Shown in pieces: positions 1 to 64,000 of a DNA stretch of 64,000 bases. The first letter of the stretch is position 1. Each line of letters starts with the position of its first letter. Made by a program: the position numbers and the translations under genes. This DNA is from Chryseobacterium nakagawai (GTDB lineage: Bacteria; Bacteroidota; Bacteroidia; Flavobacteriales; Weeksellaceae): positions 558,001 to 622,000 of the forward strand of contig NZ_LR134386.1 in the NCBI RefSeq assembly GCF_900637665.1, written 5' to 3'. The notes beneath the pieces are model-generated. The model was given only the letters and a program-made list of their open reading frames with translations. It was not told where the DNA came from and ran no database searches.

Positions 1-779
1 ATACTTTGTTTCAGGTGTCTTTTCTCTTGCTGCAGGGCATTGGGAAGATGAGGGTTCATAATATTGGTTTCAATACGGAGATCCTCATATTTGTTCAAAT
101 CTATTTTGTGAATTGATTGTACTCCATCATGTACTACTTTACTGCCGGGAACAAGAAGCACCTTTTTTTTATGAAAATGAATTCTATTGGTATATTCATC
201 ATCTTCTCCATAATGGAAAAAATAAGGATTAAATCCTCCTATAGTTTCTATTGTTCTCTTTGGTAATAACCAATGAGCGGCATTGACAAAGTGAATCTCA
301 TAGTAAGGTTTTAATGTTTGAAAATACAAATCTGAGATCATCCTTGTTTTTTCGTAATTCTTAGCGATATACTGATCCAGAAAAATATCAAGGTATTTCT
401 CTGAACCATCTATATGAATAGGGCTTATAATCCCGATTTCATCTTTGTTGGGATAGCTGTTATATATTTCCAGCATCTTTTCGATACTGTTTTCATAGAG
501 CCATGCATCCTGATTCATCAGATAAAAGAAATCTGCCCCATTTTTATAAGCCTTTTCAATACCTATATTATTAGCTTTTCCAAATCCAAGATTAGATTCG
601 GATTGAGTGAAGTCTACTTCAGGGAAATGAGTTTTTATATATTCCTGGGTTCCATCCGTTGATCCGTTATCTATTACGAAACACTTTACGGGAACAGATG
701 ATTTTCTTAAGCTGTTAAAGCATCGTTCAGCCCATTTCATGGCGTTGTAGGTGACAATAATGATATGAATCTCAGGCAT
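1..779 (-). CDS. Family 2 glycosyltransferase, 3' end cut by window edge
   Basis: About 259 residues are visible from an ATG at 779, with no stop before base 1, so the C-terminus lies outside the window. The start reads MPEIHIIIVTYNAMKWAE, followed by DNGSTDGTQEYI and the NQDAW metal/nucleotide site, then GGFNPYFFHYGEDDEY, where the acidic pair should be the catalytic-base region. This is a GT-A fold, family 2 inverting transferase acting on the cytoplasmic face. It is a close paralogue of the gene at 4928-5881, sharing almost the whole N-terminal half. It ends the visible run of polysaccharide genes. The sugar donor cannot be read from sequence. Confidence 0.93.
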   Translation of the reverse strand, partial: MPEIHIIIVTYNAMKWAERCFNSLRKSSVPVKCFVIDNGSTDGTQEYIKTHFPEVDFTQSESNLGFGKANNIGIEKAYKNGADFFYLMNQDAWLYENSIEKMLEIYNSYPNKDEIGIISPIHIDGSEKYLDIFLDQYIAKNYEKTRMISDLYFQTLKPYYEIHFVNAAHWLLPKRTIETIGGFNPYFFHYGEDDEYTNRIHFHKKKVLLVPGSKVVHDGVQSIHKIDLNKYEDLRIETNIMNPHLPNALQQEKRHLKQS

Positions 780-824
780 TTTTTAATTAATATTTTTGTT
801 TTGGGATTGTTGATAGCTCATGTG

Positions 825-1958
825 TTATAGTAAATTCGAAATTCTAAAATACAAAAAATAGTACACTTGCTTTAGAAAGCCATCAAGCTTAGGGAAAGTT
901 AAAAATCCCTGAGTCATCAGCATCATTTTCCATGAAAGATTAAATACAATTAATACAACTGCGATAATGTCTTGTTTTCTGCTTAGGACAGCTCTCTGCT
1001 CTGTGGCAAGAAATATGGTTAAAAGGGTAAAGAAAATATTTACCCATCTTCCCCAATCTACCGCTAGATAAAACAATGGAATTAAAAAGAGAATCTGTAT
1101 GATCAGGAATAGAGTATTGATTTTAACTTTATTGAACTTGCAGTATATATAAACGGTTAGTACTCCTAATAATATGCTTATTGCGTAGGTCTGATAATCA
1201 TACAAGTGAGATTTATAATATCCAAGAACGTCATAATGAGGATCGTAATCAAAGATTCCCATTTCTTCCATTACTAGCCCATGAGCTTTAAAGAAAGGTA
1301 TTGTATTTTCTGTTCTTAAGCTGATTCCAAATTTATAAAGAAGAATCATGATAAGGGTTGCAGGAACAAATTGATAAAAGATTATTTTTTTGAATTTATC
1401 AAACGATGAGCCTTCATTTTTCATGAAATAAGCTAATCCTACAAATGGTAAATAAAAGTAAGCAGCTTCATGGGTTAAAAGGGCAATGATAATAAAGAAA
1501 GTAATCGTAATATCTTTAATAATAACCTTTGAGCGAAGTGATAAAAGGTATAAAAGGTACAGGAAGAAGAATAGCATTTCTTTTCTGGTCGCAATATTGG
1601 GATCTTTGATGATCATTCCAAAACCCACAGGAAGCAGGAGGAGCGCTATGACCAGAAGATTGTTCTTTTCCTTCCAAAAGAGTTTGAATAAAAGATAAAA
1701 AATGGCGGTATAAAGTGCTGCTACAAAAGTAAAAACAATATATTCAAGCTTAATATGCGTAAGCTCATTAATCCCCATAAACAAAGTTCCGAAAAGGCCT
1801 CGTCGTTTGAATCCTCCATCCTGATAATTGATGATCCAGTCTCCGAAGCACCAACCCCCTTTTTTAACTATAATAAGAGTATAAGAAGTGGTAATACTTA
1901 CATAGTAGTAAATGATAAATAGTAGACCAATGATGTAATTAATTATTTTCGTTTTCAT
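825..1958 (-). CDS. Polytopic membrane protein of the polysaccharide locus, tandem copy B
   Basis: A 377-residue protein with roughly ten hydrophobic segments and a short basic N-terminus (MKTKIINYIIGLL). It is a tandem paralogue of the next gene upstream (1992-3116). Both share INYQDGGFKRRGLFG after the first membrane segment, THEAAYFYLPF / NHEAAFFYIPF in the middle and DWGRW near the C-terminus. The layout resembles EpsG/Wzy-type glycan polymerases or GT-C membrane transferases, but no diagnostic signature was recognised, so the function is inferred from context only. It lies 33 bases after its twin and is probably co-transcribed with it. Confidence 0.85.
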   Translation of the reverse strand: MKTKIINYIIGLLFIIYYYVSITTSYTLIIVKKGGWCFGDWIINYQDGGFKRRGLFGTLFMGINELTHIKLEYIVFTFVAALYTAIFYLLFKLFWKEKNNLLVIALLLLPVGFGMIIKDPNIATRKEMLFFFLYLLYLLSLRSKVIIKDITITFFIIIALLTHEAAYFYLPFVGLAYFMKNEGSSFDKFKKIIFYQFVPATLIMILLYKFGISLRTENTIPFFKAHGLVMEEMGIFDYDPHYDVLGYYKSHLYDYQTYAISILLGVLTVYIYCKFNKVKINTLFLIIQILFLIPLFYLAVDWGRWVNIFFTLLTIFLATEQRAVLSRKQDIIAVVLIVFNLSWKMMLMTQGFLTFPKLDGFLKQVYYFLYFRISNLL

Positions 1959-1991
1959 GCTTGTTCTCTAAACAACGTTTGTGTTTTTATT

Positions 1992-3116
1992 TTAAAAAAG
2001 TTTAAAATAGATAAAGTAATACAGTTTTTTTATAATGGTATCAATAACAGGAAAGGTAAGGAAGCCTGCAGTAAAAAGCAGCATTTTCCATAACGAATTA
2101 AACAGAATCAGTATGACTCCTGTAATATCTTTTTTTAAAGTAGGAGCCAATTGTGGCTCACCTGCAATGAATATCGTAAATAAGGTAAAGAAAATATTGA
2201 TCCATCTTCCCCAATCATATGCTACATAAAATAATGGGATAAGGAAAATAGCCTGTATAATCAGAAACTTTTTATGAATGTTTATTTCGTTTGATCTGCA
2301 ATAGATATAATAAGTTATTGTTGCAAAAAATAGACTGATAAGGTAGGTAAAATAACCGTATGAATGGGCTTTGTAAAAATTCAGAACATTATAGTTAGGG
2401 TCATAGCCATAAATCCCTTTAAGGATCAATTTCAGCCCATGTTCCTGTAGAAATTGAATAGAATTGGGTGTCGTTATACTGTACCCGAATTTATACAGCA
2501 GCAACAGGATAATAACTCCAGGGGCAAAATGATAAAGTATTATTTTTTTTGCCTTGGTAAAAGAAGGAGAACTGTCTTTAATAAAGTAAGTAAAACTTAC
2601 AAATGGAATATAAAAGAAAGCCGCTTCATGGTTCAGGATTGCGAGAATAATAAAAAAACTGACTGCAATATCTTTTACAGTCTTTTTGCTCTCCAGCCTT
2701 AAAAAATAAATCAGATACAACAGAAAAATAATAATTTCCTTTTTTGCAATAATAGTAGGGTCTTTCAATACCATTCCCATTCCTGCAGGAAGCAATAAAA
2801 TACTTATGGTAAGCAGCGTATTTTTTTTCTGCATGAACAATTGGATCAACAGCGTAAAAAAGATAGCGTAGACGATAGATACAAATGTAAATACAAGGAA
2901 CTCAAGCTTAATATTGGTAAGTTCGTTAAGGAAAATAAATAAGCTTCCAAAAAGGCCTCTTCGTTTGAATCCTCCATCCTGATAATTAATCAGCCATTCA
3001 CCAAGATACCAACCGTTTTTATGAAATACGAGCTGAATGTAACTGTTGCTAATACAGATACAATAGTAAATGAGAAATATCAATCCTATTATATAGTTGA
3101 TGATTTTCGTTTTCAT
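1992..3116 (-). CDS. Polytopic membrane protein of the polysaccharide locus, tandem copy A
   Basis: A 374-residue integral membrane protein starting MKTKIINYIIGLIFLIYY. It is a clear tandem duplicate of the gene at 825-1958, alignable end to end without large gaps. The conserved soluble or loop motifs are QDGGFKRRGLFGSLF, HEAAFFYIPF and DWGRWINIFF. The charged and aromatic residues retained between the copies (KRRG, HE, DWGRW) are candidates for lipid-linked glycan handling. Whether it is a polymerase, a GT-C transferase or something else cannot be decided from sequence alone. Since the locus also encodes an ABC exporter, a classical Wzy role is not required. Confidence 0.85.
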   Translation of the reverse strand: MKTKIINYIIGLIFLIYYCICISNSYIQLVFHKNGWYLGEWLINYQDGGFKRRGLFGSLFIFLNELTNIKLEFLVFTFVSIVYAIFFTLLIQLFMQKKNTLLTISILLLPAGMGMVLKDPTIIAKKEIIIFLLYLIYFLRLESKKTVKDIAVSFFIILAILNHEAAFFYIPFVSFTYFIKDSSPSFTKAKKIILYHFAPGVIILLLLYKFGYSITTPNSIQFLQEHGLKLILKGIYGYDPNYNVLNFYKAHSYGYFTYLISLFFATITYYIYCRSNEINIHKKFLIIQAIFLIPLFYVAYDWGRWINIFFTLFTIFIAGEPQLAPTLKKDITGVILILFNSLWKMLLFTAGFLTFPVIDTIIKKLYYFIYFKLF

Positions 3117-3158
3117 AATTATTTGCTAGCTGGTTTTAAATGGGATAAAAAATATTCT

Positions 3159-4121
3159 TTAATCAATAAAAACCTTTTTAAATGTATCCATTACAGGATT
3201 AGGAAGGAATTTTTCGTAAAGCCCCTTTGCTGACAAAGAAAGATCAGCATCCAGAATAATATCCTGCAGTTCTTTACTGTCATTATAATAATAGGCTTGA
3301 TCCTGTAGATGAGTGATGTGTGCCTTTTCCGGAGGGTTGGCAAAAGCAATCACAGGTTTTCCCATAATGGCAAATTCTGCAACGGTAATTCCGAAGGTTT
3401 CTCCCCTTTCGCGGGCATGAAGAAGTGCATTACAAGTATTAATAAATTTCTGTTTCATAATAATATCCGAACTTGGAGGAAGAAATATAATGTTTGAAGG
3501 AACAGATTTCCACCATTTCTTTTTGATGAAAGGAGTTACTCCCATAAAAATGAAATAGATATCTTTATATTTTGAGGAAATCTTTTCAATCGTTTTTTGA
3601 GCAAAAAGAATATTAAAACTGATGTGGCCTCCATAGTATCCAAATACTTTTGCTTTCGGAGGAATATTAAATTCTGCTCTCAGGTCCTCATGGGTTTGAG
3701 ACTCAAAATTAACCATATGAGGTACATAGGGGTATTTTGAACCGGTCATTTCCTGACTCAGCCATTCGGAAACATATGCATATACATCTCCATGGGGCTC
3801 AAAATGTTTGAAGACACTATGTATTACGGATTTACATTCCTTAGTGTCTATCCCATCGATATTGCCATTTTTGATGGCATAAAAAAGATCTATATTATCC
3901 TCACGGATAAGTTTATCCACTTCATTGAAGTCTGAATAACCATGTACCCGGAATCTTTTTTCAAATTTTTCAACGCCCAATGGGTGATTGGTCTTTGCAT
4001 TTTTGTTGTATATAATAATAGATTCATTCCCCAGATATCTCTCATTGAAATCTGCGTAGTCATATACTGCGATGGAAGTACCTCTGTAGTTGAGTTCATC
4101 CTCATGAAAAAGAATTTTCAT
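3159..4121 (-). CDS. GT4-like (group 1) glycosyltransferase
   Basis: A 320-residue protein starting MKILFHEDELNYRGTS. The C-terminal half shows a GT-B fold signature: GETFGITVAEFAIMGKPVIA, equivalent to the E-x7-E nucleotide-sugar-binding region of GT4 enzymes. The N-terminal half has the shorter, divergent form common in such loci. It would transfer a sugar with retention of configuration on the cytoplasmic side during glycan assembly. It lies between a GT-A transferase (9 bases upstream) and the tandem membrane proteins. Donor and acceptor are unknown. Confidence 0.85.
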   Translation of the reverse strand: MKILFHEDELNYRGTSIAVYDYADFNERYLGNESIIIYNKNAKTNHPLGVEKFEKRFRVHGYSDFNEVDKLIREDNIDLFYAIKNGNIDGIDTKECKSVIHSVFKHFEPHGDVYAYVSEWLSQEMTGSKYPYVPHMVNFESQTHEDLRAEFNIPPKAKVFGYYGGHISFNILFAQKTIEKISSKYKDIYFIFMGVTPFIKKKWWKSVPSNIIFLPPSSDIIMKQKFINTCNALLHARERGETFGITVAEFAIMGKPVIAFANPPEKAHITHLQDQAYYYNDSKELQDIILDADLSLSAKGLYEKFLPNPVMDTFKKVFID

Positions 4122-4130
4122 CTAAAAGAG

Positions 4131-4925
4131 TTATTTAAGTTTGTTTTTTAATCTCCCTATGATCTTCTGAATAATCGTTTTTTTTGCATACTTGGTAAGA
4201 TCATTATGCTTAAAAAGCCCTTCTCCTTGTGCAATTTTGAAATTCTGCTTTACCCACCAGGCTGCAATATTTCTTTCTAATGAGACCGTCTCTCCCGAAA
4301 AAGGAATAATGGTTTCCAGTAAAAAACTTTTTCTTACAAGATAAGGATTATTGGTCCAGTTGGCCCATCGTGAAGTGGTAATAAAGTATTCACCCTGCTT
4401 TTGTATCTTATCCGGAAATTCTGAGGCGGGATCAAGCCAGTGTAGGGATTCCAGAAGATGAGGTGAAGTACACTCATGCCAGTCATCATAATAGTTCAGT
4501 TCATTTCCTTTATGTCTGATCGAAATCAAAGGATAGCCTGGTGTTTTCCTGCTTCTGTAACGGACTACATCAAAGCCGTTGTCTAGCATTTCAAGTCCGC
4601 TTTTAAGCCGCGAAAATAGAGTTTCTTGATCTTCAATCAGTTCAAAGTCATGTTCCAGAAAAAGAATATTTTCACAGGCCGCATTTTCTGCCAGCATTTT
4701 CATTCCTTTTCCGATACCTATATTATCTTCTAATCCTATATATCTTACTTTATACTGATCCGCCAGTTTCTTATCAGACTCACTTACCTCCTGAAAAAGA
4801 ATAACAATATCATCAATCATATCCAGAAGTCCATATTTCTTATATGATTTCAGTGTGTTTTTTAATGTTTTTCCTGTTTTCCAGGAGAGGATGCAGATGC
4901 TTATGGGTAGTTTTTCCATATTCAT
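4131..4925 (-). CDS. GT-A type glycosyltransferase-like protein
   Basis: 264 residues, with a start at either of two near ATGs (MNMEKLPISICILSW; the second Met is equally plausible). The N-terminus looks like family 2 transferases, with the nucleotide-binding strand ISICILSW and an EHDFEL stretch in the DxD position. The usual DNGSTD loop is missing and replaced by DDIVILFQEVSES, so it is a divergent member. Only 2 bases separate it from the preceding GT2 gene, which indicates tight operon packing. It probably adds one sugar of the repeat unit. Confidence 0.8.
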   Translation of the reverse strand: MNMEKLPISICILSWKTGKTLKNTLKSYKKYGLLDMIDDIVILFQEVSESDKKLADQYKVRYIGLEDNIGIGKGMKMLAENAACENILFLEHDFELIEDQETLFSRLKSGLEMLDNGFDVVRYRSRKTPGYPLISIRHKGNELNYYDDWHECTSPHLLESLHWLDPASEFPDKIQKQGEYFITTSRWANWTNNPYLVRKSFLLETIIPFSGETVSLERNIAAWWVKQNFKIAQGEGLFKHNDLTKYAKKTIIQKIIGRLKNKLK

Positions 4926-4927
4926 TC

Positions 4928-5881
4928 TTATTTAAGATTCAGGAACGGATGCAGACCTGTCATTGCTGTTTTTCTAGCTGTTTCAATTTCATTAAATTTC
5001 CCTGAGAAATATTTATACTGTTCCATATAAAATTTATATTCACTCATATTTCCCTTAGCTCCCATTTTTAGAGCAAAAGAAAAGAGCGCCTTTTTTTCTC
5101 TCTTGGTATCATAATGATAATTGGGATCAAGATACTTTGTTTCCCGCTGCATAATCATAGAAAGTCTTTTATTTTTCAATAATTCTGCTTTGTCCTTGGG
5201 CTCCTGTTTATAAAAAGATTGTACAGTGTCATGTACCACTTTACTTTGGGAACATACAACTATTTTTAGCCCAAAATAGGTGACACGGTTGACATATTCA
5301 TAATCTTCAGCACCATGAAAGAAATAAGGATTGAAGCCTCCTATTTTTTCGATAATACCTCTTGGAATGCACCAATGAGCTGCATTTACAAAACCTATTT
5401 CATAGTATGCTTTTGTTTCATCAAAATAAATGTCTGAAAGCATTCTGTTATTTCGTAAGTCTTTGGCTAAGTAATTCTCAAAATGAAGGTCCAGTTTTCT
5501 TTCGCTTCCGTCAAGGTGCATTGGGCTTAGAATTCCAATCTGCTTGTTGTCCGGATAGCTATTGTACACATCCAGAACCTGTTGAAAACTGTCTGGATAA
5601 ATCCATGCATCCTGATTCATCAGATAAAAAAAATCAGCACCTTCTTTATGTGCTTTTTCTATTCCCAGGTTGTTGGCTTTTCCAAAACCAAGATTTTCAG
5701 GAGACTGTATAAAGTCTACTTCTGGGAAATGAGTTGTGATATATTCCTGGGTTCCATCCGTAGAACCATTGTCTATGGTAATACATTGTACCGGAACAGA
5801 AGAACTTTTTAAACTGCTAAAACATTTTTCTGCCCATTTCATGGCATTGTAAGTGACAATGATAACATATATACTCGCCAT
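4928..5881 (-). CDS. Family 2 glycosyltransferase (WbbL/rhamnosyltransferase-like)
   Basis: 317 residues. The N-terminus MASIYVIIVTYNAMKWAEKC, then IDNGSTDGTQEY, the NQDAW metal site and GGFNPYFFHGAEDYEY give a complete GT-A family 2 enzyme similar to rhamnosyltransferase-type proteins. It is a paralogue of the truncated gene at 1-779, so one arose by duplication within the locus. It starts one base after the stop of the small epimerase. The acceptor and sugar are unknown. Confidence 0.93.
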   Translation of the reverse strand: MASIYVIIVTYNAMKWAEKCFSSLKSSSVPVQCITIDNGSTDGTQEYITTHFPEVDFIQSPENLGFGKANNLGIEKAHKEGADFFYLMNQDAWIYPDSFQQVLDVYNSYPDNKQIGILSPMHLDGSERKLDLHFENYLAKDLRNNRMLSDIYFDETKAYYEIGFVNAAHWCIPRGIIEKIGGFNPYFFHGAEDYEYVNRVTYFGLKIVVCSQSKVVHDTVQSFYKQEPKDKAELLKNKRLSMIMQRETKYLDPNYHYDTKREKKALFSFALKMGAKGNMSEYKFYMEQYKYFSGKFNEIETARKTAMTGLHPFLNLK

Positions 5882-5882
5882 T

Positions 5883-6551
5883 TTAAATGTATTTTTGGAT
5901 TAGACTTTTTAAATAATCCTCCGGATTTATGGTGGAGAAAAAGCTAATAATTTCTGCATCAAAATCTATTTTATAGAAATCTCCTTCATCAGATTCTGAG
6001 TACCTCCCTTTTTTATTGATTTCTTTTTCAATGGCATTGACAATTTCTTTGAGATCATAATAGTAGGGATAAGAAAAGTTGATTACTTTATTATTTGTAT
6101 TCAGACAATAGGGTGTTATAAATTTTGGAATATCCTGAATGTCTAAAAGTATTCTTCTCGCTTTCAGATGTATTGTGAATGTACAGTCATTAAAAATTTG
6201 AGTTTTAAGGAAGTTAAAAAGGGTGTTTGGATTTCCTCCTTTCCCTACAATATTTCCTATTCTCAATATCAGGTAATTTTCAATATTGTTTTCAATATAG
6301 TCTTCAATTTCTTTTTTGTGAATCACATACGGACTACTTTGCTTAGATTGATCATGAATGCTGAGAGTAGAAAAGTAAATTAATTTCTTTTCTTTGTTTT
6401 CTGCAGATACAGTCTTCAAAAGAGAAAGCTCCCTTTCGAATTCAGATGTCCTTGTTTCCAGTGAATTGGATACTCCTGAGGCAAAGAATAAATAATCTTC
6501 TGAATCAATTTTTTTTAATGAGTTGGCAATAAGCCCATTTCCTATAATCAT
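5883..6551 (-). CDS. Short NAD-dependent epimerase/dehydratase-like protein
   Basis: A 222-residue short-chain-type protein. MIIGNGLIANSL is a minimal nucleotide-binding loop. YFSTLSIHD then YVIHKKEIE match the S...YxxxK catalytic arrangement of extended SDRs, followed by LILRIGNIVG. It is much shorter than a normal nucleotide-sugar epimerase (about 310-340 residues) and lacks most of the C-terminal substrate domain. It may therefore be a reductase or a specialised tailoring enzyme. The neighbours are all glycosyltransferases, which fits a sugar-nucleotide role. Confidence 0.8.
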   Translation of the reverse strand: MIIGNGLIANSLKKIDSEDYLFFASGVSNSLETRTSEFERELSLLKTVSAENKEKKLIYFSTLSIHDQSKQSSPYVIHKKEIEDYIENNIENYLILRIGNIVGKGGNPNTLFNFLKTQIFNDCTFTIHLKARRILLDIQDIPKFITPYCLNTNNKVINFSYPYYYDLKEIVNAIEKEINKKGRYSESDEGDFYKIDFDAEIISFFSTINPEDYLKSLIQKYI

Positions 6552-6602
6552 TATCAGCGTTTGTGTTACAATTTTCTTATAAAGACTTTTTAAGTTACTT
6601 TG

Positions 6603-8351
6603 TTATTCATATTTTGCAATTCCTTTATTGTCATGTCCGCCTTTTGTATCGAGCTTCCACGAACTTGATTTATCCACCGATTCGATATAGTGCAGATATT
6701 CTTCGGTATAATTTTGAGGATCCATATACCATCCGCCATGTAAAGCAGTATAGCTTCCTCCAATTCTTATTCCTTCTAAAAAAGGCAAGTTATTGAATTT
6801 CATTGGATAATAAGGTTTGTATAGTGCAAAGGTTGTATCTACAAATGCAGAATATACCTCGTCTTCCAGTTTATGGGACCAGAATTTATTTTCCCATTTA
6901 ATTACTTTGGATTTTAATGGAAAATAATCAGGGATGGTTTCTATATCCAAAGCAAATCCCACCTTGGTGATGGTATTATAATATTTATCCATCTTAGAGA
7001 TCATTTCCGTTATAAAGTTTTGAGGGAGGTTTTTATTGGGAACAATATCAGGATCGGTTACTATAAAATAGCCTTTACCATATTTTTCCTGTAGATCTTT
7101 GTGATCAAAAAAAACTTTATGTCCGAAATTTCCGTTCATTCTTTCTATTGTTACTGTTTTATCAATAGACTGATAATAGTCAAGAAGCGGAGGATAATCC
7201 GATTTATTATCTATAATAACGATATTTTCGAATTTTCTTTCCTGTAAAAAGCTTATTAATTGTTTCAGATAATGTAGCTGATTAAAATTAATGATAATCA
7301 CAGGAATGCTTAAAGGATTTTGTCTTTGAGATTTTACATGTTGATCATACCGAATAAGATACTGGTACAGATATTTATTTTTTACTTTATGGAGTTTTGC
7401 AGTATAATGTTCTAGGTCCCATACAGGATTGTGATTTTTCAGCAACAAATACTTTTTCCGCGGAACTCCCAACAGCTGTTTGTAGCTTTTTAAATAATAG
7501 TAAAGTTTATACAGATCAATATTCAATTTCTTTTTATGCTGCCAGCAAAAATGCAGGTGCACATTGATTAATTTTTTCAGTGGCTCTACAGGGAATTTAT
7601 CATAATAAGCCGTTATCAGATATCCAAAAAACTGGTATCTGGCCTCTGTCTTCTGTTCCTGATAAGTAGTATTTTCTACATCTCCGGAAATACTGGCTGA
7701 GGAGATCCGTACAAATGTTTGAGCATGATTAATAAAATAAACTGATCCGAAATCAGAAAATTCCAATACTGCTAAATCATCCGTATGCCAGGCTAAAGGA
7801 AGTTCTTTAAATTTATATTTTTGATATGAAACTCTTCTGAAAATATGCTCTGACAAACTTGAACGATGCCCGTCATAAAGTTTTTGAAGCCATAAGTTGG
7901 TCGAAGATTCTATAGGCTTATATGTTGTAAAAGAAGTGAGAATTTGGTCAGTCTCATCAATTAATGCCTGAGAATATTTGATCACATTGATCTTATTTTC
8001 TTCTACAGTCTTAAGATTTTTGTAGAATTCATCAACAAAATTTTCTGAAATGGTATCATCATCGCCTAAAATAAGAAACCAGTCTTCATGTATATTTTCC
8101 AGTACTCTTTCCCACTGCAAAGCTAGATTTTTGCCGCCTACGTTTTCTTTATAATCAAAGTAATGGTACTCTTCAGGATTGAGGTATTGAGTGAGAATAG
8201 GTAGAGGATTATTGGGGCTTGCATCATTCCCAATGTACAATGTAAAGTTCTTATTAGTTTGAGCAACAAGAGACTGGATAGTTTTTTCAAAAAAATCTAT
8301 CTTGTAGTAAGGAATTATGATGGCAAGTTTATTTTGAAGATCCTGTAACAT
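6603..8351 (-). CDS. Double-domain glycosyltransferase (two GT-A units)
   Basis: 582 residues. The first unit (about 1-230) is a canonical GT2 domain: LAIIIPYYKIDFFEKTIQSL, YIGNDASPNN and LILGDDDTIS. The second (about 350-582) starts IPVIIINFNQLHYLKQL and has VIIDNKSDYPPLLDYY and a DPDIVP metal site, so it is a second GT-A unit. A basic linker rich in Tyr, Leu and Lys (about 260-345) joins them. Two transferases in one chain suggest consecutive sugar additions or an alternating polymerase-like activity. It is separated by 50 bases from the upstream GNAT-GT2 fusion. Confidence 0.88.
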   Translation of the reverse strand: MLQDLQNKLAIIIPYYKIDFFEKTIQSLVAQTNKNFTLYIGNDASPNNPLPILTQYLNPEEYHYFDYKENVGGKNLALQWERVLENIHEDWFLILGDDDTISENFVDEFYKNLKTVEENKINVIKYSQALIDETDQILTSFTTYKPIESSTNLWLQKLYDGHRSSLSEHIFRRVSYQKYKFKELPLAWHTDDLAVLEFSDFGSVYFINHAQTFVRISSASISGDVENTTYQEQKTEARYQFFGYLITAYYDKFPVEPLKKLINVHLHFCWQHKKKLNIDLYKLYYYLKSYKQLLGVPRKKYLLLKNHNPVWDLEHYTAKLHKVKNKYLYQYLIRYDQHVKSQRQNPLSIPVIIINFNQLHYLKQLISFLQERKFENIVIIDNKSDYPPLLDYYQSIDKTVTIERMNGNFGHKVFFDHKDLQEKYGKGYFIVTDPDIVPNKNLPQNFITEMISKMDKYYNTITKVGFALDIETIPDYFPLKSKVIKWENKFWSHKLEDEVYSAFVDTTFALYKPYYPMKFNNLPFLEGIRIGGSYTALHGGWYMDPQNYTEEYLHYIESVDKSSSWKLDTKGGHDNKGIAKYE

Positions 8352-8401
8352 TTACGGTTTCTTTTATATAAATATAGATTTATTAGTTTAGATGAAGCTT
8401 T

Positions 8402-9733
8402 TTATTTTTTCAAAAACCTATATATCTTTTCAACTAATTTATGTCTTCTTGAATTAAGAATTCTATCACTTTTCTGAAATTCTTCATCTACTAATAAAAG
8501 GGCATCCTGAAGATGTTGGTAAAAAATCTCTTTTATTACGGGATCTTTTTCATAAGAATAGAGATTAGTAAACAATAATATATTGACTTTGATGTGTTTA
8601 AGCCTGTTTAAAGAACTAAATATACCTACACCATATCTATATACTGCCATAGAATCTTCTAGATATCCTATTTTTCCATATTTTGTCAATATCATATAAA
8701 GGAAATAATCTCCAATAGGCGAGTTTTTAAACTCCATGGCATCCACTTCTGTTTGTATTACATTTCTGAAAAGAACAGAAGGAGTATGTATATAATTTAG
8801 TTTTTTTGCTAATGTTTCTCTTAACTCAAAATTTTCAGGAACCTTAGTGATGAAATCATCTACCAGTTCACCTGTTGGTTTTAATATCTTTACCTTATGA
8901 AAGCATAGGATACAATCTTTATTTTCCTCTAAAAAATCTACTTGTTTTTGAAGTTTTAGAGGATCTGTCCAGTAATCATCACCTTCACAAATTGCTATAT
9001 ATTTACCCGTACAGTTTTTAAATGTTTCATTTTGATTCTTCATAGCTCCGATATTTTGAGGATGGAGCAGAAGTTTAAACTTTCCGGGATATAACTTTTG
9101 ATAAGTAAGTAATATCTCTCTGGAATTATCCTGAGAACAATCTTCACCTATTACAATATCGTAGTTGAAATTCGTTTTTTGCAGGAGGATATTATCAAGA
9201 CATTCTTTCAGATATTTCCCATGATTATATACCATCATAAATATGCTTACAACGGTATTGGGAAGCTCAGATAATACTACTGACATAGTAATCTCTCCTT
9301 CAGTTTGTTCTTTAATAACAAAATTATTTTTTTGATAAGATTTTACAGCAGAAATATTTTCTGATTTTACAGACAGATAAACCTCTTTTAGTTTTAAAAC
9401 CTCTTTAGCAAAGTATAATATTTGGTATGTTGCCAATTGAGAGATCCCTTTTCCCCAAAATTCTTTTTTACCAATGAAAATATGAAACTCAGCAGAATAC
9501 TTATCAATATTAGTAAGCTGTACATTTCCAATATATTCTTCATTGCATACAATAGCAAATCTTTTACTGGTATCATCCTGCAGTACTTTTTCAATCCACT
9601 CGGATTCTATTTCCTTTGTTATTGTGATATCTGGTCTGGAACCTGTATATTTCCAGATTTCAGGATCATTTCTCCATTGGTATGAAGTAAGGGCATCTTC
9701 TTTAACAAGTGGTCTTATTAATACATTATACAT
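8402..9733 (-). CDS. GNAT acetyltransferase - GT2 glycosyltransferase fusion
   Basis: 443 residues in two parts. Residues 1 to about 150 are a RimJ/RimL-type GNAT domain: VLIRPLVKEDALTSYQWRND, FWGKGIS (acetyl-CoA loop) and NISAVKSYQKNNF. From about 158 the chain is a GT2 transferase: VSIFMMVYNHGKYLKECLDN, IGEDCSQDNSREI and CEGDDYW. The N-terminal domain could acylate an amino group on the sugar that the second domain transfers. It overlaps the stop of the upstream DegT-like gene by 16 bases, so translation is probably coupled. The fusion is continuous, with no frameshift seen. Confidence 0.88.
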   Translation of the reverse strand: MYNVLIRPLVKEDALTSYQWRNDPEIWKYTGSRPDITITKEIESEWIEKVLQDDTSKRFAIVCNEEYIGNVQLTNIDKYSAEFHIFIGKKEFWGKGISQLATYQILYFAKEVLKLKEVYLSVKSENISAVKSYQKNNFVIKEQTEGEITMSVVLSELPNTVVSIFMMVYNHGKYLKECLDNILLQKTNFNYDIVIGEDCSQDNSREILLTYQKLYPGKFKLLLHPQNIGAMKNQNETFKNCTGKYIAICEGDDYWTDPLKLQKQVDFLEENKDCILCFHKVKILKPTGELVDDFITKVPENFELRETLAKKLNYIHTPSVLFRNVIQTEVDAMEFKNSPIGDYFLYMILTKYGKIGYLEDSMAVYRYGVGIFSSLNRLKHIKVNILLFTNLYSYEKDPVIKEIFYQHLQDALLLVDEEFQKSDRILNSRRHKLVEKIYRFLKK

Positions 9734-10680
9734 GCTAAAATTTTTTTCATTTCATTAACCGAATATCTCTGGTCTATCGGTAATGCTATTATTTCTTGTG
9801 CTAAAATATGAGAGTTCTTATCTTCCGTACACCAGTTTAAAACATTTGGCCAATAAGTGGCGCAGTAAATTCTTTCACTGATGAGCTTTTGTTTAAGTTT
9901 TTTATCCTGAGTCCTGAAAGGATATACCAGGGGAACAGACTCTTTGGATAATTCAATAGGAAGACTATTTTTTTCTTTTAATGCTTCATGTAAAAAAAGA
10001 AAATTTTCTTTTCTGTGCTTTTTTATATAATCATAATCAATGCCTGTTAACATTTTTTTTGTCAAATTAGACATGGTCTTAATGGGCTGATTTTCCAAAG
10101 ATTTATCATTTTCACTGAAATCAGAATACCCTTCTTCTGCGGATAGATCTATTCTTTTCAACAGATGGCTCATCCGTTGGTAACTTTCATCTTTTTCAAA
10201 ATCAATATTCAGGCGTTTGTTAGTGTATAGAAACCCTCCATCGGCTACCCCAACAAACTTTCTTGGTGAGTAAAACTGATCAATATTCTTTATTACAGGA
10301 GCAAACAGAGCCTGAGCATTATCAATAATGATATTATTGGGAATCTTGTTGATTAACTCTTGGATAAAAAGATCTTTAATCCCAAAATAGTTAGTATATA
10401 AAAAAACTTCACTCTCTTTTATCGTTGAGTAATCGAACAGAGGTTCCAGATTAGAATCCACATCGTAAAATTCATATTCAAGATTAATTTTTTGAATAGG
10501 TTCTAAAATGACATCACAAGTATAATAAGGAATATAAATTTTTGACTTCTTCCGGGCACGGAGAATATACTCAAGGCAATTTCGTGCAGAATTAAGAGTA
10601 ATAGAATTATTACCTGCAAAATCTGAGTTACCAACAGGCAGCTCAAGTTCAAAATATCCTCCTATTGCTTTATTATTCAT
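9718..10680 (-). CDS. DegT/DnrJ/EryC1-like PLP-fold protein
   Basis: About 320 residues, recognised by overall order rather than high similarity. It has an N-terminal substrate loop, a YIPYYTCD strand, IIIDNAQALFAPV (the Asp of the PLP pyridine contact) and SPRKFVGVADGGF with the probable Schiff-base Lys. It is divergent from sugar aminotransferases such as the one at 11391-12473. The ATG at 10680 is preferred because ATGAATAA then forms an 8-base overlap with the upstream wbqC-like stop. An ATG at 10692 is also in frame. Aminotransferase activity is an inference. Confidence 0.8.
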   Translation of the reverse strand: MNNKAIGGYFELELPVGNSDFAGNNSITLNSARNCLEYILRARKKSKIYIPYYTCDVILEPIQKINLEYEFYDVDSNLEPLFDYSTIKESEVFLYTNYFGIKDLFIQELINKIPNNIIIDNAQALFAPVIKNIDQFYSPRKFVGVADGGFLYTNKRLNIDFEKDESYQRMSHLLKRIDLSAEEGYSDFSENDKSLENQPIKTMSNLTKKMLTGIDYDYIKKHRKENFLFLHEALKEKNSLPIELSKESVPLVYPFRTQDKKLKQKLISERIYCATYWPNVLNWCTEDKNSHILAQEIIALPIDQRYSVNEMKKILACIMY

Positions 10681-11389
10681 TGACCAGCTCAAATTGATCT
10701 AACATATTATTAATCTCTTCAGGTGAATTAAACATCATGACATCAATAATTGATAATCCGTATTCAAAAGGTGTTCTTTTTTGGTCATAATGAACCGGAA
10801 TCATTTTCTGAAATGAAATATCAATATTCTGATTTGTATATTTTTCTGTATCAAAAAATTCTAACCCTCCGATAGGGTTGATATAATGAATCTTTCCATC
10901 CAGTTTTTTACATATATTTAAAGCCCATTCATCCGGACTATTAGGTTCCTCTATTTCGAGATTCATTTCTGAGAATACAGGAAGTTCTTTCGGGAAACCA
11001 AGATAATTACATATTTTTTCCAGCGAAGCTTTATTCAATGCTGTAATCGTATCATATTCTCCTTCAAATATTTCCTTCAGTAGCTGGACTGTTTTATAAT
11101 AGTAAGGAGCTTGTTTTTTATAAATCTGTAACTGAGACAGAATTTTACCTTTCCAATCTTGAGAATTATCAATCAGACACTCCTTAATTAAGGTGTCTCT
11201 GCCACTTTTTACTAGCGGAACCTGTATATATAACCAGCCCTCGTTCTGCTTAAGGATTCTGTTTCTTTCTATCCATCCATGTCTGATGAATTGTACAGGA
11301 TCAAACAAAATAAACAGATCAGAATGCTTAATAAGACTTAAATAGCCTATATAGGGCATAAAATAGGGCTGCATTATTGCTGTTTTCAT
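10673..11389 (-). CDS. WbqC family protein
   Basis: A 238-residue protein beginning MKTAIMQPYFMPYIGYLSLI, the hallmark of the WbqC-like family, followed by FDPVQFIRHGWIERNRI. WbqC proteins occur in O-antigen clusters next to DegT aminotransferases and are proposed to modify amino sugars or related groups. No reaction is established here. It sits between two DegT-family genes, one base downstream of the first and overlapping the second by 8 bases, which points to a shared substrate. Confidence 0.9.
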   Translation of the reverse strand: MKTAIMQPYFMPYIGYLSLIKHSDLFILFDPVQFIRHGWIERNRILKQNEGWLYIQVPLVKSGRDTLIKECLIDNSQDWKGKILSQLQIYKKQAPYYYKTVQLLKEIFEGEYDTITALNKASLEKICNYLGFPKELPVFSEMNLEIEEPNSPDEWALNICKKLDGKIHYINPIGGLEFFDTEKYTNQNIDISFQKMIPVHYDQKRTPFEYGLSIIDVMMFNSPEEINNMLDQFELVNE

Positions 11390-11390
11390 A

Positions 11391-12473
11391 CTAATTATTT
11401 TGGATTCTTAGCATCAATCTTGAAATGAATTCAACTTCTTCAAAAGTCATATCATAGTAAAGCGGAAGACATAAAGATCTTTTAGAAATATCTTCAGTAA
11501 TAGGTAATTCTAATTTTGGAAGATAAGGTAAAGCTGAGGCTAAACTTGGATAAAAGTATCTGCGTGTGAATACCTCATGACTATCCATCTCTTTTTTTAA
11601 TTTTAGTAAAAGTTCTTCACTTTCTAAAACAATAGGATAGTACGGGTAATTCTCAGTGGCCTTGGCATGCCAAAGGGGTTTTACAGCCTTTAGTGTTTTA
11701 AGCTTTTCGTCATACAATTCTGAAAGAGCCTTTCTTTTTTCGTGAATTTGGGTGATATATTTTAGATTAGCTAATCCCATTGCTGCATGAAATTCTGAAT
11801 TTTTTCCATTGATTCCCAGATCAGAAAAGGAATCATACCCGGAAATTCCAAAATTCCTTATGGAGGCTAATTTTTTTAAAAGCTCAGGTTTCTTGGTAAC
11901 TAATAATCCACCTTCGATAGTATGATAAAGTTTGGTAGCATGTAATGAACAGGTAGAAATATCTCCATATTCAAAAATAGATCTCCCATTTATTTTTACT
12001 CCAAAAGCATGGGCTGCATCATAAATAACTTTTAAATTATGTTTTTTAGCAATGGCTTCTATTGCATCCACATCACAAGGGTTTCCATAAACATGAGTAG
12101 CAAGAATTGCCTGGGTGTTTTCTGTGATAGCTTCCTCTATTTTCTTTGGATCTATACATAAACTTTTTGGGTCAATATCTACAAAAACCGGTGTACATCC
12201 TTCCCAGACGATAGTACTGGTAGTTGCAATAAAAGAGAAAGGAGTCGTAATGATCTCTCCTGTAATTTCCAACGCTTTTATCGCCATTTGTATAGCAACA
12301 GTTCCGTTAGTGACAAAAAGGAGATGCTGTAACTTAAGATGATCTTTAAGTTCCATTTCAAGCTGACTGGCCAGTGGTCCCATATTGGTAAGCCAGTTTC
12401 TTTTCCAGATACCTTCTAAATATGCATCATACTCTTCCTTCGGGGGAAGAAAAGGTTTTGTTACAGGAATCAT
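11391..12473 (-). CDS. DegT/DnrJ/EryC1/StrS sugar aminotransferase
   Basis: 360 residues with a full DegT signature. These are FVTNGTVAIQMAIKAL (PLP phosphate site), TTPFSFIATTSTIVWEG, VIYDAAHAFGV (Asp for the pyridine nitrogen), and SLHATKLYHTIEGG with the Schiff-base Lys. It should transfer an amino group from glutamate to a keto-sugar nucleotide, as in biosynthesis of 4-amino-4-deoxy sugars. It lies 2 bases downstream of the FkbM gene and 1 base upstream of wbqC. The exact keto-sugar is not deducible. Confidence 0.92.
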   Translation of the reverse strand: MIPVTKPFLPPKEEYDAYLEGIWKRNWLTNMGPLASQLEMELKDHLKLQHLLFVTNGTVAIQMAIKALEITGEIITTPFSFIATTSTIVWEGCTPVFVDIDPKSLCIDPKKIEEAITENTQAILATHVYGNPCDVDAIEAIAKKHNLKVIYDAAHAFGVKINGRSIFEYGDISTCSLHATKLYHTIEGGLLVTKKPELLKKLASIRNFGISGYDSFSDLGINGKNSEFHAAMGLANLKYITQIHEKRKALSELYDEKLKTLKAVKPLWHAKATENYPYYPIVLESEELLLKLKKEMDSHEVFTRRYFYPSLASALPYLPKLELPITEDISKRSLCLPLYYDMTFEEVEFISRLMLRIQNN

Positions 12474-12475
12474 AA

Positions 12476-13252
12476 TTATAGATTTATTGGAAATTGAGTA
12501 AGTTTACCGCCTTTTTTTACAAAGACAAGTTCTACAAGCCATAAAACAGGGATGTCAATGGGTCTGTTTAAATCTGTAATATCATATAACTCATATCCAG
12601 CTTCGTCCATTTTGTTGACCAATCTCAATAAGGAGTTTTTATACACTTTAACCTGAACGCCTGCTTCTACCATAAACACTTCTGTTTTTCCAAATAAATC
12701 GGAGGCACCATCAATCACTTCCAGGTCCAGTCCTTCAGCATCAATTTTTACAATGTCAGGATAATCAAGATTATTTTCCTTGATAATGGAACTCAGAGTT
12801 TTGATAGGAACTTCAATTTGCTCATATCCCATTTTGGCAGCTTCCTCTTCTGAATAAATAAAAGAGCAACTGTCATCTCTATCAACTATTGTGAATTTTA
12901 AGATATCATTTTTATCTCCAACACCCACAGGTAAATATTTGATTTTAGGATTTTGCAGCAAGTCTTGAAAATTTGCTGAAAGCCTTTCCTGTGGTTCTAT
13001 AAGAAGATAGGAAGAGTTAGGGAATTGTTTTAAAGCCTCTCTTGTCCATGTTCCGGTATTCGCCCCAATATCAACAATAAAATTAGGCTGAAAGTTTAAT
13101 GCTTTCAGGGTTGCATAAAATTTATTCAGCAGGTCATTTTTTTCGTTTGCAACTGCTGCTTTTTTACTTCTTTGGACCATACTATCATAAGTGTCGTTCT
13201 TAATGATTGTATAGCCTACTTTGTTGGCTATTTTTTGTAATAAATCTTTCAT
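12476..13252 (-). CDS. FkbM family methyltransferase
   Basis: 258 residues. FIVDIGANTGTWTREALKQF is the SAM-binding motif I. YLLIEPQERL is motif II, and VKIDAEGLDLEVIDGA is the typical FkbM motif. In glycan loci such enzymes O-methylate sugars, sometimes capping the non-reducing end and so terminating chains exported by Wzm/Wzt. It is the gene immediately after wzt (10 bases), which fits a role in a terminal modification recognised by the Wzt C-terminal domain. That coupling is an inference. Confidence 0.92.
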   Translation of the reverse strand: MKDLLQKIANKVGYTIIKNDTYDSMVQRSKKAAVANEKNDLLNKFYATLKALNFQPNFIVDIGANTGTWTREALKQFPNSSYLLIEPQERLSANFQDLLQNPKIKYLPVGVGDKNDILKFTIVDRDDSCSFIYSEEEAAKMGYEQIEVPIKTLSSIIKENNLDYPDIVKIDAEGLDLEVIDGASDLFGKTEVFMVEAGVQVKVYKNSLLRLVNKMDEAGYELYDITDLNRPIDIPVLWLVELVFVKKGGKLTQFPINL

Positions 13253-13262
13253 CTTTTTAATT

Positions 13263-14513
13263 TTAATCTAAGGTCCAGTTGAAGGTCGGGCGAATATATC
13301 CAGGTTCACGACCCATCCAGTCACCTAGTTCCCTTGGAGTATCTTCAACGATAAATGTAAATATATCAGATTCAATAAAATCTGCTCTTAAAGCATCTTC
13401 AATAATGTATAAACTCAAATAATAGTTACCTGACTGAAAATATTTTGCCGGGAAAGTGCATTTTATTTTATTATGTCCGGGTTTTAGTCCAAATTGTTCA
13501 AAATGAGAAAGAGAAAAAAGAGGTTCTCCCTGTTCATTATTCAAAACATAGGTCAAATGATATCTTCCCGGATTATTTGAAAGAACATTAATATCTGTGA
13601 TTAATTCTATTGCCTGGTTTTCATATAAATTCTTAAAATCATCTGAGCCAGCGTTTTTCACGGTAACTCTTTGGATTCTTACGTTCTCGCTTCCAATATC
13701 AAAGGTTTTTATATATTCATTTTCTTTGGAATTTCCGAGATAATAGCTTACACATTTATCGATATTCCCTGAATATTTTACCATTCCTTTCTCTAATAAG
13801 ATACCGTTGTTACAAAGAGTTTTTACAGCAGCCATATTATGACTTACAAACAAAATAGTTCGGCCTTCTCCTTTGGTAACATCTCCCATTTTCCCCAAAC
13901 ATTTCTTCTGAAATTCAGCATCACCTACGGCTAAAACTTCGTCAACGACTAATATTTCAGATTCCAGGTGAGCGGCAACAGCAAAAGCAAGACGCACATA
14001 CATTCCGGAAGAATATCTTTTTACAGGGGTATCTATATATCTTTCAACTCCTGAGAAATCTACAATTTCATCAAACTTACGCTTGATTTCTTTTTTGGTC
14101 ATCCCAAGAATAGCGCCATTCAAGAACACATTCTCACGACCGGTCATTTCCGGGTGAAATCCGGTTCCCACTTCTAATAAAGATGCAATTCTTCCATTGG
14201 TATAAATTTTTCCAGTGGTAGGTTTTGTTACTTTACTTAAAAGTTTGAGAAGAGTAGATTTTCCAGCTCCGTTTCTCCCTATGATCCCGACAGCATCTCC
14301 CTGGTTAATCTCAAAATTGATATCACGGAGGGACCATACATAATCAGATTCACCTTTGGTTGTTCTGTCATTGGCTTCACCAATTTTTAGATAAGGATTT
14401 TCCTTACCTCTTACTTTATGCCAAAATCTGTTGAGGTCATGGGATAAAGTCCCGGTTCCCACTTCTCCAAGACGATATTGTTTTGATATATTTTCTGCTT
14501 TTAAAGCTAACAT
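13263..14513 (-). CDS. wzt: ABC exporter ATPase with C-terminal glycan-binding domain (Wzt)
   Basis: About 416 residues from the preferred ATG at 14513 (MLALKAENISKQYRLGE); an in-frame ATG at 14540 would add nine residues. Walker A is GRNGAGKST, the ABC signature is RYSSGMYVRLAF and Walker B is ILVVDEVLAVGD. The last 150 residues form a beta-rich extension like the carbohydrate-recognition domain of Wzt proteins that read a modified chain end. It powers export of a completed lipid-linked polysaccharide through Wzm. It follows wzm directly and precedes an FkbM methyltransferase. Confidence 0.95.
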   Translation of the reverse strand: MLALKAENISKQYRLGEVGTGTLSHDLNRFWHKVRGKENPYLKIGEANDRTTKGESDYVWSLRDINFEINQGDAVGIIGRNGAGKSTLLKLLSKVTKPTTGKIYTNGRIASLLEVGTGFHPEMTGRENVFLNGAILGMTKKEIKRKFDEIVDFSGVERYIDTPVKRYSSGMYVRLAFAVAAHLESEILVVDEVLAVGDAEFQKKCLGKMGDVTKGEGRTILFVSHNMAAVKTLCNNGILLEKGMVKYSGNIDKCVSYYLGNSKENEYIKTFDIGSENVRIQRVTVKNAGSDDFKNLYENQAIELITDINVLSNNPGRYHLTYVLNNEQGEPLFSLSHFEQFGLKPGHNKIKCTFPAKYFQSGNYYLSLYIIEDALRADFIESDIFTFIVEDTPRELGDWMGREPGYIRPTFNWTLD

Positions 14514-14567
14514 GTTTTTGTGATTTAAATTTTTACTCAAGTGTTTTTATATCCAATGCTATAGTTT

Positions 14568-15416
14568 TTATACTGTGTCCATAAAGGTTTTTTCAACCTT
14601 GTTAAAAGTAACCACTCCAACCATAAGAAGAAGTAAGATAATCACAGTACTGGCAACCAGCATAACCGGAGAAAAATCTCCCACGCCCAGCCAGCCATAT
14701 TTGAAGCATTCAAAAATACCTGTCAATGGATTAAATTTTGCTAACTTTTTGAAATATCCCGGAAGCATTGATACAGGATAAATAACCGGTGTAGCATACA
14801 TATATAAACTGATACCGAATGCTAAAAGCATACTTAAATCCTTATATTTTGTGGTAAGTGCAGAAAATATCATTCCAACCCCAAGTGCAAAAAGGGCCAT
14901 CAGAACTAATAAAAATGGAGTTGCCAGGATCCACCAGTTAGGAGAAACCTCATGATTAACAAGATAGTATGCCCATACCATAAGAAACAGGATAAACTGA
15001 ACACTTAAACGCATCAGGTTTGAAATGACAATTGAAATGGGAGTTACTAATCTTGGGAAGTATACTTTACCAAAGATATTGGCGTTTCCTGTAAAAGTCG
15101 CAGTAGTTCCCAGCAATGCGCCTGAAAAATAATTCCATAAAGTAACTCCGGAGAGATAAAATATGATACCGGGAGCTCCATCTGTAGGTAACTTAGCAAA
15201 TCTCCCAAAAATAATTAGGTAAGTAATCGTTGTAAAGATGGGATTTATAAAAAACCAGATTGGTCCTAAAATGGTTTGCTTGAAACTGGATATGAAGTCT
15301 CTCTTTACAAACATGTAAATTAAATCTTTGTAGTGCCAAACTTCTTTTAGTTTTAGATTAAATAAAGAATGGTCTGCTTCAATGGTTTCCGTCCACTTTT
15401 GTTGTGGTTCATTCAT
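14568..15416 (-). CDS. wzm: ABC-2 type polysaccharide export permease (Wzm)
   Basis: About 282 residues from the ATG at 15416 (MNEPQQKWTETIEADHSLF). An upstream in-frame ATG at 15434 would add six residues. The sequence HYKDLIYMFVKRDFISSFKQ is the amphipathic interface helix of O-antigen/teichoic-acid ABC-2 permeases. Six membrane segments follow, including TILGPIWFFINPIFTTITYL. It forms the transmembrane channel for Wzt. A TAnnTTTG-like box (CAAATTTA on the plus strand, 15432-15439) sits just before the preferred start, which argues for the shorter form. Confidence 0.95.
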   Translation of the reverse strand: MNEPQQKWTETIEADHSLFNLKLKEVWHYKDLIYMFVKRDFISSFKQTILGPIWFFINPIFTTITYLIIFGRFAKLPTDGAPGIIFYLSGVTLWNYFSGALLGTTATFTGNANIFGKVYFPRLVTPISIVISNLMRLSVQFILFLMVWAYYLVNHEVSPNWWILATPFLLVLMALFALGVGMIFSALTTKYKDLSMLLAFGISLYMYATPVIYPVSMLPGYFKKLAKFNPLTGIFECFKYGWLGVGDFSPVMLVASTVIILLLLMVGVVTFNKVEKTFMDTV

Positions 15417-15572
15417 CTGTGTAAGTTTTAACAAATTTATAATAATTAATTTTTACCATTTTTTTAGTCTGTAAATTATTGATTATATAAAACTAAAAAT
15501 AATAACTAATATATTGGTGTTGTTATTATGTATAAAAATTATTGACTCTATAATGTAATTATTTTGCAAAGT

Positions 15573-15701
15573 TTATAAATACTCAGTATAGGCAGACATC
15601 TCAGGATTAATGGTTATATTTTCCGAATGATTTTTTATAAATTCTTCTACAATATAGGATTCAATGAATTCTGCTATGCCTGTAATCATGATATTTTCCA
15701 T
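15573..15701 (-). pseudogene. Relic of a second rmlB 5' end
   Basis: Translating minus from the ATG at 15701 gives 42 codons that follow the start of the intact rmlB (22176) residue by residue. The relic reads MENIMITGIAEFIESYI where rmlB has MKNIIITGGAGFIGSHV. The match continues through VEEFIKNHSENITIN and ends at a stop after AYTEYL (rmlB: TYAGNL). Three of the four glycines of the NAD-binding loop are lost, so the fragment cannot be functional. The downstream part of the gene is gone. It lies 3 bases from the ugd relic, the same order and spacing as the intact junction. Confidence 0.88.
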
Positions 15702-15704
15702 TTC

Positions 15705-15905
15705 TTATTTTGTAATTGTTTTTCTACTTATACTTTTATAATGAAATTTTTTTTATCCCGGGATTTCAAATGAATAGATATTCCCTTTGTCAAAAATAAC
15801 CTTATTTTCCTTACTATCAGTTCAAAGTTTAAATTTTTGAACCAGATTATTCTGCAGTAATACATATAAAGTATTTACATCTTCCAATGCGTCATACCTC
15901 AGTTC
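15705..15905 (-). pseudogene. Relic of a second ugd 3' end
   Basis: Read on the minus strand in one frame, this stretch matches the last 65 residues of the intact ugd (ending 22181). YDALEDVNTLYV matches YDALEDVDALFI. After an internal TGA comes ENKVIFDKGNIYSFEIP against KNKVIFDGRNMYPLEIP. After an internal TAA comes FHYKSISRKTITK against FYYKSIGRKTITK, then TAA. Two in-frame stops and no 5' part make it a pseudogene. With the rmlB relic it forms a degenerate direct repeat of the junction at about 22,055-22,390. Confidence 0.88.
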
Positions 15906-15962
15906 TTATATCCGTTACATAGATAACAAAAAGAAAGTATGGTTGAGATTAAAGAATTGATC
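15906..15962. other. AT-rich remainder of the 15,417-15,962 gap
   Basis: Together with 15,417-15,572 this is the part of the wzm to GT2 gap not explained by the two relics. It is AT-rich and has no open frame of note. No terminator hairpin was seen, so the gap need not end transcription. Confidence 0.5.
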
Positions 15963-16859
15963 TTACATAACTTTCTTTAAAATCTTATACAAAGAAACAG
16001 GAAGATTCTTTTTTATTGCAAAGTCCAGTTTTTTTGACCGAAACGGATAAGCATGATAAGCGTTGATATATTCCTCAGGGAGTTGAGTTCCAGATTGATA
16101 TAATTTTTGAGTAATATGATTGATGCTTCCTCTCGAAACTCCTTTTTTATCAAACATCATCTGAAGTGTAGCTGCCTCCATTTCGATTCTGTCTGCCTTT
16201 ACTTTTGAAATATTGTCAGCATGAAGCCTGTAATATGCCAGCTTTTCAGGAATATAAGCAATTAAATATTTTTGACTGACCTTGAGCCATCGATAATAAT
16301 CTTCTATAATAAACTGTGAATCATATTTTCCGGTTTCCCTTACAACGTCTGTTCTTAATAAGACGGTGAGCGCTGCAATTCTATTTCCTTTTAATAGTTC
16401 TTCTCTGAAAATATAAGGATCTATATTTCCCAATGCATCATAGTCAGCAATATCCTCAATAATCTGGCTGTCGTTATTTACAGCATGGGTATGAGAAAAA
16501 GACATTCCATATTCATTTCCCAGTTTTTCAAGGATATATACTGATTTTTCAAGGGATTCAGGGTGTAGGAAATCGTCTGCAGCAATGATTTTTATATATT
16601 TCCCTTTAGCCAAATCAAGGCACTCATTAAGCATTGTGGGTAAACCTGTATTTTTAGTATGGAAGTTTTTTGCTGCAGAATAATTATTTTCCTGTAGCCA
16701 TTGTTCAAAAACTTCTACTGAATGATCCGGAGACGCATCATCACCTACAATTAACTGAATGTTTTTGTAAGTTTGATTTTTTATACTATCTAGATTTTCC
16801 TTTATAAACTGTGATTGATTATAAGAAACTACAACAACTGTTACTAAGGGTTGGTCCAT
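15963..16859 (-). CDS. Family 2 glycosyltransferase
   Basis: 298 residues. MDQPLVTVVVVSYNQSQFIK, NIQLIVGDDASPDHSVEVFE and KIIAADDFLHPESL give the full GT-A family 2 pattern, with the DD metal site. The C-terminal third (SRGSINHITQKLYQSG) is typical of transferases of O-antigen units. It starts on the base after the fdtB stop, so it is translationally linked to the deoxyamino-sugar genes and is the best candidate to transfer that sugar. The assignment of sugar is inferred from position. Confidence 0.92.
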   Translation of the reverse strand: MDQPLVTVVVVSYNQSQFIKENLDSIKNQTYKNIQLIVGDDASPDHSVEVFEQWLQENNYSAAKNFHTKNTGLPTMLNECLDLAKGKYIKIIAADDFLHPESLEKSVYILEKLGNEYGMSFSHTHAVNNDSQIIEDIADYDALGNIDPYIFREELLKGNRIAALTVLLRTDVVRETGKYDSQFIIEDYYRWLKVSQKYLIAYIPEKLAYYRLHADNISKVKADRIEMEAATLQMMFDKKGVSRGSINHITQKLYQSGTQLPEEYINAYHAYPFRSKKLDFAIKKNLPVSLYKILKKVM

Positions 16860-17960
16860 TTAAAATTCGTTTACCGTTTTAATAATTGCCTGTACTTCCT
16901 CTTCTTCTAAAACAGATGAAATTGGCAGACTTAACACTTCTGTATGTATTTTTTCGCTTATAGGAAAAGAAAGATCTTTCCACTCTTTGTACGCTTCCTG
17001 ATGATGAGGAGGGATAGGATAGTGGATAATGGTTTGTATTCCATGTTCTGTAAGATAAGCCTGAAGCTCATCTCTTCTTTGGGTCCTGATTACGAAAACA
17101 TGCCATACATGCTCATTTTCATTTTCGGGATACTCAGGAAGGATGATCGCAGGATTGTTGATTTCTTCGATAAATCTTTTTGCGATAAATCTCCTTGCAT
17201 TGTTTTCATCATCAATATATTTCAGCTTGATGTCTAACACTGCTGACTGAAGTTCATCGAGTCTGGAATTTAATCCCTGATAAATGTTTACATATTTTTG
17301 ATTGGAACCATAATTAGCCAATGCTCTGATAGCTTTGGCTAGCTCATCATCATTAGTTGTTACAGCCCCTGCATCTCCTAAAGCTCCTAAGTTTTTTCCC
17401 GGATAAAAGCTGAATCCGGCAGCATCTCCAAGATTTCCGGATTTTATGCCATTCCACTCTGCTCCTATGGCCTGGGCGTTGTCTTCAATGATTTTTAAAT
17501 GGTATTTCTGAGCAATTTCTTTAAGCTGATCTGAGAAAACAATTCTTCCCTGAAGGTGAACAATAAGAATTCCTTTTGTTTTTTGGGTGATTTTTTCTTC
17601 AATTTTAGCAATATCAATATTATAGGTATTGAGTTCCGGTTCTATTAATACAGGTATTAATCCGTTATCAGAAACAGCTAGTATAGAAGCGATGTAAGTG
17701 TTGGAAGGAACAAGGATTTCATCTCCTGCTTTCATGATGCCTAATTCTATGTAAGCACGAAGAATAAGGCGTAAAGCATCCAATCCGTTGGCTACCCCAA
17801 TAGCATGTTTTGATCCGATATATTGTGCCAAATTAGTTTCAAAAGCTTTGGTTTTTTCTCCTAAAAGATACCATCCTGATCTGAATGTCTGTAATAAGGC
17901 ACTTTCTATTTCCTGTTGGTATTTGAGATTAACTTTTTGTAAATCAAGAAACTTTATCAT
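16860..17960 (-). CDS. fdtB: dTDP-3-keto-6-deoxyhexose 3-aminotransferase (FdtB/QdtB type)
   Basis: 366 residues of the DegT family, starting [20 protein letters not shown], which is characteristic of FdtB/QdtB-like 3-aminotransferases. [15 protein letters not shown] is the phosphate site, [13 protein letters not shown] holds the Asp, and [17 protein letters not shown] holds the Schiff-base Lys. It would aminate dTDP-3-keto-6-deoxyhexose at C3. It overlaps the acetyltransferase gene by 17 bases. The galacto (Fuc3N) and gluco (Qui3N) versions cannot be told apart by eye, so the symbol is by family. Confidence 0.88.
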
Positions 17961-18414
17961 TGTTATTATTCTTTAAAAATTTTGCAGGGTTTCCCACCCA
18001 TATTTCATTATCGGGAACATTTTTGGTCACTACGCTGCCTGCACCAATTAATGCATTTTCACCTATCGTAACTCCAGCTAAAATAGTCGCATTGGCACCA
18101 ATCGAAGCTCCTTTTTTTACCAAAGTTTTTTCTAATGTGAAATTTTTATTTTTAGATTTTGGAAATAGGTCGTTGGTAAAAGTTACATTAGGTCCGATGA
18201 ATACATTGTCTTCAAGATCTACCCCATCCCAAATTTGAACTCCGGGTTTAATGGTGACATTATCTCCAATAGTAACCTCATTTTCTATAAGGACCTGGCA
18301 GTTGATATTGCATCCACTTCCGATTTTGGCACCTTTTAAAATGACACAGAATTGCCATACCGAAGTTCCTTCGCCTATATTTTGAGACTGTACGTCAGCT
18401 AAAGGGTGTATCAT
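17944..18414 (-). CDS. fdtC: dTDP-3-amino-3,6-dideoxyhexose N-acetyltransferase (FdtC/QdtC type)
   Basis: A 156-residue left-handed beta-helix protein built of hexapeptide repeats: [51 protein letters not shown] and a closing VGNPAKFL. The short form and the neighbouring 3-aminotransferase and 3,4-ketoisomerase fit acetylation of the 3-amino group with acetyl-CoA. Such enzymes work as cytoplasmic trimers. It overlaps the stop of fdtA by 4 bases (ATGA) and the start of fdtB by 17. Confidence 0.88.
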
Positions 18415-18815
18415 TTTTTGTAATTTTTAAACTCTTCAAAATCTCTGAAATAATCATGCTCGTCATAATGTTCAGAAGCAAGGCATAAAAGTACTGCACT
18501 GTGGCTGAACTTAATATCTCTCCAGATTAATTCCGGAATATAAAGTCCCTTGGAAGGGTTGTCTAAAACGAATGTTGCCTCATTGCCATCCAGGTCCTTA
18601 GTGTTGAATTCTATTGTTCCTGAAACGGCAAAGATCACTTGCTGTAGTTTCTTATGGGCATGTCCTCCACGGATTACATCTTGAGGCGTAAAATAAGTCC
18701 AGTAAACTCTATTGATGGGAAAAGGAATATTTTTTTGAGTTTCTGCTACAGTAATATATCCTAATTCCGGAGATCCGATCTTTGAAAAATCTATAATATG
18801 CGGAGTCATAATCAT
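18411..18815 (-). CDS. fdtA: dTDP-4-keto-6-deoxyglucose 3,4-ketoisomerase (FdtA/QdtA type)
   Basis: A 134-residue single-cupin protein. [20 protein letters not shown] is the family hallmark, with the catalytic His pair in [26 protein letters not shown] and [12 protein letters not shown] follow. It isomerises dTDP-4-keto-6-deoxyglucose, the RmlB product, to the 3-keto form used by FdtB. FdtA (galacto) and QdtA (gluco) differ only in stereochemistry. The start may be the ATG at 18815 or the one two codons later. Confidence 0.9.
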
Positions 18816-18831
18816 TTAATTTGTATATCTA

Positions 18832-19809
18832 TTAGGGCTCGTTTTTAGTCCCTTCAATTCCATAAGAATTTTGTATTTTCTTGCCATCATCATCTAAAGA
18901 ATATAAAAGTTCTTTTTTGTCTTCTTTTACTACACTTACTTCGAATGGAACAATATTGACGACATCAATATGATCGGGAAGCCCGAGATGAAGAGTATAT
19001 CCTTCGATGAATTTTTCATTTAATTCATCCACGCTGATGTTGATCGTTGGGTTAAATGTTTCCACAGAAACCCGATTTAAGGTTGTTCCTACCAATTTGG
19101 ATTGTAACGGCCCCATCCCTTTTCTGAAAAGTTGATGTTGCAATGCATATCGAAACACATTTTCTTCCAGAGTGATTGGATTATGATAAGGTATTTTTTC
19201 TAAAACCTTTAGCAGGTGTTTGGTATTGTAAATAGTTCCATCAACTGAAAAAGGGTAGGACCAGTGCGTAATGTTTTTATCAGCATAATAATCCCATTCA
19301 TAATAATTGTCCTTTTTCTGAATATAATCAGGGAATCCTTCAATATTATCACCTACATACATCCTGTAGGACGAGTTTTCGGGATCTTTTTTAAATTCAG
19401 AAAGAATATTTTCATCAAGAAAGACATCATTATAAAAAACACCGTCATCAGTGTTAAACATAATGAGTTCATGTCGGCTTTTTCGCAAAAGACCCTGAAG
19501 TAATCCTTTAAAATTATCCCCTTGTTTACTCTTTAGGTTTTTCTCAAGAAAGAATTTTATATTTTTTTTGTTGGTCAGCGTTCTGAAAAAAGCAGGATCA
19601 AACCATATTTCTTTTCTTTCTTCAAAGCGGATATTGGGATAGTTTTTATATTTTTCAATTAATTTTTTGTAGCCTAAATGATGATTGCCGGTGGTATGGT
19701 ATAAAACTACCGTTTCATAATCATCTATTTTGATTCTTTTTAAAATGGTACTCAACAAGTAATCTACCTGCATGGCACGGTTATATGAAAAGATAATATT
19801 TAAAAGCAT
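18832..19809 (-). CDS. Glycosyltransferase-like protein of the deoxyamino-sugar block
   Basis: 325 residues starting MLLNIIFSYNRAMQVDYLLS, which resembles the first strand of GT-A transferases. ELIMFNTDDGVFYNDVFL provides a DD metal site at the expected distance. The C-terminal part (VSVETFNPTINISVDELNE) is less typical and the family is not a canonical GT2. It sits between rmlA and fdtA, so it may use the dTDP-sugar made by these genes. The call rests on the first strand, the DD motif and context. Confidence 0.75.
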   Translation of the reverse strand: MLLNIIFSYNRAMQVDYLLSTILKRIKIDDYETVVLYHTTGNHHLGYKKLIEKYKNYPNIRFEERKEIWFDPAFFRTLTNKKNIKFFLEKNLKSKQGDNFKGLLQGLLRKSRHELIMFNTDDGVFYNDVFLDENILSEFKKDPENSSYRMYVGDNIEGFPDYIQKKDNYYEWDYYADKNITHWSYPFSVDGTIYNTKHLLKVLEKIPYHNPITLEENVFRYALQHQLFRKGMGPLQSKLVGTTLNRVSVETFNPTINISVDELNEKFIEGYTLHLGLPDHIDVVNIVPFEVSVVKEDKKELLYSLDDDGKKIQNSYGIEGTKNEP

Positions 19810-19876
19810 GATTAATTATTTTGAATGATAAGCACGGAAAAGGTATAACTTTTTGATTTCTGAACAGCAAGGAAAA

Positions 19877-20062
19877 TTACACCAGGTGATTTTTGATTCC
19901 ATTGACTTCAAAACTCATAGAATAGTTGCCTTTTTCTCTACGTCCAATAATCATAAAACGATTACTCATCACAATTATTTCATGAGAACTTTTCAGGTAA
20001 AAAAGGTCTACTGTGGTATTATCTACTTTTATCCTTATTCCTGAACTGATCTTCGTTATTAA
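19877..20062 (-). other. Unassigned 61-codon open frame without start, possible gene relic
   Basis: The 313-base gap between the rmlA stop and the preceding glycosyltransferase start contains one readable minus frame. It runs from just after a TAA at 20063 to a TAA at 19877. It includes VDNTTVDLFYLKSSHE, NRFMIIGRREKGNYSM and SFEVNGIKNHLV. It has protein-like composition but no start codon at its beginning; internal ATGs would give at most about 30 residues. It looks like the C-terminal remnant of a lost gene. No family was recognised. Confidence 0.3.
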
Positions 20063-20122
20063 TTACAAAAACTATTGGCTATAAGCCAATAGTTTGTAAA
20101 GTTTATAAATTATATTATATGA

Positions 20123-20986
20123 TTACTGACCAACAAGTTGTTTTAAATACTGACCATAACCACTTTTACCATATTTTACTGCTGTTTCCAGTAATTTTTC
20201 TTCGTTGATGAATTTATTTCTGAAAGCAATTTCCTCAATACATCCAATCTTGAAACCTTGTCTTTTTTCAATAACACTTACGAATTCCGAAGCATCATGA
20301 AGGGAATCAAAAGTTCCTGTATCCAGCCATGCTGTACCTCTGTCCAGAACCCCTACTTCAAGTTTTTCATTTTTAAGGTAAACATTGTTAATATCAGTGA
20401 TTTCCAATTCTCCTCTTGCAGAAGGCTGGATGTTTTTAGCAATCTCCACAACGTTGTTGTCGTAAAAATATAGACCAGGTACTGCATAATTAGATTTAGG
20501 TTTCAAAGGTTTCTCTTCAATAGAAACTGCTTTGAAATTGTCATCAAATTCTACGACACCATATCTTTCAGGGTCTGCAACGTGGTAAGCAAAAACAACA
20601 CCCCCATCCGGATTGGTTTTGTTTTTTAATAAAGTCCCCATTTCAGAACCATAGAAGATATTATCTCCTAAAACAAGAGCTGCAGGATCATTACCAATAA
20701 ACTGATCGCCCAGAATAAAGGCTTGTGCCAGTCCATCCGGACTTGGCTGTACAACATATTCTATATTACAGCCAATTTGAGATCCATCACCTAAAAGTTT
20801 AATGAACCCGGCTTGATCATGTGGAGTCGTAATGATTAATATATCCTTAATTCCAGCCAGAAGAAGGGTGGATAGCGGATAGTAAATCATAGGTTTATCA
20901 TAAACAGGCATTAATTGCTTGCTTACGGCAATTGTTAGAGGGTAAAGTCTTGTTCCGGAACCTCCGGCTAATATTATTCCTTTCAT
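20123..20986 (-). CDS. rmlA: Glucose-1-phosphate thymidylyltransferase
   Basis: 287 residues, normal length for the short RmlA form. [20 protein letters not shown] (from residue 6) is the nucleotide-binding signature. [28 protein letters not shown] and [20 protein letters not shown] are all diagnostic. It makes dTDP-glucose from dTTP and glucose-1-phosphate, the first step toward the 3-acetamido-3,6-dideoxy sugar. It follows rmlB by 110 bases. No rmlC or rmlD lies nearby, so this copy serves the fdt branch rather than rhamnose, unless those genes lie elsewhere. Confidence 0.97.
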
Positions 20987-21096
20987 CTTTTTATTATTTG
21001 ATATTCTCTATTCTAGGGAAGTAGAGCCTGCTCTTTTGATTAAATAAGGTCTAATTTAAGAAGCAATAAAATATGTTTCTTCAATCTTACTCAATC

Positions 21097-22176
21097 TTAA
21101 TTATACTGGTTTTCGTAATATTTCTGATAATCTCCGCTGGTAACGTTTTCCAGCCATTCTTTATTTTCAAGATACCAATCGATGGTCTTTCCTAATCCTT
21201 CTTCAAATGTTACGGATGGTTTCCAGCCCAAATCTTTGTTTAATTTATTGGCATCAATAGCATAACGTTTATCGTGTCCCGGTCTATCTTTTACAAAAGT
21301 GATTAGTTTTTCAGAATGCCCTTCTGGTTTTCCTAATTTAGCATCCATTTGCTTAATCAGTTCTTTTACCAGGTCAATATTCTGCCATTCGTTGAATCCG
21401 CCAATATTGTATGTTTCACCCGTTTTAGCTTCATTGAATATCTGGTGAATAGCCCTTGCATGATCAATTACAAATAACCAGTCTCTTGTATACTTTCCGT
21501 CCCCATAAATAGGTAAAGGTTTTTCGTTAATGATATTGGAGATACAAAGAGGTATTAATTTTTCCGGGAAATGGTTGGGTCCATAGTTGTTTGAACAATT
21601 GGAGACAATAAACGGCATTCCATAAGTGTTTCCATAAGCTCTTACCAGGTGGTCTGAAGCAGCTTTTGATGCAGAGTAGGGAGATTGTGGATCATAAGAA
21701 GTGGTTTCAAGGAAGAATCCTGTTTCCCCTAAGCTTCCATATACTTCATCAGTGGACACATGATAGAATAAGTTTGTTCTTTTTTCATCCGGGAATCTGC
21801 CATGGGTATGATCCGGATTTAAGGTCCAGAATTCTTTACAAAGATTAAGGAGATTGGCTGTTCCGTTTACATTTGTGTTGATGAACGCCATTGGATCGGT
21901 GATACTTCTGTCAACATGACTTTCTGCAGCTAAGTGTACCACTGCATCTGGATTATATTTTTCAAAAACCTTTCTTAGTTCTTCAGGTTTTGTAATGTCT
22001 GCTTTTTCGAAAACATAATTAGGTTCATTTTCAATGTCCTTCAGGTTTTCTAAATTTCCGGCATAAGTAAGTGCATCAAGGTTGATAATCAAACTTTCCG
22101 GATTGTTTTTTACAAATTCTCTTACAACATGAGATCCAATAAATCCCGCTCCTCCTGTAATAATGATATTTTTCAT
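21097..22176 (-). CDS. rmlB: dTDP-glucose 4,6-dehydratase
   Basis: 359 residues. TGGAGFIGSHVVREF (residues 7-21) is the NAD loop. HLAAESHVDRSI, STDEVYGSLG (the catalytic Asp-Glu pair) and YSASKAASDHLVRAY (YxxxK) are all present, as is NNYGPNHFPEKLIPL. It converts dTDP-glucose to dTDP-4-keto-6-deoxyglucose. It starts 4 bases after the ugd stop. A decayed copy of its first 42 codons lies at 15573-15701. Confidence 0.97.
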   Translation of the reverse strand: MKNIIITGGAGFIGSHVVREFVKNNPESLIINLDALTYAGNLENLKDIENEPNYVFEKADITKPEELRKVFEKYNPDAVVHLAAESHVDRSITDPMAFINTNVNGTANLLNLCKEFWTLNPDHTHGRFPDEKRTNLFYHVSTDEVYGSLGETGFFLETTSYDPQSPYSASKAASDHLVRAYGNTYGMPFIVSNCSNNYGPNHFPEKLIPLCISNIINEKPLPIYGDGKYTRDWLFVIDHARAIHQIFNEAKTGETYNIGGFNEWQNIDLVKELIKQMDAKLGKPEGHSEKLITFVKDRPGHDKRYAIDANKLNKDLGWKPSVTFEEGLGKTIDWYLENKEWLENVTSGDYQKYYENQYN

Positions 22177-22180
22177 TTCT

Positions 22181-23494
22181 TTATTTTGTAATTGTTTTTC
22201 TGCCTATACTTTTATAATAAAATCCTTTTTGCTGTGGGATTTCAAGCGGATACATATTCCTTCCGTCAAAAATAACCTTATTTTTCATTTTCTTAGCCAT
22301 AAGGTCAAAATTAGGATTCTTAAACTCTGGCCATTCCGTAGCAATAAATAAGGCATCTACATCTTCCAAGGCATCATACATTCCTTTAGCATATTGAATT
22401 TTGTCTCCCAATAATTTTTGAACATTCGTTTCAGCAACTGCATCATAGGCTACAATTATTGCGCCTTTTTCTAATAAAAGAGCAATGTTGTCTAAAGAAG
22501 AAGCTTCTCTGATGTCATCCGTATTGGCTTTGAAAGCAAGCCCCCACATAGCAATCTTTTTTCCTTCTATATTTCCACCAAAGTATTTTTCAATTTCTGA
22601 AACAAGAATGACCTTCTGGGAAGTATTTACGTTTTCTGTAGCTTCCAGAATCTGGAAGTTGAAATCTTCCTGTTTTCCTGATTTTATAAGTGCTTTTACG
22701 TCTTTAGGGAAACAGCTTCCGCCGTATCCGATGCCAGGGAACAGGAATCTGTGTCCAATTCTGTCATCGCTACCCATCCCTAATCTTACCTTATCTACAT
22801 CAGCTCCTACTTTTTCACAGTAGTTTGCAATTTCATTCATAAAGGTAATCTTTACAGCCAGGAATGAATTGGCTGCATATTTTGTAAGTTCAGATGATTT
22901 TTCATCCATGAAAATAATTGGGATACCCGTATTGGTAAATGGCTGATAAATTTTAGCCATAATATCTTTAGCTCTTTCAGAACTTGCTCCTACAACTACT
23001 CTTGCCGGATTCATGGAATCTTCAACAGCAAACCCTTCTCTTAAAAATTCAGGATTGGAAACAACATCAAAAGGAATGTTCGTTTTAGAAGATATGGTTT
23101 CTCTTACTCTGTCTGCTGTGCCTACAGGAACAGTGCTCTTATTAACAACAACTTTATACTCGGTCATCTGTTCTCCAATATCATTTGCTACCTTCAATAC
23201 ATAAGAAAGATCCGCTGAGCCATCTTCTCCGGGAGGAGTAGGTAATGCTAAATAGATTACTTCACTTTTGTCTAAAGCTTCTTTTAAGTTGGTCGTGAAA
23301 AATAATCTTTCAGATTGGATATTTCTAAGAAACATCTCTTCAAGGTTCGGCTCATAGATGGGAACGATGCCGTTTTTCATACCTTCTACTTTTTTTTCAT
23401 CAATATCAACACAGTATACTGAATTGCCAAGTTCTGCAAGAGTAGTTCCTGTAACTAATCCTACGTAGCCTGTTCCTACAATTGTTATATTCAA
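22181..23494 (-). CDS. ugd: UDP-glucose 6-dehydrogenase
   Basis: 437 residues if started at the TTG at 23494, which reads (M)NITIVGTGYVGLVTGTTLAE, the exact N-terminus expected of the family. The frame stays open further upstream to 23887, but that part overlaps rimP on the other strand and has no family match. YGGSCFPKDVKALIK holds the catalytic Cys, and WGLAFKANTDDIREA is the C-terminal UDP-binding region. It oxidises UDP-glucose to UDP-glucuronate with two NAD. It is the first gene of the polysaccharide locus. A relic of its 3' end lies at 15705-15905. Confidence 0.95.
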   Translation of the reverse strand: MNITIVGTGYVGLVTGTTLAELGNSVYCVDIDEKKVEGMKNGIVPIYEPNLEEMFLRNIQSERLFFTTNLKEALDKSEVIYLALPTPPGEDGSADLSYVLKVANDIGEQMTEYKVVVNKSTVPVGTADRVRETISSKTNIPFDVVSNPEFLREGFAVEDSMNPARVVVGASSERAKDIMAKIYQPFTNTGIPIIFMDEKSSELTKYAANSFLAVKITFMNEIANYCEKVGADVDKVRLGMGSDDRIGHRFLFPGIGYGGSCFPKDVKALIKSGKQEDFNFQILEATENVNTSQKVILVSEIEKYFGGNIEGKKIAMWGLAFKANTDDIREASSLDNIALLLEKGAIIVAYDAVAETNVQKLLGDKIQYAKGMYDALEDVDALFIATEWPEFKNPNFDLMAKKMKNKVIFDGRNMYPLEIPQQKGFYYKSIGRKTITK

Positions 23495-23521
23495 AATGTT
23501 TTTGTTTTTAAAATTCAAAGA

Positions 23522-23529
23522 CAAAAATA
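23522..23529 (-). promoter_or_regulatory. Putative -7 element for the polysaccharide locus
   Basis: The minus strand reads TATTTTTG, matching the Bacteroidota -7 consensus TAnnTTTG. It lies 28 bases upstream of the ugd TTG start. No good TTG box is visible at the usual -33 distance, so the promoter may be weak or activator-dependent. Its position supports the short ugd start. Confidence 0.5.
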
Positions 23530-23604
23530 ATAAAAATACCTTCATTTGCTTCTTTAATTTAATGTAAATGAATTTCGTTCTATTTGCTTGATAATAAGAT
23601 AATT

Positions 23605-23634
23605 TTGCATTTTTAGAAAAAAAGCGTATATTTG
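23605..23634 (+). promoter_or_regulatory. Promoter of rimP-nusA-infB
   Basis: TTG at 23605-23607 and TATATTTG at 23627-23634, with a 19-base spacer, form a textbook Bacteroidota housekeeping promoter. The start codon of rimP is 78 bases downstream of the -7 box, leaving a leader of about 70 bases that contains a hairpin. Confidence 0.8.
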
Positions 23635-23658
23635 CAATGGATTTACGGAAAAAATGAG

Positions 23659-23683
23659 AAGGCTTCGCAAGAAAGCCTTTTTT
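23659..23683 (+). promoter_or_regulatory. Hairpin with T tract in the rimP leader
   Basis: AAGGCTT (23659-23665) pairs with AAGCCTT (23673-23679) around a 7-base loop and is followed by a run of T to 23683. It looks like a small intrinsic terminator, yet it lies between the promoter and the first gene of the operon. It could act as an attenuator. The stem is only 7 bp, so this is tentative. Confidence 0.5.
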
Positions 23684-23711
23684 CGTACTGTAAATCAACA
23701 TAAAAGAATGT

Positions 23712-24179
23712 ATGGAGTTTAAAAAAAGAATTGAAGAATTATTAAATGAATTCCTTGAGACCAGAAAAGATCTTTTTCTTATTGATCTTAAAATTTCTGC
23801 TGGGGATGATGTTACAGTGATTTTAGATGGTGATAATGGAGTTTCTTTGCAGGACTGCCTTGATGCTAGCCGTGCGATAGAATTCAATATGGATCGTGAA
23901 GAACATGACTTTAGCCTTCAGGTAATGTCTGCAGGATTAAGCGAACCATTAGTAACACCAAGACAGTTCAATAAAAACATAGGAAGAGAGATTGAGGTGA
24001 TGCTGGAGGATTCTTCTAAAATTGAAGGAGAATTGTCAAAAGTAGACGAAGAGAAAATCACTCTTGTTTTACGTTACCGTAAACCGAAGGATATCGGGAA
24101 AGGAAAGGTGGATGTGGAAGAGGAAAAAGAAATTCCTTACACGGAGATCAAAAAGGCATTGGTAGTAATTAAATTTTAA
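23712..24179 (+). CDS. rimP: Ribosome maturation factor RimP
   Basis: 155 residues, normal length. VILDGDNGVSLQDCLDASRA and REEHDFSLQVMSAGLSEPL are the conserved RimP motifs (N-terminal alpha/beta domain ending in the SAGLS-P loop). The C-terminal Sm-like barrel follows. It is needed for 30S subunit maturation. It is the first gene of the conserved rimP-nusA-infB order, with nusA 17 bases downstream. Confidence 0.97.
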   Translation: MEFKKRIEELLNEFLETRKDLFLIDLKISAGDDVTVILDGDNGVSLQDCLDASRAIEFNMDREEHDFSLQVMSAGLSEPLVTPRQFNKNIGREIEVMLEDSSKIEGELSKVDEEKITLVLRYRKPKDIGKGKVDVEEEKEIPYTEIKKALVVIKF

Positions 24180-24196
24180 AAAAGAAAAAAGAATAG

Positions 24197-25432
24197 ATGG
24201 ATAATATAGCGTTGATTGAATCCTTTGGTGATTTTAAAGACGAAAAAGGGATCAGTAAGATTGATCTTATGGCGATTATTGAGGATTCACTGAAGACACT
24301 TTTGAGAAAAAGATTCGATTCAGATGACCACTTTGATGTGATTGTAAACCCGGATAAAGGAGATTTTCAGATATTTTTGAATAAAACAATTGTAGAGGAC
24401 GAAATGTCTGAAGATGATGATTTGGAGATTGAAATTTCTGAAGCAAAGAAGATTGACCCTACCTTCGAAGTGGGTGAGGATTTTACAATGGAAATTCCTG
24501 TTGCACAATTGGGAAGAAGGAATATCCTTACCCTGAAGCAAATTTTGGCTACAAAACTTCAAGAGCATAACAATGCTATGCTGTATGAACAGTTTAGAGA
24601 TAAAATTGGTGAAATCGTTGTAGGTGAAATTCACCACATCCGTCACAAACATGTAATCTTGTTGGATGACGAAGGAAACGAATTCATTTTACCAAAAGAA
24701 AACCAGATCCCATCCGATTTCTTTAAAAAAGGTGAGAATATCAGAGCTATTGTTGAGACAGTAGATTTTAAAGGTTCAAAACCGCAGATTATTATTTCCA
24801 GAACTGCACCTAAATTCCTTGAGAAATTATTAGAGCTGGAAATTCCTGAGATCCAGGATGGAACAATCATGCTGAAAAAAGTAGTGAGAATTCCTGGCGA
24901 AAAGGCAAAGATTGCAGTAGATGCTTATGATGACAGAATTGATCCGGTAGGAGCTTGTGTGGGTGTTAAAGGATCCAGAATTCATGGAGTAGTAAGAGAA
25001 TTGAGAAATGAAAACATCGACGTTATTCAGTGGTCTAAAAACCCTGAGATTTTGGTGAAGAGAGCTTTAGGAAATGTAACTGTTAACAAAATTGATATCA
25101 ACGAAGATGCGAACTATGCATTAGTTTACACTCCTGTTGAAGAGATTTCTAAAGTAATCGGAAAACAAGGACAGAATATTAGACTGGCTTCTTGGTTGTC
25201 AGGATATGAGATTGATGTTTACAGAGAGTCCAGTGAGGATGACGATGTTGAATTGAGAGAATTTAATGACGATATCGAGCAGTGGATTTTGGATGAGTTT
25301 AAGAAAGTAGGACTTACAACTGCAAAATCAGTATTGGATAAAGAAACTGAGAGTCTTTTAAATATGGTTGACCTTGAAGAAGAAACAATTGAAGAGGTTA
25401 AGCGTATTCTGAGAGAAGAATTTGAAGATTAA
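24197..25432 (+). CDS. nusA: Transcription termination/antitermination factor NusA
   Basis: 411 residues: an N-terminal RNA-polymerase-binding domain (DNIALIESFGDFKDEKGISK), an S1 domain (about 130-200, IVVGEIHHIRHKHVILLDDE), and KH1 and KH2 domains (VGACVGVKGSRIHGVVREL, SKVIGKQGQNIRLASWLSGY). The C-terminus is short and acidic, without the two extra repeats of E. coli NusA, as usual outside gammaproteobacteria. It modulates pausing, termination and antitermination. Confidence 0.97.
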   Translation: MDNIALIESFGDFKDEKGISKIDLMAIIEDSLKTLLRKRFDSDDHFDVIVNPDKGDFQIFLNKTIVEDEMSEDDDLEIEISEAKKIDPTFEVGEDFTMEIPVAQLGRRNILTLKQILATKLQEHNNAMLYEQFRDKIGEIVVGEIHHIRHKHVILLDDEGNEFILPKENQIPSDFFKKGENIRAIVETVDFKGSKPQIIISRTAPKFLEKLLELEIPEIQDGTIMLKKVVRIPGEKAKIAVDAYDDRIDPVGACVGVKGSRIHGVVRELRNENIDVIQWSKNPEILVKRALGNVTVNKIDINEDANYALVYTPVEEISKVIGKQGQNIRLASWLSGYEIDVYRESSEDDDVELREFNDDIEQWILDEFKKVGLTTAKSVLDKETESLLNMVDLEEETIEEVKRILREEFED

Positions 25433-25510
25433 GATTTAAAATAGATCTTAATAAAACAGTAAAAAGGAAATACTTTAATTTTAAAAATTAAAAAACAGTA
25501 AATAATATAG

Positions 25511-28462
25511 ATGCCAAAAATTAGATTAAATAAAGCGGTTAAGGAATTCAATATTTCGATGTCCAGATTAGTAGAATTTTTACAATCAAAGGGTTTCGAG
25601 GTTGAAGGCAATCCTAACGCTCAATTGGAAGAATCGGCATATTCTGCATTGGAAGCTGAGTTTGCTAAAGATGGCGAACAAAGAAAAGCTTCCCATGAGG
25701 TGGTGATCACTAAAGTTCCGGAAGAAAAACTGGAAATTGAAGAAAAGAAAACCCCTGAAGTGATAAGAGCTAAAGCAAACAAACCAGAAACTAAAATTTT
25801 AGGTAAGATAGATCTAGAACCTGCTAAACCTGAAGTTGAAGAAACCCCTGCAGCTCCTGTAGCGACACCGGTGGAAGAAAAGAAAGAAGAAATAGTGAAA
25901 GAAGAACCGGAAGTAAAAGCAGCTCCTGAAAAGCAGGAATTTAAAGTTTTGGATAAAATTGATTTGTCTCAGATAGAATCTAGAAATAGACCTGTAAAAA
26001 AAGACAAACCAAAAATGGAGGAGAAAAAAGAAGAAGCAAAACCGGTTGAACCTGTAAAAGAAACTCCAAAACCAGTGGTAGAAGAGAAAAAAATAGAAGC
26101 TCCAAAAGTGGAAGCTGAACCTGAGTCTCAGGAACCTCAAAAAATTGAAACTGTTTATCAGAAACTGGACGGTCCTAAGATCGTAGGTGAAAAAATTGAT
26201 TTAACTCAGTTTGCACCAAAACCAGGAGCTGGTGCCAAAAAGAAAAGAAAGAGAATTGAAAAGCCAGGTGGAGGTCCAAATAACCAAGGCCAAGGTGGAA
26301 ACAATCAAAACTCTGGAAATAATAACCAAGGCCAAGGTGGCCAGGGTGGAAACCGTCCGCACAATAATAATGGTGGTGGACAAGGTGGAAACCGTCAAGG
26401 ACAAGGTGGACAAGGAAATCGTCCACAAGGTCAAGGCGGAAACCGTTTCGGAAATAACCAAGGTGGAAACCGTCCAGGTGGCCAAGGTGGTGGATTTAAG
26501 AAAGGAGGTCAAAACAACAGACCTGGTCAAAGAGTTATGCCAGTCGAATTAACTGACGAACAAGTTAAAAACCAGATCAAGGAAACCTTAGAAAAACTTA
26601 CCAATAAAGGAGGTAAATCTAAATCTGCAAAACACAGAAAAGATAAGAGAACTTATCGTAGAGAACAGGATGAGCGTCAGCAGGAGCTTGAAGCACAAGA
26701 CAGAACGCTGAAAGTAACAGAATTTATTACGGTAGGAGAATTAGCGAGCTTAATGAACGTTTCTCCAACTGAAGTAATCTCTGCATGTTTCTCACTTGGG
26801 GTAATGGTTACCATGAACCAAAGACTGGAAGCTGATACCTTATTGTTGGTAGCTGATGAATTCGGTTATAAGATTGAATTCTCTGATGCAGATCTTGAAG
26901 ATACAGAATCAGAAGATGAAATTGATACTGAAGAAAGCTTGGTGTCAAGAGCACCAGTAGTTACGGTAATGGGACACGTTGACCACGGTAAAACTTCATT
27001 ACTGGATTATGTGAGAAAAACTAACGTAATTGCAGGTGAATCTGGAGGTATTACTCAGCACATTGGTGCTTATAATGTGAAACTGGAAAACGGTCAGAGA
27101 ATTACCTTCTTAGATACACCAGGTCACGAAGCGTTTACAGCGATGAGAGCGAGAGGTGCTCAGATCACGGATATTGCAATTATTGTAATTGCTGCTGATG
27201 ATGATGTAATGCCACAAACGAAAGAAGCTATTGCTCACGCTCAGGCTGCACAGGTACCAATGATTATTGCAATTAACAAAGTTGATAAACCAAATGCAAA
27301 TCCTGATAACATTCGTCAACAACTTTCAGGTTTAAACCCTCCGGTTTTAGTGGAAGAATGGGGAGGAAATGTTCAGGCTCAGGAAATCTCTGCAAAGTTT
27401 GGTAATAATGTAGATGTATTATTGGAGAAAGTTTTATTACAGGCTGAAATGCTTGAATTAAAAGCAAATCCTGATCGTTCTGCAAATGGTGTTGTTATTG
27501 AAGCATCTCTTGATAAAGGTAGAGGGTATGTTGCTACAATGTTGGTACAGACTGGAACCTTAAGAGTAGGAGATTATGTAGTAGCGGGTAAAAATCATGG
27601 TAAAGTAAAAGCCTTACTTGATGAAAGAGGGAAAAACCTTGCGGAAGCAGGTCCTTCAATCCCTGCAACAATCCTAGGTTTAGATGGAGCACCAACAGCT
27701 GGTGATAAATTCCGAGTATATGCTGACGAAAGTGAAGGTAAAGCTATCGCTAACAAGAGAGAGCAGCTTCAGAGAGAACTTTCTATCAGAACGAAAAAGC
27801 ATACAACGCTTGAAGAATTGGGTAGACGTATTGCTTTAGGAGAATTCAAAGAATTGAATATTATCCTTAAAGGTGACGTGGATGGTTCTGTGGAAGCACT
27901 TTCTGATCAATTACAAAGATTGTCAACAGAGGAAATCAGTGTAAAAATTCTTCACTCAGGTGTAGGACAGATTACAGAATCAGATATCAACCTAGCAGCA
28001 GCATCAGATGCTATTATCATTGGATTTAATGTAAGAGCTGGTGCTAATGCAAAAGAACTTGCAGACCGTGAGGAAATTGAGATCAGAACATATTCTGTAA
28101 TCTATAAAGCAATCGACGAAGTAAAAGAAGCGATGGAGGGAATGCTTTCTCCTGAAATTCAAGAGCAGGTAATTGGTAATGTTGAGATCCGTGAGGTATT
28201 CAAGATTTCTAAGGTTGGTTCAATTGCAGGATGTATGGTTCTTACCGGAAAAGTTACAAGACAGTCGAAAGTACGTTTGTTAAGAGACGGTATTGTGAAA
28301 TTTGACGGAGAGCTTGAAAGCTTGAAGCGTTTCAAAGACGATGTGAAAGAAGTAACAAAAGGTTATGAATGTGGTCTGAACTTAAAAGGTTATAACGATA
28401 TTGAAATCGGAGATATTCTTGAAGTTTACGAAGAAGTAGCTGTTAAGAAAAAGCTGAAATAA
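25511..28462 (+). CDS. infB: Translation initiation factor IF-2
   Basis: 983 residues. The N-terminal IF2_N segment ([20 protein letters not shown]) is followed by a long low-complexity arm: Lys/Glu/Pro-rich to about 240, then Gly/Asn/Gln-rich to about 340. The G domain starts with [12 protein letters not shown] (488 onward) and continues with DTPGHEAF and NKVD. EF-Tu-like domain II and the C-terminal fMet-tRNA-binding domain complete it. It recruits initiator tRNA to the 30S subunit. It ends at a strong terminator. Confidence 0.97.
26266..26535 (+). repeat. Gly/Asn/Gln-rich repeat tract inside infB
   Basis: Imperfect repetition of units such as CAAGGTGGAAACCGTC encodes stretches like [19 protein letters not shown] in the flexible arm of IF-2. 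The unit length varies and the reading frame is kept. The tract makes antisense and alternate frames look open, so long apparent ORFs here on the other strand are artefacts. It is likely to vary in length between strains. Confidence 0.85.
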
Positions 28463-28481
28463 TATTCAGATACGAATATAA

Positions 28482-28514
28482 AATAAGCCGTCTCAATGAG
28501 ACGGCTTATTTTTG
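28482..28514 (+). terminator. Intrinsic terminator after infB
   Basis: AATAAGCCGTCTC, loop AATG, GAGACGGCTTATT, then TTT: a 13-bp stem with a 3' T run, 20 bases after the infB stop. Confidence 0.9.
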
Positions 28515-28998
28515 TTTGCATTCACTTTGTTTAAATCTCTTTTTTCTAAACCTATCGATTTCCTTTCATTGTAATTTTTTCAAATATTTATTTTAGTATA
28601 GGTTTGAATTGAAAACTAATGTATTGAATGTTAAAATTATTTTTTTTATTAATGACCGAAGTATTGGATACGCAATAGGTTGTCTGCTAGATCTTTTTAG
28701 TAGAATATGGGTAAGCGATGGGACTGTAAATAAATGTATAAAACTTTATATCCTGTCAAAACTGATTGATTTTTTTTACTTTTAAACGCCTATTTAACTG
28801 AAAATTAGCACTTTTGTAATTTAGATTGATTATAAATAAATTTTTTCACGTCGAATTATTAATTGTTAAATCCCATTTTAAAACGGTTATTTTTTATTTT
28901 CATAAATAAATGTGGGAAAATATTGCGAATCTTTCTGTTTTGTGGGGGGTGTTCCTGGTGTATTGTGAATGAAATTGATCTATCTGTGCATATAAAAT
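28515..28998. other. AT-rich intergenic stretch with no gene
   Basis: About 480 bases between the infB terminator and the susCD promoter. All frames are broken by frequent stops, and no RNA element, relic or inverted repeat was recognised. Confidence 0.6.
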
Positions 28999-29029
28999 TT
29001 GCTAGTGTTAATATTTATTAACATATTTG
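28999..29029 (+). promoter_or_regulatory. susCD-1 promoter with inverted repeat in the spacer
   Basis: TTG (28999-29001), a 20-base spacer and CATATTTG (29022-29029, seven of eight bases of TAnnTTTG) form a promoter 28 bases before the SusC start. The spacer holds a perfect inverted repeat GTTAATA-TT-TATTAAC (29007-29022), which abuts the -7 box. Its location is that of a classical operator. The cognate regulator is not evident nearby. Confidence 0.6.
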
Positions 29030-29057
29030 CCTCTAAAATATATTAAAATTTGTTAAT

Positions 29058-31910
29058 ATGAATGTTAAACTACGTGTATTAAGTGCTGGAGCATTGTTCT
29101 TCTTGGGGCAAGCAGCTTTTGCACAGACAACAAAAAAAGATACGGCTAATGCAACTCAGATTGAGGAAGTTGTAATGGTTGGGTTCGGCCAGAAAAAAAC
29201 AATTCAGGAAATGACAGGGTCTGTTAGTACCATGTCTGCTAAATCAATTGAAGATATTCCTGTTGCTTCTGTCGACAAAATGTTGCAGGGTAGAGTTGCT
29301 GGGGTACAGACAGGTTCTGCCTCTGGACAACCTGGAGGTATGACGAATGTTCGTGTTCGTGGTATTTCTTCAATTAATGGAGTATCTTCACCTATTTATA
29401 TTGTTGATGGGGTAAGGATTTCTTCAGGAGATGTATCAAAACAGACTACTACTTCAAATGCTTTAGCAGGTCTGAATCCTGATGATATTGAAAATGTAAC
29501 AGTTCTTAAAGACGCAGTTTCTACTGCTGTTTATGGTGCTGATGCTGGTGCTGGGGTAATTGTTATTACAACAAAAAGTGGTAAAAAAGGTAAACCAAAA
29601 TTCAATGTTGCATTCAATAGCGGTTTTAATGACAGAGCAATAAAACCACACGACTCTTTTAATACTGCAGATTGGAGAACTTATTTACTTCAGGCATATT
29701 CAAACCGTGATAATAAGACATATACAGCTGCTCAGATTGCTGCTGGTGCTGTAGGTGCTAATGCTGCAGGCGTTTTTAGCGCAGGCGATCAAACTACAGA
29801 TTGGCAGAATGCAACCCAGAAAAAGGGATATCAGCAAAATCTTGATATTAGTATGTCAGGAGGAAATGATAAATTTACATATTACTCATCCTTTAATTAC
29901 TTTAACCAAGAAAGTGTTGTTAGAGGGTCTTATTTTAATAGAATTGCTTTTACAAATAAATTATCATATCAGGCAACAGATAAACTTAAAGTAAGTACAG
30001 ATTTCCAGTTCTCATATGGTAAAATTAGTACACTAAGTAATGGAGGTGCGTTTTCAAACCCTATTCTTACACAATATTTTAACAGACCAACTGACCCTAT
30101 AAGAAATTCTGATGGAACTTGGAATTTTGGAGATGGAGGAAGATTAAGTAATGGAAATTTCAACTCTGCAGCTTTACAAGATTTGAATTATGTGCGTGGA
30201 GGCACATTCAGAGCTTTTGCAAATTTAAATGTTGAATATAAAATCTTAAAAAATCTTACATACAGATTCGTATTCTCTCCTGAATATATTAATTTAGAAG
30301 AAGATACATATTGGAATCCGATACACGGTGACGGTGCCAATTATGGAGGATACCAAAAAACGGGTGTTAACCGATTTTTTAATTTCAACGTACAAAATAT
30401 CTTAGATTTTAATTATAGACTTGATCGTCATAATTTTGGAGCTTCATTAATCCAGGAAGCCTATAAAAAAGATAATAAATATTTAACTGCAACTGGAATT
30501 ACTGTTGGTACTCCAACATTACAGACTCTAACTAATTTTATTGTTCCTTTTGGATATCAAGGAGAGAACGAAATTTCATCTCGTTACGGATACGCTGTTA
30601 CAGGTCACTATGACTATGATAAGTTAGTGATGTTAGATGCGTCATACAGACGTGATATCCTTTCGCAGTTTCTTCCAGGAAAGAAAGCTGGTAACTTTTG
30701 GTCTGTTGGGGTAGGTTTAGATGTAGCACGATTTGATGTTATTAAAAATATTGATGCAATCTCAATGTTGAAATTTAGAGCATCTTATGGTAAGCTAGGA
30801 AATCAGGTTTTAGCTAATCCTTATGCTACATATTCTTATACAACTAACTATAATGATTTTGCTGCAGCATCTATAAATAGAGTTTTCAATCCTAACTTAT
30901 CTTGGGAAACAGTAAACCCTTTCAATGTTGGATTTGATTTTGGATTCTTCAAAAACAGATTAACAATTAGTGCAGAATATTATAACAAGAAAACAAAAGA
31001 TCTAATCTATAATATTCCATTATCTGGAGCTCAGGGGGGTATGGATCCTGATGAAACCAATAACCCAAATAGAAACAACTATCTTGTTGATAATATTGGA
31101 ACGTTGGTTAACAAAGGTTTTGAATTTTCTGTAAATGGAGATATCTTTAGAGGAGATAGAAACCAATTTAATTGGTCTGTTGGGGCTAATTTATCCACAT
31201 TGAACAATGAGATTACAGAATTATATGGACAACCTGTTAATGCTGCTACTACAACTGTTAGAGTTGGTGAGGGAGTAAGAACATTCTATTTAAGAAAGTG
31301 GGCAGGAGTAGATCCAAATAATGGTGATCCACTTTGGTATATTAATGGAGTTGATGGTGCAACGACTAATGATTATAATAAAGCTCAACAAGCTGTACAA
31401 GGGTCTTTCTTAAGTAATGTATTTGGTGGAGCTAATACTTCCCTTTCTTATAAAGGATTCTCTCTAGATTTACAGTTTACTTATGGCTTTGGGGGTAAAA
31501 TTTATGATAACTGGGCTAACTACCTTTACTCTGATGGACAGTATTCTGTTAATTACCCAGGATATGGTGATGTAATGGGAGATTATTGGACTCCTACAAA
31601 TACGGGAGCATCTAATCCAAAACCAATTATTGGTGGTAACAAGAGATCAAACCAAGCGTCAACAAGATTCTTATATAAATCCGATTACATTCGCTTAAGT
31701 AATGCAAGATTAGGATACACATTCGATAGTGATTTCCTTAAGGGATCAGGTCTTGGTTCAGTACAAGTATATGTAATGGCTAATAATGCTTGGACTTATA
31801 GATTTGATAAAAATCTTAAGTTTGACCCTGAAACCAATATTTCTGGATTTACAGATCTAAACTTACCAGTATTGAAATCATTCTTATTTGGTGTTAATTT
31901 AAGTTTTTAA
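29058..31910 (+). CDS. SusC/RagA family TonB-linked outer membrane transporter (pair 1)
   Basis: 950 residues with signal peptide MNVKLRVLSAGALFFLGQAAFAQ. A TonB-box-like IEEVVMVGFGQ is followed by the plug (SVDKMLQGRVAGVQTGSASG, VRVRGISSINGVSSPIYIVDGV, GVIVITTKSGKKG), then the 22-strand barrel ending in LFGVNLSF. The N-terminal carboxypeptidase-regulatory-like domain often found before the plug is absent. With SusD it forms a lidded importer. No glycosidase, peptidase or sensor accompanies it, so the substrate (glycan, peptide or other) is unknown. Confidence 0.95.
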   Translation: MNVKLRVLSAGALFFLGQAAFAQTTKKDTANATQIEEVVMVGFGQKKTIQEMTGSVSTMSAKSIEDIPVASVDKMLQGRVAGVQTGSASGQPGGMTNVRVRGISSINGVSSPIYIVDGVRISSGDVSKQTTTSNALAGLNPDDIENVTVLKDAVSTAVYGADAGAGVIVITTKSGKKGKPKFNVAFNSGFNDRAIKPHDSFNTADWRTYLLQAYSNRDNKTYTAAQIAAGAVGANAAGVFSAGDQTTDWQNATQKKGYQQNLDISMSGGNDKFTYYSSFNYFNQESVVRGSYFNRIAFTNKLSYQATDKLKVSTDFQFSYGKISTLSNGGAFSNPILTQYFNRPTDPIRNSDGTWNFGDGGRLSNGNFNSAALQDLNYVRGGTFRAFANLNVEYKILKNLTYRFVFSPEYINLEEDTYWNPIHGDGANYGGYQKTGVNRFFNFNVQNILDFNYRLDRHNFGASLIQEAYKKDNKYLTATGITVGTPTLQTLTNFIVPFGYQGENEISSRYGYAVTGHYDYDKLVMLDASYRRDILSQFLPGKKAGNFWSVGVGLDVARFDVIKNIDAISMLKFRASYGKLGNQVLANPYATYSYTTNYNDFAAASINRVFNPNLSWETVNPFNVGFDFGFFKNRLTISAEYYNKKTKDLIYNIPLSGAQGGMDPDETNNPNRNNYLVDNIGTLVNKGFEFSVNGDIFRGDRNQFNWSVGANLSTLNNEITELYGQPVNAATTTVRVGEGVRTFYLRKWAGVDPNNGDPLWYINGVDGATTNDYNKAQQAVQGSFLSNVFGGANTSLSYKGFSLDLQFTYGFGGKIYDNWANYLYSDGQYSVNYPGYGDVMGDYWTPTNTGASNPKPIIGGNKRSNQASTRFLYKSDYIRLSNARLGYTFDSDFLKGSGLGSVQVYVMANNAWTYRFDKNLKFDPETNISGFTDLNLPVLKSFLFGVNLSF

Positions 31911-31922
31911 AAATTAGAAGAA

Positions 31923-33386
31923 ATGAAAAATAGAATTATAAAAGTAGCATTGTTATCTATAGGACTTTTGGCAGTTAATGTCTCTTGTAGTGATGATTTT
32001 GTAGAGAGAGAATTCTTTCAGGAAGTAGAGCAGGGGCCTTTGAAAACTGTTCAGGAAGTAGAATCGTTTGTTAGAGGAACTTATTCAGGGATGAGAAGCC
32101 AATACTATTATGGATGTGATTTTATGGCTTATGGCGAAATAAGATCTGATGAAATGGTGAGTAATGGTGCAAGTGGCTACTATCAAAATGTTTTGGCTTA
32201 TACTCAAGTTGCAGCTGATGGATATGCAAAAGATACTTGGACCTTTATTTATCGGACTGTAGCAAATGCTAATGTTGTTATTAATACAGATATTAGTTCA
32301 TTTAAACCTGATGATAAGGATTATGCTGGTTTCTTACAAGGACAGGCTTATGCAATAAGAGCTCTAAACTTTTTTGATTTGTTACGTGTATATGGTCAAA
32401 AATATACAGGAGCTCCAACAAGCTTAGGAATCGTTTTACCTTTAAAATATGATCCAAAGGCGTTGCAGGCAAGAAGTACTATCGCTGAAACAGAAGCCCA
32501 GATTGAAGCTGACTTTACTAAAGCTTTAGAGCTTATGGAAGAGCATGGTGGTTGGGATTCTGGTACTAGTAATAGAACTGAATTATCAATAGATGGTTTA
32601 AAGGGGTTAATGGCTAGATTCTATCTTTACAAAGGGAATTATGCTAAAGTTAGAGAACTGGCAAGTGATATTATTGATGGTGGTGCTTATTCAGTCGTGG
32701 GTACTGCTAATCTTCAAGGTTCGTATACGTTTTCAATGAATGGTTCTGCTCCTAATTCAATTTTTGAATTGGCAGTAGGAAATACAGGGGCACTTGGAAC
32801 AGCTTCTTACAGACATAAATTGAGTAACAATGGATATGCAAATGTTGTTGTGAATGCCAGTACTTATGCTCTATATAAAGCTAATGATGTCAGAAGAGAT
32901 CTTATAACAAAATCTGGGACTACTTATTACTTGTCATTTTTGACTGGAACTGGTGCAACTAGAGGTAAGTATATGAACTCAGCTGGAGCTGATAATATTA
33001 AAATGTTACGTTTTGAAGAAATTCTTCTTGATGGTATTGAAGCTGAATTAAACGGAGGTAACCCAGCAAAAGCTCTTGCATACTATAAACAATTGGTTGG
33101 AAACAGATGGACAGATATTAAAGATACTAATGGTAATGTTATTCAAACGGTTGCCCAACAATTGGCTGCAGTAAGCTCTATAGATATGGCAGAACTGAAG
33201 AAAGAAAGAACAAGAGAGCTTCTTGGTGAAGGATTAAGACAATGGGATCTTAGAAGATGGGGTGATGCTGTACCTAGACCTACAGGTGCTAGTGCAGATC
33301 CATTCTTAAATGCCTTCCCTATTCCGTTGGCAGAAACTAATGTTGGAGCTGTTCAGCCAAACCAAGGTTATGATAATTTTAAATAA
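31923..33386 (+). CDS. SusD/RagB family surface lipoprotein (pair 1)
   Basis: 487 residues with a lipoprotein signal (LLAVNVSCSDDF, lipobox Cys). The TPR-rich SusD fold shows at AYAIRALNFFDLLRVYGQ and IDGLKGLMARFYLYKGNYAK, and the C-terminal RRWGDAVPRPTG region is typical. It is the substrate-capturing lid for the SusC gene 12 bases upstream and is co-transcribed with it. An intrinsic terminator follows. Confidence 0.95.
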   Translation: MKNRIIKVALLSIGLLAVNVSCSDDFVEREFFQEVEQGPLKTVQEVESFVRGTYSGMRSQYYYGCDFMAYGEIRSDEMVSNGASGYYQNVLAYTQVAADGYAKDTWTFIYRTVANANVVINTDISSFKPDDKDYAGFLQGQAYAIRALNFFDLLRVYGQKYTGAPTSLGIVLPLKYDPKALQARSTIAETEAQIEADFTKALELMEEHGGWDSGTSNRTELSIDGLKGLMARFYLYKGNYAKVRELASDIIDGGAYSVVGTANLQGSYTFSMNGSAPNSIFELAVGNTGALGTASYRHKLSNNGYANVVVNASTYALYKANDVRRDLITKSGTTYYLSFLTGTGATRGKYMNSAGADNIKMLRFEEILLDGIEAELNGGNPAKALAYYKQLVGNRWTDIKDTNGNVIQTVAQQLAAVSSIDMAELKKERTRELLGEGLRQWDLRRWGDAVPRPTGASADPFLNAFPIPLAETNVGAVQPNQGYDNFK

Positions 33387-33420
33387 TGCTTTTTGAGAAA
33401 TTAAATAAGTATTTTATAAA

Positions 33421-33447
33421 AAAAACCGCTAATTAGCGGTTTTTTTT
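33421..33447 (+). terminator. Intrinsic terminator of the susCD-1 operon
   Basis: AAAAACCGCT, loop AATT, AGCGGTTTTT followed by more T, 35 bases after the SusD stop. Confidence 0.9.
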
Positions 33448-33500
33448 ATAAAAACTGATTCGGAAAAATATTATCTTTACAAATATCAATATCATATAAT

Positions 33501-34184
33501 ATGAAAAAATTTTGTTTATCTCTATTTTTGTTGTCAGCAACATTAAGCGTCTATGCACAAACAGGCAATGACAACGTTTTTATGTCCAGTGATAAAATCT
33601 TTACACTGGGCGGAAAAAGAGTGAAAGGTGGTGAATATAAAATAGATGGAAATCCATACACTAATAGTAAAAACTTTGAAAAGGTTGTTATTGATGGATA
33701 TTCTAAAAATGTACAAGACCTTCGTTATAATGCATATGCTGATGAAATGGAATACCTGGATAAGAAAGATACTTATTATGCTGATAAAACAGAAGGCTTA
33801 ACGATTACTTTCCCATCATTGAAAAAAACTTATATTGTTAAACGCTATACCTATATGGGTAATGATAAGTTTGGATATCTTGTACTTTTAAGTAAAAAAG
33901 ATGGAAAGTATGGGTTGTTTAAGCGCGAAAAAGTAGAACTTATTCCTGGTGAGAAGAGCCCAAACGCTTTTGGTAAAGATGCTAATGATTATTATGCAAA
34001 AGAAAAAGATATTTACTTAGTATCAAATGGTAGTATATTCTATAAACTTCCTAAAAATGTAAATGAATTAGCAGAGCAGCTTTCTTTAGATAAAAACAAG
34101 GTTCAGGATTTTGCTAAATCCAATAAGATCAACTTTAATAAAGAAGAAGATTTAGTGAAATTGTTTGATTTTATTAATAAATAA
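33501..34184 (+). CDS. Secreted protein of unknown function
   Basis: 227 residues with a clear signal peptide (MKKFCLSLFLLSATLSVYAQ). The mature protein is rich in Lys, Tyr and Asp, with motifs such as VDGYSKN-type turns, TYIVKRYTYMGNDKFGYLVL and a C-terminal helical tail. No known domain was recognised. It has its own weak -7 box (TATCTTTA, 33472-33479) and terminator, so it is a single-gene unit. It is probably periplasmic or outer-membrane associated. Confidence 0.85.
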   Translation: MKKFCLSLFLLSATLSVYAQTGNDNVFMSSDKIFTLGGKRVKGGEYKIDGNPYTNSKNFEKVVIDGYSKNVQDLRYNAYADEMEYLDKKDTYYADKTEGLTITFPSLKKTYIVKRYTYMGNDKFGYLVLLSKKDGKYGLFKREKVELIPGEKSPNAFGKDANDYYAKEKDIYLVSNGSIFYKLPKNVNELAEQLSLDKNKVQDFAKSNKINFNKEEDLVKLFDFINK

Positions 34185-34223
34185 CGCTGCTAAAGATCCT
34201 AGAGGATGAATCTATAAAGTAAA

Positions 34224-34256
34224 AGCCTGCTGCAGAAATGTGGCAGGCTCTTTTAT
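34224..34256 (+). terminator. Intrinsic terminator after the secreted unknown
   Basis: AGCCTGC (34224-34230) pairs with GCAGGCT (34243-34249), followed by CTTTTA. The loop is 12 bases, so it is somewhat weaker than the others. Confidence 0.75.
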
Positions 34257-34270
34257 TTACTATTATTTCT

Positions 34271-34278
34271 TATTTTTG
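34271..34278 (+). promoter_or_regulatory. -7 element of the porin gene
   Basis: TATTTTTG, a perfect TAnnTTTG box, lies 18 bases before the ATG at 34296. The 5' untranslated region would be very short. It overlaps the end of the previous terminator region. Confidence 0.6.
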
Positions 34279-34295
34279 CTGTACAATAATGAATA

Positions 34296-36233
34296 ATGAA
34301 GTATATCCTTTTCATAATCACTTTCTTCGGCTTCGCTGCCAGTGCACAAGTTGTTAAAACAGAAGATGCCAAAAAGCCTAAACAGCCAGAAGATACTCTG
34401 GTGATAGACTCCGGGAAGAAAGATTCCTTAAAAATTTTTAAACCAACGATCAACGATTATCAATATCAGACTCAGTTTTCAGAAAAAAAAGTTTTTGATA
34501 CGGTAATGACTTCCAATAAAACTTATATTTTCTCACAATATAATAATAACGATAACTTTGGAAGAATACAGCCTGCTAATATCGGGTCAGGATTTAATCC
34601 ATTGGTATTTGAAGTGAATGCAGAGCAGAATTTATCCTTATTGCCTTCCAATAAATCGTATATGATTTTGGGTGCAAATGATGTGAAGTATTACGATGTG
34701 AAAACACCTACTGCAACATTTATCTATCATAATGCAATGAGGAATGGAGCTGCGCTGAACTCTACTTATACTCAAAATATTGGAAAAAGATTCAACTTTT
34801 CCATTGAGTATATGGGACTTCGTTCACAGGGGCTTTACAGAAACTCCCTTGCTGCAAATAACAATACCATTTTTTCCGGACATTATGTTTCGAAAAGCGG
34901 AAACTATGAACTCTTCGCACACTATCTTCATCAGAATGTTAACAACCAGGAAAGTGGAGGGATTACTGAAGATAACCTGTTCCAAAGTGGAGACAGCAAT
35001 TATAAAAACAGACAGAATGCTCAGGTTAATCTGGCGTCAACGAGTTCGCAATTTGCTTATAGAAGATATTATCTCAGCCATCAGTTTACTCCATTCAATG
35101 CAGAGAAATTCCCTTTTAGCATCAGACATACCATCTCTCATCAGGGGAATAAATATTATTATAATCAGGGAGCATTAGAAGGGTATTGGTATAAGGTTGC
35201 TGCAGATTTAGTTAATGGATTTCCTTTGACAACAAAAAAATATTCCAGCAATCTAAGTAATACATTGAGCTTAGTTTTTAATAATGAAAAATTTAAGCTA
35301 GATGCCGGAGTACGTTACCAGATGATTAAGTTTGGAATAAATGATATTGTTGCTCTTGATGGGGTACCTTTTCCTAATGAACTTAAAGAGAACAGAATCG
35401 GAGCCGTTGGAAATCTGCAGGTAAAACTTTGGGATAAAGTTCAGTTGAATTCATTCCTTGAGTTTTCAAATGGAAGTCAGTTTAAAAGCTATTTAAGAAC
35501 GACAAACAATCTAAAGTTTGAGCCAATAAAAGATTATTTTGTGAATGCAAAAGTGAACTTTCAGAGTGCTTATCCATCATTCAATTACTTATTGAATACT
35601 TCTGTTTATAATAATTTTAATTATTATCTTGAAAATGCCAAGAACCAATCTGTAATGGAGCTTGGAGGGAGTATTAATCTGAAATGGTTTAAGACAGAAC
35701 TTTTTGCAAACTATTTCAGAATTGACAACTATACTTATTTTGATAGCAACGCAGCTCCTAAACAAAGTGAGAATTCATTGAGTATTTCTCAGGTTGGAGG
35801 TGACGCTACATTCAGCTATGGAAAATTCCATTTGAATACAAGACTGCATTTCCAAAATGCATTAACGAATAAAAATCTGCTGCCAATGCCAAGTTTTGTG
35901 GGAAGAGCAAATTTCTTCTATCAAACGCAGGCGTTTAAAAAGGCTGCAGAAATTCAGGCAGGGCTTAAAGTATATTACTTCTCTAAATTTAATTCTAGAG
36001 AATACTTCCCTGTTCTTAATGAATATGTTCTTCCCGGTACTAATTCATTTTCTATTGGAGGGCAGCCTATCGCCGATCTTTATGTTAATATGAAGGTGAA
36101 AAAAATGTTCTTTTTCATAGAAGGGCAGCAGGTAGGAACCTTTATTTCTAATAACAAAGCTTATGCATTTCCACACTATCCGGTGTATGATTTCAGACTG
36201 AATATCGGAATTGTGTGGTATTTGTTCAACTAA
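34296..36233 (+). CDS. Putative outer-membrane porin (Bacteroidota putative porin family)
   Basis: 645 residues with signal peptide MKYILFIITFFGFAASAQ. After a Lys/Asp-rich linker, the chain is beta-barrel-like: alternating aromatic strands such as YMILGANDVKYYDVKTPTAT, NFSIEYMGLRSQGLYRN and a terminal NIGIVWYLF. The pattern corresponds to the 600-700-residue 'putative porin' family of Bacteroidota. It likely forms a diffusion channel of unknown specificity. It lies 12 bases before bshC. Confidence 0.82.
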   Translation: MKYILFIITFFGFAASAQVVKTEDAKKPKQPEDTLVIDSGKKDSLKIFKPTINDYQYQTQFSEKKVFDTVMTSNKTYIFSQYNNNDNFGRIQPANIGSGFNPLVFEVNAEQNLSLLPSNKSYMILGANDVKYYDVKTPTATFIYHNAMRNGAALNSTYTQNIGKRFNFSIEYMGLRSQGLYRNSLAANNNTIFSGHYVSKSGNYELFAHYLHQNVNNQESGGITEDNLFQSGDSNYKNRQNAQVNLASTSSQFAYRRYYLSHQFTPFNAEKFPFSIRHTISHQGNKYYYNQGALEGYWYKVAADLVNGFPLTTKKYSSNLSNTLSLVFNNEKFKLDAGVRYQMIKFGINDIVALDGVPFPNELKENRIGAVGNLQVKLWDKVQLNSFLEFSNGSQFKSYLRTTNNLKFEPIKDYFVNAKVNFQSAYPSFNYLLNTSVYNNFNYYLENAKNQSVMELGGSINLKWFKTELFANYFRIDNYTYFDSNAAPKQSENSLSISQVGGDATFSYGKFHLNTRLHFQNALTNKNLLPMPSFVGRANFFYQTQAFKKAAEIQAGLKVYYFSKFNSREYFPVLNEYVLPGTNSFSIGGQPIADLYVNMKVKKMFFFIEGQQVGTFISNNKAYAFPHYPVYDFRLNIGIVWYLFN

Positions 36234-36245
36234 AAACGATACAGG

Positions 36246-37832
36246 TTGAAAACAATTAATAAAATATCATTTAATGATATAGAAAGCATACCTCAATTGG
36301 TAAAAGATTTTTTGAATCATGATATTGAAGGTTTTGAAAATAAAACATTTTCTGTAGAGCATTTCAGCGAGCAGATTCACTTGAAAAAAGATTCTTTTTC
36401 TTCAGAACAGAGGAATATATTATATGATGTATTTGAAAAGCAGTTGTCAGATCTTACCCTTTCTTCAAAGCAGAGAGAACATCTTGAACATCTAAGATTG
36501 CCAAACACTTTTACCATTACAACGGGACATCAATTGAATCTGTTTTCAGGACCGGTTTTCTTTGTCTATAAAATTTTACAGACTATTAAAACCTGTGCTT
36601 ATCTTAAAGAACATTTTCCAGATTTTAATTTTGTTCCAGTATATTGGATGGCTTCTGAAGATCATGATTTTGCTGAGATCAACCACTTTAAAACGGAGAA
36701 TAATTATTATGAAATTAATGAGAAATCCGGTGGTCCTGTAGGCAGAATCAAAATTAATGATACTTACTTTATCTCTGAATTTGAAAAAGAATTCAAAGAT
36801 TCAGTTTTTGGTACAGAATTGATCTTAATGTTGAAAGAAGCCTATAAGGTTGGAAATACTTTGACGCAAGCGATCCAGATTTTGGTAAACCGTCTTTTTT
36901 CTGAATTTGGATTGTTGATATTGGATGGAGATTCAAAAGAGCTTAAAGAACAGATTAAGGAGGTCTTTAAAGATGAGTTAGTTCATTTCAGTTTACAGAA
37001 AAGTTCAAAGGATAAAGTAGATTTCCTGACTAAAAAATATGGTAAGGTTCAGGTGAACCCTCGGGAAATTAATCTTTTTTATCTTTCCGAAACGAGAGAC
37101 AGAATAGATTTTAATGGACAGAAATACATTGTTGTAGATACAGATATTCAGTTTACAGAGGAAGAAATTGTTGCTGAGCTTGAAAGTTATCCAGAAAAAT
37201 TCAGCCCGAATGCTTTAATGCGTCCGGTTTATCAGGAAAAAGTATTACCGAATCTTGCCTATATCGGAGGGAATGCTGAAATTATGTATTGGCTGGAACT
37301 GAAAGATTATTTTTCAAAATTAAATATTCCGTTCCCAATTCTGATTCCAAGAAATTCTATGCTTTTCCTGAAAGAGAAAACATTAGGGAAAATTGAAAAA
37401 CTGAATCTTAAAATAGAAGATTTCTTCCAGAATTTTACAGTAATTACCAATCACAAAATTTTAAATAATAATCCTATTTTAGAATTACTCAATACAAAAG
37501 AAGAAATACTGGTTAACAGTTTTATTGCATTAAAAGCATCTGCCGAAACTACGGAAAAATCCTTTGGAAATATGGTGAAAGCAGAAGAGGTAAGACAGTT
37601 GAAATCATTTAAAAGAATGAAAAAACGTCTTCTTCATGCAGAAAAAATAAAGCAGAATGAATTATTGGAAAGACTTGAAAGATTGTTTTTAGATGTACAT
37701 CCTTCCAAAACATGGCAGGAAAGAGTTTTCAACTTTAGTGTATTCTTTTCAGATGAAGGCTATCCATGGCTTGAAAATTGTTTGGAAGAAATGGTGGTTC
37801 AAGATTCCAAATTAATAATTGTTGCCATTTAA
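36246..37832 (+). CDS. bshC: Putative cysteine ligase BshC (bacillithiol biosynthesis)
   Basis: 528 residues. FTITTGHQLNLFSGPVFFVY is the family signature, along with YWMASEDHDFAEINHF and LPNLAYIGGNAEIMYW. BshC adds cysteine to glucosaminyl-malate in the last step of bacillithiol synthesis, a low-molecular-weight thiol known in Bacillota and in Bacteroidota. The start is a TTG at 36246, since no in-frame ATG gives the expected N-terminus. bshA and bshB are not in the window. Confidence 0.93.
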   Translation: MKTINKISFNDIESIPQLVKDFLNHDIEGFENKTFSVEHFSEQIHLKKDSFSSEQRNILYDVFEKQLSDLTLSSKQREHLEHLRLPNTFTITTGHQLNLFSGPVFFVYKILQTIKTCAYLKEHFPDFNFVPVYWMASEDHDFAEINHFKTENNYYEINEKSGGPVGRIKINDTYFISEFEKEFKDSVFGTELILMLKEAYKVGNTLTQAIQILVNRLFSEFGLLILDGDSKELKEQIKEVFKDELVHFSLQKSSKDKVDFLTKKYGKVQVNPREINLFYLSETRDRIDFNGQKYIVVDTDIQFTEEEIVAELESYPEKFSPNALMRPVYQEKVLPNLAYIGGNAEIMYWLELKDYFSKLNIPFPILIPRNSMLFLKEKTLGKIEKLNLKIEDFFQNFTVITNHKILNNNPILELLNTKEEILVNSFIALKASAETTEKSFGNMVKAEEVRQLKSFKRMKKRLLHAEKIKQNELLERLERLFLDVHPSKTWQERVFNFSVFFSDEGYPWLENCLEEMVVQDSKLIIVAI

Positions 37833-37851
37833 TTTTAAAGAAGTATTTTTG
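37822..37851 (+). promoter_or_regulatory. Promoter of the LysM gene
   Basis: TTG (37822-37824), 19-base spacer, TATTTTTG (37844-37851), 19 bases before the ATG at 37871. The -33 box lies inside the end of bshC. Confidence 0.75.
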
Positions 37852-37870
37852 TAAATTATAATTATCTAAT

Positions 37871-39814
37871 ATGATAAAGAGGTTTTTTATTCTATCCAGT
37901 TTATGTATAGTTTTGGGAGTTTCAGCCCAGAAGTCGCATACCGTTGTACAAGGTGATAACCCTTACAACATTGCAAAGAAGTATGGAATGACTGTAGATG
38001 AATTGCTGAAACTAAACCCTAAACATAAAGATGGCAAGCTGGCTATTGGAGATGTTTTAGCTGTAAAGACAGAAAAAACAGCAGCTCCGGTTGCTCCTAA
38101 AACTGTTGCACCTGAAAAAGCAGGTACAATTGCAGGAACCGCGGTGGGCAAAATTATTTTGCAGCCTAAGCAGACAATTTATGGCATTACAAAACAATAT
38201 AGAATCTCTGAAACGGATCTGAGAAGACTGAATCCTGAATTGGATTCTCACATGAAGATTGGGGATGAGATTACATTACCCCTTACCAGCATCCAAAAAT
38301 ATGGTGGAGATCAGCCTACAGCAACTGTAACAGAAGCAAAGACTGTGGAAACTCCTGTTGAAAAAGTAGTAGCTACCCCAACTACACCTGCTGTAGAAGG
38401 AGAAAGCTATGTGATTCAGGCTAAAGATAATTATTATAGAATTACAAAACAGTTTGGGATCAGTCAACAGGATCTTTATACCTTAAATCCAGGATTAGAA
38501 GAAAAAGGATTAAAACCTGGTGATACCATTAAAATAAAAAAAGTAAATACCAATTCTGTAGCTGAAACAACCAATTCAAAAGAAAAAATGGATGCAGGCA
38601 ACGAGAAATCTACGCCTGTTTCCAATAATGTAGTGGTTGGTGATGACTATGTTACTTATACCGTTCAGCAAGGAGATACAGTATTCTCTATTGTAAATAG
38701 GTTTGGAGTAAGTATCGATGAATTAATTGCCCTTAACCCCGATCTTTCAAAAGGGTTGAAATCAGGAATGGTCTTGAAAATCAAAAAACAGGATCCGGTA
38801 TACGTTAAGAAAAATGGTGATGCCCTAAGCGTGGTATTGATGCTTCCTTTTGGATACAGTACTAACGAAACACAATACAGAGGGATGGCTCTTGATTTCC
38901 TGACAGGAGCAAAACTTGCTATTGAAAGAAATGCAAAGGGGGGGCAGAAACTGGATATTAAAATTGTAGATTCCGGAAATGAGGCTTCTTTTAAAAACTC
39001 TCTAACGCAGATCAATCCAGAAAATACAGATCTTATTATTGGACCTTTCTTTAAGTCCAACGTAATTGATGTATTGGATTTTACTAAAAATCAAAAAATT
39101 CCAGTTGTGGCTCCCTTTGCCAATACGCCGGAATTATACAATTATAGTAATTTGATTATCGTTGAAACGAATAGTCAGACGTATGCAGATAAAATTGTAG
39201 AAGAAGTTAAAGCAGTATATTCAGATCAAAAAATATATGTAGTAGCAGATACTAAAAAAGAAAATGCAAACTACATCAAGACAGGGCTTGAAAAAGCAGT
39301 GAAAAATCCTAACATCGTTATTGTCAACTCTCCGGCTGATATCCAGTTGGATCAAAACATGATGACAGGACAGTCTGCTCCAGTTATTGCTATTTTAGCC
39401 AATGATGATATGGGAGAAGCTTTTGCTAATAAAGTGATTGCCCTTTCTAAAGAAGTACAGGGAGTAAAAGCATTCAGTATGTTCTACTCTCCGGTTTTTG
39501 AGAAGAAAGTAGATGATTTGAGCCAGGCAAGTCTGGTATATCTGATGGACAGAAAAATCAATACAGACGGTAATTTTGAAAAAGAGATTCTGGCAGCTTA
39601 TAAAAGTAAATACTGTAAGACTCCACCAAAATATGCTATCGTAGGATTTGATGTTGTTAATGATATGTTGACAAGAGAAAATAGAAAAGGAGAAATTTTC
39701 AAACAAATGAATAAAGTACAGACTCAGCTTGCAACTAAATTTGAGTTTGTAAAATCTAAGGCAAATGGGGCCTATGTAAACACCGGTTACAGAGTAATCA
39801 GGTTAGTACCTTAG
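37871..39814 (+). CDS. LysM peptidoglycan-binding / periplasmic-binding-protein fusion
   Basis: 647 residues with a signal peptide (cleavage near VSAQ-K). Four LysM repeats lie at about 22-65 (HTVVQGDNPYNIAKKYGMT), 95-138, 180-224 and 258-305 (YTVQQGDTVFSIVNRFGVS). From about 318 the chain resembles a type I periplasmic ligand-binding domain: VVLMLPFGYSTNE, DLIIGPFFKSNVIDVLDF and QKIPVVAPFANT. It is probably anchored to the cell wall and may sense or hold a ligand. The architecture recurs in flavobacteria but its function is not established. Confidence 0.88.
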   Translation: MIKRFFILSSLCIVLGVSAQKSHTVVQGDNPYNIAKKYGMTVDELLKLNPKHKDGKLAIGDVLAVKTEKTAAPVAPKTVAPEKAGTIAGTAVGKIILQPKQTIYGITKQYRISETDLRRLNPELDSHMKIGDEITLPLTSIQKYGGDQPTATVTEAKTVETPVEKVVATPTTPAVEGESYVIQAKDNYYRITKQFGISQQDLYTLNPGLEEKGLKPGDTIKIKKVNTNSVAETTNSKEKMDAGNEKSTPVSNNVVVGDDYVTYTVQQGDTVFSIVNRFGVSIDELIALNPDLSKGLKSGMVLKIKKQDPVYVKKNGDALSVVLMLPFGYSTNETQYRGMALDFLTGAKLAIERNAKGGQKLDIKIVDSGNEASFKNSLTQINPENTDLIIGPFFKSNVIDVLDFTKNQKIPVVAPFANTPELYNYSNLIIVETNSQTYADKIVEEVKAVYSDQKIYVVADTKKENANYIKTGLEKAVKNPNIVIVNSPADIQLDQNMMTGQSAPVIAILANDDMGEAFANKVIALSKEVQGVKAFSMFYSPVFEKKVDDLSQASLVYLMDRKINTDGNFEKEILAAYKSKYCKTPPKYAIVGFDVVNDMLTRENRKGEIFKQMNKVQTQLATKFEFVKSKANGAYVNTGYRVIRLVP

Positions 39815-39834
39815 ATGATTTATCTTTGTTTAAA

Positions 39835-39864
39835 AGAATATTGTTAACATTATAGTTATATTTG
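39835..39864 (+). promoter_or_regulatory. Promoter of fabD
   Basis: TTTG (39835-39838), 18-base spacer, TATATTTG (39857-39864), 20 bases before the ATG. A second TAnnTTTG box (TATCTTTG, 39831-39838) overlaps the -33 element and could be an upstream alternative start. Confidence 0.75.
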
Positions 39865-39884
39865 CATAATATTTAATTTAATAC

Positions 39885-40760
39885 ATGAAAGCACTTGTAT
39901 TTCCAGGGCAGGGTTCTCAGTTCGTAGGAATGGGAAAAGAATTGTATGATTCTAGAAAAGATATTAAAGATCTGATGGAATCTGCCAATGAAATTTTAGG
40001 TTTCGACATTCTTTCCATTATGTTTAACGGAACAGATGCGGATCTTAAAAAAACAGAGGTTACCCAGCCTTCAATTTTTATTCACTCAGTAGCAGCATTA
40101 AAAGCCGTAAACGGTCTTGGAGCTGAAATGGTAGCAGGACACTCTTTAGGAGAGTTCTCTGCATTGGTAGCGAATGGTGTTCTATCTTTCGATGATGGTT
40201 TGAAATTGGTTTCTGAGAGAGCTAAAGCTATGCAGGAAGCTTGTGATGCAAATCCAAGTTCAATGGCAGCTATTTTAGGTCTTGAAGATGCTAAAGTTGA
40301 AGAAATCTGTGCACAGATCAGTGGAATTGTAGTTCCGGCAAACTATAACTGTCCGGGACAGTTGGTAATATCTGGAGAAACTCCTGCAGTAGAAGAAGCT
40401 TGCGTAAAATTGAAGGAAGCAGGAGCTAAAAGAGCTTTATTACTACCTGTAAACGGAGCTTTTCATTCACCCTTGATGCAACCTGCTCAGGAAAGATTAG
40501 CAGCTGCTATCGAAAATACAAAATTCAGAAAAGCTACTATTCCTGTATATCAGAATATCACAACTACAGCAGTAACAAATCCTGATGAGATTAAGCAAAA
40601 TCTTATTGCTCAGCTTACCGGGCCTGTAAAATGGACTCAGTCTGTACAGAATATGATTAAAGATGGTGCTTCTAACTTCGTAGAAGTTGGACCAGGAAAG
40701 ACCCTTCAAGGACTAATCAAAAAAATTGACGGATCAGTAGAATCTAATTCTGCCATCTAA
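39885..40760 (+). CDS. fabD: Malonyl-CoA:ACP transacylase
   Basis: 291 residues. FPGQGSQFVGMG near the N-terminus, the nucleophile motif GHSLGE with Ser87, and NGAFHSPLMQPAQ with the catalytic His complete the FabD signature. It loads malonyl groups onto ACP for fatty-acid elongation. It is followed after 11 bases by the GHMP kinase gene, so the two are co-transcribed. Confidence 0.97.
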   Translation: MKALVFPGQGSQFVGMGKELYDSRKDIKDLMESANEILGFDILSIMFNGTDADLKKTEVTQPSIFIHSVAALKAVNGLGAEMVAGHSLGEFSALVANGVLSFDDGLKLVSERAKAMQEACDANPSSMAAILGLEDAKVEEICAQISGIVVPANYNCPGQLVISGETPAVEEACVKLKEAGAKRALLLPVNGAFHSPLMQPAQERLAAAIENTKFRKATIPVYQNITTTAVTNPDEIKQNLIAQLTGPVKWTQSVQNMIKDGASNFVEVGPGKTLQGLIKKIDGSVESNSAI

Positions 40761-40771
40761 TTAATAAAAAT

Positions 40772-41677
40772 ATGAGCGCGATATTTTCACCGGGCAAGCT
40801 TATGCTTACTTCAGAATATTTCGCAATCGATGGAGCTCTTGTCTTAGCGGTACCTACCAAGCTGGGACAAGAGTTTTTTTTTGATGAAAAAGATGATAAC
40901 CGATCTTTGATTCTTTGGGAAGCACTCCATCAGAACAAACCTTGGTTAAAAGCTGTCATTGATTATAAAACGTGGCAGATTCTTGAAACCAATATTCCAT
41001 CTAGCGCTGAATTTATTTTGAAAACATTAAAGAATGTTCAGCAGCTTTCTACTACAAAATTCAAAAACGATTTTACTTACCATTTAAAAACCAATCTTCA
41101 GTTTCCTGCTGATTTTGGCCTTGGAAGCAGTTCAACATTGATGAACAACCTTTCTGAATGGGCTAAAGTTGATCCTTTCTATTTAAATACAATCAGTTTA
41201 GGCGGCAGTGGGTATGATATTGCTGTTGCAAAAGAAAAATCAGCCGTACTTTTTCAGAGCAAACCAGAAATCTGGTATGAGAAGATAGATTTTAATCCAT
41301 CCTTTAAAAATGAATTGATTTTTATCCACTTAAATCAAAAGCAGGACAGCCGTGAAGGAATCAATCTTTACAAATCAAAAAAGAAGTCTCAGGAATTAGT
41401 TAATGAATTTTCAGATATCACAAAGAAAGTTTTATTATGCAATGAATTGGAAACCTTTTCTGAACTAATGATGATTCATGAGCGTAAAATTTCCGATTTT
41501 ATTGAAATTCCTACAGTTAAAGAAAAAATATTCTCAGATTGCCCTGTATTTGTCAAAAGTTTGGGTGCTTGGGGCGGAGATTTCGTGATGAGTGCCAAAT
41601 TTGGGGGCTTTAAAGAGTATTTTTGGGAGAAAGGTTTTACTACTGTTTTTAAATGGTCTGATTTAATTGATTTATAA
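40772..41677 (+). CDS. GHMP kinase (mevalonate-kinase-like)
   Basis: 301 residues. FSPGKLMLTSEYFAIDGALV is the N-terminal substrate motif, FGLGSSSTLMNNL is the glycine-rich phosphate loop, and SLGGSGYDIAVAKEKS and SLGAWGGDFVMSA are the later GHMP motifs. The substrate-side motifs resemble mevalonate kinases. Bacteroidota use the mevalonate route in some lineages only, so a mevalonate-pathway role is a guess. It may phosphorylate another small alcohol. Confidence 0.85.
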   Translation: MSAIFSPGKLMLTSEYFAIDGALVLAVPTKLGQEFFFDEKDDNRSLILWEALHQNKPWLKAVIDYKTWQILETNIPSSAEFILKTLKNVQQLSTTKFKNDFTYHLKTNLQFPADFGLGSSSTLMNNLSEWAKVDPFYLNTISLGGSGYDIAVAKEKSAVLFQSKPEIWYEKIDFNPSFKNELIFIHLNQKQDSREGINLYKSKKKSQELVNEFSDITKKVLLCNELETFSELMMIHERKISDFIEIPTVKEKIFSDCPVFVKSLGAWGGDFVMSAKFGGFKEYFWEKGFTTVFKWSDLIDL

Positions 41678-41761
41678 TCAGTGTTTTATAGCTCCTTTTT
41701 TTTATTTGCCATTCTGACTTATATCAGTATATTTAAACCGCCTTTAACAAATAATTAATAT

Positions 41762-41769
41762 TATTTTTG
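41762..41769 (+). promoter_or_regulatory. -7 element of pckA
   Basis: TATTTTTG, a perfect TAnnTTTG match, 35 bases before the ATG at 41805. No TTG box is seen at the expected -33 distance. Confidence 0.6.
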
Positions 41770-41804
41770 TTGAAGTCAATAAAGAAATAGAAAATATAAG
41801 TAAA

Positions 41805-43421
41805 ATGAAAAACACTAAAATCATCCAGGATTTAGAGAAATTAGGGATTAAAGGAAACTATGAAGTAGTGTGTAACCCTTCGTATGAAGAATTATACCAG
41901 GCTGAAGTTTCTCCTGAAAATCAGGGGTTTGAGAAAGCGGAACTTACAGAATCGGGCGCGGTATCAGTAAAAACAGGAATTTTCACAGGTCGTTCACCTA
42001 AAGACAGATATATTGTTCAGGATGATGTTACAAGAGATACAATTTTCTGGGATGGTAAAGTAAACTTACCAACAACGCAGGAAATTTTCGGGTCTTGTAA
42101 AGAACTAGTGATGACTCAGCTTTCTGAAGCTAAGAAAATTTATGTTGTAGATGCTTTCTGTGGAACAAATGCAGATACAAGACTTAAGGTAAGATTTATT
42201 ATGGAAGTAGCATGGCAGGCGCATTTTGTTACCAACATGTTTATCCGTCCTTCTCACTTCGAGCTTGAAAATTTTGGAGAACCAGATTTTACAGTAATCA
42301 ATGGTTCTAAAACAACTAACCCTAACTGGGAAGCTCAGGGATTGAACTCTGAAAACTTCGTGATGTTCAACCTTACTGAAAAACTACAGATCATCGGAGG
42401 TACTTGGTACGGAGGTGAAATGAAGAAAGGGATGTTTGCTATGATGAACTATTACCTTCCATTAAAAGGAATGGCTTCAATGCACTGTTCTGCAAACGTA
42501 GGAGAAAAAGGGGATGTTGCTCTATTCTTTGGTCTTTCCGGAACAGGAAAAACTACTTTATCTGCAGATCCGAAAAGATACCTTATCGGTGACGATGAGC
42601 ACGGATGGGATAACAATGGAGTATTTAACTATGAAGGTGGATGTTATGCTAAAGTAATTGACCTTTCAGAAGAGAAAGAACCGGATATCTTCAGAGCAAT
42701 AAAAAGAGATGCGCTTCTTGAAAACGTTGTAGTACACAATGGAGTAGCAGATTATACAGATGGATCTATCACTGAAAATACAAGAGTTTCTTATCCAATC
42801 TATCATATTAATAAAATTGTATTACCATCTAAAGCTGGTCATGCAAGTAAGATCGTTTATCTTTCAGCGGATGCATTCGGAGTACTTCCTCCGGTTTCTA
42901 TCCTGAATGAAGATCAAGCTCAATACCACTTCCTGTGCGGTTATACTTCAAAATTAGCTGGAACTGAAAGAGGAATTACTGAGCCTCAGCCATCTTTCTC
43001 TCCGGCATTTGGTGAAGCGTTCCTTACATTACACCCAACAATGTATTCTAAAACATTGATCGGAAAAATGAAAGAACACGGCGCTAAAGCGTATTTGGTA
43101 AACACAGGTTGGAATGGTACCGGAAAGAGAATTTCTCTAAAAGATACAAGAGCAATTATTGATGCGATCATTGACGGATCTATTGATAATGCTCCTAAAA
43201 CTCAGGTTCCAATCATGAACTTAGAAATTCCTACTGAACTTCCAAACGTATCTACAGGTATTTTAGATCCTAGAGATACTTATGAAAATGCTTCAGAATG
43301 GGAAGAGAAAGCAAAAGATCTTGCTTCAAGATATATCAAAAACTTCGAACAGTATTGTGATACTGAAGAAGGTAAGAGATTAATTCCTTCTGGACCACAA
43401 TTACAAGAACAAACTATCTAA
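41805..43421 (+). CDS. pckA: Phosphoenolpyruvate carboxykinase (ATP)
   Basis: 538 residues, normal length. [32 protein letters not shown] (P-loop), [15 protein letters not shown] (metal-binding Asp) and [17 protein letters not shown] are the ATP-dependent PEPCK motifs. It converts oxaloacetate and ATP to phosphoenolpyruvate and CO2, the entry to gluconeogenesis. It is monocistronic: a terminator follows. Confidence 0.98.
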
Positions 43422-43440
43422 TAAGATAGAGTACAAATAG

Positions 43441-43469
43441 AAAGCCTCATCCACGATGAGGCTTTTTTT
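43441..43469 (+). terminator. Intrinsic terminator of pckA
   Basis: AAAGCCTCAT, loop CCACG, ATGAGGCTTT then T5. It marks the border between conserved genes and the accessory cassette region. Confidence 0.92.
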
Positions 43470-43556
43470 ATTTTATATCTTACGGATTAAGCTGATGCCA
43501 TATTACATAAAAAGAATAGACTTTTCAGAATGAAAAATACTCTTAATCTATTAAAT

Positions 43557-43722
43557 CTAGAAGAAAAAAATAAACCGATAACCCGCTAGATATTATGACA
43601 TTATTTTGTCTGAGATAAAGAATATGAAAATAGTGATATAAATAGCTAATATGGATATCATAATTGCCAGATGTCTATCCATCAATTTTAATTTCAGTTT
43701 TTTTATTTGTTCCTTTTTACAC
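43557..43722 (-). pseudogene. Relic of an AraC-type membrane regulator (5' end)
   Basis: The minus strand from 43722 aligns with the first 55 codons of the regulator at 46700-47665. After a start-region GTG followed by TAA and a 2-base deletion, the frame reads LMDRHLAIMISILAIYITIF. The intact gene has LMDRYVAIMIFILAIYISIF. It then reads FFISDKIMS, a stop replacing Trp, and YLAG. The remaining four-fifths of the gene, including the HTH domain, is missing. It lies in the same divergent position relative to the 44717 gene as the intact regulators do to theirs. Confidence 0.85.
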
Positions 43723-43816
43723 TTAATGAAGCGATTAAATTATTATATATTGGATAATCAGTTTCTCATAATTAATTTTTTTAATTTGCTGTTTTATAGC
43801 TTTTTATGTACTTGTT

Positions 43817-43990
43817 ATAAGTCATTTTCTAGATTTTCATTTATGATTTAATTTTTTGTAGGACCGTAAAGAATAACTTTGCAACAGGGCTTTGAAAAGT
43901 TGAAAATAATGAAAATACTCTATCACTAATTCCTTATATTTTTTAAAAAAATTAAATTTCTTTTTGTCTATTTTAGTTACAAATAATAAT
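43817..43990 (+). promoter_or_regulatory. Conserved promoter/leader block, copy 1
   Basis: About 175 bases nearly identical to 47,759-47,935. Both start AAGTCATTTTCTAGATTTTC. The -7 box TAACTTTG (43874-43881) points toward the secreted genes. Downstream, ATGAAAATACTCTATCACTAA (43909-43929) would encode the hexapeptide MKILYH and is kept in copy 2 with a synonymous change. The 1,245-base gap 43,470-44,716 holds this block, two relics and otherwise only AT-rich sequence. Confidence 0.65.
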
Positions 43991-44252
43991 TCTATTTTGT
44001 AGAGTTATTGTAATATTTGCTGCTTTTACAATAGAAGATTAACGAATAATTTTAGCAGGTTGGAATAAAGGATAAAGTATTAATGAATATGAAAATAAGC
44101 TTTAAGTAAATAGTCAATGATTATGAAGGAGAAATTTATTTTTATAAATGACGCTGCGTTAATGTATGATTAATGGCTTTTTAATTTTGAGAGTGATGTC
44201 TTTGAGTGTATGATCATTTTATCAATTAATGGTTCTTAGTAAATATAAGGTA

Positions 44253-44351
44253 ATGAAAAAAATATTTTGAGTGTTACTAATTTTATAGAGTACGTTGCTT
44301 CTGATACACGGGTAGGTTGGTATTAGTACGACAACGGCGAAAAGGGCTTTT
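44253..44351 (+). pseudogene. Relic of a secreted protein N-terminus
   Basis: From the ATG at 44253 the frame reads MKKIF, stop, VLLIL, stop, STLLLIHG, stop, VGISTTTAKRAF. The intact gene at 48343 has MKKKIILTAVVLCSTLLLVYG followed by QVGIGTVTPRGAL. Three stop codons lie within 30 codons and similarity then fades. The upstream AAATATAAGGTA is also shared with the intact gene (AAATATAAAGTA). It was the first secreted gene of cassette copy 1. Confidence 0.82.
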
Positions 44352-44716
44352 CGTTTCTTCTCGTTATAATCATTTTTACATCATAAAGGAAAATACCTCT
44401 ATTTATTCAGATCGTTTACTTTTCAAGCTTGAATTGAAAATCTCTTAATCTTGAATAAATTATAGTAAAAAATATTCCTATCTATTTTGAGGATAGAGTA
44501 TTAAGAACTTGTTATGCCATAATCTAATAAAATAAACACAATTGCTATATATATTAAAAACACAAATGGTGATTAATACATACTGTTTAAAAAAATAACC
44601 ACTTTTGAAATGAATACAGTGTGATTTTAAAATAATGGAGATCCTGCTATAGCGTAAAGCCAGTCAGGATAGCTATCTGTTTTAGATACAAAAGAATACA
44701 AATTAAATATAAAAAA

Positions 44717-46033
44717 ATGATGAAACACAAATTATTACAAATGGTGGCTTTTATAGCCCCATTCTTATTGATCTATGGCCAGGTAGGGATAAATACTGCT
44801 ACACCAAACCCTAAATCAGCGCTAGAAGTATTTTCTAAAAATAAAGGTTTTCTTCCGCCACGCATGACAACTCTGGAAAGAGATGATTTGCTTTCTCCGG
44901 AATCTCCAAATGTAGAGGCTGAAGGGATGGTGATTTACAATACAACCGTTCACTGTCTGGAATTTTGGAATAGTTTGGAATGGATTAATATGTGCCAGGG
45001 AGGCTCATCAATTTATACGATCAATTGTGAGCCTGTTGTCAGCGGAAGCTTTTATGCAGGTGCTGCGGCAGCAGGTTCTGTAAGGATTAAAGTAACCGTA
45101 AACAAGCCTGGAAATTATAAAATTAATACGGCAACAATCAATGGGTTGAGTTTTAGTGGAGATGGAAATTTTGAGAATACAGGAGAACAATATGTTATTC
45201 TTTCCGCTGAAGGAACTCCTTTACAAACAGGAACCTATACCTATTCTATTATTAATCCTTCAGGAAATGACAGTTGTACGTTTAATATCACGGTGACGAA
45301 TCAGCCTTCTGGAAGGACAATAAAAGTACTTTCCATAGTTCCTGATGCTTGGAATGGTACTTTATCGACAGATTCTTATGGGAGATATTCGTCAGTTGCG
45401 AGGTCTAAGTTGACCAATCCTAGTAACTTTGGGCCCAATGGAAGTGTGGTAATGTCAAATTTTATTTTCAATACTGTTAATATCCAGACTGCAACCTCTG
45501 CTGAATTATCGCAGGCAATCGATAACTCAGATATTATTTGGATTGGTTATGTATATACTAGTTATTTCTCGGATCAGGCTATCACTATTTTGAAACAGAA
45601 GATTCAAGAAAAGAAAAAGTTTTTTATTATTGATGCGGAACATCAAAATCTTACTCCAATCAATAAACTTAATATAGGTTACAGTGTACAATATATTAAT
45701 TCTCAAAGACCAGGATCTTTTTTTACCACAACCTCTCAAGGACCAAATAGTGGTGTATTTGGGAATCTTACCGAAAATACAAGGATACAGACTAACCGTT
45801 ATATGGGAAGAATCACGCAATTTCCTTCTACTGCCAAATTATTTATGAAAGACAGCGCCGGTGGAGTTGCTGGGACCATAGATGGTAATCTATTAGTGTA
45901 TACCGATGTGAATTTATTTTATAATTATGAATCCACAGATAAATTTTATAATGAAGGAACAGGTTGTACAGAAAGTCCTAATGCCAGAATGTTTTGTAAT
46001 ATATTTAGTATAGCGATCGAATATGTAAGGTAG
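44717..46033 (+). CDS. Large secreted cassette protein with GINTxxP stub and amidotransferase-like domain
   Basis: 438 residues with a signal peptide ending LIYGQ. Next comes VGINTATPNPKSALEV and GFLPPRMTTLERDDL, a stub common in Chryseobacterium surface proteins. Residues about 98-195 form a beta-rich module (INGLSFSGDGNFENTGEQYV, with Cys pairs). From about 200 the chain resembles the C-terminal domains of the 48343 and 49338 proteins: DIIWIGYVYTSYF, IQEKKKFFIIDAE, SGVFGN, LLVYTDVNLFYN. That pattern suggests a ThuA/DUF4350-type Rossmann-like fold. Catalytic residues are not evident. Confidence 0.82.
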   Translation: MMKHKLLQMVAFIAPFLLIYGQVGINTATPNPKSALEVFSKNKGFLPPRMTTLERDDLLSPESPNVEAEGMVIYNTTVHCLEFWNSLEWINMCQGGSSIYTINCEPVVSGSFYAGAAAAGSVRIKVTVNKPGNYKINTATINGLSFSGDGNFENTGEQYVILSAEGTPLQTGTYTYSIINPSGNDSCTFNITVTNQPSGRTIKVLSIVPDAWNGTLSTDSYGRYSSVARSKLTNPSNFGPNGSVVMSNFIFNTVNIQTATSAELSQAIDNSDIIWIGYVYTSYFSDQAITILKQKIQEKKKFFIIDAEHQNLTPINKLNIGYSVQYINSQRPGSFFTTTSQGPNSGVFGNLTENTRIQTNRYMGRITQFPSTAKLFMKDSAGGVAGTIDGNLLVYTDVNLFYNYESTDKFYNEGTGCTESPNARMFCNIFSIAIEYVR

Positions 46034-46141
46034 ATTTTGAAAATATACAGTTAAATTATAGAATTCTGGAAAATTACAATGAACATAGATCTAATACAAA
46101 TTTTAACCTTATCATTCTTAGACAGAGGCTAAGAAAAAAAT

Positions 46142-46187
46142 AAAAGAGTCCATTTTCACGGATAGTGAGATGGACTCTTTTGGTTTT
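46142..46187. terminator. Bidirectional terminator between the secreted gene and aroQ
   Basis: AAAAGAGTCCAT (46142-46153) pairs with ATGGACTCTTTT (46170-46181), a 12-bp stem with A/T flanks on both sides, so it can serve the convergent aroQ as well. Confidence 0.85.
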
Positions 46188-46238
46188 TAATATGTCTATG
46201 TAATTGTTGACTAATTCATTTCGGTAATTGGTCAAAAT

Positions 46239-46646
46239 TTACTTAAGGCTCAATAAGGCCAATCTATATCCATCCATTCCGAAACCTGATAAAACCGCAT
46301 CTGTATTGGCTGCTGTAACAGATTTCTGTCTAAATTCTTCTCTTTTGTAGATGTTACTGATGTGAACTTCTACCTTTGGTTTTTGGATATTCTTTAAACA
46401 ATCTGCTATTGCATAAGAATAATGGGTAAATGCTCCTGGATTAATCACAATGGCATCAAAATCATCTTCCTGAAGCCTGTTGATAAGCTCGCCTTCAATA
46501 TTGGATTGATAATATTTTAATTCATGAGAACGAAACTCAATTTTTAGATTTTCTAAATAAGCTTCCATAGAAATACTCCCATAAACTTCAGGTTCTCTGG
46601 TGCCTAAAAGATTAAGGTTAGGACCATTAATAATTAAAATTTTCAT
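46239..46646 (-). CDS. aroQ: Type II 3-dehydroquinate dehydratase
   Basis: 135 residues, normal length for a type II enzyme. ILIINGPNLNLLGTREPEVY holds the catalytic Arg17 and Tyr22. NPGAFTHYSYAI and VEVHISNIYKREEFR (catalytic His) follow. It dehydrates 3-dehydroquinate in the shikimate pathway and forms a dodecamer in the cytoplasm. It is an isolated housekeeping gene inside the accessory cassettes. Confidence 0.97.
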   Translation of the reverse strand: MKILIINGPNLNLLGTREPEVYGSISMEAYLENLKIEFRSHELKYYQSNIEGELINRLQEDDFDAIVINPGAFTHYSYAIADCLKNIQKPKVEVHISNIYKREEFRQKSVTAANTDAVLSGFGMDGYRLALLSLK

Positions 46647-46660
46647 AAAAAGAATTTATC

Positions 46661-46668
46661 CAAAGATA
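46661..46668 (-). promoter_or_regulatory. -7 element of aroQ
   Basis: The minus strand reads TATCTTTG (plus strand CAAAGATA), a perfect TAnnTTTG match 14 bases upstream of the ATG. The leader would be only a few bases. Confidence 0.6.
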
Positions 46669-46699
46669 AATATTTTTACAGACTATTATCTGTTACAAA

Positions 46700-47665
46700 T
46701 TACAGGTTTTGCTGAATATATTCAGAGGGTGTAATCCCCTCAATTTGCTTAAAAGCTCTGTTAAAGGTTGATTGATTCGAAAACCCGGCTTCAGTGTAGA
46801 TAAACATTAAAGTGATTTTTTTGAAATCAGTTTCAGTGAATAACTTTTTCACATAATTAATTCTATACCTATTAAGATAGGTATTGAAGTTGGGATATTC
46901 TTTATAACGAATAGCCTTGGAAATATAAGAGCTGTTGACATCCAAAACAACACTCATCATTGAAAGATTAAACTTTGGATCTTTAAAAAGCATGTCCTGA
47001 TTCATTGTTGTTTCTATTTTTTCAAATAATTTTTCAAAAGCTTCTATATCTATAGAGTCTGGTATAGTCTTGATTATACTTTCATTTTCATCTTTAATCA
47101 GGGTAGAAGAAGGTGAAATAACCTGATCTGATGTTTCCAGTCTTTTAATTTTATCTTTATAGTGGATCAGTAAAAACACAATTGATATATTGGAAATAAA
47201 TAGAAGGGTGTCATTAAACTTAACCTCTTCTTGGGTATGTTTGGGGAGATCAAAATTGAAATTGTTAGCCATTATACTGACTGTAACAATGGTAAGTATT
47301 ACATAAATGGTATATAATATAACTTCTTTTTTAGAAAAAAATATGTAAGCGCCCAACGGAATGGGCAATAAGATAGAGAAACTTGCTACAGAGTTCTCCC
47401 AAAAGGATAGTATAATATAAGCACTGTATAGAGGAACACAAATTAAAAAAAAATTGACCAGTAAATCAGGTGAATATTTTTTTCTTGTTAATATGTAAGG
47501 AAATCCTAAAGAAAATAAACCAAAAGCCAAATACCATGACATTATTTTGTCTGGGATAAAAAATATGAAAATAGAGATATAAATAGCTAATATGAAAATC
47601 ATAATCGCTACATATCTATCCATCAATTCTAGTTTCAGGTCTTTTATCAGGTCTTCTTTTTGCAC
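46700..47665 (-). CDS. Membrane-anchored AraC-type transcriptional regulator (cassette copy 2)
   Basis: 321 residues from a GTG at 47665. Residues 15-180 contain about six hydrophobic segments (IMIFILAIYISIFIFFIPDK, IPLGAYIFF and others). The C-terminal 100 residues are an AraC double-HTH: FNLSMMSVVLDVNSSYISKA, then GFSNQSTFNRAFKQIEGITP. No periplasmic sensor domain or kinase is attached, so the membrane part itself may sense. It is divergent from the 48343 gene across 677 bases and very similar to the regulator at 50483-51466. It probably controls the divergent secreted genes. Confidence 0.92.
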   Translation of the reverse strand: MQKEDLIKDLKLELMDRYVAIMIFILAIYISIFIFFIPDKIMSWYLAFGLFSLGFPYILTRKKYSPDLLVNFFLICVPLYSAYIILSFWENSVASFSILLPIPLGAYIFFSKKEVILYTIYVILTIVTVSIMANNFNFDLPKHTQEEVKFNDTLLFISNISIVFLLIHYKDKIKRLETSDQVISPSSTLIKDENESIIKTIPDSIDIEAFEKLFEKIETTMNQDMLFKDPKFNLSMMSVVLDVNSSYISKAIRYKEYPNFNTYLNRYRINYVKKLFTETDFKKITLMFIYTEAGFSNQSTFNRAFKQIEGITPSEYIQQNL

Positions 47666-47758
47666 TTAATGAAGCTATTAAATTATTTTATACAGGTAAT
47701 CAGTTTTTCATAATGGGTTTGTTTAATTTATTGTTTTATAGTTGGTTATATGTTTGTT

Positions 47759-47935
47759 GTAAGTCATTTTCTAGATTTTCATTTATGCTTTAATTTTTTT
47801 TAGCATCGTAAATAATAACTTTGCACCAGGACTTTGAAAAGTTGAAGATAATGAAAATACTCTATCATTAATTCCTTGAAGTTTCTTAAAATTAAATTTC
47901 TTTTTCATCCAATTTAGTTACATTATTTTGCTTCT
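47759..47935 (+). promoter_or_regulatory. Conserved promoter/leader block, copy 2
   Basis: It starts AAGTCATTTTCTAGATTTTC like copy 1, with the -7 box TAACTTTG at 47816-47823 toward the 48343 gene. The leader to the ATG at 48343 is about 510 bases and includes ATGAAAATACTCTATCATTAA (47851-47871), a possible 6-residue leader peptide conserved with copy 1. The 677-base gap holds nothing else recognisable. Confidence 0.65.
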
Positions 47936-48342
47936 CAAACTTTGGATTGAAAATATATCAAGTCTACTAAATTATAGAAAAAATATAAAATTAATGAACA
48001 TATAATAATTCTTTTTTGTGGAGTTATTGTTGGACGTTTAATTAATATTAACTGTTTTGGTAGTTAGAAAGTAAAAACTATAAGATGAATTGACAGCGTA
48101 AATTCTATTAAAATGGGATAGGACTTTAGCTAAAAGTTGGGTGAATAATAAATCCTTTTCAGGGTTTAATTCTGCGTAGTTGTTTTAATTTAATTATAAG
48201 ATACTTATAATATTTCTTATTGATGATTTGAAATGAAGATTTACTACCAAAGAGAATTGGTTTGATGATGCTAAAGTTATAATAGCCAGATGTATTTCAA
48301 TGATTTCCTCTCAATTGTATTATAATTAATAAATATAAAGTA

Positions 48343-49302
48343 ATGAAAAAAAAAATTATTTTGACTGCTGTGGTCTTATGTAGTACACTACTTCTGGTAT
48401 ATGGGCAAGTGGGTATTGGTACGGTAACGCCGAGAGGTGCTTTAGATATCAATAAGCCTACTACAAATACTTTTGGATTGGTTCTTCCTACTAATTCAGA
48501 TACTGATAATATTGTTAATCCTCAGGGAGGAAATGTTGCCCTTGCAACAATGATGTATGACTCTACTCAGGATTGTATCAAGGTTTACAGATCAAATGGA
48601 TGGTCGCGATGTTTGTCTGATAAGATCAACAGACCAGAGACTGTTCGTTTTGCTTATTGGTCAACATTTGCTATTGGCAGTTCAGGTTTGACTACTTTTA
48701 ATTCTCAGTTAAATAATATTAATAATTATAGTGTATCCGGGACATATAAAAATGTTTCCGGATTTCAGTTTACTAACATTACCTCTACTTTGGCAAATGC
48801 AACCGTTGAAGACCTTCTGACTAATTATGATATTATCTGTACAGGGTTTTCTAATATGAGTGCTGCTGATGCTGCCAAGATTAAAAGTTATGTAGACAGA
48901 GGGGGTGTTGCTATCATATTGCTTGATAATAATATTGGAACAGCATTACTTCAAGCTTTTGGAGGTACTGGTAATGTAACAACGGGAGGTCTTGCAGGGA
49001 ATAGCACAACGAGCAATATTAATAATGGTGTTTTTGGAGATGCAAGAAATGTAGCATTAACAGGGGCAGCCAGTGCAGGCAGGGTACAAATATCCCAACT
49101 TCCGACGGGCAGTAAGCTACTTGCTAATGAAGCTACTAATAATGCAGGGGCGTGGATTACTGGAGCTGGTGGAAGAGCTGTTTTCTTCTGGGATGAAGGA
49201 GTTTTTCGTTCATCCGATGTAGCGGGTACTGTAATAGATACTCCTCAGGAGAAGTTCTTGCACAATGTAATAGCATACACTTTAGATAGGGTTGGATTAT
49301 AA
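48343..49302 (+). CDS. Secreted cassette protein with amidotransferase-like domain (paralogue 1)
   Basis: 319 residues with signal peptide ending LLLVYGQ, then VGIGTVTPRGALDINKPTTN and MMYDSTQDCIKVYRSNGWSR, the GINTxxP-type stub. The rest is Rossmann-like: LTNYDIICTGFSNMSAADAA, IKSYVDRGGVAIILLDNN, FGGTGNVTTGG, GGRAVFFWDEGVFR, HNVIAYTLDR. The order (strand, GG-x-VIIL, terminal W/F-DEG) recalls ThuA or DUF4350 glutamine-amidotransferase-like domains. No Cys-His-Glu triad is evident, so it may bind rather than hydrolyse. It is followed after 35 bases by a paralogue. Confidence 0.85.
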   Translation: MKKKIILTAVVLCSTLLLVYGQVGIGTVTPRGALDINKPTTNTFGLVLPTNSDTDNIVNPQGGNVALATMMYDSTQDCIKVYRSNGWSRCLSDKINRPETVRFAYWSTFAIGSSGLTTFNSQLNNINNYSVSGTYKNVSGFQFTNITSTLANATVEDLLTNYDIICTGFSNMSAADAAKIKSYVDRGGVAIILLDNNIGTALLQAFGGTGNVTTGGLAGNSTTSNINNGVFGDARNVALTGAASAGRVQISQLPTGSKLLANEATNNAGAWITGAGGRAVFFWDEGVFRSSDVAGTVIDTPQEKFLHNVIAYTLDRVGL

Positions 49303-49337
49303 TCTGCCATCTATATTTAATTAAAAAACAAGAGGTA

Positions 49338-50282
49338 ATGAGAAAGAAAATTATTTTTAGTATTGTTGTTTTGTGCAGTGCATTGTTTAAGATGTATGGA
49401 CAAATGGGCATAGACACAACAACGCCAAGAGGTGCTTTAGATATTAATAAGTCTGTCACCAATACTTCCGGATTGGTAATTCCTACCAATTCAGATATGG
49501 ATAATATTATTAACCCTCAGGGAGGTAATGTTGCTGTTGGGACTATTATATATGACTCCACGCTGGATTGTATTAGATTTTATAAATTAAACGGATGGTC
49601 ACGGTGTGTGTCTGACAGGAAAGGAAGACCACCTGTTTTGCGTATGGCCCAGTGGGCTGTTCCTGCTGGGATGCCTTTTAATTCTCAACTTACTGACACC
49701 AATAATTATGGAACTTCCGGAACATATAATAAAGTTTCCGGAATTCAGATTACGAATATCACCTCTACTTTATCAAACATGACGGCTGATGAATTACTTT
49801 CCAACTTTGATATGATATGTACAGGATGGAATGGGTCTAACTTACCTGCTGCTGATGCTGCGAAGATTAAAGAGTATGTAGATCGGGGTGGTGTTGCCCT
49901 TTTACTATTTGACAGAAATGTAGGAACGGGATTGCTTCAGGCTTTTGGAGGTAACGGAACTGTGGGTAGTGGTGCAGTTATTGCGAGAAGTACAAATGAT
50001 GTTGTAAATAATGGTGTTTTCGGTGATGTGAGAGATATTGCATTATCAGGTGCTGATACTGCTGGAAGAATACTAATGTCACAACTCCCTGCAGGTGCAA
50101 GGCTTCTTGCTACTGAGGCCACAAATAATGCTGGAGGGTGGATTGCAGGAGCGGATGGAAGGGCTATTTTCTTTTGGGATGAAGGAGTTTTCCGTGCATC
50201 TGTAACAGGAGCTATAGATACTCCTCAGGAGAGATTTATTCATAATGTAATTGCATATGCTTTGGATAAAACGGGATTATAA
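49338..50282 (+). CDS. Secreted cassette protein with amidotransferase-like domain (paralogue 2)
   Basis: 314 residues, a tandem duplicate of the preceding gene. The signal peptide ends KMYGQ, and MGIDTTTPRGALDINKS is the stub. LLSNFDMICTGWNGSNLPAA, IKEYVDRGGVALLLFDRN, GRAIFFWDEGVFRAS and HNVIAYALDK repeat the C-terminal domain. The strongest conservation is in the DRGG and FWDEGVF motifs, which mark the functional surface. It is co-transcribed with 48343 and ends before a bidirectional terminator. Confidence 0.85.
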   Translation: MRKKIIFSIVVLCSALFKMYGQMGIDTTTPRGALDINKSVTNTSGLVIPTNSDMDNIINPQGGNVAVGTIIYDSTLDCIRFYKLNGWSRCVSDRKGRPPVLRMAQWAVPAGMPFNSQLTDTNNYGTSGTYNKVSGIQITNITSTLSNMTADELLSNFDMICTGWNGSNLPAADAAKIKEYVDRGGVALLLFDRNVGTGLLQAFGGNGTVGSGAVIARSTNDVVNNGVFGDVRDIALSGADTAGRILMSQLPAGARLLATEATNNAGGWIAGADGRAIFFWDEGVFRASVTGAIDTPQERFIHNVIAYALDKTGL

Positions 50283-50395
50283 TTTGTTTTCAAATATAAA
50301 AGCACATAGGTGATTTAATGATCTAAATTCAGATTTATTTTTAGAGATCACTAAATTGATACTGAAAAAATAATGATTTTTGAGAATCTGAACGT

Positions 50396-50428
50396 AAAAA
50401 GGTGGCTGTTTTTAAACAACACCTTTTT
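50396..50428. terminator. Bidirectional terminator between convergent genes
   Basis: AAAAAGGTG (50396-50404) pairs with CACCTTTTT (50420-50428), extended inward by TGTTT/AAACA, with A runs on the left and T runs on the right. It serves the secreted pair and the convergent regulator. Confidence 0.85.
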
Positions 50429-50482
50429 ATGATGTAATATTTTTCTTAAAAAATTGACGGGAAATGGACTGTACTATACATC

Positions 50483-51466
50483 CTAATTGTCATCAATTTT
50501 TAAGTTCTGTTGAATATATTCTGAAGGAGTGATTCCCTCAATTTGTTTAAAAACTCTATTGAATGTAGATTGATTTGAAAACCCTGCTTCAGTATAGACA
50601 TACATGAGAGTGGTTTTCTGAAAATCAATTTCTTCTAAAAGTTTTTTTACATAGTTGATTCTATAGGTATTGAGATAAATGTTGAAATTAGAATGTCCTT
50701 TATATCGAATTGCTTTAGAAATATAAGAACTGTTGACATCTAGAACAACGCTTAATCGTGAAAGGTTCAATTTAACATCCTTAAAAAGCATTTCCTGGTT
50801 CATGGCTTTTTCTATTCTTTCAAATAATTTTTCCATGCCCTCAATATCTGCAATGTCTGTTGCGCTTTTGGGTTCATAAGGTTTAGCCTTTGGGAGAGGT
50901 GGTGAATCTGCATGTTCCAGTATTTCTTGCTTTTTGATTTTGTCTTTGTAATAAATCAATAAGGATACGACCAGAATATTTGAAATAAATAAATTGATGT
51001 CTGTAAACATGACCTCCCTTTGAGTATGCTTTGGAAAGGCATATTTCAAATTGTCAGCGGTGATACTGGCTGTAATAATTATGATCAGAGTATAGGCAAC
51101 ATACTTTATGGTGCCTTTTTTAGAAAAAAAAATATAAGCTCCTAAAGGAATGGGTAATAACCATGAGAAGCTGGCTACAGAATTTTCCCAAAAAGCAAGC
51201 ATGAGATAAAAACCGAATATGGGGGCAAGTATGAGATAAGTATTTACAATGAGGTTGGGAGAAAATCTTTTTCGTGCAAATGAATAACCGGATCCTAAGA
51301 ATAAGATCCCTGCCGGCAGATACCAGGATAGAATTTTGTCGGGTATAAAAAAAATAAAAATGATGGAGTAGACTCCTAAGATAGAAATCATAAGAATCAC
51401 ATATCTATCCATCAGTTCCAGTTTTAACCTATGTATCTGGTCTTTTTTTATTTTCAATGTGGACAT
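50483..51466 (-). CDS. Membrane-anchored AraC-type transcriptional regulator (cassette copy 3)
   Basis: 327 residues from an ATG at 51466. It is a close paralogue of the 46700-47665 regulator: LKLELMDRYVILMISILGVY, about six membrane segments, WENSVASFSWLLPIPLGAYI, and the AraC domain LNLSRLSVVLDVNSSYISKA with GFSNQSTFNRVFKQIEGITP. It faces the damaged secreted gene at 51900. Since both regulators have nearly identical recognition helices, they may cross-regulate each other's targets. Confidence 0.92.
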   Translation of the reverse strand: MSTLKIKKDQIHRLKLELMDRYVILMISILGVYSIIFIFFIPDKILSWYLPAGILFLGSGYSFARKRFSPNLIVNTYLILAPIFGFYLMLAFWENSVASFSWLLPIPLGAYIFFSKKGTIKYVAYTLIIIITASITADNLKYAFPKHTQREVMFTDINLFISNILVVSLLIYYKDKIKKQEILEHADSPPLPKAKPYEPKSATDIADIEGMEKLFERIEKAMNQEMLFKDVKLNLSRLSVVLDVNSSYISKAIRYKGHSNFNIYLNTYRINYVKKLLEEIDFQKTTLMYVYTEAGFSNQSTFNRVFKQIEGITPSEYIQQNLKIDDN

Positions 51467-51550
51467 TTAAATTAAATATTATAATAATTGTTAATGAAAT
51501 CTAATAAATCATTCTTTTAATTGTTTGGCTTTAAGATCCTTATGAATGTT

Positions 51551-51620
51551 AAGTCAATTTCTAGATTATCATTTATAGTTGATTTTTTTTGAATCTTCTT
51601 GAGGAATAACTTTGCAAAAA
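51551..51620 (+). promoter_or_regulatory. Conserved promoter block, copy 3
   Basis: AAGTCAATTTCTAGATTATC begins the block, and the -7 box TAACTTTG lies at 51607-51614, 285 bases before the 51900 start. The hexapeptide ORF seen in copies 1 and 2 is missing. The rest of the 433-base gap is AT-rich with no gene. Confidence 0.6.
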
Positions 51621-51899
51621 GCTTGTTACAAAATCAAAAATGATTGATTATAAATGAATTTTTAATCTTAGGTTATTATAATAGTTTTTATGAATTTTTC
51701 TTTCACATATATTTTTCGAATTTATGACAAAAATTTAAATAAAGAAAAGAAAAATGGTTTTGAGGTTATTTTTAACAAGTAAACTATTATGCTAAAAAAT
51801 AATTATGATTTAGAAATTAAGATAAACTAATCAATCCTTTATGAAATGCAAAAATCAATAATTAACAACACAAATGTCATTCAATAAATAAAAACACAA

Positions 51900-52313
51900 A
51901 TGATGATTTTTAATACTTATGGAGTCTCTAAGAAATACCTTATCAATTTTTTAACTAAAATAAAAATACATTTACTAATGGTTGTTGTTTCTGAAGTATC
52001 ATTTTCCCACGTAGGGATTAATAATGCCAGGACTCCTTATATGGGAACCATGAATGTTCCTTATCTGGGAGAAAGTGGTGGAACTTATCCTACACAATCC
52101 ATAGGACCGTGAATGGGCTTACAGCAACTCTTTCTTCAGGGAATTTTAATTCTGGAGAGGGTACATTGAGGTATACGGTGTCAGTATACCTACAATTACC
52201 AATCCTACTACTACCATCTTCCCAACTAAATATTGGAGAACAGTCATGTTATGCAACAATAGGAGGAGGTAATATCCTGAAGATGGATAGACGGAATGAT
52301 TTCTTAGTTTGAT
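51900..52313 (+). pseudogene. Frameshifted secreted surface protein (cassette copy 3)
   Basis: The first frame (51900-52112) holds a hydrophobic start and VSFSHVGINNARTPY, the GINT-type stub. It then stops within TYPTQSIGP. The next frame (52109 on) continues with NGLTATLSSGNFNSGEGTLR and, after two compensating shifts, SIPTITNPTTTIF and LNIGEQSCYATIGGG. These phrases match the beta-repeat modules of Chryseobacterium surface proteins and the module in the 44717 protein. At least one uncompensated shift and the short length mark it as a pseudogene. Confidence 0.72.
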
Positions 52314-52321
52314 TTAATAAC

Positions 52322-52564
52322 ATGCACTATATAATGAAGTATTTATATAAGGATTTACAGCTGATTAAGCCGGAGATTTTTCTTAATAAGAGTAAAGAGG
52401 AAATCGTCTCAATGTTAGGACATGGTTTTAACTATTGGCATTCAGAGATTTGGAGCTATGCTGTGCCTCAAAAGATGTTTGAAAGCCGCAGATGCCTTCT
52501 CCTTGTCTTTGAAGATGATGTTGTAAAGCAGTCATACATAAAAAGATATTATTTTTGGGACTGA
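52322..52564 (+). CDS. Small hypothetical protein, possibly BamE-like fold
   Basis: 80 residues from 52322; the ATG at 52334 is also possible. LNKSKEEIVSMLGHGFNYWH, then IWSYAVPQ and LLLVFEDDVVKQSYIKRYY. The order (helix with a T/SKEEI-x-LG motif, then Tyr/Trp strands and an FEDDxV strand) is reminiscent of SmpA/OmlA-type small domains. There is no signal peptide. It could be a fragment of a longer lost gene, since it follows a pseudogene by 8 bases. The evidence is weak. Confidence 0.5.
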   Translation: MHYIMKYLYKDLQLIKPEIFLNKSKEEIVSMLGHGFNYWHSEIWSYAVPQKMFESRRCLLLVFEDDVVKQSYIKRYYFWD

Positions 52565-52695
52565 ATGAAATAAAGAATATCAGGTAGAACGTCCAGTTAT
52601 AATTGTGATTTTTTCATCTTGCTAATTTCCATATTTTGATGATGAATCTTAATTCTGCCTGATTTTTTAATTTATCAATATGTAATTTTTAAATA

Positions 52696-53133
52696 ATGGT
52701 ATTTGATTTTAAAAACATTCATATAGGAGCGTGTATTAAGGAAAGATATGAGAGCTTGGGAATTTCAATGATTCGGGTTTGCAACTTTCTTAATATTACA
52801 GATGATGAAGTGTACGAAATGTTTATGCAAAAAAGTCTGGATACGGAAGTTCTGTTGAGATGGAGTAAGCTTTTAGAATATGATTTCTTTAGAATCTATA
52901 CCCAGCATATCATCATATTTGCACCGCAAGCCAATATGGGATATAATACAGTTAGTCCCAAAAAGGATTCTTCTCTTCCGCAGTTTCGGAAGAATGTATA
53001 TACTAAAGAAGTAATAGATTTTGTTTTGGAGCTTATCAGTACCGGACAGAAAACAAAACAACAGGTAATAGAGGAATACAAGATTCCTAAAACTACACTT
53101 TATAAATGGGCTAGTAAGTATGATAAATCTTAA
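52696..53133 (+). CDS. Two-HTH DNA-binding protein (XRE-like plus transposase-like HTH)
   Basis: 145 residues. Residues 8-70 look like a Cro/C1-type HTH (IGACIKERYESLGISMIRVC, LDTEVLLRWSKLLEYDFFRI). Residues 98-145 are a transposase-type HTH (YTKEVIDFVLELISTGQKTK, EEYKIPKTTLYKWASKYDKS). The catalytic part of a transposase is absent. Proteins with this fixed layout recur in Chryseobacterium genomes (from memory), so it is probably a domesticated regulator rather than an IS remnant. The target is unknown. Confidence 0.75.
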   Translation: MVFDFKNIHIGACIKERYESLGISMIRVCNFLNITDDEVYEMFMQKSLDTEVLLRWSKLLEYDFFRIYTQHIIIFAPQANMGYNTVSPKKDSSLPQFRKNVYTKEVIDFVLELISTGQKTKQQVIEEYKIPKTTLYKWASKYDKS

Positions 53134-53211
53134 ATAGGTTTTTCATTTTGATAGTTAGAAAATAAATGGTTGGCTCATGCACTGAAATATTAAATTAAAA
53201 ACATTGAATAT

Positions 53212-53544
53212 ATGATAGAACAAGGTCCTGATTATATAAGAATTTATACCGATATCATTGCCATGAAGCATCCTCAAAAGCTTGAAATATGTGCGCCTAT
53301 TTTACAAAAAAAAAGATTGACGGCATTGGATGTTCTTAAGCTTAATGAAATTGTCTTCGGATTAGAAGGAATTGAAACAGAAAAATTTAATCAAAGACAT
53401 AAGTCTTATGATAAGTCTGCTATTATAAAAATTTTAAATTTTCAAAAAGACCATGGATATAATAATACTCAAATGGCGAATCAATTTAAAATGAGTAGAA
53501 ATACTTTAGCAAAGTGGAAAAAAAGTTTTGAATGTAATCAATAA
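53212..53544 (+). CDS. Small HTH protein (transposase-like)
   Basis: 110 residues. The first 60 (YTDIIAMKHPQKLEICAPIL, LTALDVLKLNEIVFG) are helical. The last 45 form a helix-turn-helix: KSAIIKILNFQKDHGYNNTQ, MANQFKMSRNTLAKWKKSF. It has no catalytic domain. It lies 78 bases after the two-HTH protein and the two are probably co-transcribed. Its terminator follows. It may be a partner regulator. Confidence 0.72.
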   Translation: MIEQGPDYIRIYTDIIAMKHPQKLEICAPILQKKRLTALDVLKLNEIVFGLEGIETEKFNQRHKSYDKSAIIKILNFQKDHGYNNTQMANQFKMSRNTLAKWKKSFECNQ

Positions 53545-53580
53545 TTTTACATTTAAAACGGTTTTTAGGGATTTTAATTT

Positions 53581-53606
53581 AATGGTGCTTAGGCACCATT
53601 TTTTTG
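53581..53606 (+). terminator. Intrinsic terminator after the HTH genes
   Basis: AATGGTGC, loop TTAG, GCACCATT then T6. It separates the HTH genes from the riboswitch-controlled operon. The rest of the gap to 53,758 is AT-rich and empty. Confidence 0.88.
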
Positions 53607-53758
53607 ATATTATGAGATGGTTTTATCATTAAATACAATTTAATGATATTTATCATATTTATTAAAATGATAATTTATTTAAGGTCTTATAGTGGTGGGT
53701 ATTAATAAAATATTATAATAAATTTTGAAAAATTATCATGAAAATTTTATAAGTCTAC

Positions 53759-53789
53759 TTGTTTTGTAGACTAAAAGTTTATAGATTTG
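53759..53789 (+). promoter_or_regulatory. Promoter of the riboswitch-susCD-2 operon
   Basis: TTG (53759-53761), 20-base spacer, TAGATTTG (53782-53789), a perfect TAnnTTTG match. The expected transcription start, near 53796, lies just before the riboswitch. Confidence 0.8.
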
Positions 53790-53806
53790 CAACCATATTT
53801 CGATCG

Positions 53807-53901
53807 GCTTATAAAGAAAGATGGAGGGAACTGACCCTACGAAGTCTTGACAACCTGCGTTATGTAAGGTGTTACATTCAGCCTTTAAAGGAAAAATAAG
53901 C
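53807..53901 (+). ncRNA. SAM-I (S-box) riboswitch
   Basis: All main SAM-I parts can be paired. P1 is GCTTAT (53807-53812) with ATAAGC (53896-53901). P2 is AAGA and AGGG with CCCT and TCTT, enclosing GATGGAGGGAACTGACCCTA (kink-turn region). The conserved ACGAAG and GACAACC joints follow. P3 is CTG...TGTAA-GGTG-TTACA...CAG and P4 is CCTT-TA-AAGG. The core matches the family consensus GGAGGGA-ctggCCCt-aGAAg-cgGCAACC with few changes. It would bind S-adenosylmethionine and turn the downstream genes off. Confidence 0.92.
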
Positions 53902-53925
53902 ATTTGGTTTATCGTATTTATCGAT

Positions 53926-53953
53926 GCCCTTTGCTGTTTTTTCAGTAAAGGGC
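53926..53953 (+). terminator. Expression-platform hairpin after the riboswitch
   Basis: GCCCTTTGCTG (53926-53936) pairs with CAGTAAAGGGC (53943-53953) around a T6 loop, an 11-bp stem with one G-U pair. What follows is AAAATTTT rather than a pure T run, so it may be a weak terminator or act otherwise. GCCTTT of P4 (53881-53886) could pair with AAAGG of this stem as an antiterminator, which would fit SAM-off control. That alternative pairing is inferred. Confidence 0.6.
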
Positions 53954-53985
53954 AAAATTTTAATATATGGTAAATAAAATTGATT

Positions 53986-56928
53986 ATGATTAATAAAAAT
54001 CTATTTAATTCTAAAATTTGGATTCCACCCGTTGCTGTATTTTTCTTAGGAATTGTAAGTGTAAGCGGGCAAAATTCCAAACCGAAAAAGGATACTCTTA
54101 AAGAAAAGGAAATTGATGAAGTGGTTGTGGTGGCTTACGGAAAAGCAAAAAGAAATAGCTACACCGGTTCCGTAGCAACAATTTCCAGTGATAAAATCAA
54201 TAACAGACCTGTGACCAACATTACCAAAGCATTGGAAGGACAGGTTCCCGGAATTCAGGTTACCGGTGCATCAGGACAGCCTGGAGCTACTTCTACGATC
54301 AGGATCAGAGGGGTAGGTTCGGTTAGTGCTTCCAGTGAGCCTTTATACGTTGTGGATGGGATTCCTTTTGACGGAAACATCAATGCGATCAGTCCTAATG
54401 ATATAGAATCCATCAGTGTTTTAAAAGATGCTACGGCAAGTGCTTTGTATGGTTCAAGAGGAGCGAACGGAATTATTATCATTACCACAAAATCCGGTAA
54501 AAAAGGAGAAGCCAGGGTAAACCTTAACATCAGCCAGGGGTTTTCAGGCAGAGCGGTAAAAGATTATGAGCAGGTCACTACGGATCAATATTTCCAATTG
54601 TATTGGGAGGCAATGAGAAACGGATACCAATCCGGTCAGATTTCTGCACAACAGGCAGCACAGATGGCAACAGACAATATTGTATCTGGTACCGGATTAT
54701 CAATTAATCCTTATGGAGCTAATTATCCAAAACCAGTGGGAACAGACGGGAAATTATTACCGGGGGCGAGAGCTTTATGGAATGATGACTGGAGAGATGT
54801 TCTTCAAAGAGTTGCTTCCAGAAATCAGGTTGATCTAGACATCAGCGGGGGAAATGAAAAAAGTAATTATTTCTTTTCATTAGGTTATCTAGATGATAAA
54901 GGAATGGCTATTGAATCTGGGTTTAAAAGATACAGTACGAGATTAAAAATAAATTCTGAAGTTAAAAAATGGTTGAATGTTGGAGCGAACTTAAGTTACA
55001 CGAACAGTATTCAGCAGGCTCCAAGTTCTTCAGATTCTAAGGCGAGTAATATTATTCAGGCGGCAAGGGCAATTCCGTCTTTTTATCCTTATTATGAAAG
55101 AAATCCGGATGGATCTTATGTAGTGGATGCGGAAGGGAACAAGATTTATGATTTTGGAAGATACAGACCTACTGCGGCACTTCAGAATCAAAATTTAGCG
55201 GCAAGTTTACCATTGGATAAAAATGAAAATAAGATCGATAATTTTTCAGGGAAAGGATTTATGGAGTTTACATTTCTTCCGGAGCTGAAGTTTAGAACAA
55301 GTTTTTCTGTTGATCTTGTTAGCTTTAATGAGCATTTTTATACCAATCCGCTTCTTGGACAAGGAAAGGAGACCGGAGGATCTGTAAGAAAAGCGAATAG
55401 CAGAACACTTTCCTATACGACCAGTAATATTCTGACTTATGATAAGAGGTTTGGAAAACATCATATTAATGTATTGGGAGGTCATGAATTTTATAAATAT
55501 GATTACCAAATTATTTCCGGTAGCAGACAAGGTTTCTCATTACCCAACTACTATGAGCCTGATGCAGCCTCTCTGTTAGTGGATTTTGGAGGGAATAGTG
55601 ATAAATTAAGCTTGTTGAGTTTCCTTGGAAAGGTGGAGTATGATTTTGATAATAAATATTTCTTATCTGCATCTACAAGAGCTGATAGTTCTTCAAGATT
55701 TTCAAAAGATAACAGATGGGGGACATTCTGGTCTGTAGGAGGTTCATGGAAACTTTCAAATGAAGAATTTATTAAAAATCTAAATTTCTTCAATCAGTTG
55801 ACATTACGTGCAAGCTATGGAGGACAGGGGAATGATAAATTATTAAGGCCCAATGGACAGAGCCTTTATTATGCTTATCAGGAATTATACAGGGACTCAC
55901 CTCTAGCTGGTGAGCCTGGAAAAACGTTGGAGAAAGTAGGAACTCCTAATCTGAAATGGGAAACCAATCTTAATTTGAATGTAGGACTTGAGTTTGCCAT
56001 TCTTAATAACAGAATTAAAGGAAACGTAGAATATTTTGAAAGAAAAAGTAAAGACCTCCTCTTTAATGTACCGGTTGCTCCGTCTTTAGGGATCACTGAT
56101 TATCCGGCCAATATTGGAACAATAAAGAATACAGGTTTTGAATTTTCATTATTCACAACACCTATTAAAAATACGGACTTCCAATGGAACGTGGATATTA
56201 ATCTGAGCACCTTAAACAATACGGTAACTAAATTGCCTAAAGGTCCTCTTGTGGTAGGAACAACCAAACAATTGAATGAAGGGGGATCTGTATATGATTT
56301 CTTTATTCCGGAATGGGTAGGAGTAGACCCAAGTAATGGAAAACCATTGTGGAAAACCATTACAAAGGATGCTAATGGAAATCCGGTGGAAGGAACAACT
56401 TCAGAATATGCCAAGGCTACAAAAATGCTGCAAGGTTCTGCTCTGCCTAAGTTAACTGGAGGAGTCAGTACGAGCATTAATTATAAGAATTTTGATTTTT
56501 CTGCATTATTGACATTCAAGATTGGGGGGAAGATTCTGGACACAGATTATACTTCCATCTTACATAATGGAAACTTAGGTGGACGCGCATGGGGTACGGA
56601 AATGCTAAACAGATGGACTCCTGACAATCCTTATACAGATGTTCCGGCTTTAAGCACAAAAACGAATAATTGGACTTCAGTTTCTACAAGGTTTCTTTAT
56701 TCAGGAACCTATGCAAGGCTTAAAAACGTAAGCTTAGGATATACATTACCATCTGATTATTTTGAAACGATCGGATTGAAGAAATTCAGAATTTATATTC
56801 AGGCAGAGAATCTTCTGACCTTCTATAAACATAAAGGAATGGATCCTGAACAGGCATTGGATGGGACAACTTATTACCGATACCCGGCGATGAGAACGAT
56901 TACTTTTGGTCTTCAGGCAACATTCTAA
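53986..56928 (+). CDS. SusC/RagA family TonB-linked outer membrane transporter (pair 2, SAM riboswitch controlled)
   Basis: About 980 residues from the ATG at 53986 (MINKNLFNSKIWIPPVAVFF, signal peptide to VSVSGQ). A TTG two codons upstream is less likely. IDEVVVVAYGKAKRN is the TonB-box region. The plug follows: ITKALEGQVPGIQVTGASGQ, IRIRGVGSVSASSEPLYVVD and GIIIITTKSGKKG. The barrel ends in FGLQATF. No N-terminal carboxypeptidase-like domain is present. Its SAM-I leader implies expression when SAM/methionine is low, so the cargo may be methionine, a methionine peptide or another sulfur source. Confidence 0.95.
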   Translation: MINKNLFNSKIWIPPVAVFFLGIVSVSGQNSKPKKDTLKEKEIDEVVVVAYGKAKRNSYTGSVATISSDKINNRPVTNITKALEGQVPGIQVTGASGQPGATSTIRIRGVGSVSASSEPLYVVDGIPFDGNINAISPNDIESISVLKDATASALYGSRGANGIIIITTKSGKKGEARVNLNISQGFSGRAVKDYEQVTTDQYFQLYWEAMRNGYQSGQISAQQAAQMATDNIVSGTGLSINPYGANYPKPVGTDGKLLPGARALWNDDWRDVLQRVASRNQVDLDISGGNEKSNYFFSLGYLDDKGMAIESGFKRYSTRLKINSEVKKWLNVGANLSYTNSIQQAPSSSDSKASNIIQAARAIPSFYPYYERNPDGSYVVDAEGNKIYDFGRYRPTAALQNQNLAASLPLDKNENKIDNFSGKGFMEFTFLPELKFRTSFSVDLVSFNEHFYTNPLLGQGKETGGSVRKANSRTLSYTTSNILTYDKRFGKHHINVLGGHEFYKYDYQIISGSRQGFSLPNYYEPDAASLLVDFGGNSDKLSLLSFLGKVEYDFDNKYFLSASTRADSSSRFSKDNRWGTFWSVGGSWKLSNEEFIKNLNFFNQLTLRASYGGQGNDKLLRPNGQSLYYAYQELYRDSPLAGEPGKTLEKVGTPNLKWETNLNLNVGLEFAILNNRIKGNVEYFERKSKDLLFNVPVAPSLGITDYPANIGTIKNTGFEFSLFTTPIKNTDFQWNVDINLSTLNNTVTKLPKGPLVVGTTKQLNEGGSVYDFFIPEWVGVDPSNGKPLWKTITKDANGNPVEGTTSEYAKATKMLQGSALPKLTGGVSTSINYKNFDFSALLTFKIGGKILDTDYTSILHNGNLGGRAWGTEMLNRWTPDNPYTDVPALSTKTNNWTSVSTRFLYSGTYARLKNVSLGYTLPSDYFETIGLKKFRIYIQAENLLTFYKHKGMDPEQALDGTTYYRYPAMRTITFGLQATF

Positions 56929-56945
56929 CTTTTAAAATTTGAACA

Positions 56946-58439
56946 ATGAAAAATTTAAAATATTTATCTTTTGCATTAATAGGATTATGGTCACTCACAA
57001 GTTGTGAAAGTGAGATGGATACTGCTCCTACAGATCAGGCTAACAGTGTGGAAGTCTTCAAAACGGCTGAAAGTGCAGAAACGGTTATCAATGGAACCTG
57101 GGCAAAATTTAACAATGACGGGACTACTTTTGCTAATATCGGATATTCGACTGTATTAAGAGCAAGTGATGCGATGGGAAGCGATGTAGCTGTGTTGACC
57201 AATAAGTATGGTTTCTCATCTACTTATGATTTTACAGAAATGGTGAACAATACAGTAGGTCGTCCTTTATTTATCTGGACGATGTTGTATTCCACTATCA
57301 ATAATATGAATAATGTTATTGCCAAAATTGATGCTGCAGAAGGAAGCCAGGCAAAAAAAGACCAGGTAAAGGGGCAGGCAAAGGCATTGCGTGCTTTCTG
57401 TTATCTGAATATTGCCAGCTTTTATCAATTCAGTTATCTTAAAGATAAATCAGCACTAGTTGCTCCAATTTATACGGAACCTTCAACAACAAGTACTGTT
57501 GCAAAGAAAAAATCCAGTCTGGAGGATGTTTATACTTTAATTAAAAGTGATCTTACGGATGCCGATAATTTATTGAAGAATTATACAAGAAATAATAAGG
57601 ATAAAATTAACAGGAACGTAGTAAATGGGATTCTTGCAAGAGTTTATCTGAATACAGGAGAATGGAGTAAGGCTGCAGCATCGGCAAAAACAGCAAGAGA
57701 AGGTTTCCCTCTGATGACTCCTGAAAAGTACAAGGAAGGATTTAATGATATTAATAATGAGGAATGGATCTGGGGAAGCAGACAAACTCAGGAGCAGTCC
57801 GATGGGAGTTATGCTTTTCACTATTTGGATGTATCTTCATCAGGAAGCTATTATTACAGCTTTATGGCAGATCCTTATTTTAAAAAATTATTTGATGCCA
57901 ATGATATCAGATTCCAATTGTTTTCATGGGATGCTCTTCCGGCAAGGGAAGGGTTGTTGAGATATGCTAAATTTAAATTTAAGGCAACGCTTATTGCAGA
58001 TCTTGTTTATATGAGAGCAGCTGAAATGTATTTGATCGAAGCAGAATCAGAAGCAAGAAACGGAAATGTAACTCAGGCAGTAACAGCTTTAAATCAATTG
58101 AGGTCAGCAAGAAATGCTAATGCTTATATAGGCCCATTAACACAAAATGATGTGGTAAATGAAGTTTTGATTGAAAGAAGAAAAGAATTATTTGGTGAAG
58201 GATTCTCTCTTTCAGATATTATCAGAACGCAGGGAACTGTGGAAAGAAAGCCATTTGTAGATGCAGAAGGAAAGCCTATTAAAGTTCAGGTGACCACTTC
58301 TAACGGAACGATAAAAACCGTTGATGGAAAAGGTCATAGCGTATTTGATCTTCCGAATAAGACTCCGTTTGTACCAAACAGTCCTTACTATTTATTCAGT
58401 ATTCCACTGAAGGAGATTGAAAATAATCCCAATTTATAA
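56946..58439 (+). CDS. SusD/RagB family surface lipoprotein (pair 2)
   Basis: 497 residues with lipoprotein signal (ALIGLWSLTSCESE). QAKALRAFCYLNIASFYQFS and VNGILARVYLNTGEWSKAAA are the SusD TPR segments, and VYMRAAEMYLIEAESEARNG with LIERRKELFGEGFSLSDIIR are C-terminal hallmarks. It follows SusC after 17 bases and ends before an intrinsic terminator, so the operon is just this pair. It is the substrate-binding lid of the SAM-regulated importer. Confidence 0.95.
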   Translation: MKNLKYLSFALIGLWSLTSCESEMDTAPTDQANSVEVFKTAESAETVINGTWAKFNNDGTTFANIGYSTVLRASDAMGSDVAVLTNKYGFSSTYDFTEMVNNTVGRPLFIWTMLYSTINNMNNVIAKIDAAEGSQAKKDQVKGQAKALRAFCYLNIASFYQFSYLKDKSALVAPIYTEPSTTSTVAKKKSSLEDVYTLIKSDLTDADNLLKNYTRNNKDKINRNVVNGILARVYLNTGEWSKAAASAKTAREGFPLMTPEKYKEGFNDINNEEWIWGSRQTQEQSDGSYAFHYLDVSSSGSYYYSFMADPYFKKLFDANDIRFQLFSWDALPAREGLLRYAKFKFKATLIADLVYMRAAEMYLIEAESEARNGNVTQAVTALNQLRSARNANAYIGPLTQNDVVNEVLIERRKELFGEGFSLSDIIRTQGTVERKPFVDAEGKPIKVQVTTSNGTIKTVDGKGHSVFDLPNKTPFVPNSPYYLFSIPLKEIENNPNL

Positions 58440-58468
58440 TCTATAGTCCATATTAGATTTGATTTTTT

Positions 58469-58494
58469 AACCACCGCTTTTGCGGTGGTTTTTT
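58469..58494 (+). terminator. Intrinsic terminator of the susCD-2 operon
   Basis: AACCACCGC, loop TTTT, GCGGTGGTT then T4. The following 350 bases to 58,841 are AT-rich and hold no gene. Confidence 0.92.
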
Positions 58495-58841
58495 GTTTGA
58501 GATTTTAAAAAGCTTGTTAATAAAAATAAATTAAAATTTCCAGCCCTATTTGTATGATAAATTAATTGTTTCATCGTTTTTGATCAGGGTTATTTTTCTT
58601 GCAAATATAATGAGTGCTTATTTGAGGTCATATTTAATATTCTATTATTATGTGTATTATGCTTTTTTTAGAATTGCTGATTATTTTGATTGATACAATT
58701 AATAAGGATAGCATTTTTTTTGAAAATAAATAACAATTTGGTGAAAAATGTGACTTTTGAAAAACGTATAAAGTCAAAAAGTAATTTGATTTTTATCGTA
58801 TTTTTAAAATGTAATGATCCATATGTTTTAGAAAAAAACTT

Positions 58842-58849
58842 TACCTTTG
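58842..58849 (+). promoter_or_regulatory. -7 element of the Cys-rich protein / efflux operon
   Basis: TACCTTTG, a perfect TAnnTTTG match, ends only 5 bases before the ATG at 58855. The transcript would start at or next to the start codon, so translation may be leaderless. Confidence 0.6.
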
Positions 58850-58854
58850 TAACA

Positions 58855-59178
58855 ATGAACCTGTTAAGATGGATACTGGCGATTTATTTCATGGCATTAT
58901 CACTGATGCCATGTGAAGACGTGTCCCATCCACTGGATTCAGGAAATAAGAAAATAGCATTAAGCATTCATGGAGCTCATTCTACTGAAAAAGGAGATGT
59001 TTGTTCACCACTTTGTGCTTGTAGCTGTTGTCAGATTACAGTTTCTGCATTTAGAATGGATCCTTTGCTGGAAATTCCGGAACAGGTTTCCGCTTATTTT
59101 TCAAAGAAGATCTTATTTCATAAAAATGACTTCGCTTACAAGATATACGATCCTATCTGGCAGCCTCCTAAAATTTAA
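58855..59178 (+). CDS. Small Cys-rich exported protein of the metal-efflux operon (DUF6660-like)
   Basis: 107 residues from the ATG at 58855 (MNLLRWILAIYFMALSLMPC). The frame is open further upstream but that part overlaps the promoter. The N-terminal hydrophobic segment is a signal or anchor. CSPLCACSCCQITV gives a CxxxCxCxCC cluster suited to soft-metal binding, preceded by His residues (SIHGAHST). Similar small proteins stand upstream of CusA/CzcA pumps in Chryseobacterium (DUF6660, from memory). It may sense or chaperone the metal. Confidence 0.78.
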   Translation: MNLLRWILAIYFMALSLMPCEDVSHPLDSGNKKIALSIHGAHSTEKGDVCSPLCACSCCQITVSAFRMDPLLEIPEQVSAYFSKKILFHKNDFAYKIYDPIWQPPKI

Positions 59179-59254
59179 TTTTATTGATCTTTAGAAAGTT
59201 ATGCTTTCTAAGCTTACTTGAAACTTTGCAATACCATTGCAGAGGTTTTCATGA

Positions 59255-59262
59255 TATTTTTG
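59255..59262 (+). promoter_or_regulatory. -7 element before the RND pump gene
   Basis: TATTTTTG (59255-59262) lies 53 bases before the GTG start at 59316. A TTG at 59237-59239 is 15 bases away, a bit short. It may give extra transcription of the pump independent of the small gene. Confidence 0.45.
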
Positions 59263-59315
59263 CTGCAGTATTCTCACTGTATGCATTTATTTTCAATAAA
59301 AATTAAATATAGATC

Positions 59316-62300
59316 GTGTTAGATAAAATAATAAAATTCAGTATTAAAAACAAGGTGGTTATTGGCCTTATGACCCTGGTATGGATTATCTGGGGAGTAT
59401 GGAGTGCCACCAAGCTTCCAATAGATGCTGTACCGGATATTACTAATAATCAGGTACAGATCATTACCGTATGCCCTACACTGGCAGGGCAGGAAGTAGA
59501 ACAATTGGTGACTTTTCCTATTGAGCAGAGTATTGCCAATGTTCCGGGTATTCAGGAAACAAGAAGTATTTCGAGATTCGGACTTTCCGTAATTACCGTA
59601 GTATTCAAAGAGCAGGTTGATGTGTACTTCGCGAGACAGTTAATCAGTGAACAACTGAAAAGCGCAGTAGAAGAAATTCCTAAGGGAGTAGGAACTCCCG
59701 AACTAGCTCCTGTAAGTACAGGTCTGGGAGAGGTGTATCAGTATATTCTCCACCCTAAAAAAGGAAGTGAGAAAAAATATAATGCTAAAGAGCTTCGAAC
59801 CATGCAGGACTGGATCGTTAGAAGACAGCTCAACGGAACACCGGGAGTTGCTGAGATCAATAGTTTTGGGGGAGAATTAAAACAATATGAAGTCGCTATA
59901 GATCCTAACCGATTGAAAGCAATGGGGATCAGTATCAGTGACTTATTCACAGCACTTGAAAAAAATAATCAGAATACCGGAGGGGCTTATATTGATAAGA
60001 AGCCTAATGCTTACTTTATCCGAGGAATAGGGTTAGTGTCGTCTCTGGATGATATAAAAAATATAGCCGTTAAAAATGAAACAGGTAGCGTTCCTATCTT
60101 TGTGAAAGACGTGGCAGATGTTCGTCTGGGAAGTGCAGTTCGATACGGGGCTTTAACGTATAACGGAAAAGTAGATGCAGTGGGAGGAGTTGTGATGATG
60201 CTGAAAGGAGCAAACAGTAATGAGGTAGTAGAGAATGTTAAAGCAAAGATTCCTACCATCCAAAAATCTCTTCCGAATGATGTGGTCATTGAGCCATTTC
60301 TGGATAGAACAGATTTGGTAAGCAGAGCGATCAGTACCGTTGAGAAAAACCTGATGGAAGGAGCATTAATTGTAATTTTTGTTCTTGTAGTCTTCTTGGG
60401 GAATCTAAGAGCAGGACTTATTGTAGCATCAGCCATTCCACTTTCCTTGTTATTTGCATTGGGAATGATGAATGTCTTTGGAGTAAGTGCGAACCTAATG
60501 AGCTTAGGAGCAATAGACTTTGGGCTTATTGTTGATGGAGCTGTTATTATCGTTGAAGCAACCCTGCATTTACTTCACAATAAAAATAAAGGAATGCTGA
60601 CCCAGGTTCAAATGGATCAGGAAGTAGGGAGTGCAGCCTCTAAAATGATGAACAGTGCTATATTTGGACAGATTATTATTCTGATTGTGTATGTTCCGAT
60701 TCTTACACTGGCAGGAGTAGAAGGAAAAATGTTTACCCCAATGGCTAAAACGGTAGGTTTTGCAATTATTGGAGCAACAATACTATCCATTACCTATATT
60801 CCCATGATGAGTGCATTGTTTTTATCTAAAAAAATCTCACATAAAGAGACGCTTTCAGATAAAATGATGAATGCCATACAGAAGGTGTATCAACCATTGT
60901 TACAAAAAGCAATTAGAATCAAATATATTATTGTTTCAGCAACCATTGCCATTTTTGTCCTTGCTGCTTTCATCTTTAAGAATATGGGGGGGGAATTTAT
61001 TCCACAGCTACAGGAAGGAGATTTTGCATTCCACTGTATTCTTCCACAGGGAAGTTCATTAAGCCAGAGTATAGAAACATCTATGCAGGCTTCCCGAATT
61101 ATCAAACAATTTGATGAGGTGAAAATGGTAGTAGGGAAGACCGGTTCAGCCGAAGTTCCTACAGATCCAATGCCTCCTGAAGCAACCGATATGATTGTGG
61201 TATTGAAGCCACAAAGTGAATGGAAAACCAAAAAATCTTACAATGAGCTGGCTGATGAGATCAGCGAAAAATTAGAAGCTATTCCGGGCGTATTTTTTGA
61301 AAAGAACCAACCGATTCAAATGCGTTTTAATGAACTGATGACGGGGATCAGACAGGATGTTGCCGTGAAGATTTTTGGAGAAAATCTAGACTCGCTATCA
61401 GTATATGCTGATAAAGTAGGAAAAGTAATCCAGTCCGTTGATGGGGCAACTGCTCCACAGATAGAAAGAGTAAGTGGTTTACCCCAGATCAATGTACAAT
61501 ATGACAGAACAAGAATTGCTAACTACGGATTGAATATTGAAGATGTCAACAATGCGGTAAGTACTGCCTTTGCAGGTAAAGCCGCCGGGCAAGTCTTTGA
61601 AAATGAAAGGCGTTTTGATTTGGTAGTTCGCTTGGATAGTCTTCACAGATCAGATATTTCAGATGTTAATAATTTAATGATTGCAACGGCCACAGGAGCA
61701 CAAATTCCATTGTCTCAGGTTGCCAATGTAAGTTATAAACTAGGTCCAGCACAGATTAGCCGTGAACAGGGAAAACGTAGAATTGTTATCGGATTTAATG
61801 TAAAAGGCCGTGATGTGGAAAGTGTAGTAAAAGATATTCAGGCAAAACTTGATAAAGAAATAAAGCTTCCATCGGGGTACTACTTTACCTATGGCGGACA
61901 ATTTGAAAATCTACAGGAAGCCAGTAAACGTCTAATGATTGCGGTTCCAATATCATTGCTGCTGATCTTTATGTTGTTATATTTTACTTTCCGTTCATTT
62001 AAGCAGGCAGGATTGATCTTTACAGCGATTCCAATGAGCGCCATTGGAGGTATATTTGCGCTGCTCCTGAGAGATATGCCATTCAGTATCAGTGCCGGAA
62101 TCGGATTTATTGCGCTCTTCGGAGTAGCCGTGCTTAACGGAATTGTTTTGATCGGAACTTTCAATCAACTTGAAAAAGAAGGTGAAACTGATCTTCTGAA
62201 AAGAGTATATGAAGGAACAAAAAGCAGACTCAGACCGGTGTTAATGACCGCTACAGTAGCTTCATTAGGATTCTTGCCAATGGCTATTTCTACGGGAGCT

Positions 62301-63677
62301 GGAGCAGAAGTTCAAAAGCCTTTGGCTACAGTAGTAATTGGTGGGTTAGTATCAGCTACATTCCTCACCTTATTTGTCTTGCCAATGCTGTATATTATTT
62401 TTAATACAAAGGTTTTAAAAAGAAAAAAGAATAACACAGGATCATTTACTATAATTCTTATTTTAGGATTTATGATGATGGGGCAGGCTTTTAAGGCACA
62501 GTCCAGAGAAATGTCTGTTGAACAAGCTGTCCAGATAGCGGTAGATAATAATTTAATTTTAAAATCAAAAGATTTAAGTATTAAATCAGCCGAAGCATTG
62601 AGACCAACATCCAAAGAACTTCCCAAGTTAGGTTTTGAAGCGCAGTTGGGGCAGTACAATAGCCGGAATTTTGATCAGTCTTTTGCGATCTCCCAAAGTA
62701 TTCCTTTTCCAACACTCTTTAAAGCAAAAAAAGAATTAATCAACGAAAATATTAAGAGTAAGCAGATTGATAAAGAAGTGACAGCCAATGAACTGATACG
62801 ACAGGTTCGAACCTACTATTATCAGATTGAATACCTCCAGTACAATAAAGCACAGCTAACAAGTCTTGACAAGGTTTATGATGATTTTATAAGGATTGCT
62901 ACTGTAAGATTTAAAGCTGGAGATATCAAAAAAATTGAAATAAATACAGCAGAAACGCAAAAAGGAGAAATTGACCTGTTACTCAGACAGAATGAGGTGT
63001 ATTTAAATAATGCCTATAAAAATTTAAAAACTATTTTAAATATTTCAGAAGGTTTTGAGGTTCCTTTCAATAAGAATTATGAACCTTTAAAAGTAGAAAA
63101 TATCCTCGACAGTTCTATTGTAGCTAACAATCCGTCAGTAAGAGCATTTTATCAGGATATGGAAATTGCAGAAAAAAATAAAAAGGTTGAGAAATCCTTA
63201 GGGTTACCTGATTTTAGTTTAGGATATACAAACCAGTCATTGATTGGCTTTCAGACCGTAAACGGAATGGAAAGATATTATGGATCAGGAAATCGTTTCA
63301 GTGCGGCTACAGTGGGTGTTGCCATTCCACTTACCTTTGGAGCTACAAAAGCAAGAATGCAATCGTTGGAATATCAGAAGCAGGTTGCTGAGACCAATGC
63401 AAAAATGCAGCAAAAGCAATTAACCACACAGTTGGAAAATGCTTTCAGTCAATATCAGCAGGATATACAGCAGTATGATTATTATACGAGTCAGGCCCTG
63501 CCTAATGCTGAAAAGATTGTAAATGCAGCTCAGTTAGGCTATAAAACAGGGGAAATTTCTTATGTAGAATATCTTTTTGCCTTACAAACAGCTACTAATA
63601 TTCAATTAAAATATCTGGAGTCAATCCAACAGGTCAATCAATCTGTAGTAACTATTAATTCAATCATTAATAAATAA
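59316..63677 (+). CDS. CzcA/CusA-type heavy-metal RND efflux pump fused to a TolC-like outer membrane factor
   Basis: 1,453 residues from a GTG start. Residues 1 to about 1,035 are a heavy-metal RND pump: KLPIDAVPDITNNQVQI, then IDFGLIVDGAVIIVEA in TM4 with D401, D407 and E414. These match the CzcA relay D402/D408/E415 (divalent Zn/Co/Cd type) and not the CusA pattern. The last RND helices end near 1,035. Residues 1,044-1,062 are hydrophobic (FTIILILGFMMMGQAFKAQ) with a signal-peptidase-like AFKAQ-S. The remaining 390 residues are a TolC-like outer membrane factor (SVEQAVQIAVDNNLILKSKD). It makes a single-gene pump and channel, with the adaptor downstream. Confidence 0.93.
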   Translation: MLDKIIKFSIKNKVVIGLMTLVWIIWGVWSATKLPIDAVPDITNNQVQIITVCPTLAGQEVEQLVTFPIEQSIANVPGIQETRSISRFGLSVITVVFKEQVDVYFARQLISEQLKSAVEEIPKGVGTPELAPVSTGLGEVYQYILHPKKGSEKKYNAKELRTMQDWIVRRQLNGTPGVAEINSFGGELKQYEVAIDPNRLKAMGISISDLFTALEKNNQNTGGAYIDKKPNAYFIRGIGLVSSLDDIKNIAVKNETGSVPIFVKDVADVRLGSAVRYGALTYNGKVDAVGGVVMMLKGANSNEVVENVKAKIPTIQKSLPNDVVIEPFLDRTDLVSRAISTVEKNLMEGALIVIFVLVVFLGNLRAGLIVASAIPLSLLFALGMMNVFGVSANLMSLGAIDFGLIVDGAVIIVEATLHLLHNKNKGMLTQVQMDQEVGSAASKMMNSAIFGQIIILIVYVPILTLAGVEGKMFTPMAKTVGFAIIGATILSITYIPMMSALFLSKKISHKETLSDKMMNAIQKVYQPLLQKAIRIKYIIVSATIAIFVLAAFIFKNMGGEFIPQLQEGDFAFHCILPQGSSLSQSIETSMQASRIIKQFDEVKMVVGKTGSAEVPTDPMPPEATDMIVVLKPQSEWKTKKSYNELADEISEKLEAIPGVFFEKNQPIQMRFNELMTGIRQDVAVKIFGENLDSLSVYADKVGKVIQSVDGATAPQIERVSGLPQINVQYDRTRIANYGLNIEDVNNAVSTAFAGKAAGQVFENERRFDLVVRLDSLHRSDISDVNNLMIATATGAQIPLSQVANVSYKLGPAQISREQGKRRIVIGFNVKGRDVESVVKDIQAKLDKEIKLPSGYYFTYGGQFENLQEASKRLMIAVPISLLLIFMLLYFTFRSFKQAGLIFTAIPMSAIGGIFALLLRDMPFSISAGIGFIALFGVAVLNGIVLIGTFNQLEKEGETDLLKRVYEGTKSRLRPVLMTATVASLGFLPMAISTGAGAEVQKPLATVVIGGLVSATFLTLFVLPMLYIIFNTKVLKRKKNNTGSFTIILILGFMMMGQAFKAQSREMSVEQAVQIAVDNNLILKSKDLSIKSAEALRPTSKELPKLGFEAQLGQYNSRNFDQSFAISQSIPFPTLFKAKKELINENIKSKQIDKEVTANELIRQVRTYYYQIEYLQYNKAQLTSLDKVYDDFIRIATVRFKAGDIKKIEINTAETQKGEIDLLLRQNEVYLNNAYKNLKTILNISEGFEVPFNKNYEPLKVENILDSSIVANNPSVRAFYQDMEIAEKNKKVEKSLGLPDFSLGYTNQSLIGFQTVNGMERYYGSGNRFSAATVGVAIPLTFGATKARMQSLEYQKQVAETNAKMQQKQLTTQLENAFSQYQQDIQQYDYYTSQALPNAEKIVNAAQLGYKTGEISYVEYLFALQTATNIQLKYLESIQQVNQSVVTINSIINK

Positions 63678-63765
63678 TATGAAATCGTTAAATAAAATTC
63701 CAGGGAAACAAACACTAACCAAGGTGACGATTGCATATGACCTTATAAAAAATAAATATTTGCAT

Positions 63766-64000
63766 ATGAAACTCAAATATAATATCATATTTCTTATACT
63801 TATTGCTCTGTTTATAACAAGCTGTGGAAAGAAAGAAACTCCAATAGAAAAAGCTCCGGAAAAGGCAGAGCAAACAGAAAAGCCCAAAGAAGAAGTTCCT
63901 GAAACAATAGCTGCATTAACGGAGGAACAGATGAAGTCGGTAGGCGTTACTCTGGGAACGGTAGAAATGAAAGAGCTTACCTCTACCATTAAAGCCAATG
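63766..64000 (+). CDS. RND efflux periplasmic adaptor lipoprotein, 3' end outside window
   Basis: 78 residues are visible from the ATG at 63766: MKLKYNIIFLILIALFITSC with the lipobox Cys, then a Lys/Glu/Pro-rich linker (KAPEKAEQTEKPKEEVPET) and SVGVTLGTVEMKELTSTI, which is the start of the HlyD/CusB-like adaptor fold. An in-frame ATG at 63679, 2 bases after the pump stop, would put 29 extra residues before the lipoprotein signal and is disfavoured. The C-terminus is cut off. Confidence 0.85.
   Translation, partial: MKLKYNIIFLILIALFITSCGKKETPIEKAPEKAEQTEKPKEEVPETIAALTEEQMKSVGVTLGTVEMKELTSTIKAN

Follow-up and report, generated by a model that had tools for sequence, protein, structure and literature searches.

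A SAM-I riboswitch leader precedes a stand-alone SusC/SusD gene pair in Chryseobacterium nakagawai, and we consider it fairly likely, judging from the sequence, that this leader is a transcription OFF switch on an importer refilling the methionine/SAM pool, with a probable Rrf2 operator in the promoter. The window analysed here is the whole stretch of 64,000 nucleotides at positions 558001-622000 of the genome (5.6 Mb, single contig). For many SusCD pairs the substrate is usually no more than a guess from neighbouring CAZymes. For a pair without CAZyme neighbours in its transcript, a ligand-sensing RNA gives a direct and testable prediction of the nutrient class, and the present arrangement is conserved in two genera. 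If the reading is true, Bacteroidota would scavenge methionine at the outer membrane, SAM-riboswitch control would be added to the modes of SusCD regulation, and the common operator would help to name further sulfur transporters. No report of a SAM-I riboswitch on a SusCD pair was found in the open-access full-text literature (regulon databases, subscription papers and supplements lie outside this scope, and an entry there is possible), and the arrangement is not shown in the accessible portions of PMC2211319, PMC3766115, PMC4239095 and PMC6281302.

The riboswitch leader and the susCD transcript

The SAM-I aptamer, comprising P1-P4, is located at 53806-53902 on the forward strand, as are all stranded features below. 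RF00162 of Rfam matches there with 64.5 bits against a gathering score of 44.4 (E 1.1e-12) over model positions 1-108, i.e. the complete model, and this is the only Rfam match at gathering scores in the 64 kb. An earlier note on this DNA had described a full SAM-I aptamer ahead of a two-gene susCD operon and had proposed the RF00162 check on the leader; the match bears out the aptamer. The pseudoknot partners CUGA/UCAG were recognized by eye, and the folding of the leader beats all 200 dinucleotide shuffles (z -3.39). We take the element to be a class I S-adenosylmethionine riboswitch, which would bind SAM. A -7 box, TAGATTTG, was assigned by eye at 53782-53789 from the sequence and listed promoters, and fits the Bacteroidota -7 consensus TAnnTTTG; a TTG 20 nt 5' of it (53759-53761), also picked by eye, serves as -33. 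The promoter scan is of the E. coli type, which is blind to the Bacteroidota kind, and its yield was near that of its shuffles (30 found, mean 23.3).

In the leader, two mutually exclusive hairpins were computed. The predicted antiterminator (53898-53935) is formed when the P1 3' strand, together with the adjoining bases downstream, pairs with the 5' arm of an intrinsic-terminator-like hairpin of 12 pairs (53925-53954), which is followed by AAATTTTAAT; P1 thereby competes with the platform. Both were evaluated on an alignment of 78 leaders (the window and 77 named Chryseobacterium/Elizabethkingia loci). The antiterminator is paired in 97.3% and the terminator in 94.6% of cells, percentages that lean towards the chosen pairs because these were picked from RNAalifold on parts of the same alignment and extended by hand. 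Double-change cells number 25 for the antiterminator against 4.5 in shuffles (none of 500 shuffles reaches 25) and 12 for the terminator against 5.0, and the significance is overstated by the shuffles since the aligned leaders are kin. Four of the ten antiterminator pairs have changes on both sides, and shifting the partner by 1-3 columns leaves a pairing of only 22-54%. Covariation of the terminator is weaker, 24 of 500 shuffles reaching its number of double-change pairs.

Folding energies were compared at two transcript lengths. With the end at 53942, the antiterminator fold has -28.1 kcal/mol against -24.1 kcal/mol for the fold with P1, the free optimum being -29.4; once the whole terminator has been transcribed, P1 plus terminator has -40.9 against -34.8 kcal/mol. 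These energies fit the order of events, and therefore SAM holding P1 would give termination. The leader thus looks like a transcription OFF switch, and the regulatory claim of the earlier note, with its SAM-off sense, is supported by the covariation of the two exclusive hairpins, by the RF00162 match and by the SAM-I core at 78 of 80 related loci. The T run 3' of the terminator in the window (AAAATTTTAAT) is short and weak, which counts against this reading; seven T follow the terminator in four Elizabethkingia copies (L063, L065, L066 and L068).

According to the mechanism we propose, when SAM is plentiful the aptamer would hold P1 closed, the hairpin at 53925-53954 would form and transcription would stop short of susC. 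At low SAM, the antiterminator pairing between P1 and the 5' arm of the terminator would take over, and susCD would be made. Firmicutes S-box leaders likewise have a terminator/antiterminator platform with competing P1, and the present leader resembles them in this and in its full-length aptamer above the Rfam cut-off. It differs from them in its target, which is a SusC-SusD outer-membrane pair and not genes for methionine synthesis, salvage or inner-membrane transport, and in the candidate second operator in its promoter. Cobalamin and TPP riboswitches of Bacteroidota turn off transporters (BtuB and others) of the sensed end product or its precursor. The logic here would be the same, an end-product-sensing riboswitch shutting off a transporter for the product or a precursor, whereas the ligand would be SAM, the receptor is a SusCD pair and the present case is deduced from sequence.

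The susC gene (53986-56928) encodes a SusC/RagA-family TonB-dependent outer-membrane transporter of 980 aa, with 767.9 bits for TIGR04056 (cut-off 368.25) and 63.3 bits for the TIGR04057 signature (cut-off 46.2). Its start was placed at ATG 53986, which is kept in 78/78 aligned leaders, and the alternative TTG 53980 of the ORF listing was set aside on this ground. The susD gene (56946-58439) encodes a SusD/RagB-family surface lipoprotein of 497 aa with 63.8 bits for PF14322 and 63.1 bits for PF07980, both above cut-off, and its lipobox Cys20 is invariant in 35/35 aligned SusDs. Both identities given in the earlier note are thus upheld by family models. An attempt to use the structure of SusD was abandoned, since the AlphaFold2 model (35 sequences) had a pLDDT of 61.3, too poor to use.

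The scan for terminator-like sites found 11 against a mean of 3.3, including, besides the leader hairpin, an 8-pair hairpin with tail TTTTTGATAT at 53581-53600, which separates the preceding gene from susCD, and a 9-pair hairpin with tail TTTTGTTTGA at 58469-58490, 30 nt 3' of susD. Because these two sites bound the pair, the transcript is probably susC-susD alone, in agreement with the earlier claim that no metabolic gene shares it. Genes for a DUF6660 protein and an RND-type pump lie beyond the second hairpin. No peptidase, permease, CAZyme or metabolic gene is present in the susCD transcript of the window, and the absence of a permease, a peptidase and a metabolic gene counts against the main reading. 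The pair is like RagAB/SusCD importers in its SusC/RagA and SusD/RagB families, gene order, lipobox and best PDB match (RagA, by a small margin), and differs from them in its riboswitch leader and in a transcript that encodes no CAZyme, sulfatase or peptidase.

Conservation of the arrangement and the SAM-I regulon

A search for SusC relatives, which favours close ones, gave 103 confirmed stretches, and the best 80 were kept; the nearest named relatives are Chryseobacterium, with up to 94% identity. An ORF 53-94% identical to the SusD of the window follows SusC in 80/80. A SAM-I core (up to three substitutions, up to 800 nt upstream) was found in 78 of these best 80, and in 77 of the 78 it lies 158-166 nt before the matched start. 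In Olivibacter (L078; SusC 59% identity) the core is at -523 from the match, which corresponds to -163 or -196 from the two possible starts of the Olivibacter protein, which is longer. Two Chitinophaga relatives (51-52% identity) have SusCD without the SAM-I core, which is against the main reading. Rfam search on ten loci detected SAM-I in L060, L063, L068, L078, L140, L144, L163 and L200 and not in L084 and L085; for the six kept loci among these, RF00162 was found in 4/4 with the motif (L060, L063, L068, L078) and 0/2 without (L084, L085). Twenty further SusC homologues (34-40% identity) gave no Rfam match in flanks of up to 1.5 kb, 19 of them being informative and L227 having only 96 nt upstream.

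In a sample of the genus, RF00162 was found in 60/60 genomes, and a short copy resembling that of the window (96-100 nt, 61-69.5 bits) in 44; its absence from the other 16 is against the main reading. The three short copies that were read (L141-L143) precede SusCD. On a tree of 44 SusC proteins the SAM-I label has to change four times, and well supported branches force two of these changes, with gain and loss not separated. SusCD pairs of Bacteroidota may have acquired SAM-I on more than one occasion.

The genome itself has three SAM-I sites, which lead a methionine synthesis operon, the SusCD pair, and an operon of a TonB receptor and an amino-acid permease. The methionine operon comprises a MetX-like protein (under the family cut-offs), a homoserine dehydrogenase (by eye), O-succinylhomoserine sulfhydrylase and parts of MetH (by eye), genes for the N- and C-terminal parts of MetH following its SAM-I site. 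In the third operon an 819-aa TonB receptor is followed by a 432-aa permease, whose best NCBIfam model is an L-type amino-acid transporter, under cut-off; their relatives at L087 (62% and 60% identical, respectively) match PF00593/PF07715 and PF13520. L144 and L145 were likewise read as receptor plus permease.

RF00162 was found in 208/247 phylum, 55/75 class and 35/50 family genomes (34 of the family above cut-off). We fetched 140 SAM-I loci, consisting of 55/56 family and 69/71 class sites outside the genus, 11 phylum sites among the matches listed and five genus sites picked on purpose; of the three family and class sites left out, two scored under the cut-off and one lay within a stretch already fetched. 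Nine proteins of the own genome served as references for classifying the genes. A methionine gene comes first in 113 loci and second in 3. A TonB receptor is first in 9 (L087-L089, L122, L132, L134, L140, L144 and L145) and SusC in 7 (L138, L139, L141-L143, L163 and L200), the five purposely picked genus loci contributing two of the receptor loci and three of the SusC loci. Another gene is first in 8, among which L191 and L194 look by eye like metE and metF. At L140 (Elizabethkingia) it is a relative of the own 926-aa TonB receptor that carries SAM-I.

Two of the seven SusC loci are weaker cases, L163 because of a GH43-like gene and L200 because of its leader. The SusC of L163 has 45% identity in a local BLAST match and a very long branch in the tree, its partner SusD belongs to a different Pfam family (PF12771), and the GH43-like gene (by eye), 1.35 kb after SusD, fits a glycan context, against the main reading. 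At L200 the distance from SAM-I to SusC is about 500 nt, also against the main reading, and an M14 carboxypeptidase gene follows SusCD.

A palindrome in the promoter

A perfect palindrome, GTCTAC-TTGTTTT-GTAGAC (GTCTACTTGTTTTGTAGAC), overlaps the -33 region (53753-53771), and is a candidate operator for a protein as second regulator. The earlier picture of control is supported for the riboswitch and had missed this palindrome; susCD control is probably dual, by operator and riboswitch. Of 79 promoters scanned (the window, 77 from Chryseobacterium/Elizabethkingia and Olivibacter L078), 78 have the palindrome with no more than one substitution, L078 being the only exception. Among 25 genus genomes, all 20 with a short SAM-I copy have it just upstream with 0-1 mismatch, and the five without a short copy have no such palindrome at any SAM-I site.

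Allowing two mismatches, the same 25 genomes gave 32 matches against 6 for a reversed control, 20 at the SusCD-type SAM-I copies and 12 elsewhere, ten of which were read (G023:C35 and G016:C18 were left out). The palindrome adjoins an Rrf2 gene followed by a TauE exporter in four genomes (L257, L294, L295 and L297; 2 mismatches), the Pfam check of Rrf2 and TauE covering the own genome only. It also stands before a TonB receptor like the own 926-aa one (L281, L290), about 590 bp from another SusC (L293, L296) and, in one genome without a short SAM-I copy (G011), before metN-metI (L292), where MetN is the best family but under the equivalog cut-off and MetI is cut off by the locus end. The L291 site lies inside a coding region and was taken as chance. 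In the own genome, up to three mismatches gave 7 matches against 3 for the control; one three-mismatch site precedes the 926-aa TonB receptor (L265) and one lies at a distance of about 600 bp from a SusC (L266), but there is also one next to a peroxiredoxin gene (L268), and others have no evident link.

The receptor and permease operon has a related motif, GTCTAC[C/T]TTTGCNNTAGAY, over its -7 box. This gave 40 matches in 38/60 genomes against 7 for the control, and 37 of the 40 abut a SAM-I site, three of which (own, L144, L145) were read as receptor plus permease. The own copy is an imperfect palindrome (GTCTACCTTTGCACTAGAT), and the own methionine operon promoter has no such palindrome. The palindrome is therefore common to both SAM-I transporter operons of this genome and not to its SAM-I synthesis operon.

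We claim no regulon outside the two genera, since a family-wide scan (up to two mismatches, 50 genomes) gave 53 matches against 55 reversed, which is noise; the Elizabethkingia SusCD sites account for two of the 53. Upstream of SAM-I in the 140 loci, up to two substitutions gave 19 against 13, near noise, and exact palindromes alone were used there. These occur in 7 of the 140 regions. L163 alone lies outside Chryseobacterium/Elizabethkingia, where the mean in shuffles of the other 133 regions was 0.044.

The Rrf2 protein adjoining the palindrome scores 112.3 bits for the Rrf2 superfamily (cut-off 73.3), and a paralogue of 47% identity heads a cysH-cysD-cysN-...-cysK-cobA-...-cysI cluster for sulfate assimilation. 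Because of this adjacency and this paralogue, it is a natural candidate to bind the palindrome, although the protein and the sign of its action are ours by inference. The setting is like that of CymR-type Rrf2 sulfur regulons in that genes for an Rrf2 protein and a TauE exporter adjoin the palindrome and a paralogous Rrf2 heads a sulfate assimilation cluster. It differs from them, and this is against the main reading, in that the protein scores higher with the IscR model (75.5 against a cut-off of 207.55) than with CymR (63.9 against 195) and is far below both cut-offs, the palindrome being a candidate site. The adjacency, seen in 4 of 25 genus genomes at 2 mismatches, is a further point against it. 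The motif at the cys cluster promoter is degenerate, with three departures from RTCTAY-N7-RTAGAY by eye, and was not counted. If the palindrome is, as is probable, the operator of an Rrf2-family sulfur regulator, import would need both sulfur limitation and low SAM.

The imported nutrient

In the proposed scheme SusCD would take up, in a TonB-dependent manner, a nutrient restoring the methionine/SAM pool; the likeliest candidates are peptides that contain methionine, free methionine or a close derivative. The earlier note had named methionine, Met-containing peptides or another organosulfur compound. This substrate assignment has gained independent support, because the other two SAM-I sites lead methionine synthesis and the TonB receptor plus permease, and because the palindrome links the SusCD promoter to the Rrf2/TauE locus and, in one genome, to metN-metI; we still infer it from such context, which fits methionine, peptides and other organosulfur compounds alike. 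The occurrence of the palindrome at Rrf2/TauE, TonB receptor and metN-metI sites favours dual sulfur control of an importer whose substrate is methionine, peptides that yield it or another organosulfur compound. Free methionine is of a size that porins admit. For this reason peptides are somewhat favoured, as they are by RagA being, with a narrow lead, the closest solved SusC and by the M14 gene at L200, none of these grounds being decisive.

The transporter might instead scavenge organosulfur compounds in general (sulfonates, sulfate esters, glutathione-like compounds and others) and not methionine, with SAM-I as one of two readouts of sulfur shortage. The recurrence of the promoter palindrome beside Rrf2 and TauE genes in four of 25 genus genomes would suit this, as would the 47% identical Rrf2 at the cys cluster, whose promoter has merely the degenerate motif. 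We nevertheless consider it rather unlikely, as a methionine gene is first or second in 116/140 SAM-I loci and no sulfatase, desulfonation or glutathione gene was seen in the susCD transcript of the window.

Far less probable are two other explanations. MetH is B12-dependent, so B12 supply would affect SAM, and genes for the N- and C-terminal parts of MetH follow the SAM-I site of the methionine operon; SusCD could accordingly import a cofactor or precursor for methionine synthesis, e.g. a corrinoid for the own MetH. Most characterised SusCD pairs import glycans or peptides, and together with the GH43-like gene of L163 this would allow an ordinary substrate without special sulfur content, SAM-I reporting the general growth state. 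A corrinoid is, however, hardly to be expected, since the lipoprotein here is of the SusD family, no cobalamin riboswitch above cut-off is present in the window, and corrinoid import in Bacteroides is described for BtuB/BtuG in the accessible parts of PMC10404256 and PMC6143338. An ordinary substrate is equally improbable, because methionine genes dominate the SAM-I loci, the window transcript has no CAZyme or peptidase gene, and the 20 other SusC homologues lack an Rfam match (one with 96 nt upstream).

Returning to the methionine/SAM importer, we offer as a tentative proposal, open to considerable doubt, that Chryseobacterium and Elizabethkingia have a SusCD dedicated to methionine or Met-peptides with a two-signal gate, in which an Rrf2-type promoter regulator would read cysteine/sulfur and SAM-I would read SAM. 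If true, it would form a methionine-scavenging regulon with the TonB receptor and permease operon, and would stand apart from the glycan and bulk-peptide classes of SusCD as one that serves a single amino acid.

Solved structures were also considered. The best PDB relative of SusC is RagA (400.5 bits), followed by the SusC homologue 5t3r (374.6 bits), and because this margin over other solved SusC chains is small it says little on peptides. SusD matches 3snx (401.1 bits) and 3lew (373 bits), and RagB weakly (about 40 bits). No ligand of 3snx or 3lew was found in the PDB labels or by a paper search on both codes; the labels are merely generic ((putative) SusD-like carbohydrate-binding proteins) and the literature search gave nothing relevant, so that the substrate was not derived from PDB relatives. 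The 3snx chain may be B. thetaiotaomicron BT1439. The accessible part of PMC9758874 describes poor growth of a BT1439 insertion mutant and links the protein to vancomycin uptake.

Other genes of the window

Immediately 5′ of the susCD promoter, two small ORFs are located at window 52696-53544; in a Pfam search, the first gave a weak match to a resolvase helix-turn-helix domain, slightly below the cut-off, and nothing was matched by the second. A single ORF of 1453 amino acids at window 59316-63677 fuses an AcrB/CusA-type pump (PF00873) with an outer-membrane efflux domain (PF02321). Another SusC-family gene, with 35% identity to the SAM-I-led SusC, is found at window 29085-31907, and the Rfam scan of the 64-kb window gave no match near it.

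The promoter palindrome at other loci

The palindrome GTCTAC-N7-GTAGAC, a candidate operator at the susCD promoter, has been found 5′ of metN-metI in a genus genome (L292, G011) without the short SAM-I copy. A weaker site of this form, with three mismatches, is located in the C. nakagawai genome itself (L268, around position 3639), between a 1-Cys peroxiredoxin gene and a divergent gene judged by eye to be channel-like.

SAM-I sites before other kinds of genes

At three SAM-I loci from the same order as the source of the window (L221, L223 and L224), TlpA-like thioredoxin/DUF4369 and class V aminotransferase-like proteins are encoded downstream of the riboswitch, the domain check of the gene products having covered L221 only. 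At L188, the genes downstream of SAM-I encode an ATP-grasp protein and a luciferase-like monooxygenase, together with a protein that, judged by eye, resembles amino-acid permeases. Two SAM-I riboswitches (L093 and L130; G381:C1:2381419-2382024) form a divergently oriented pair inside a stretch of about 600 bp.
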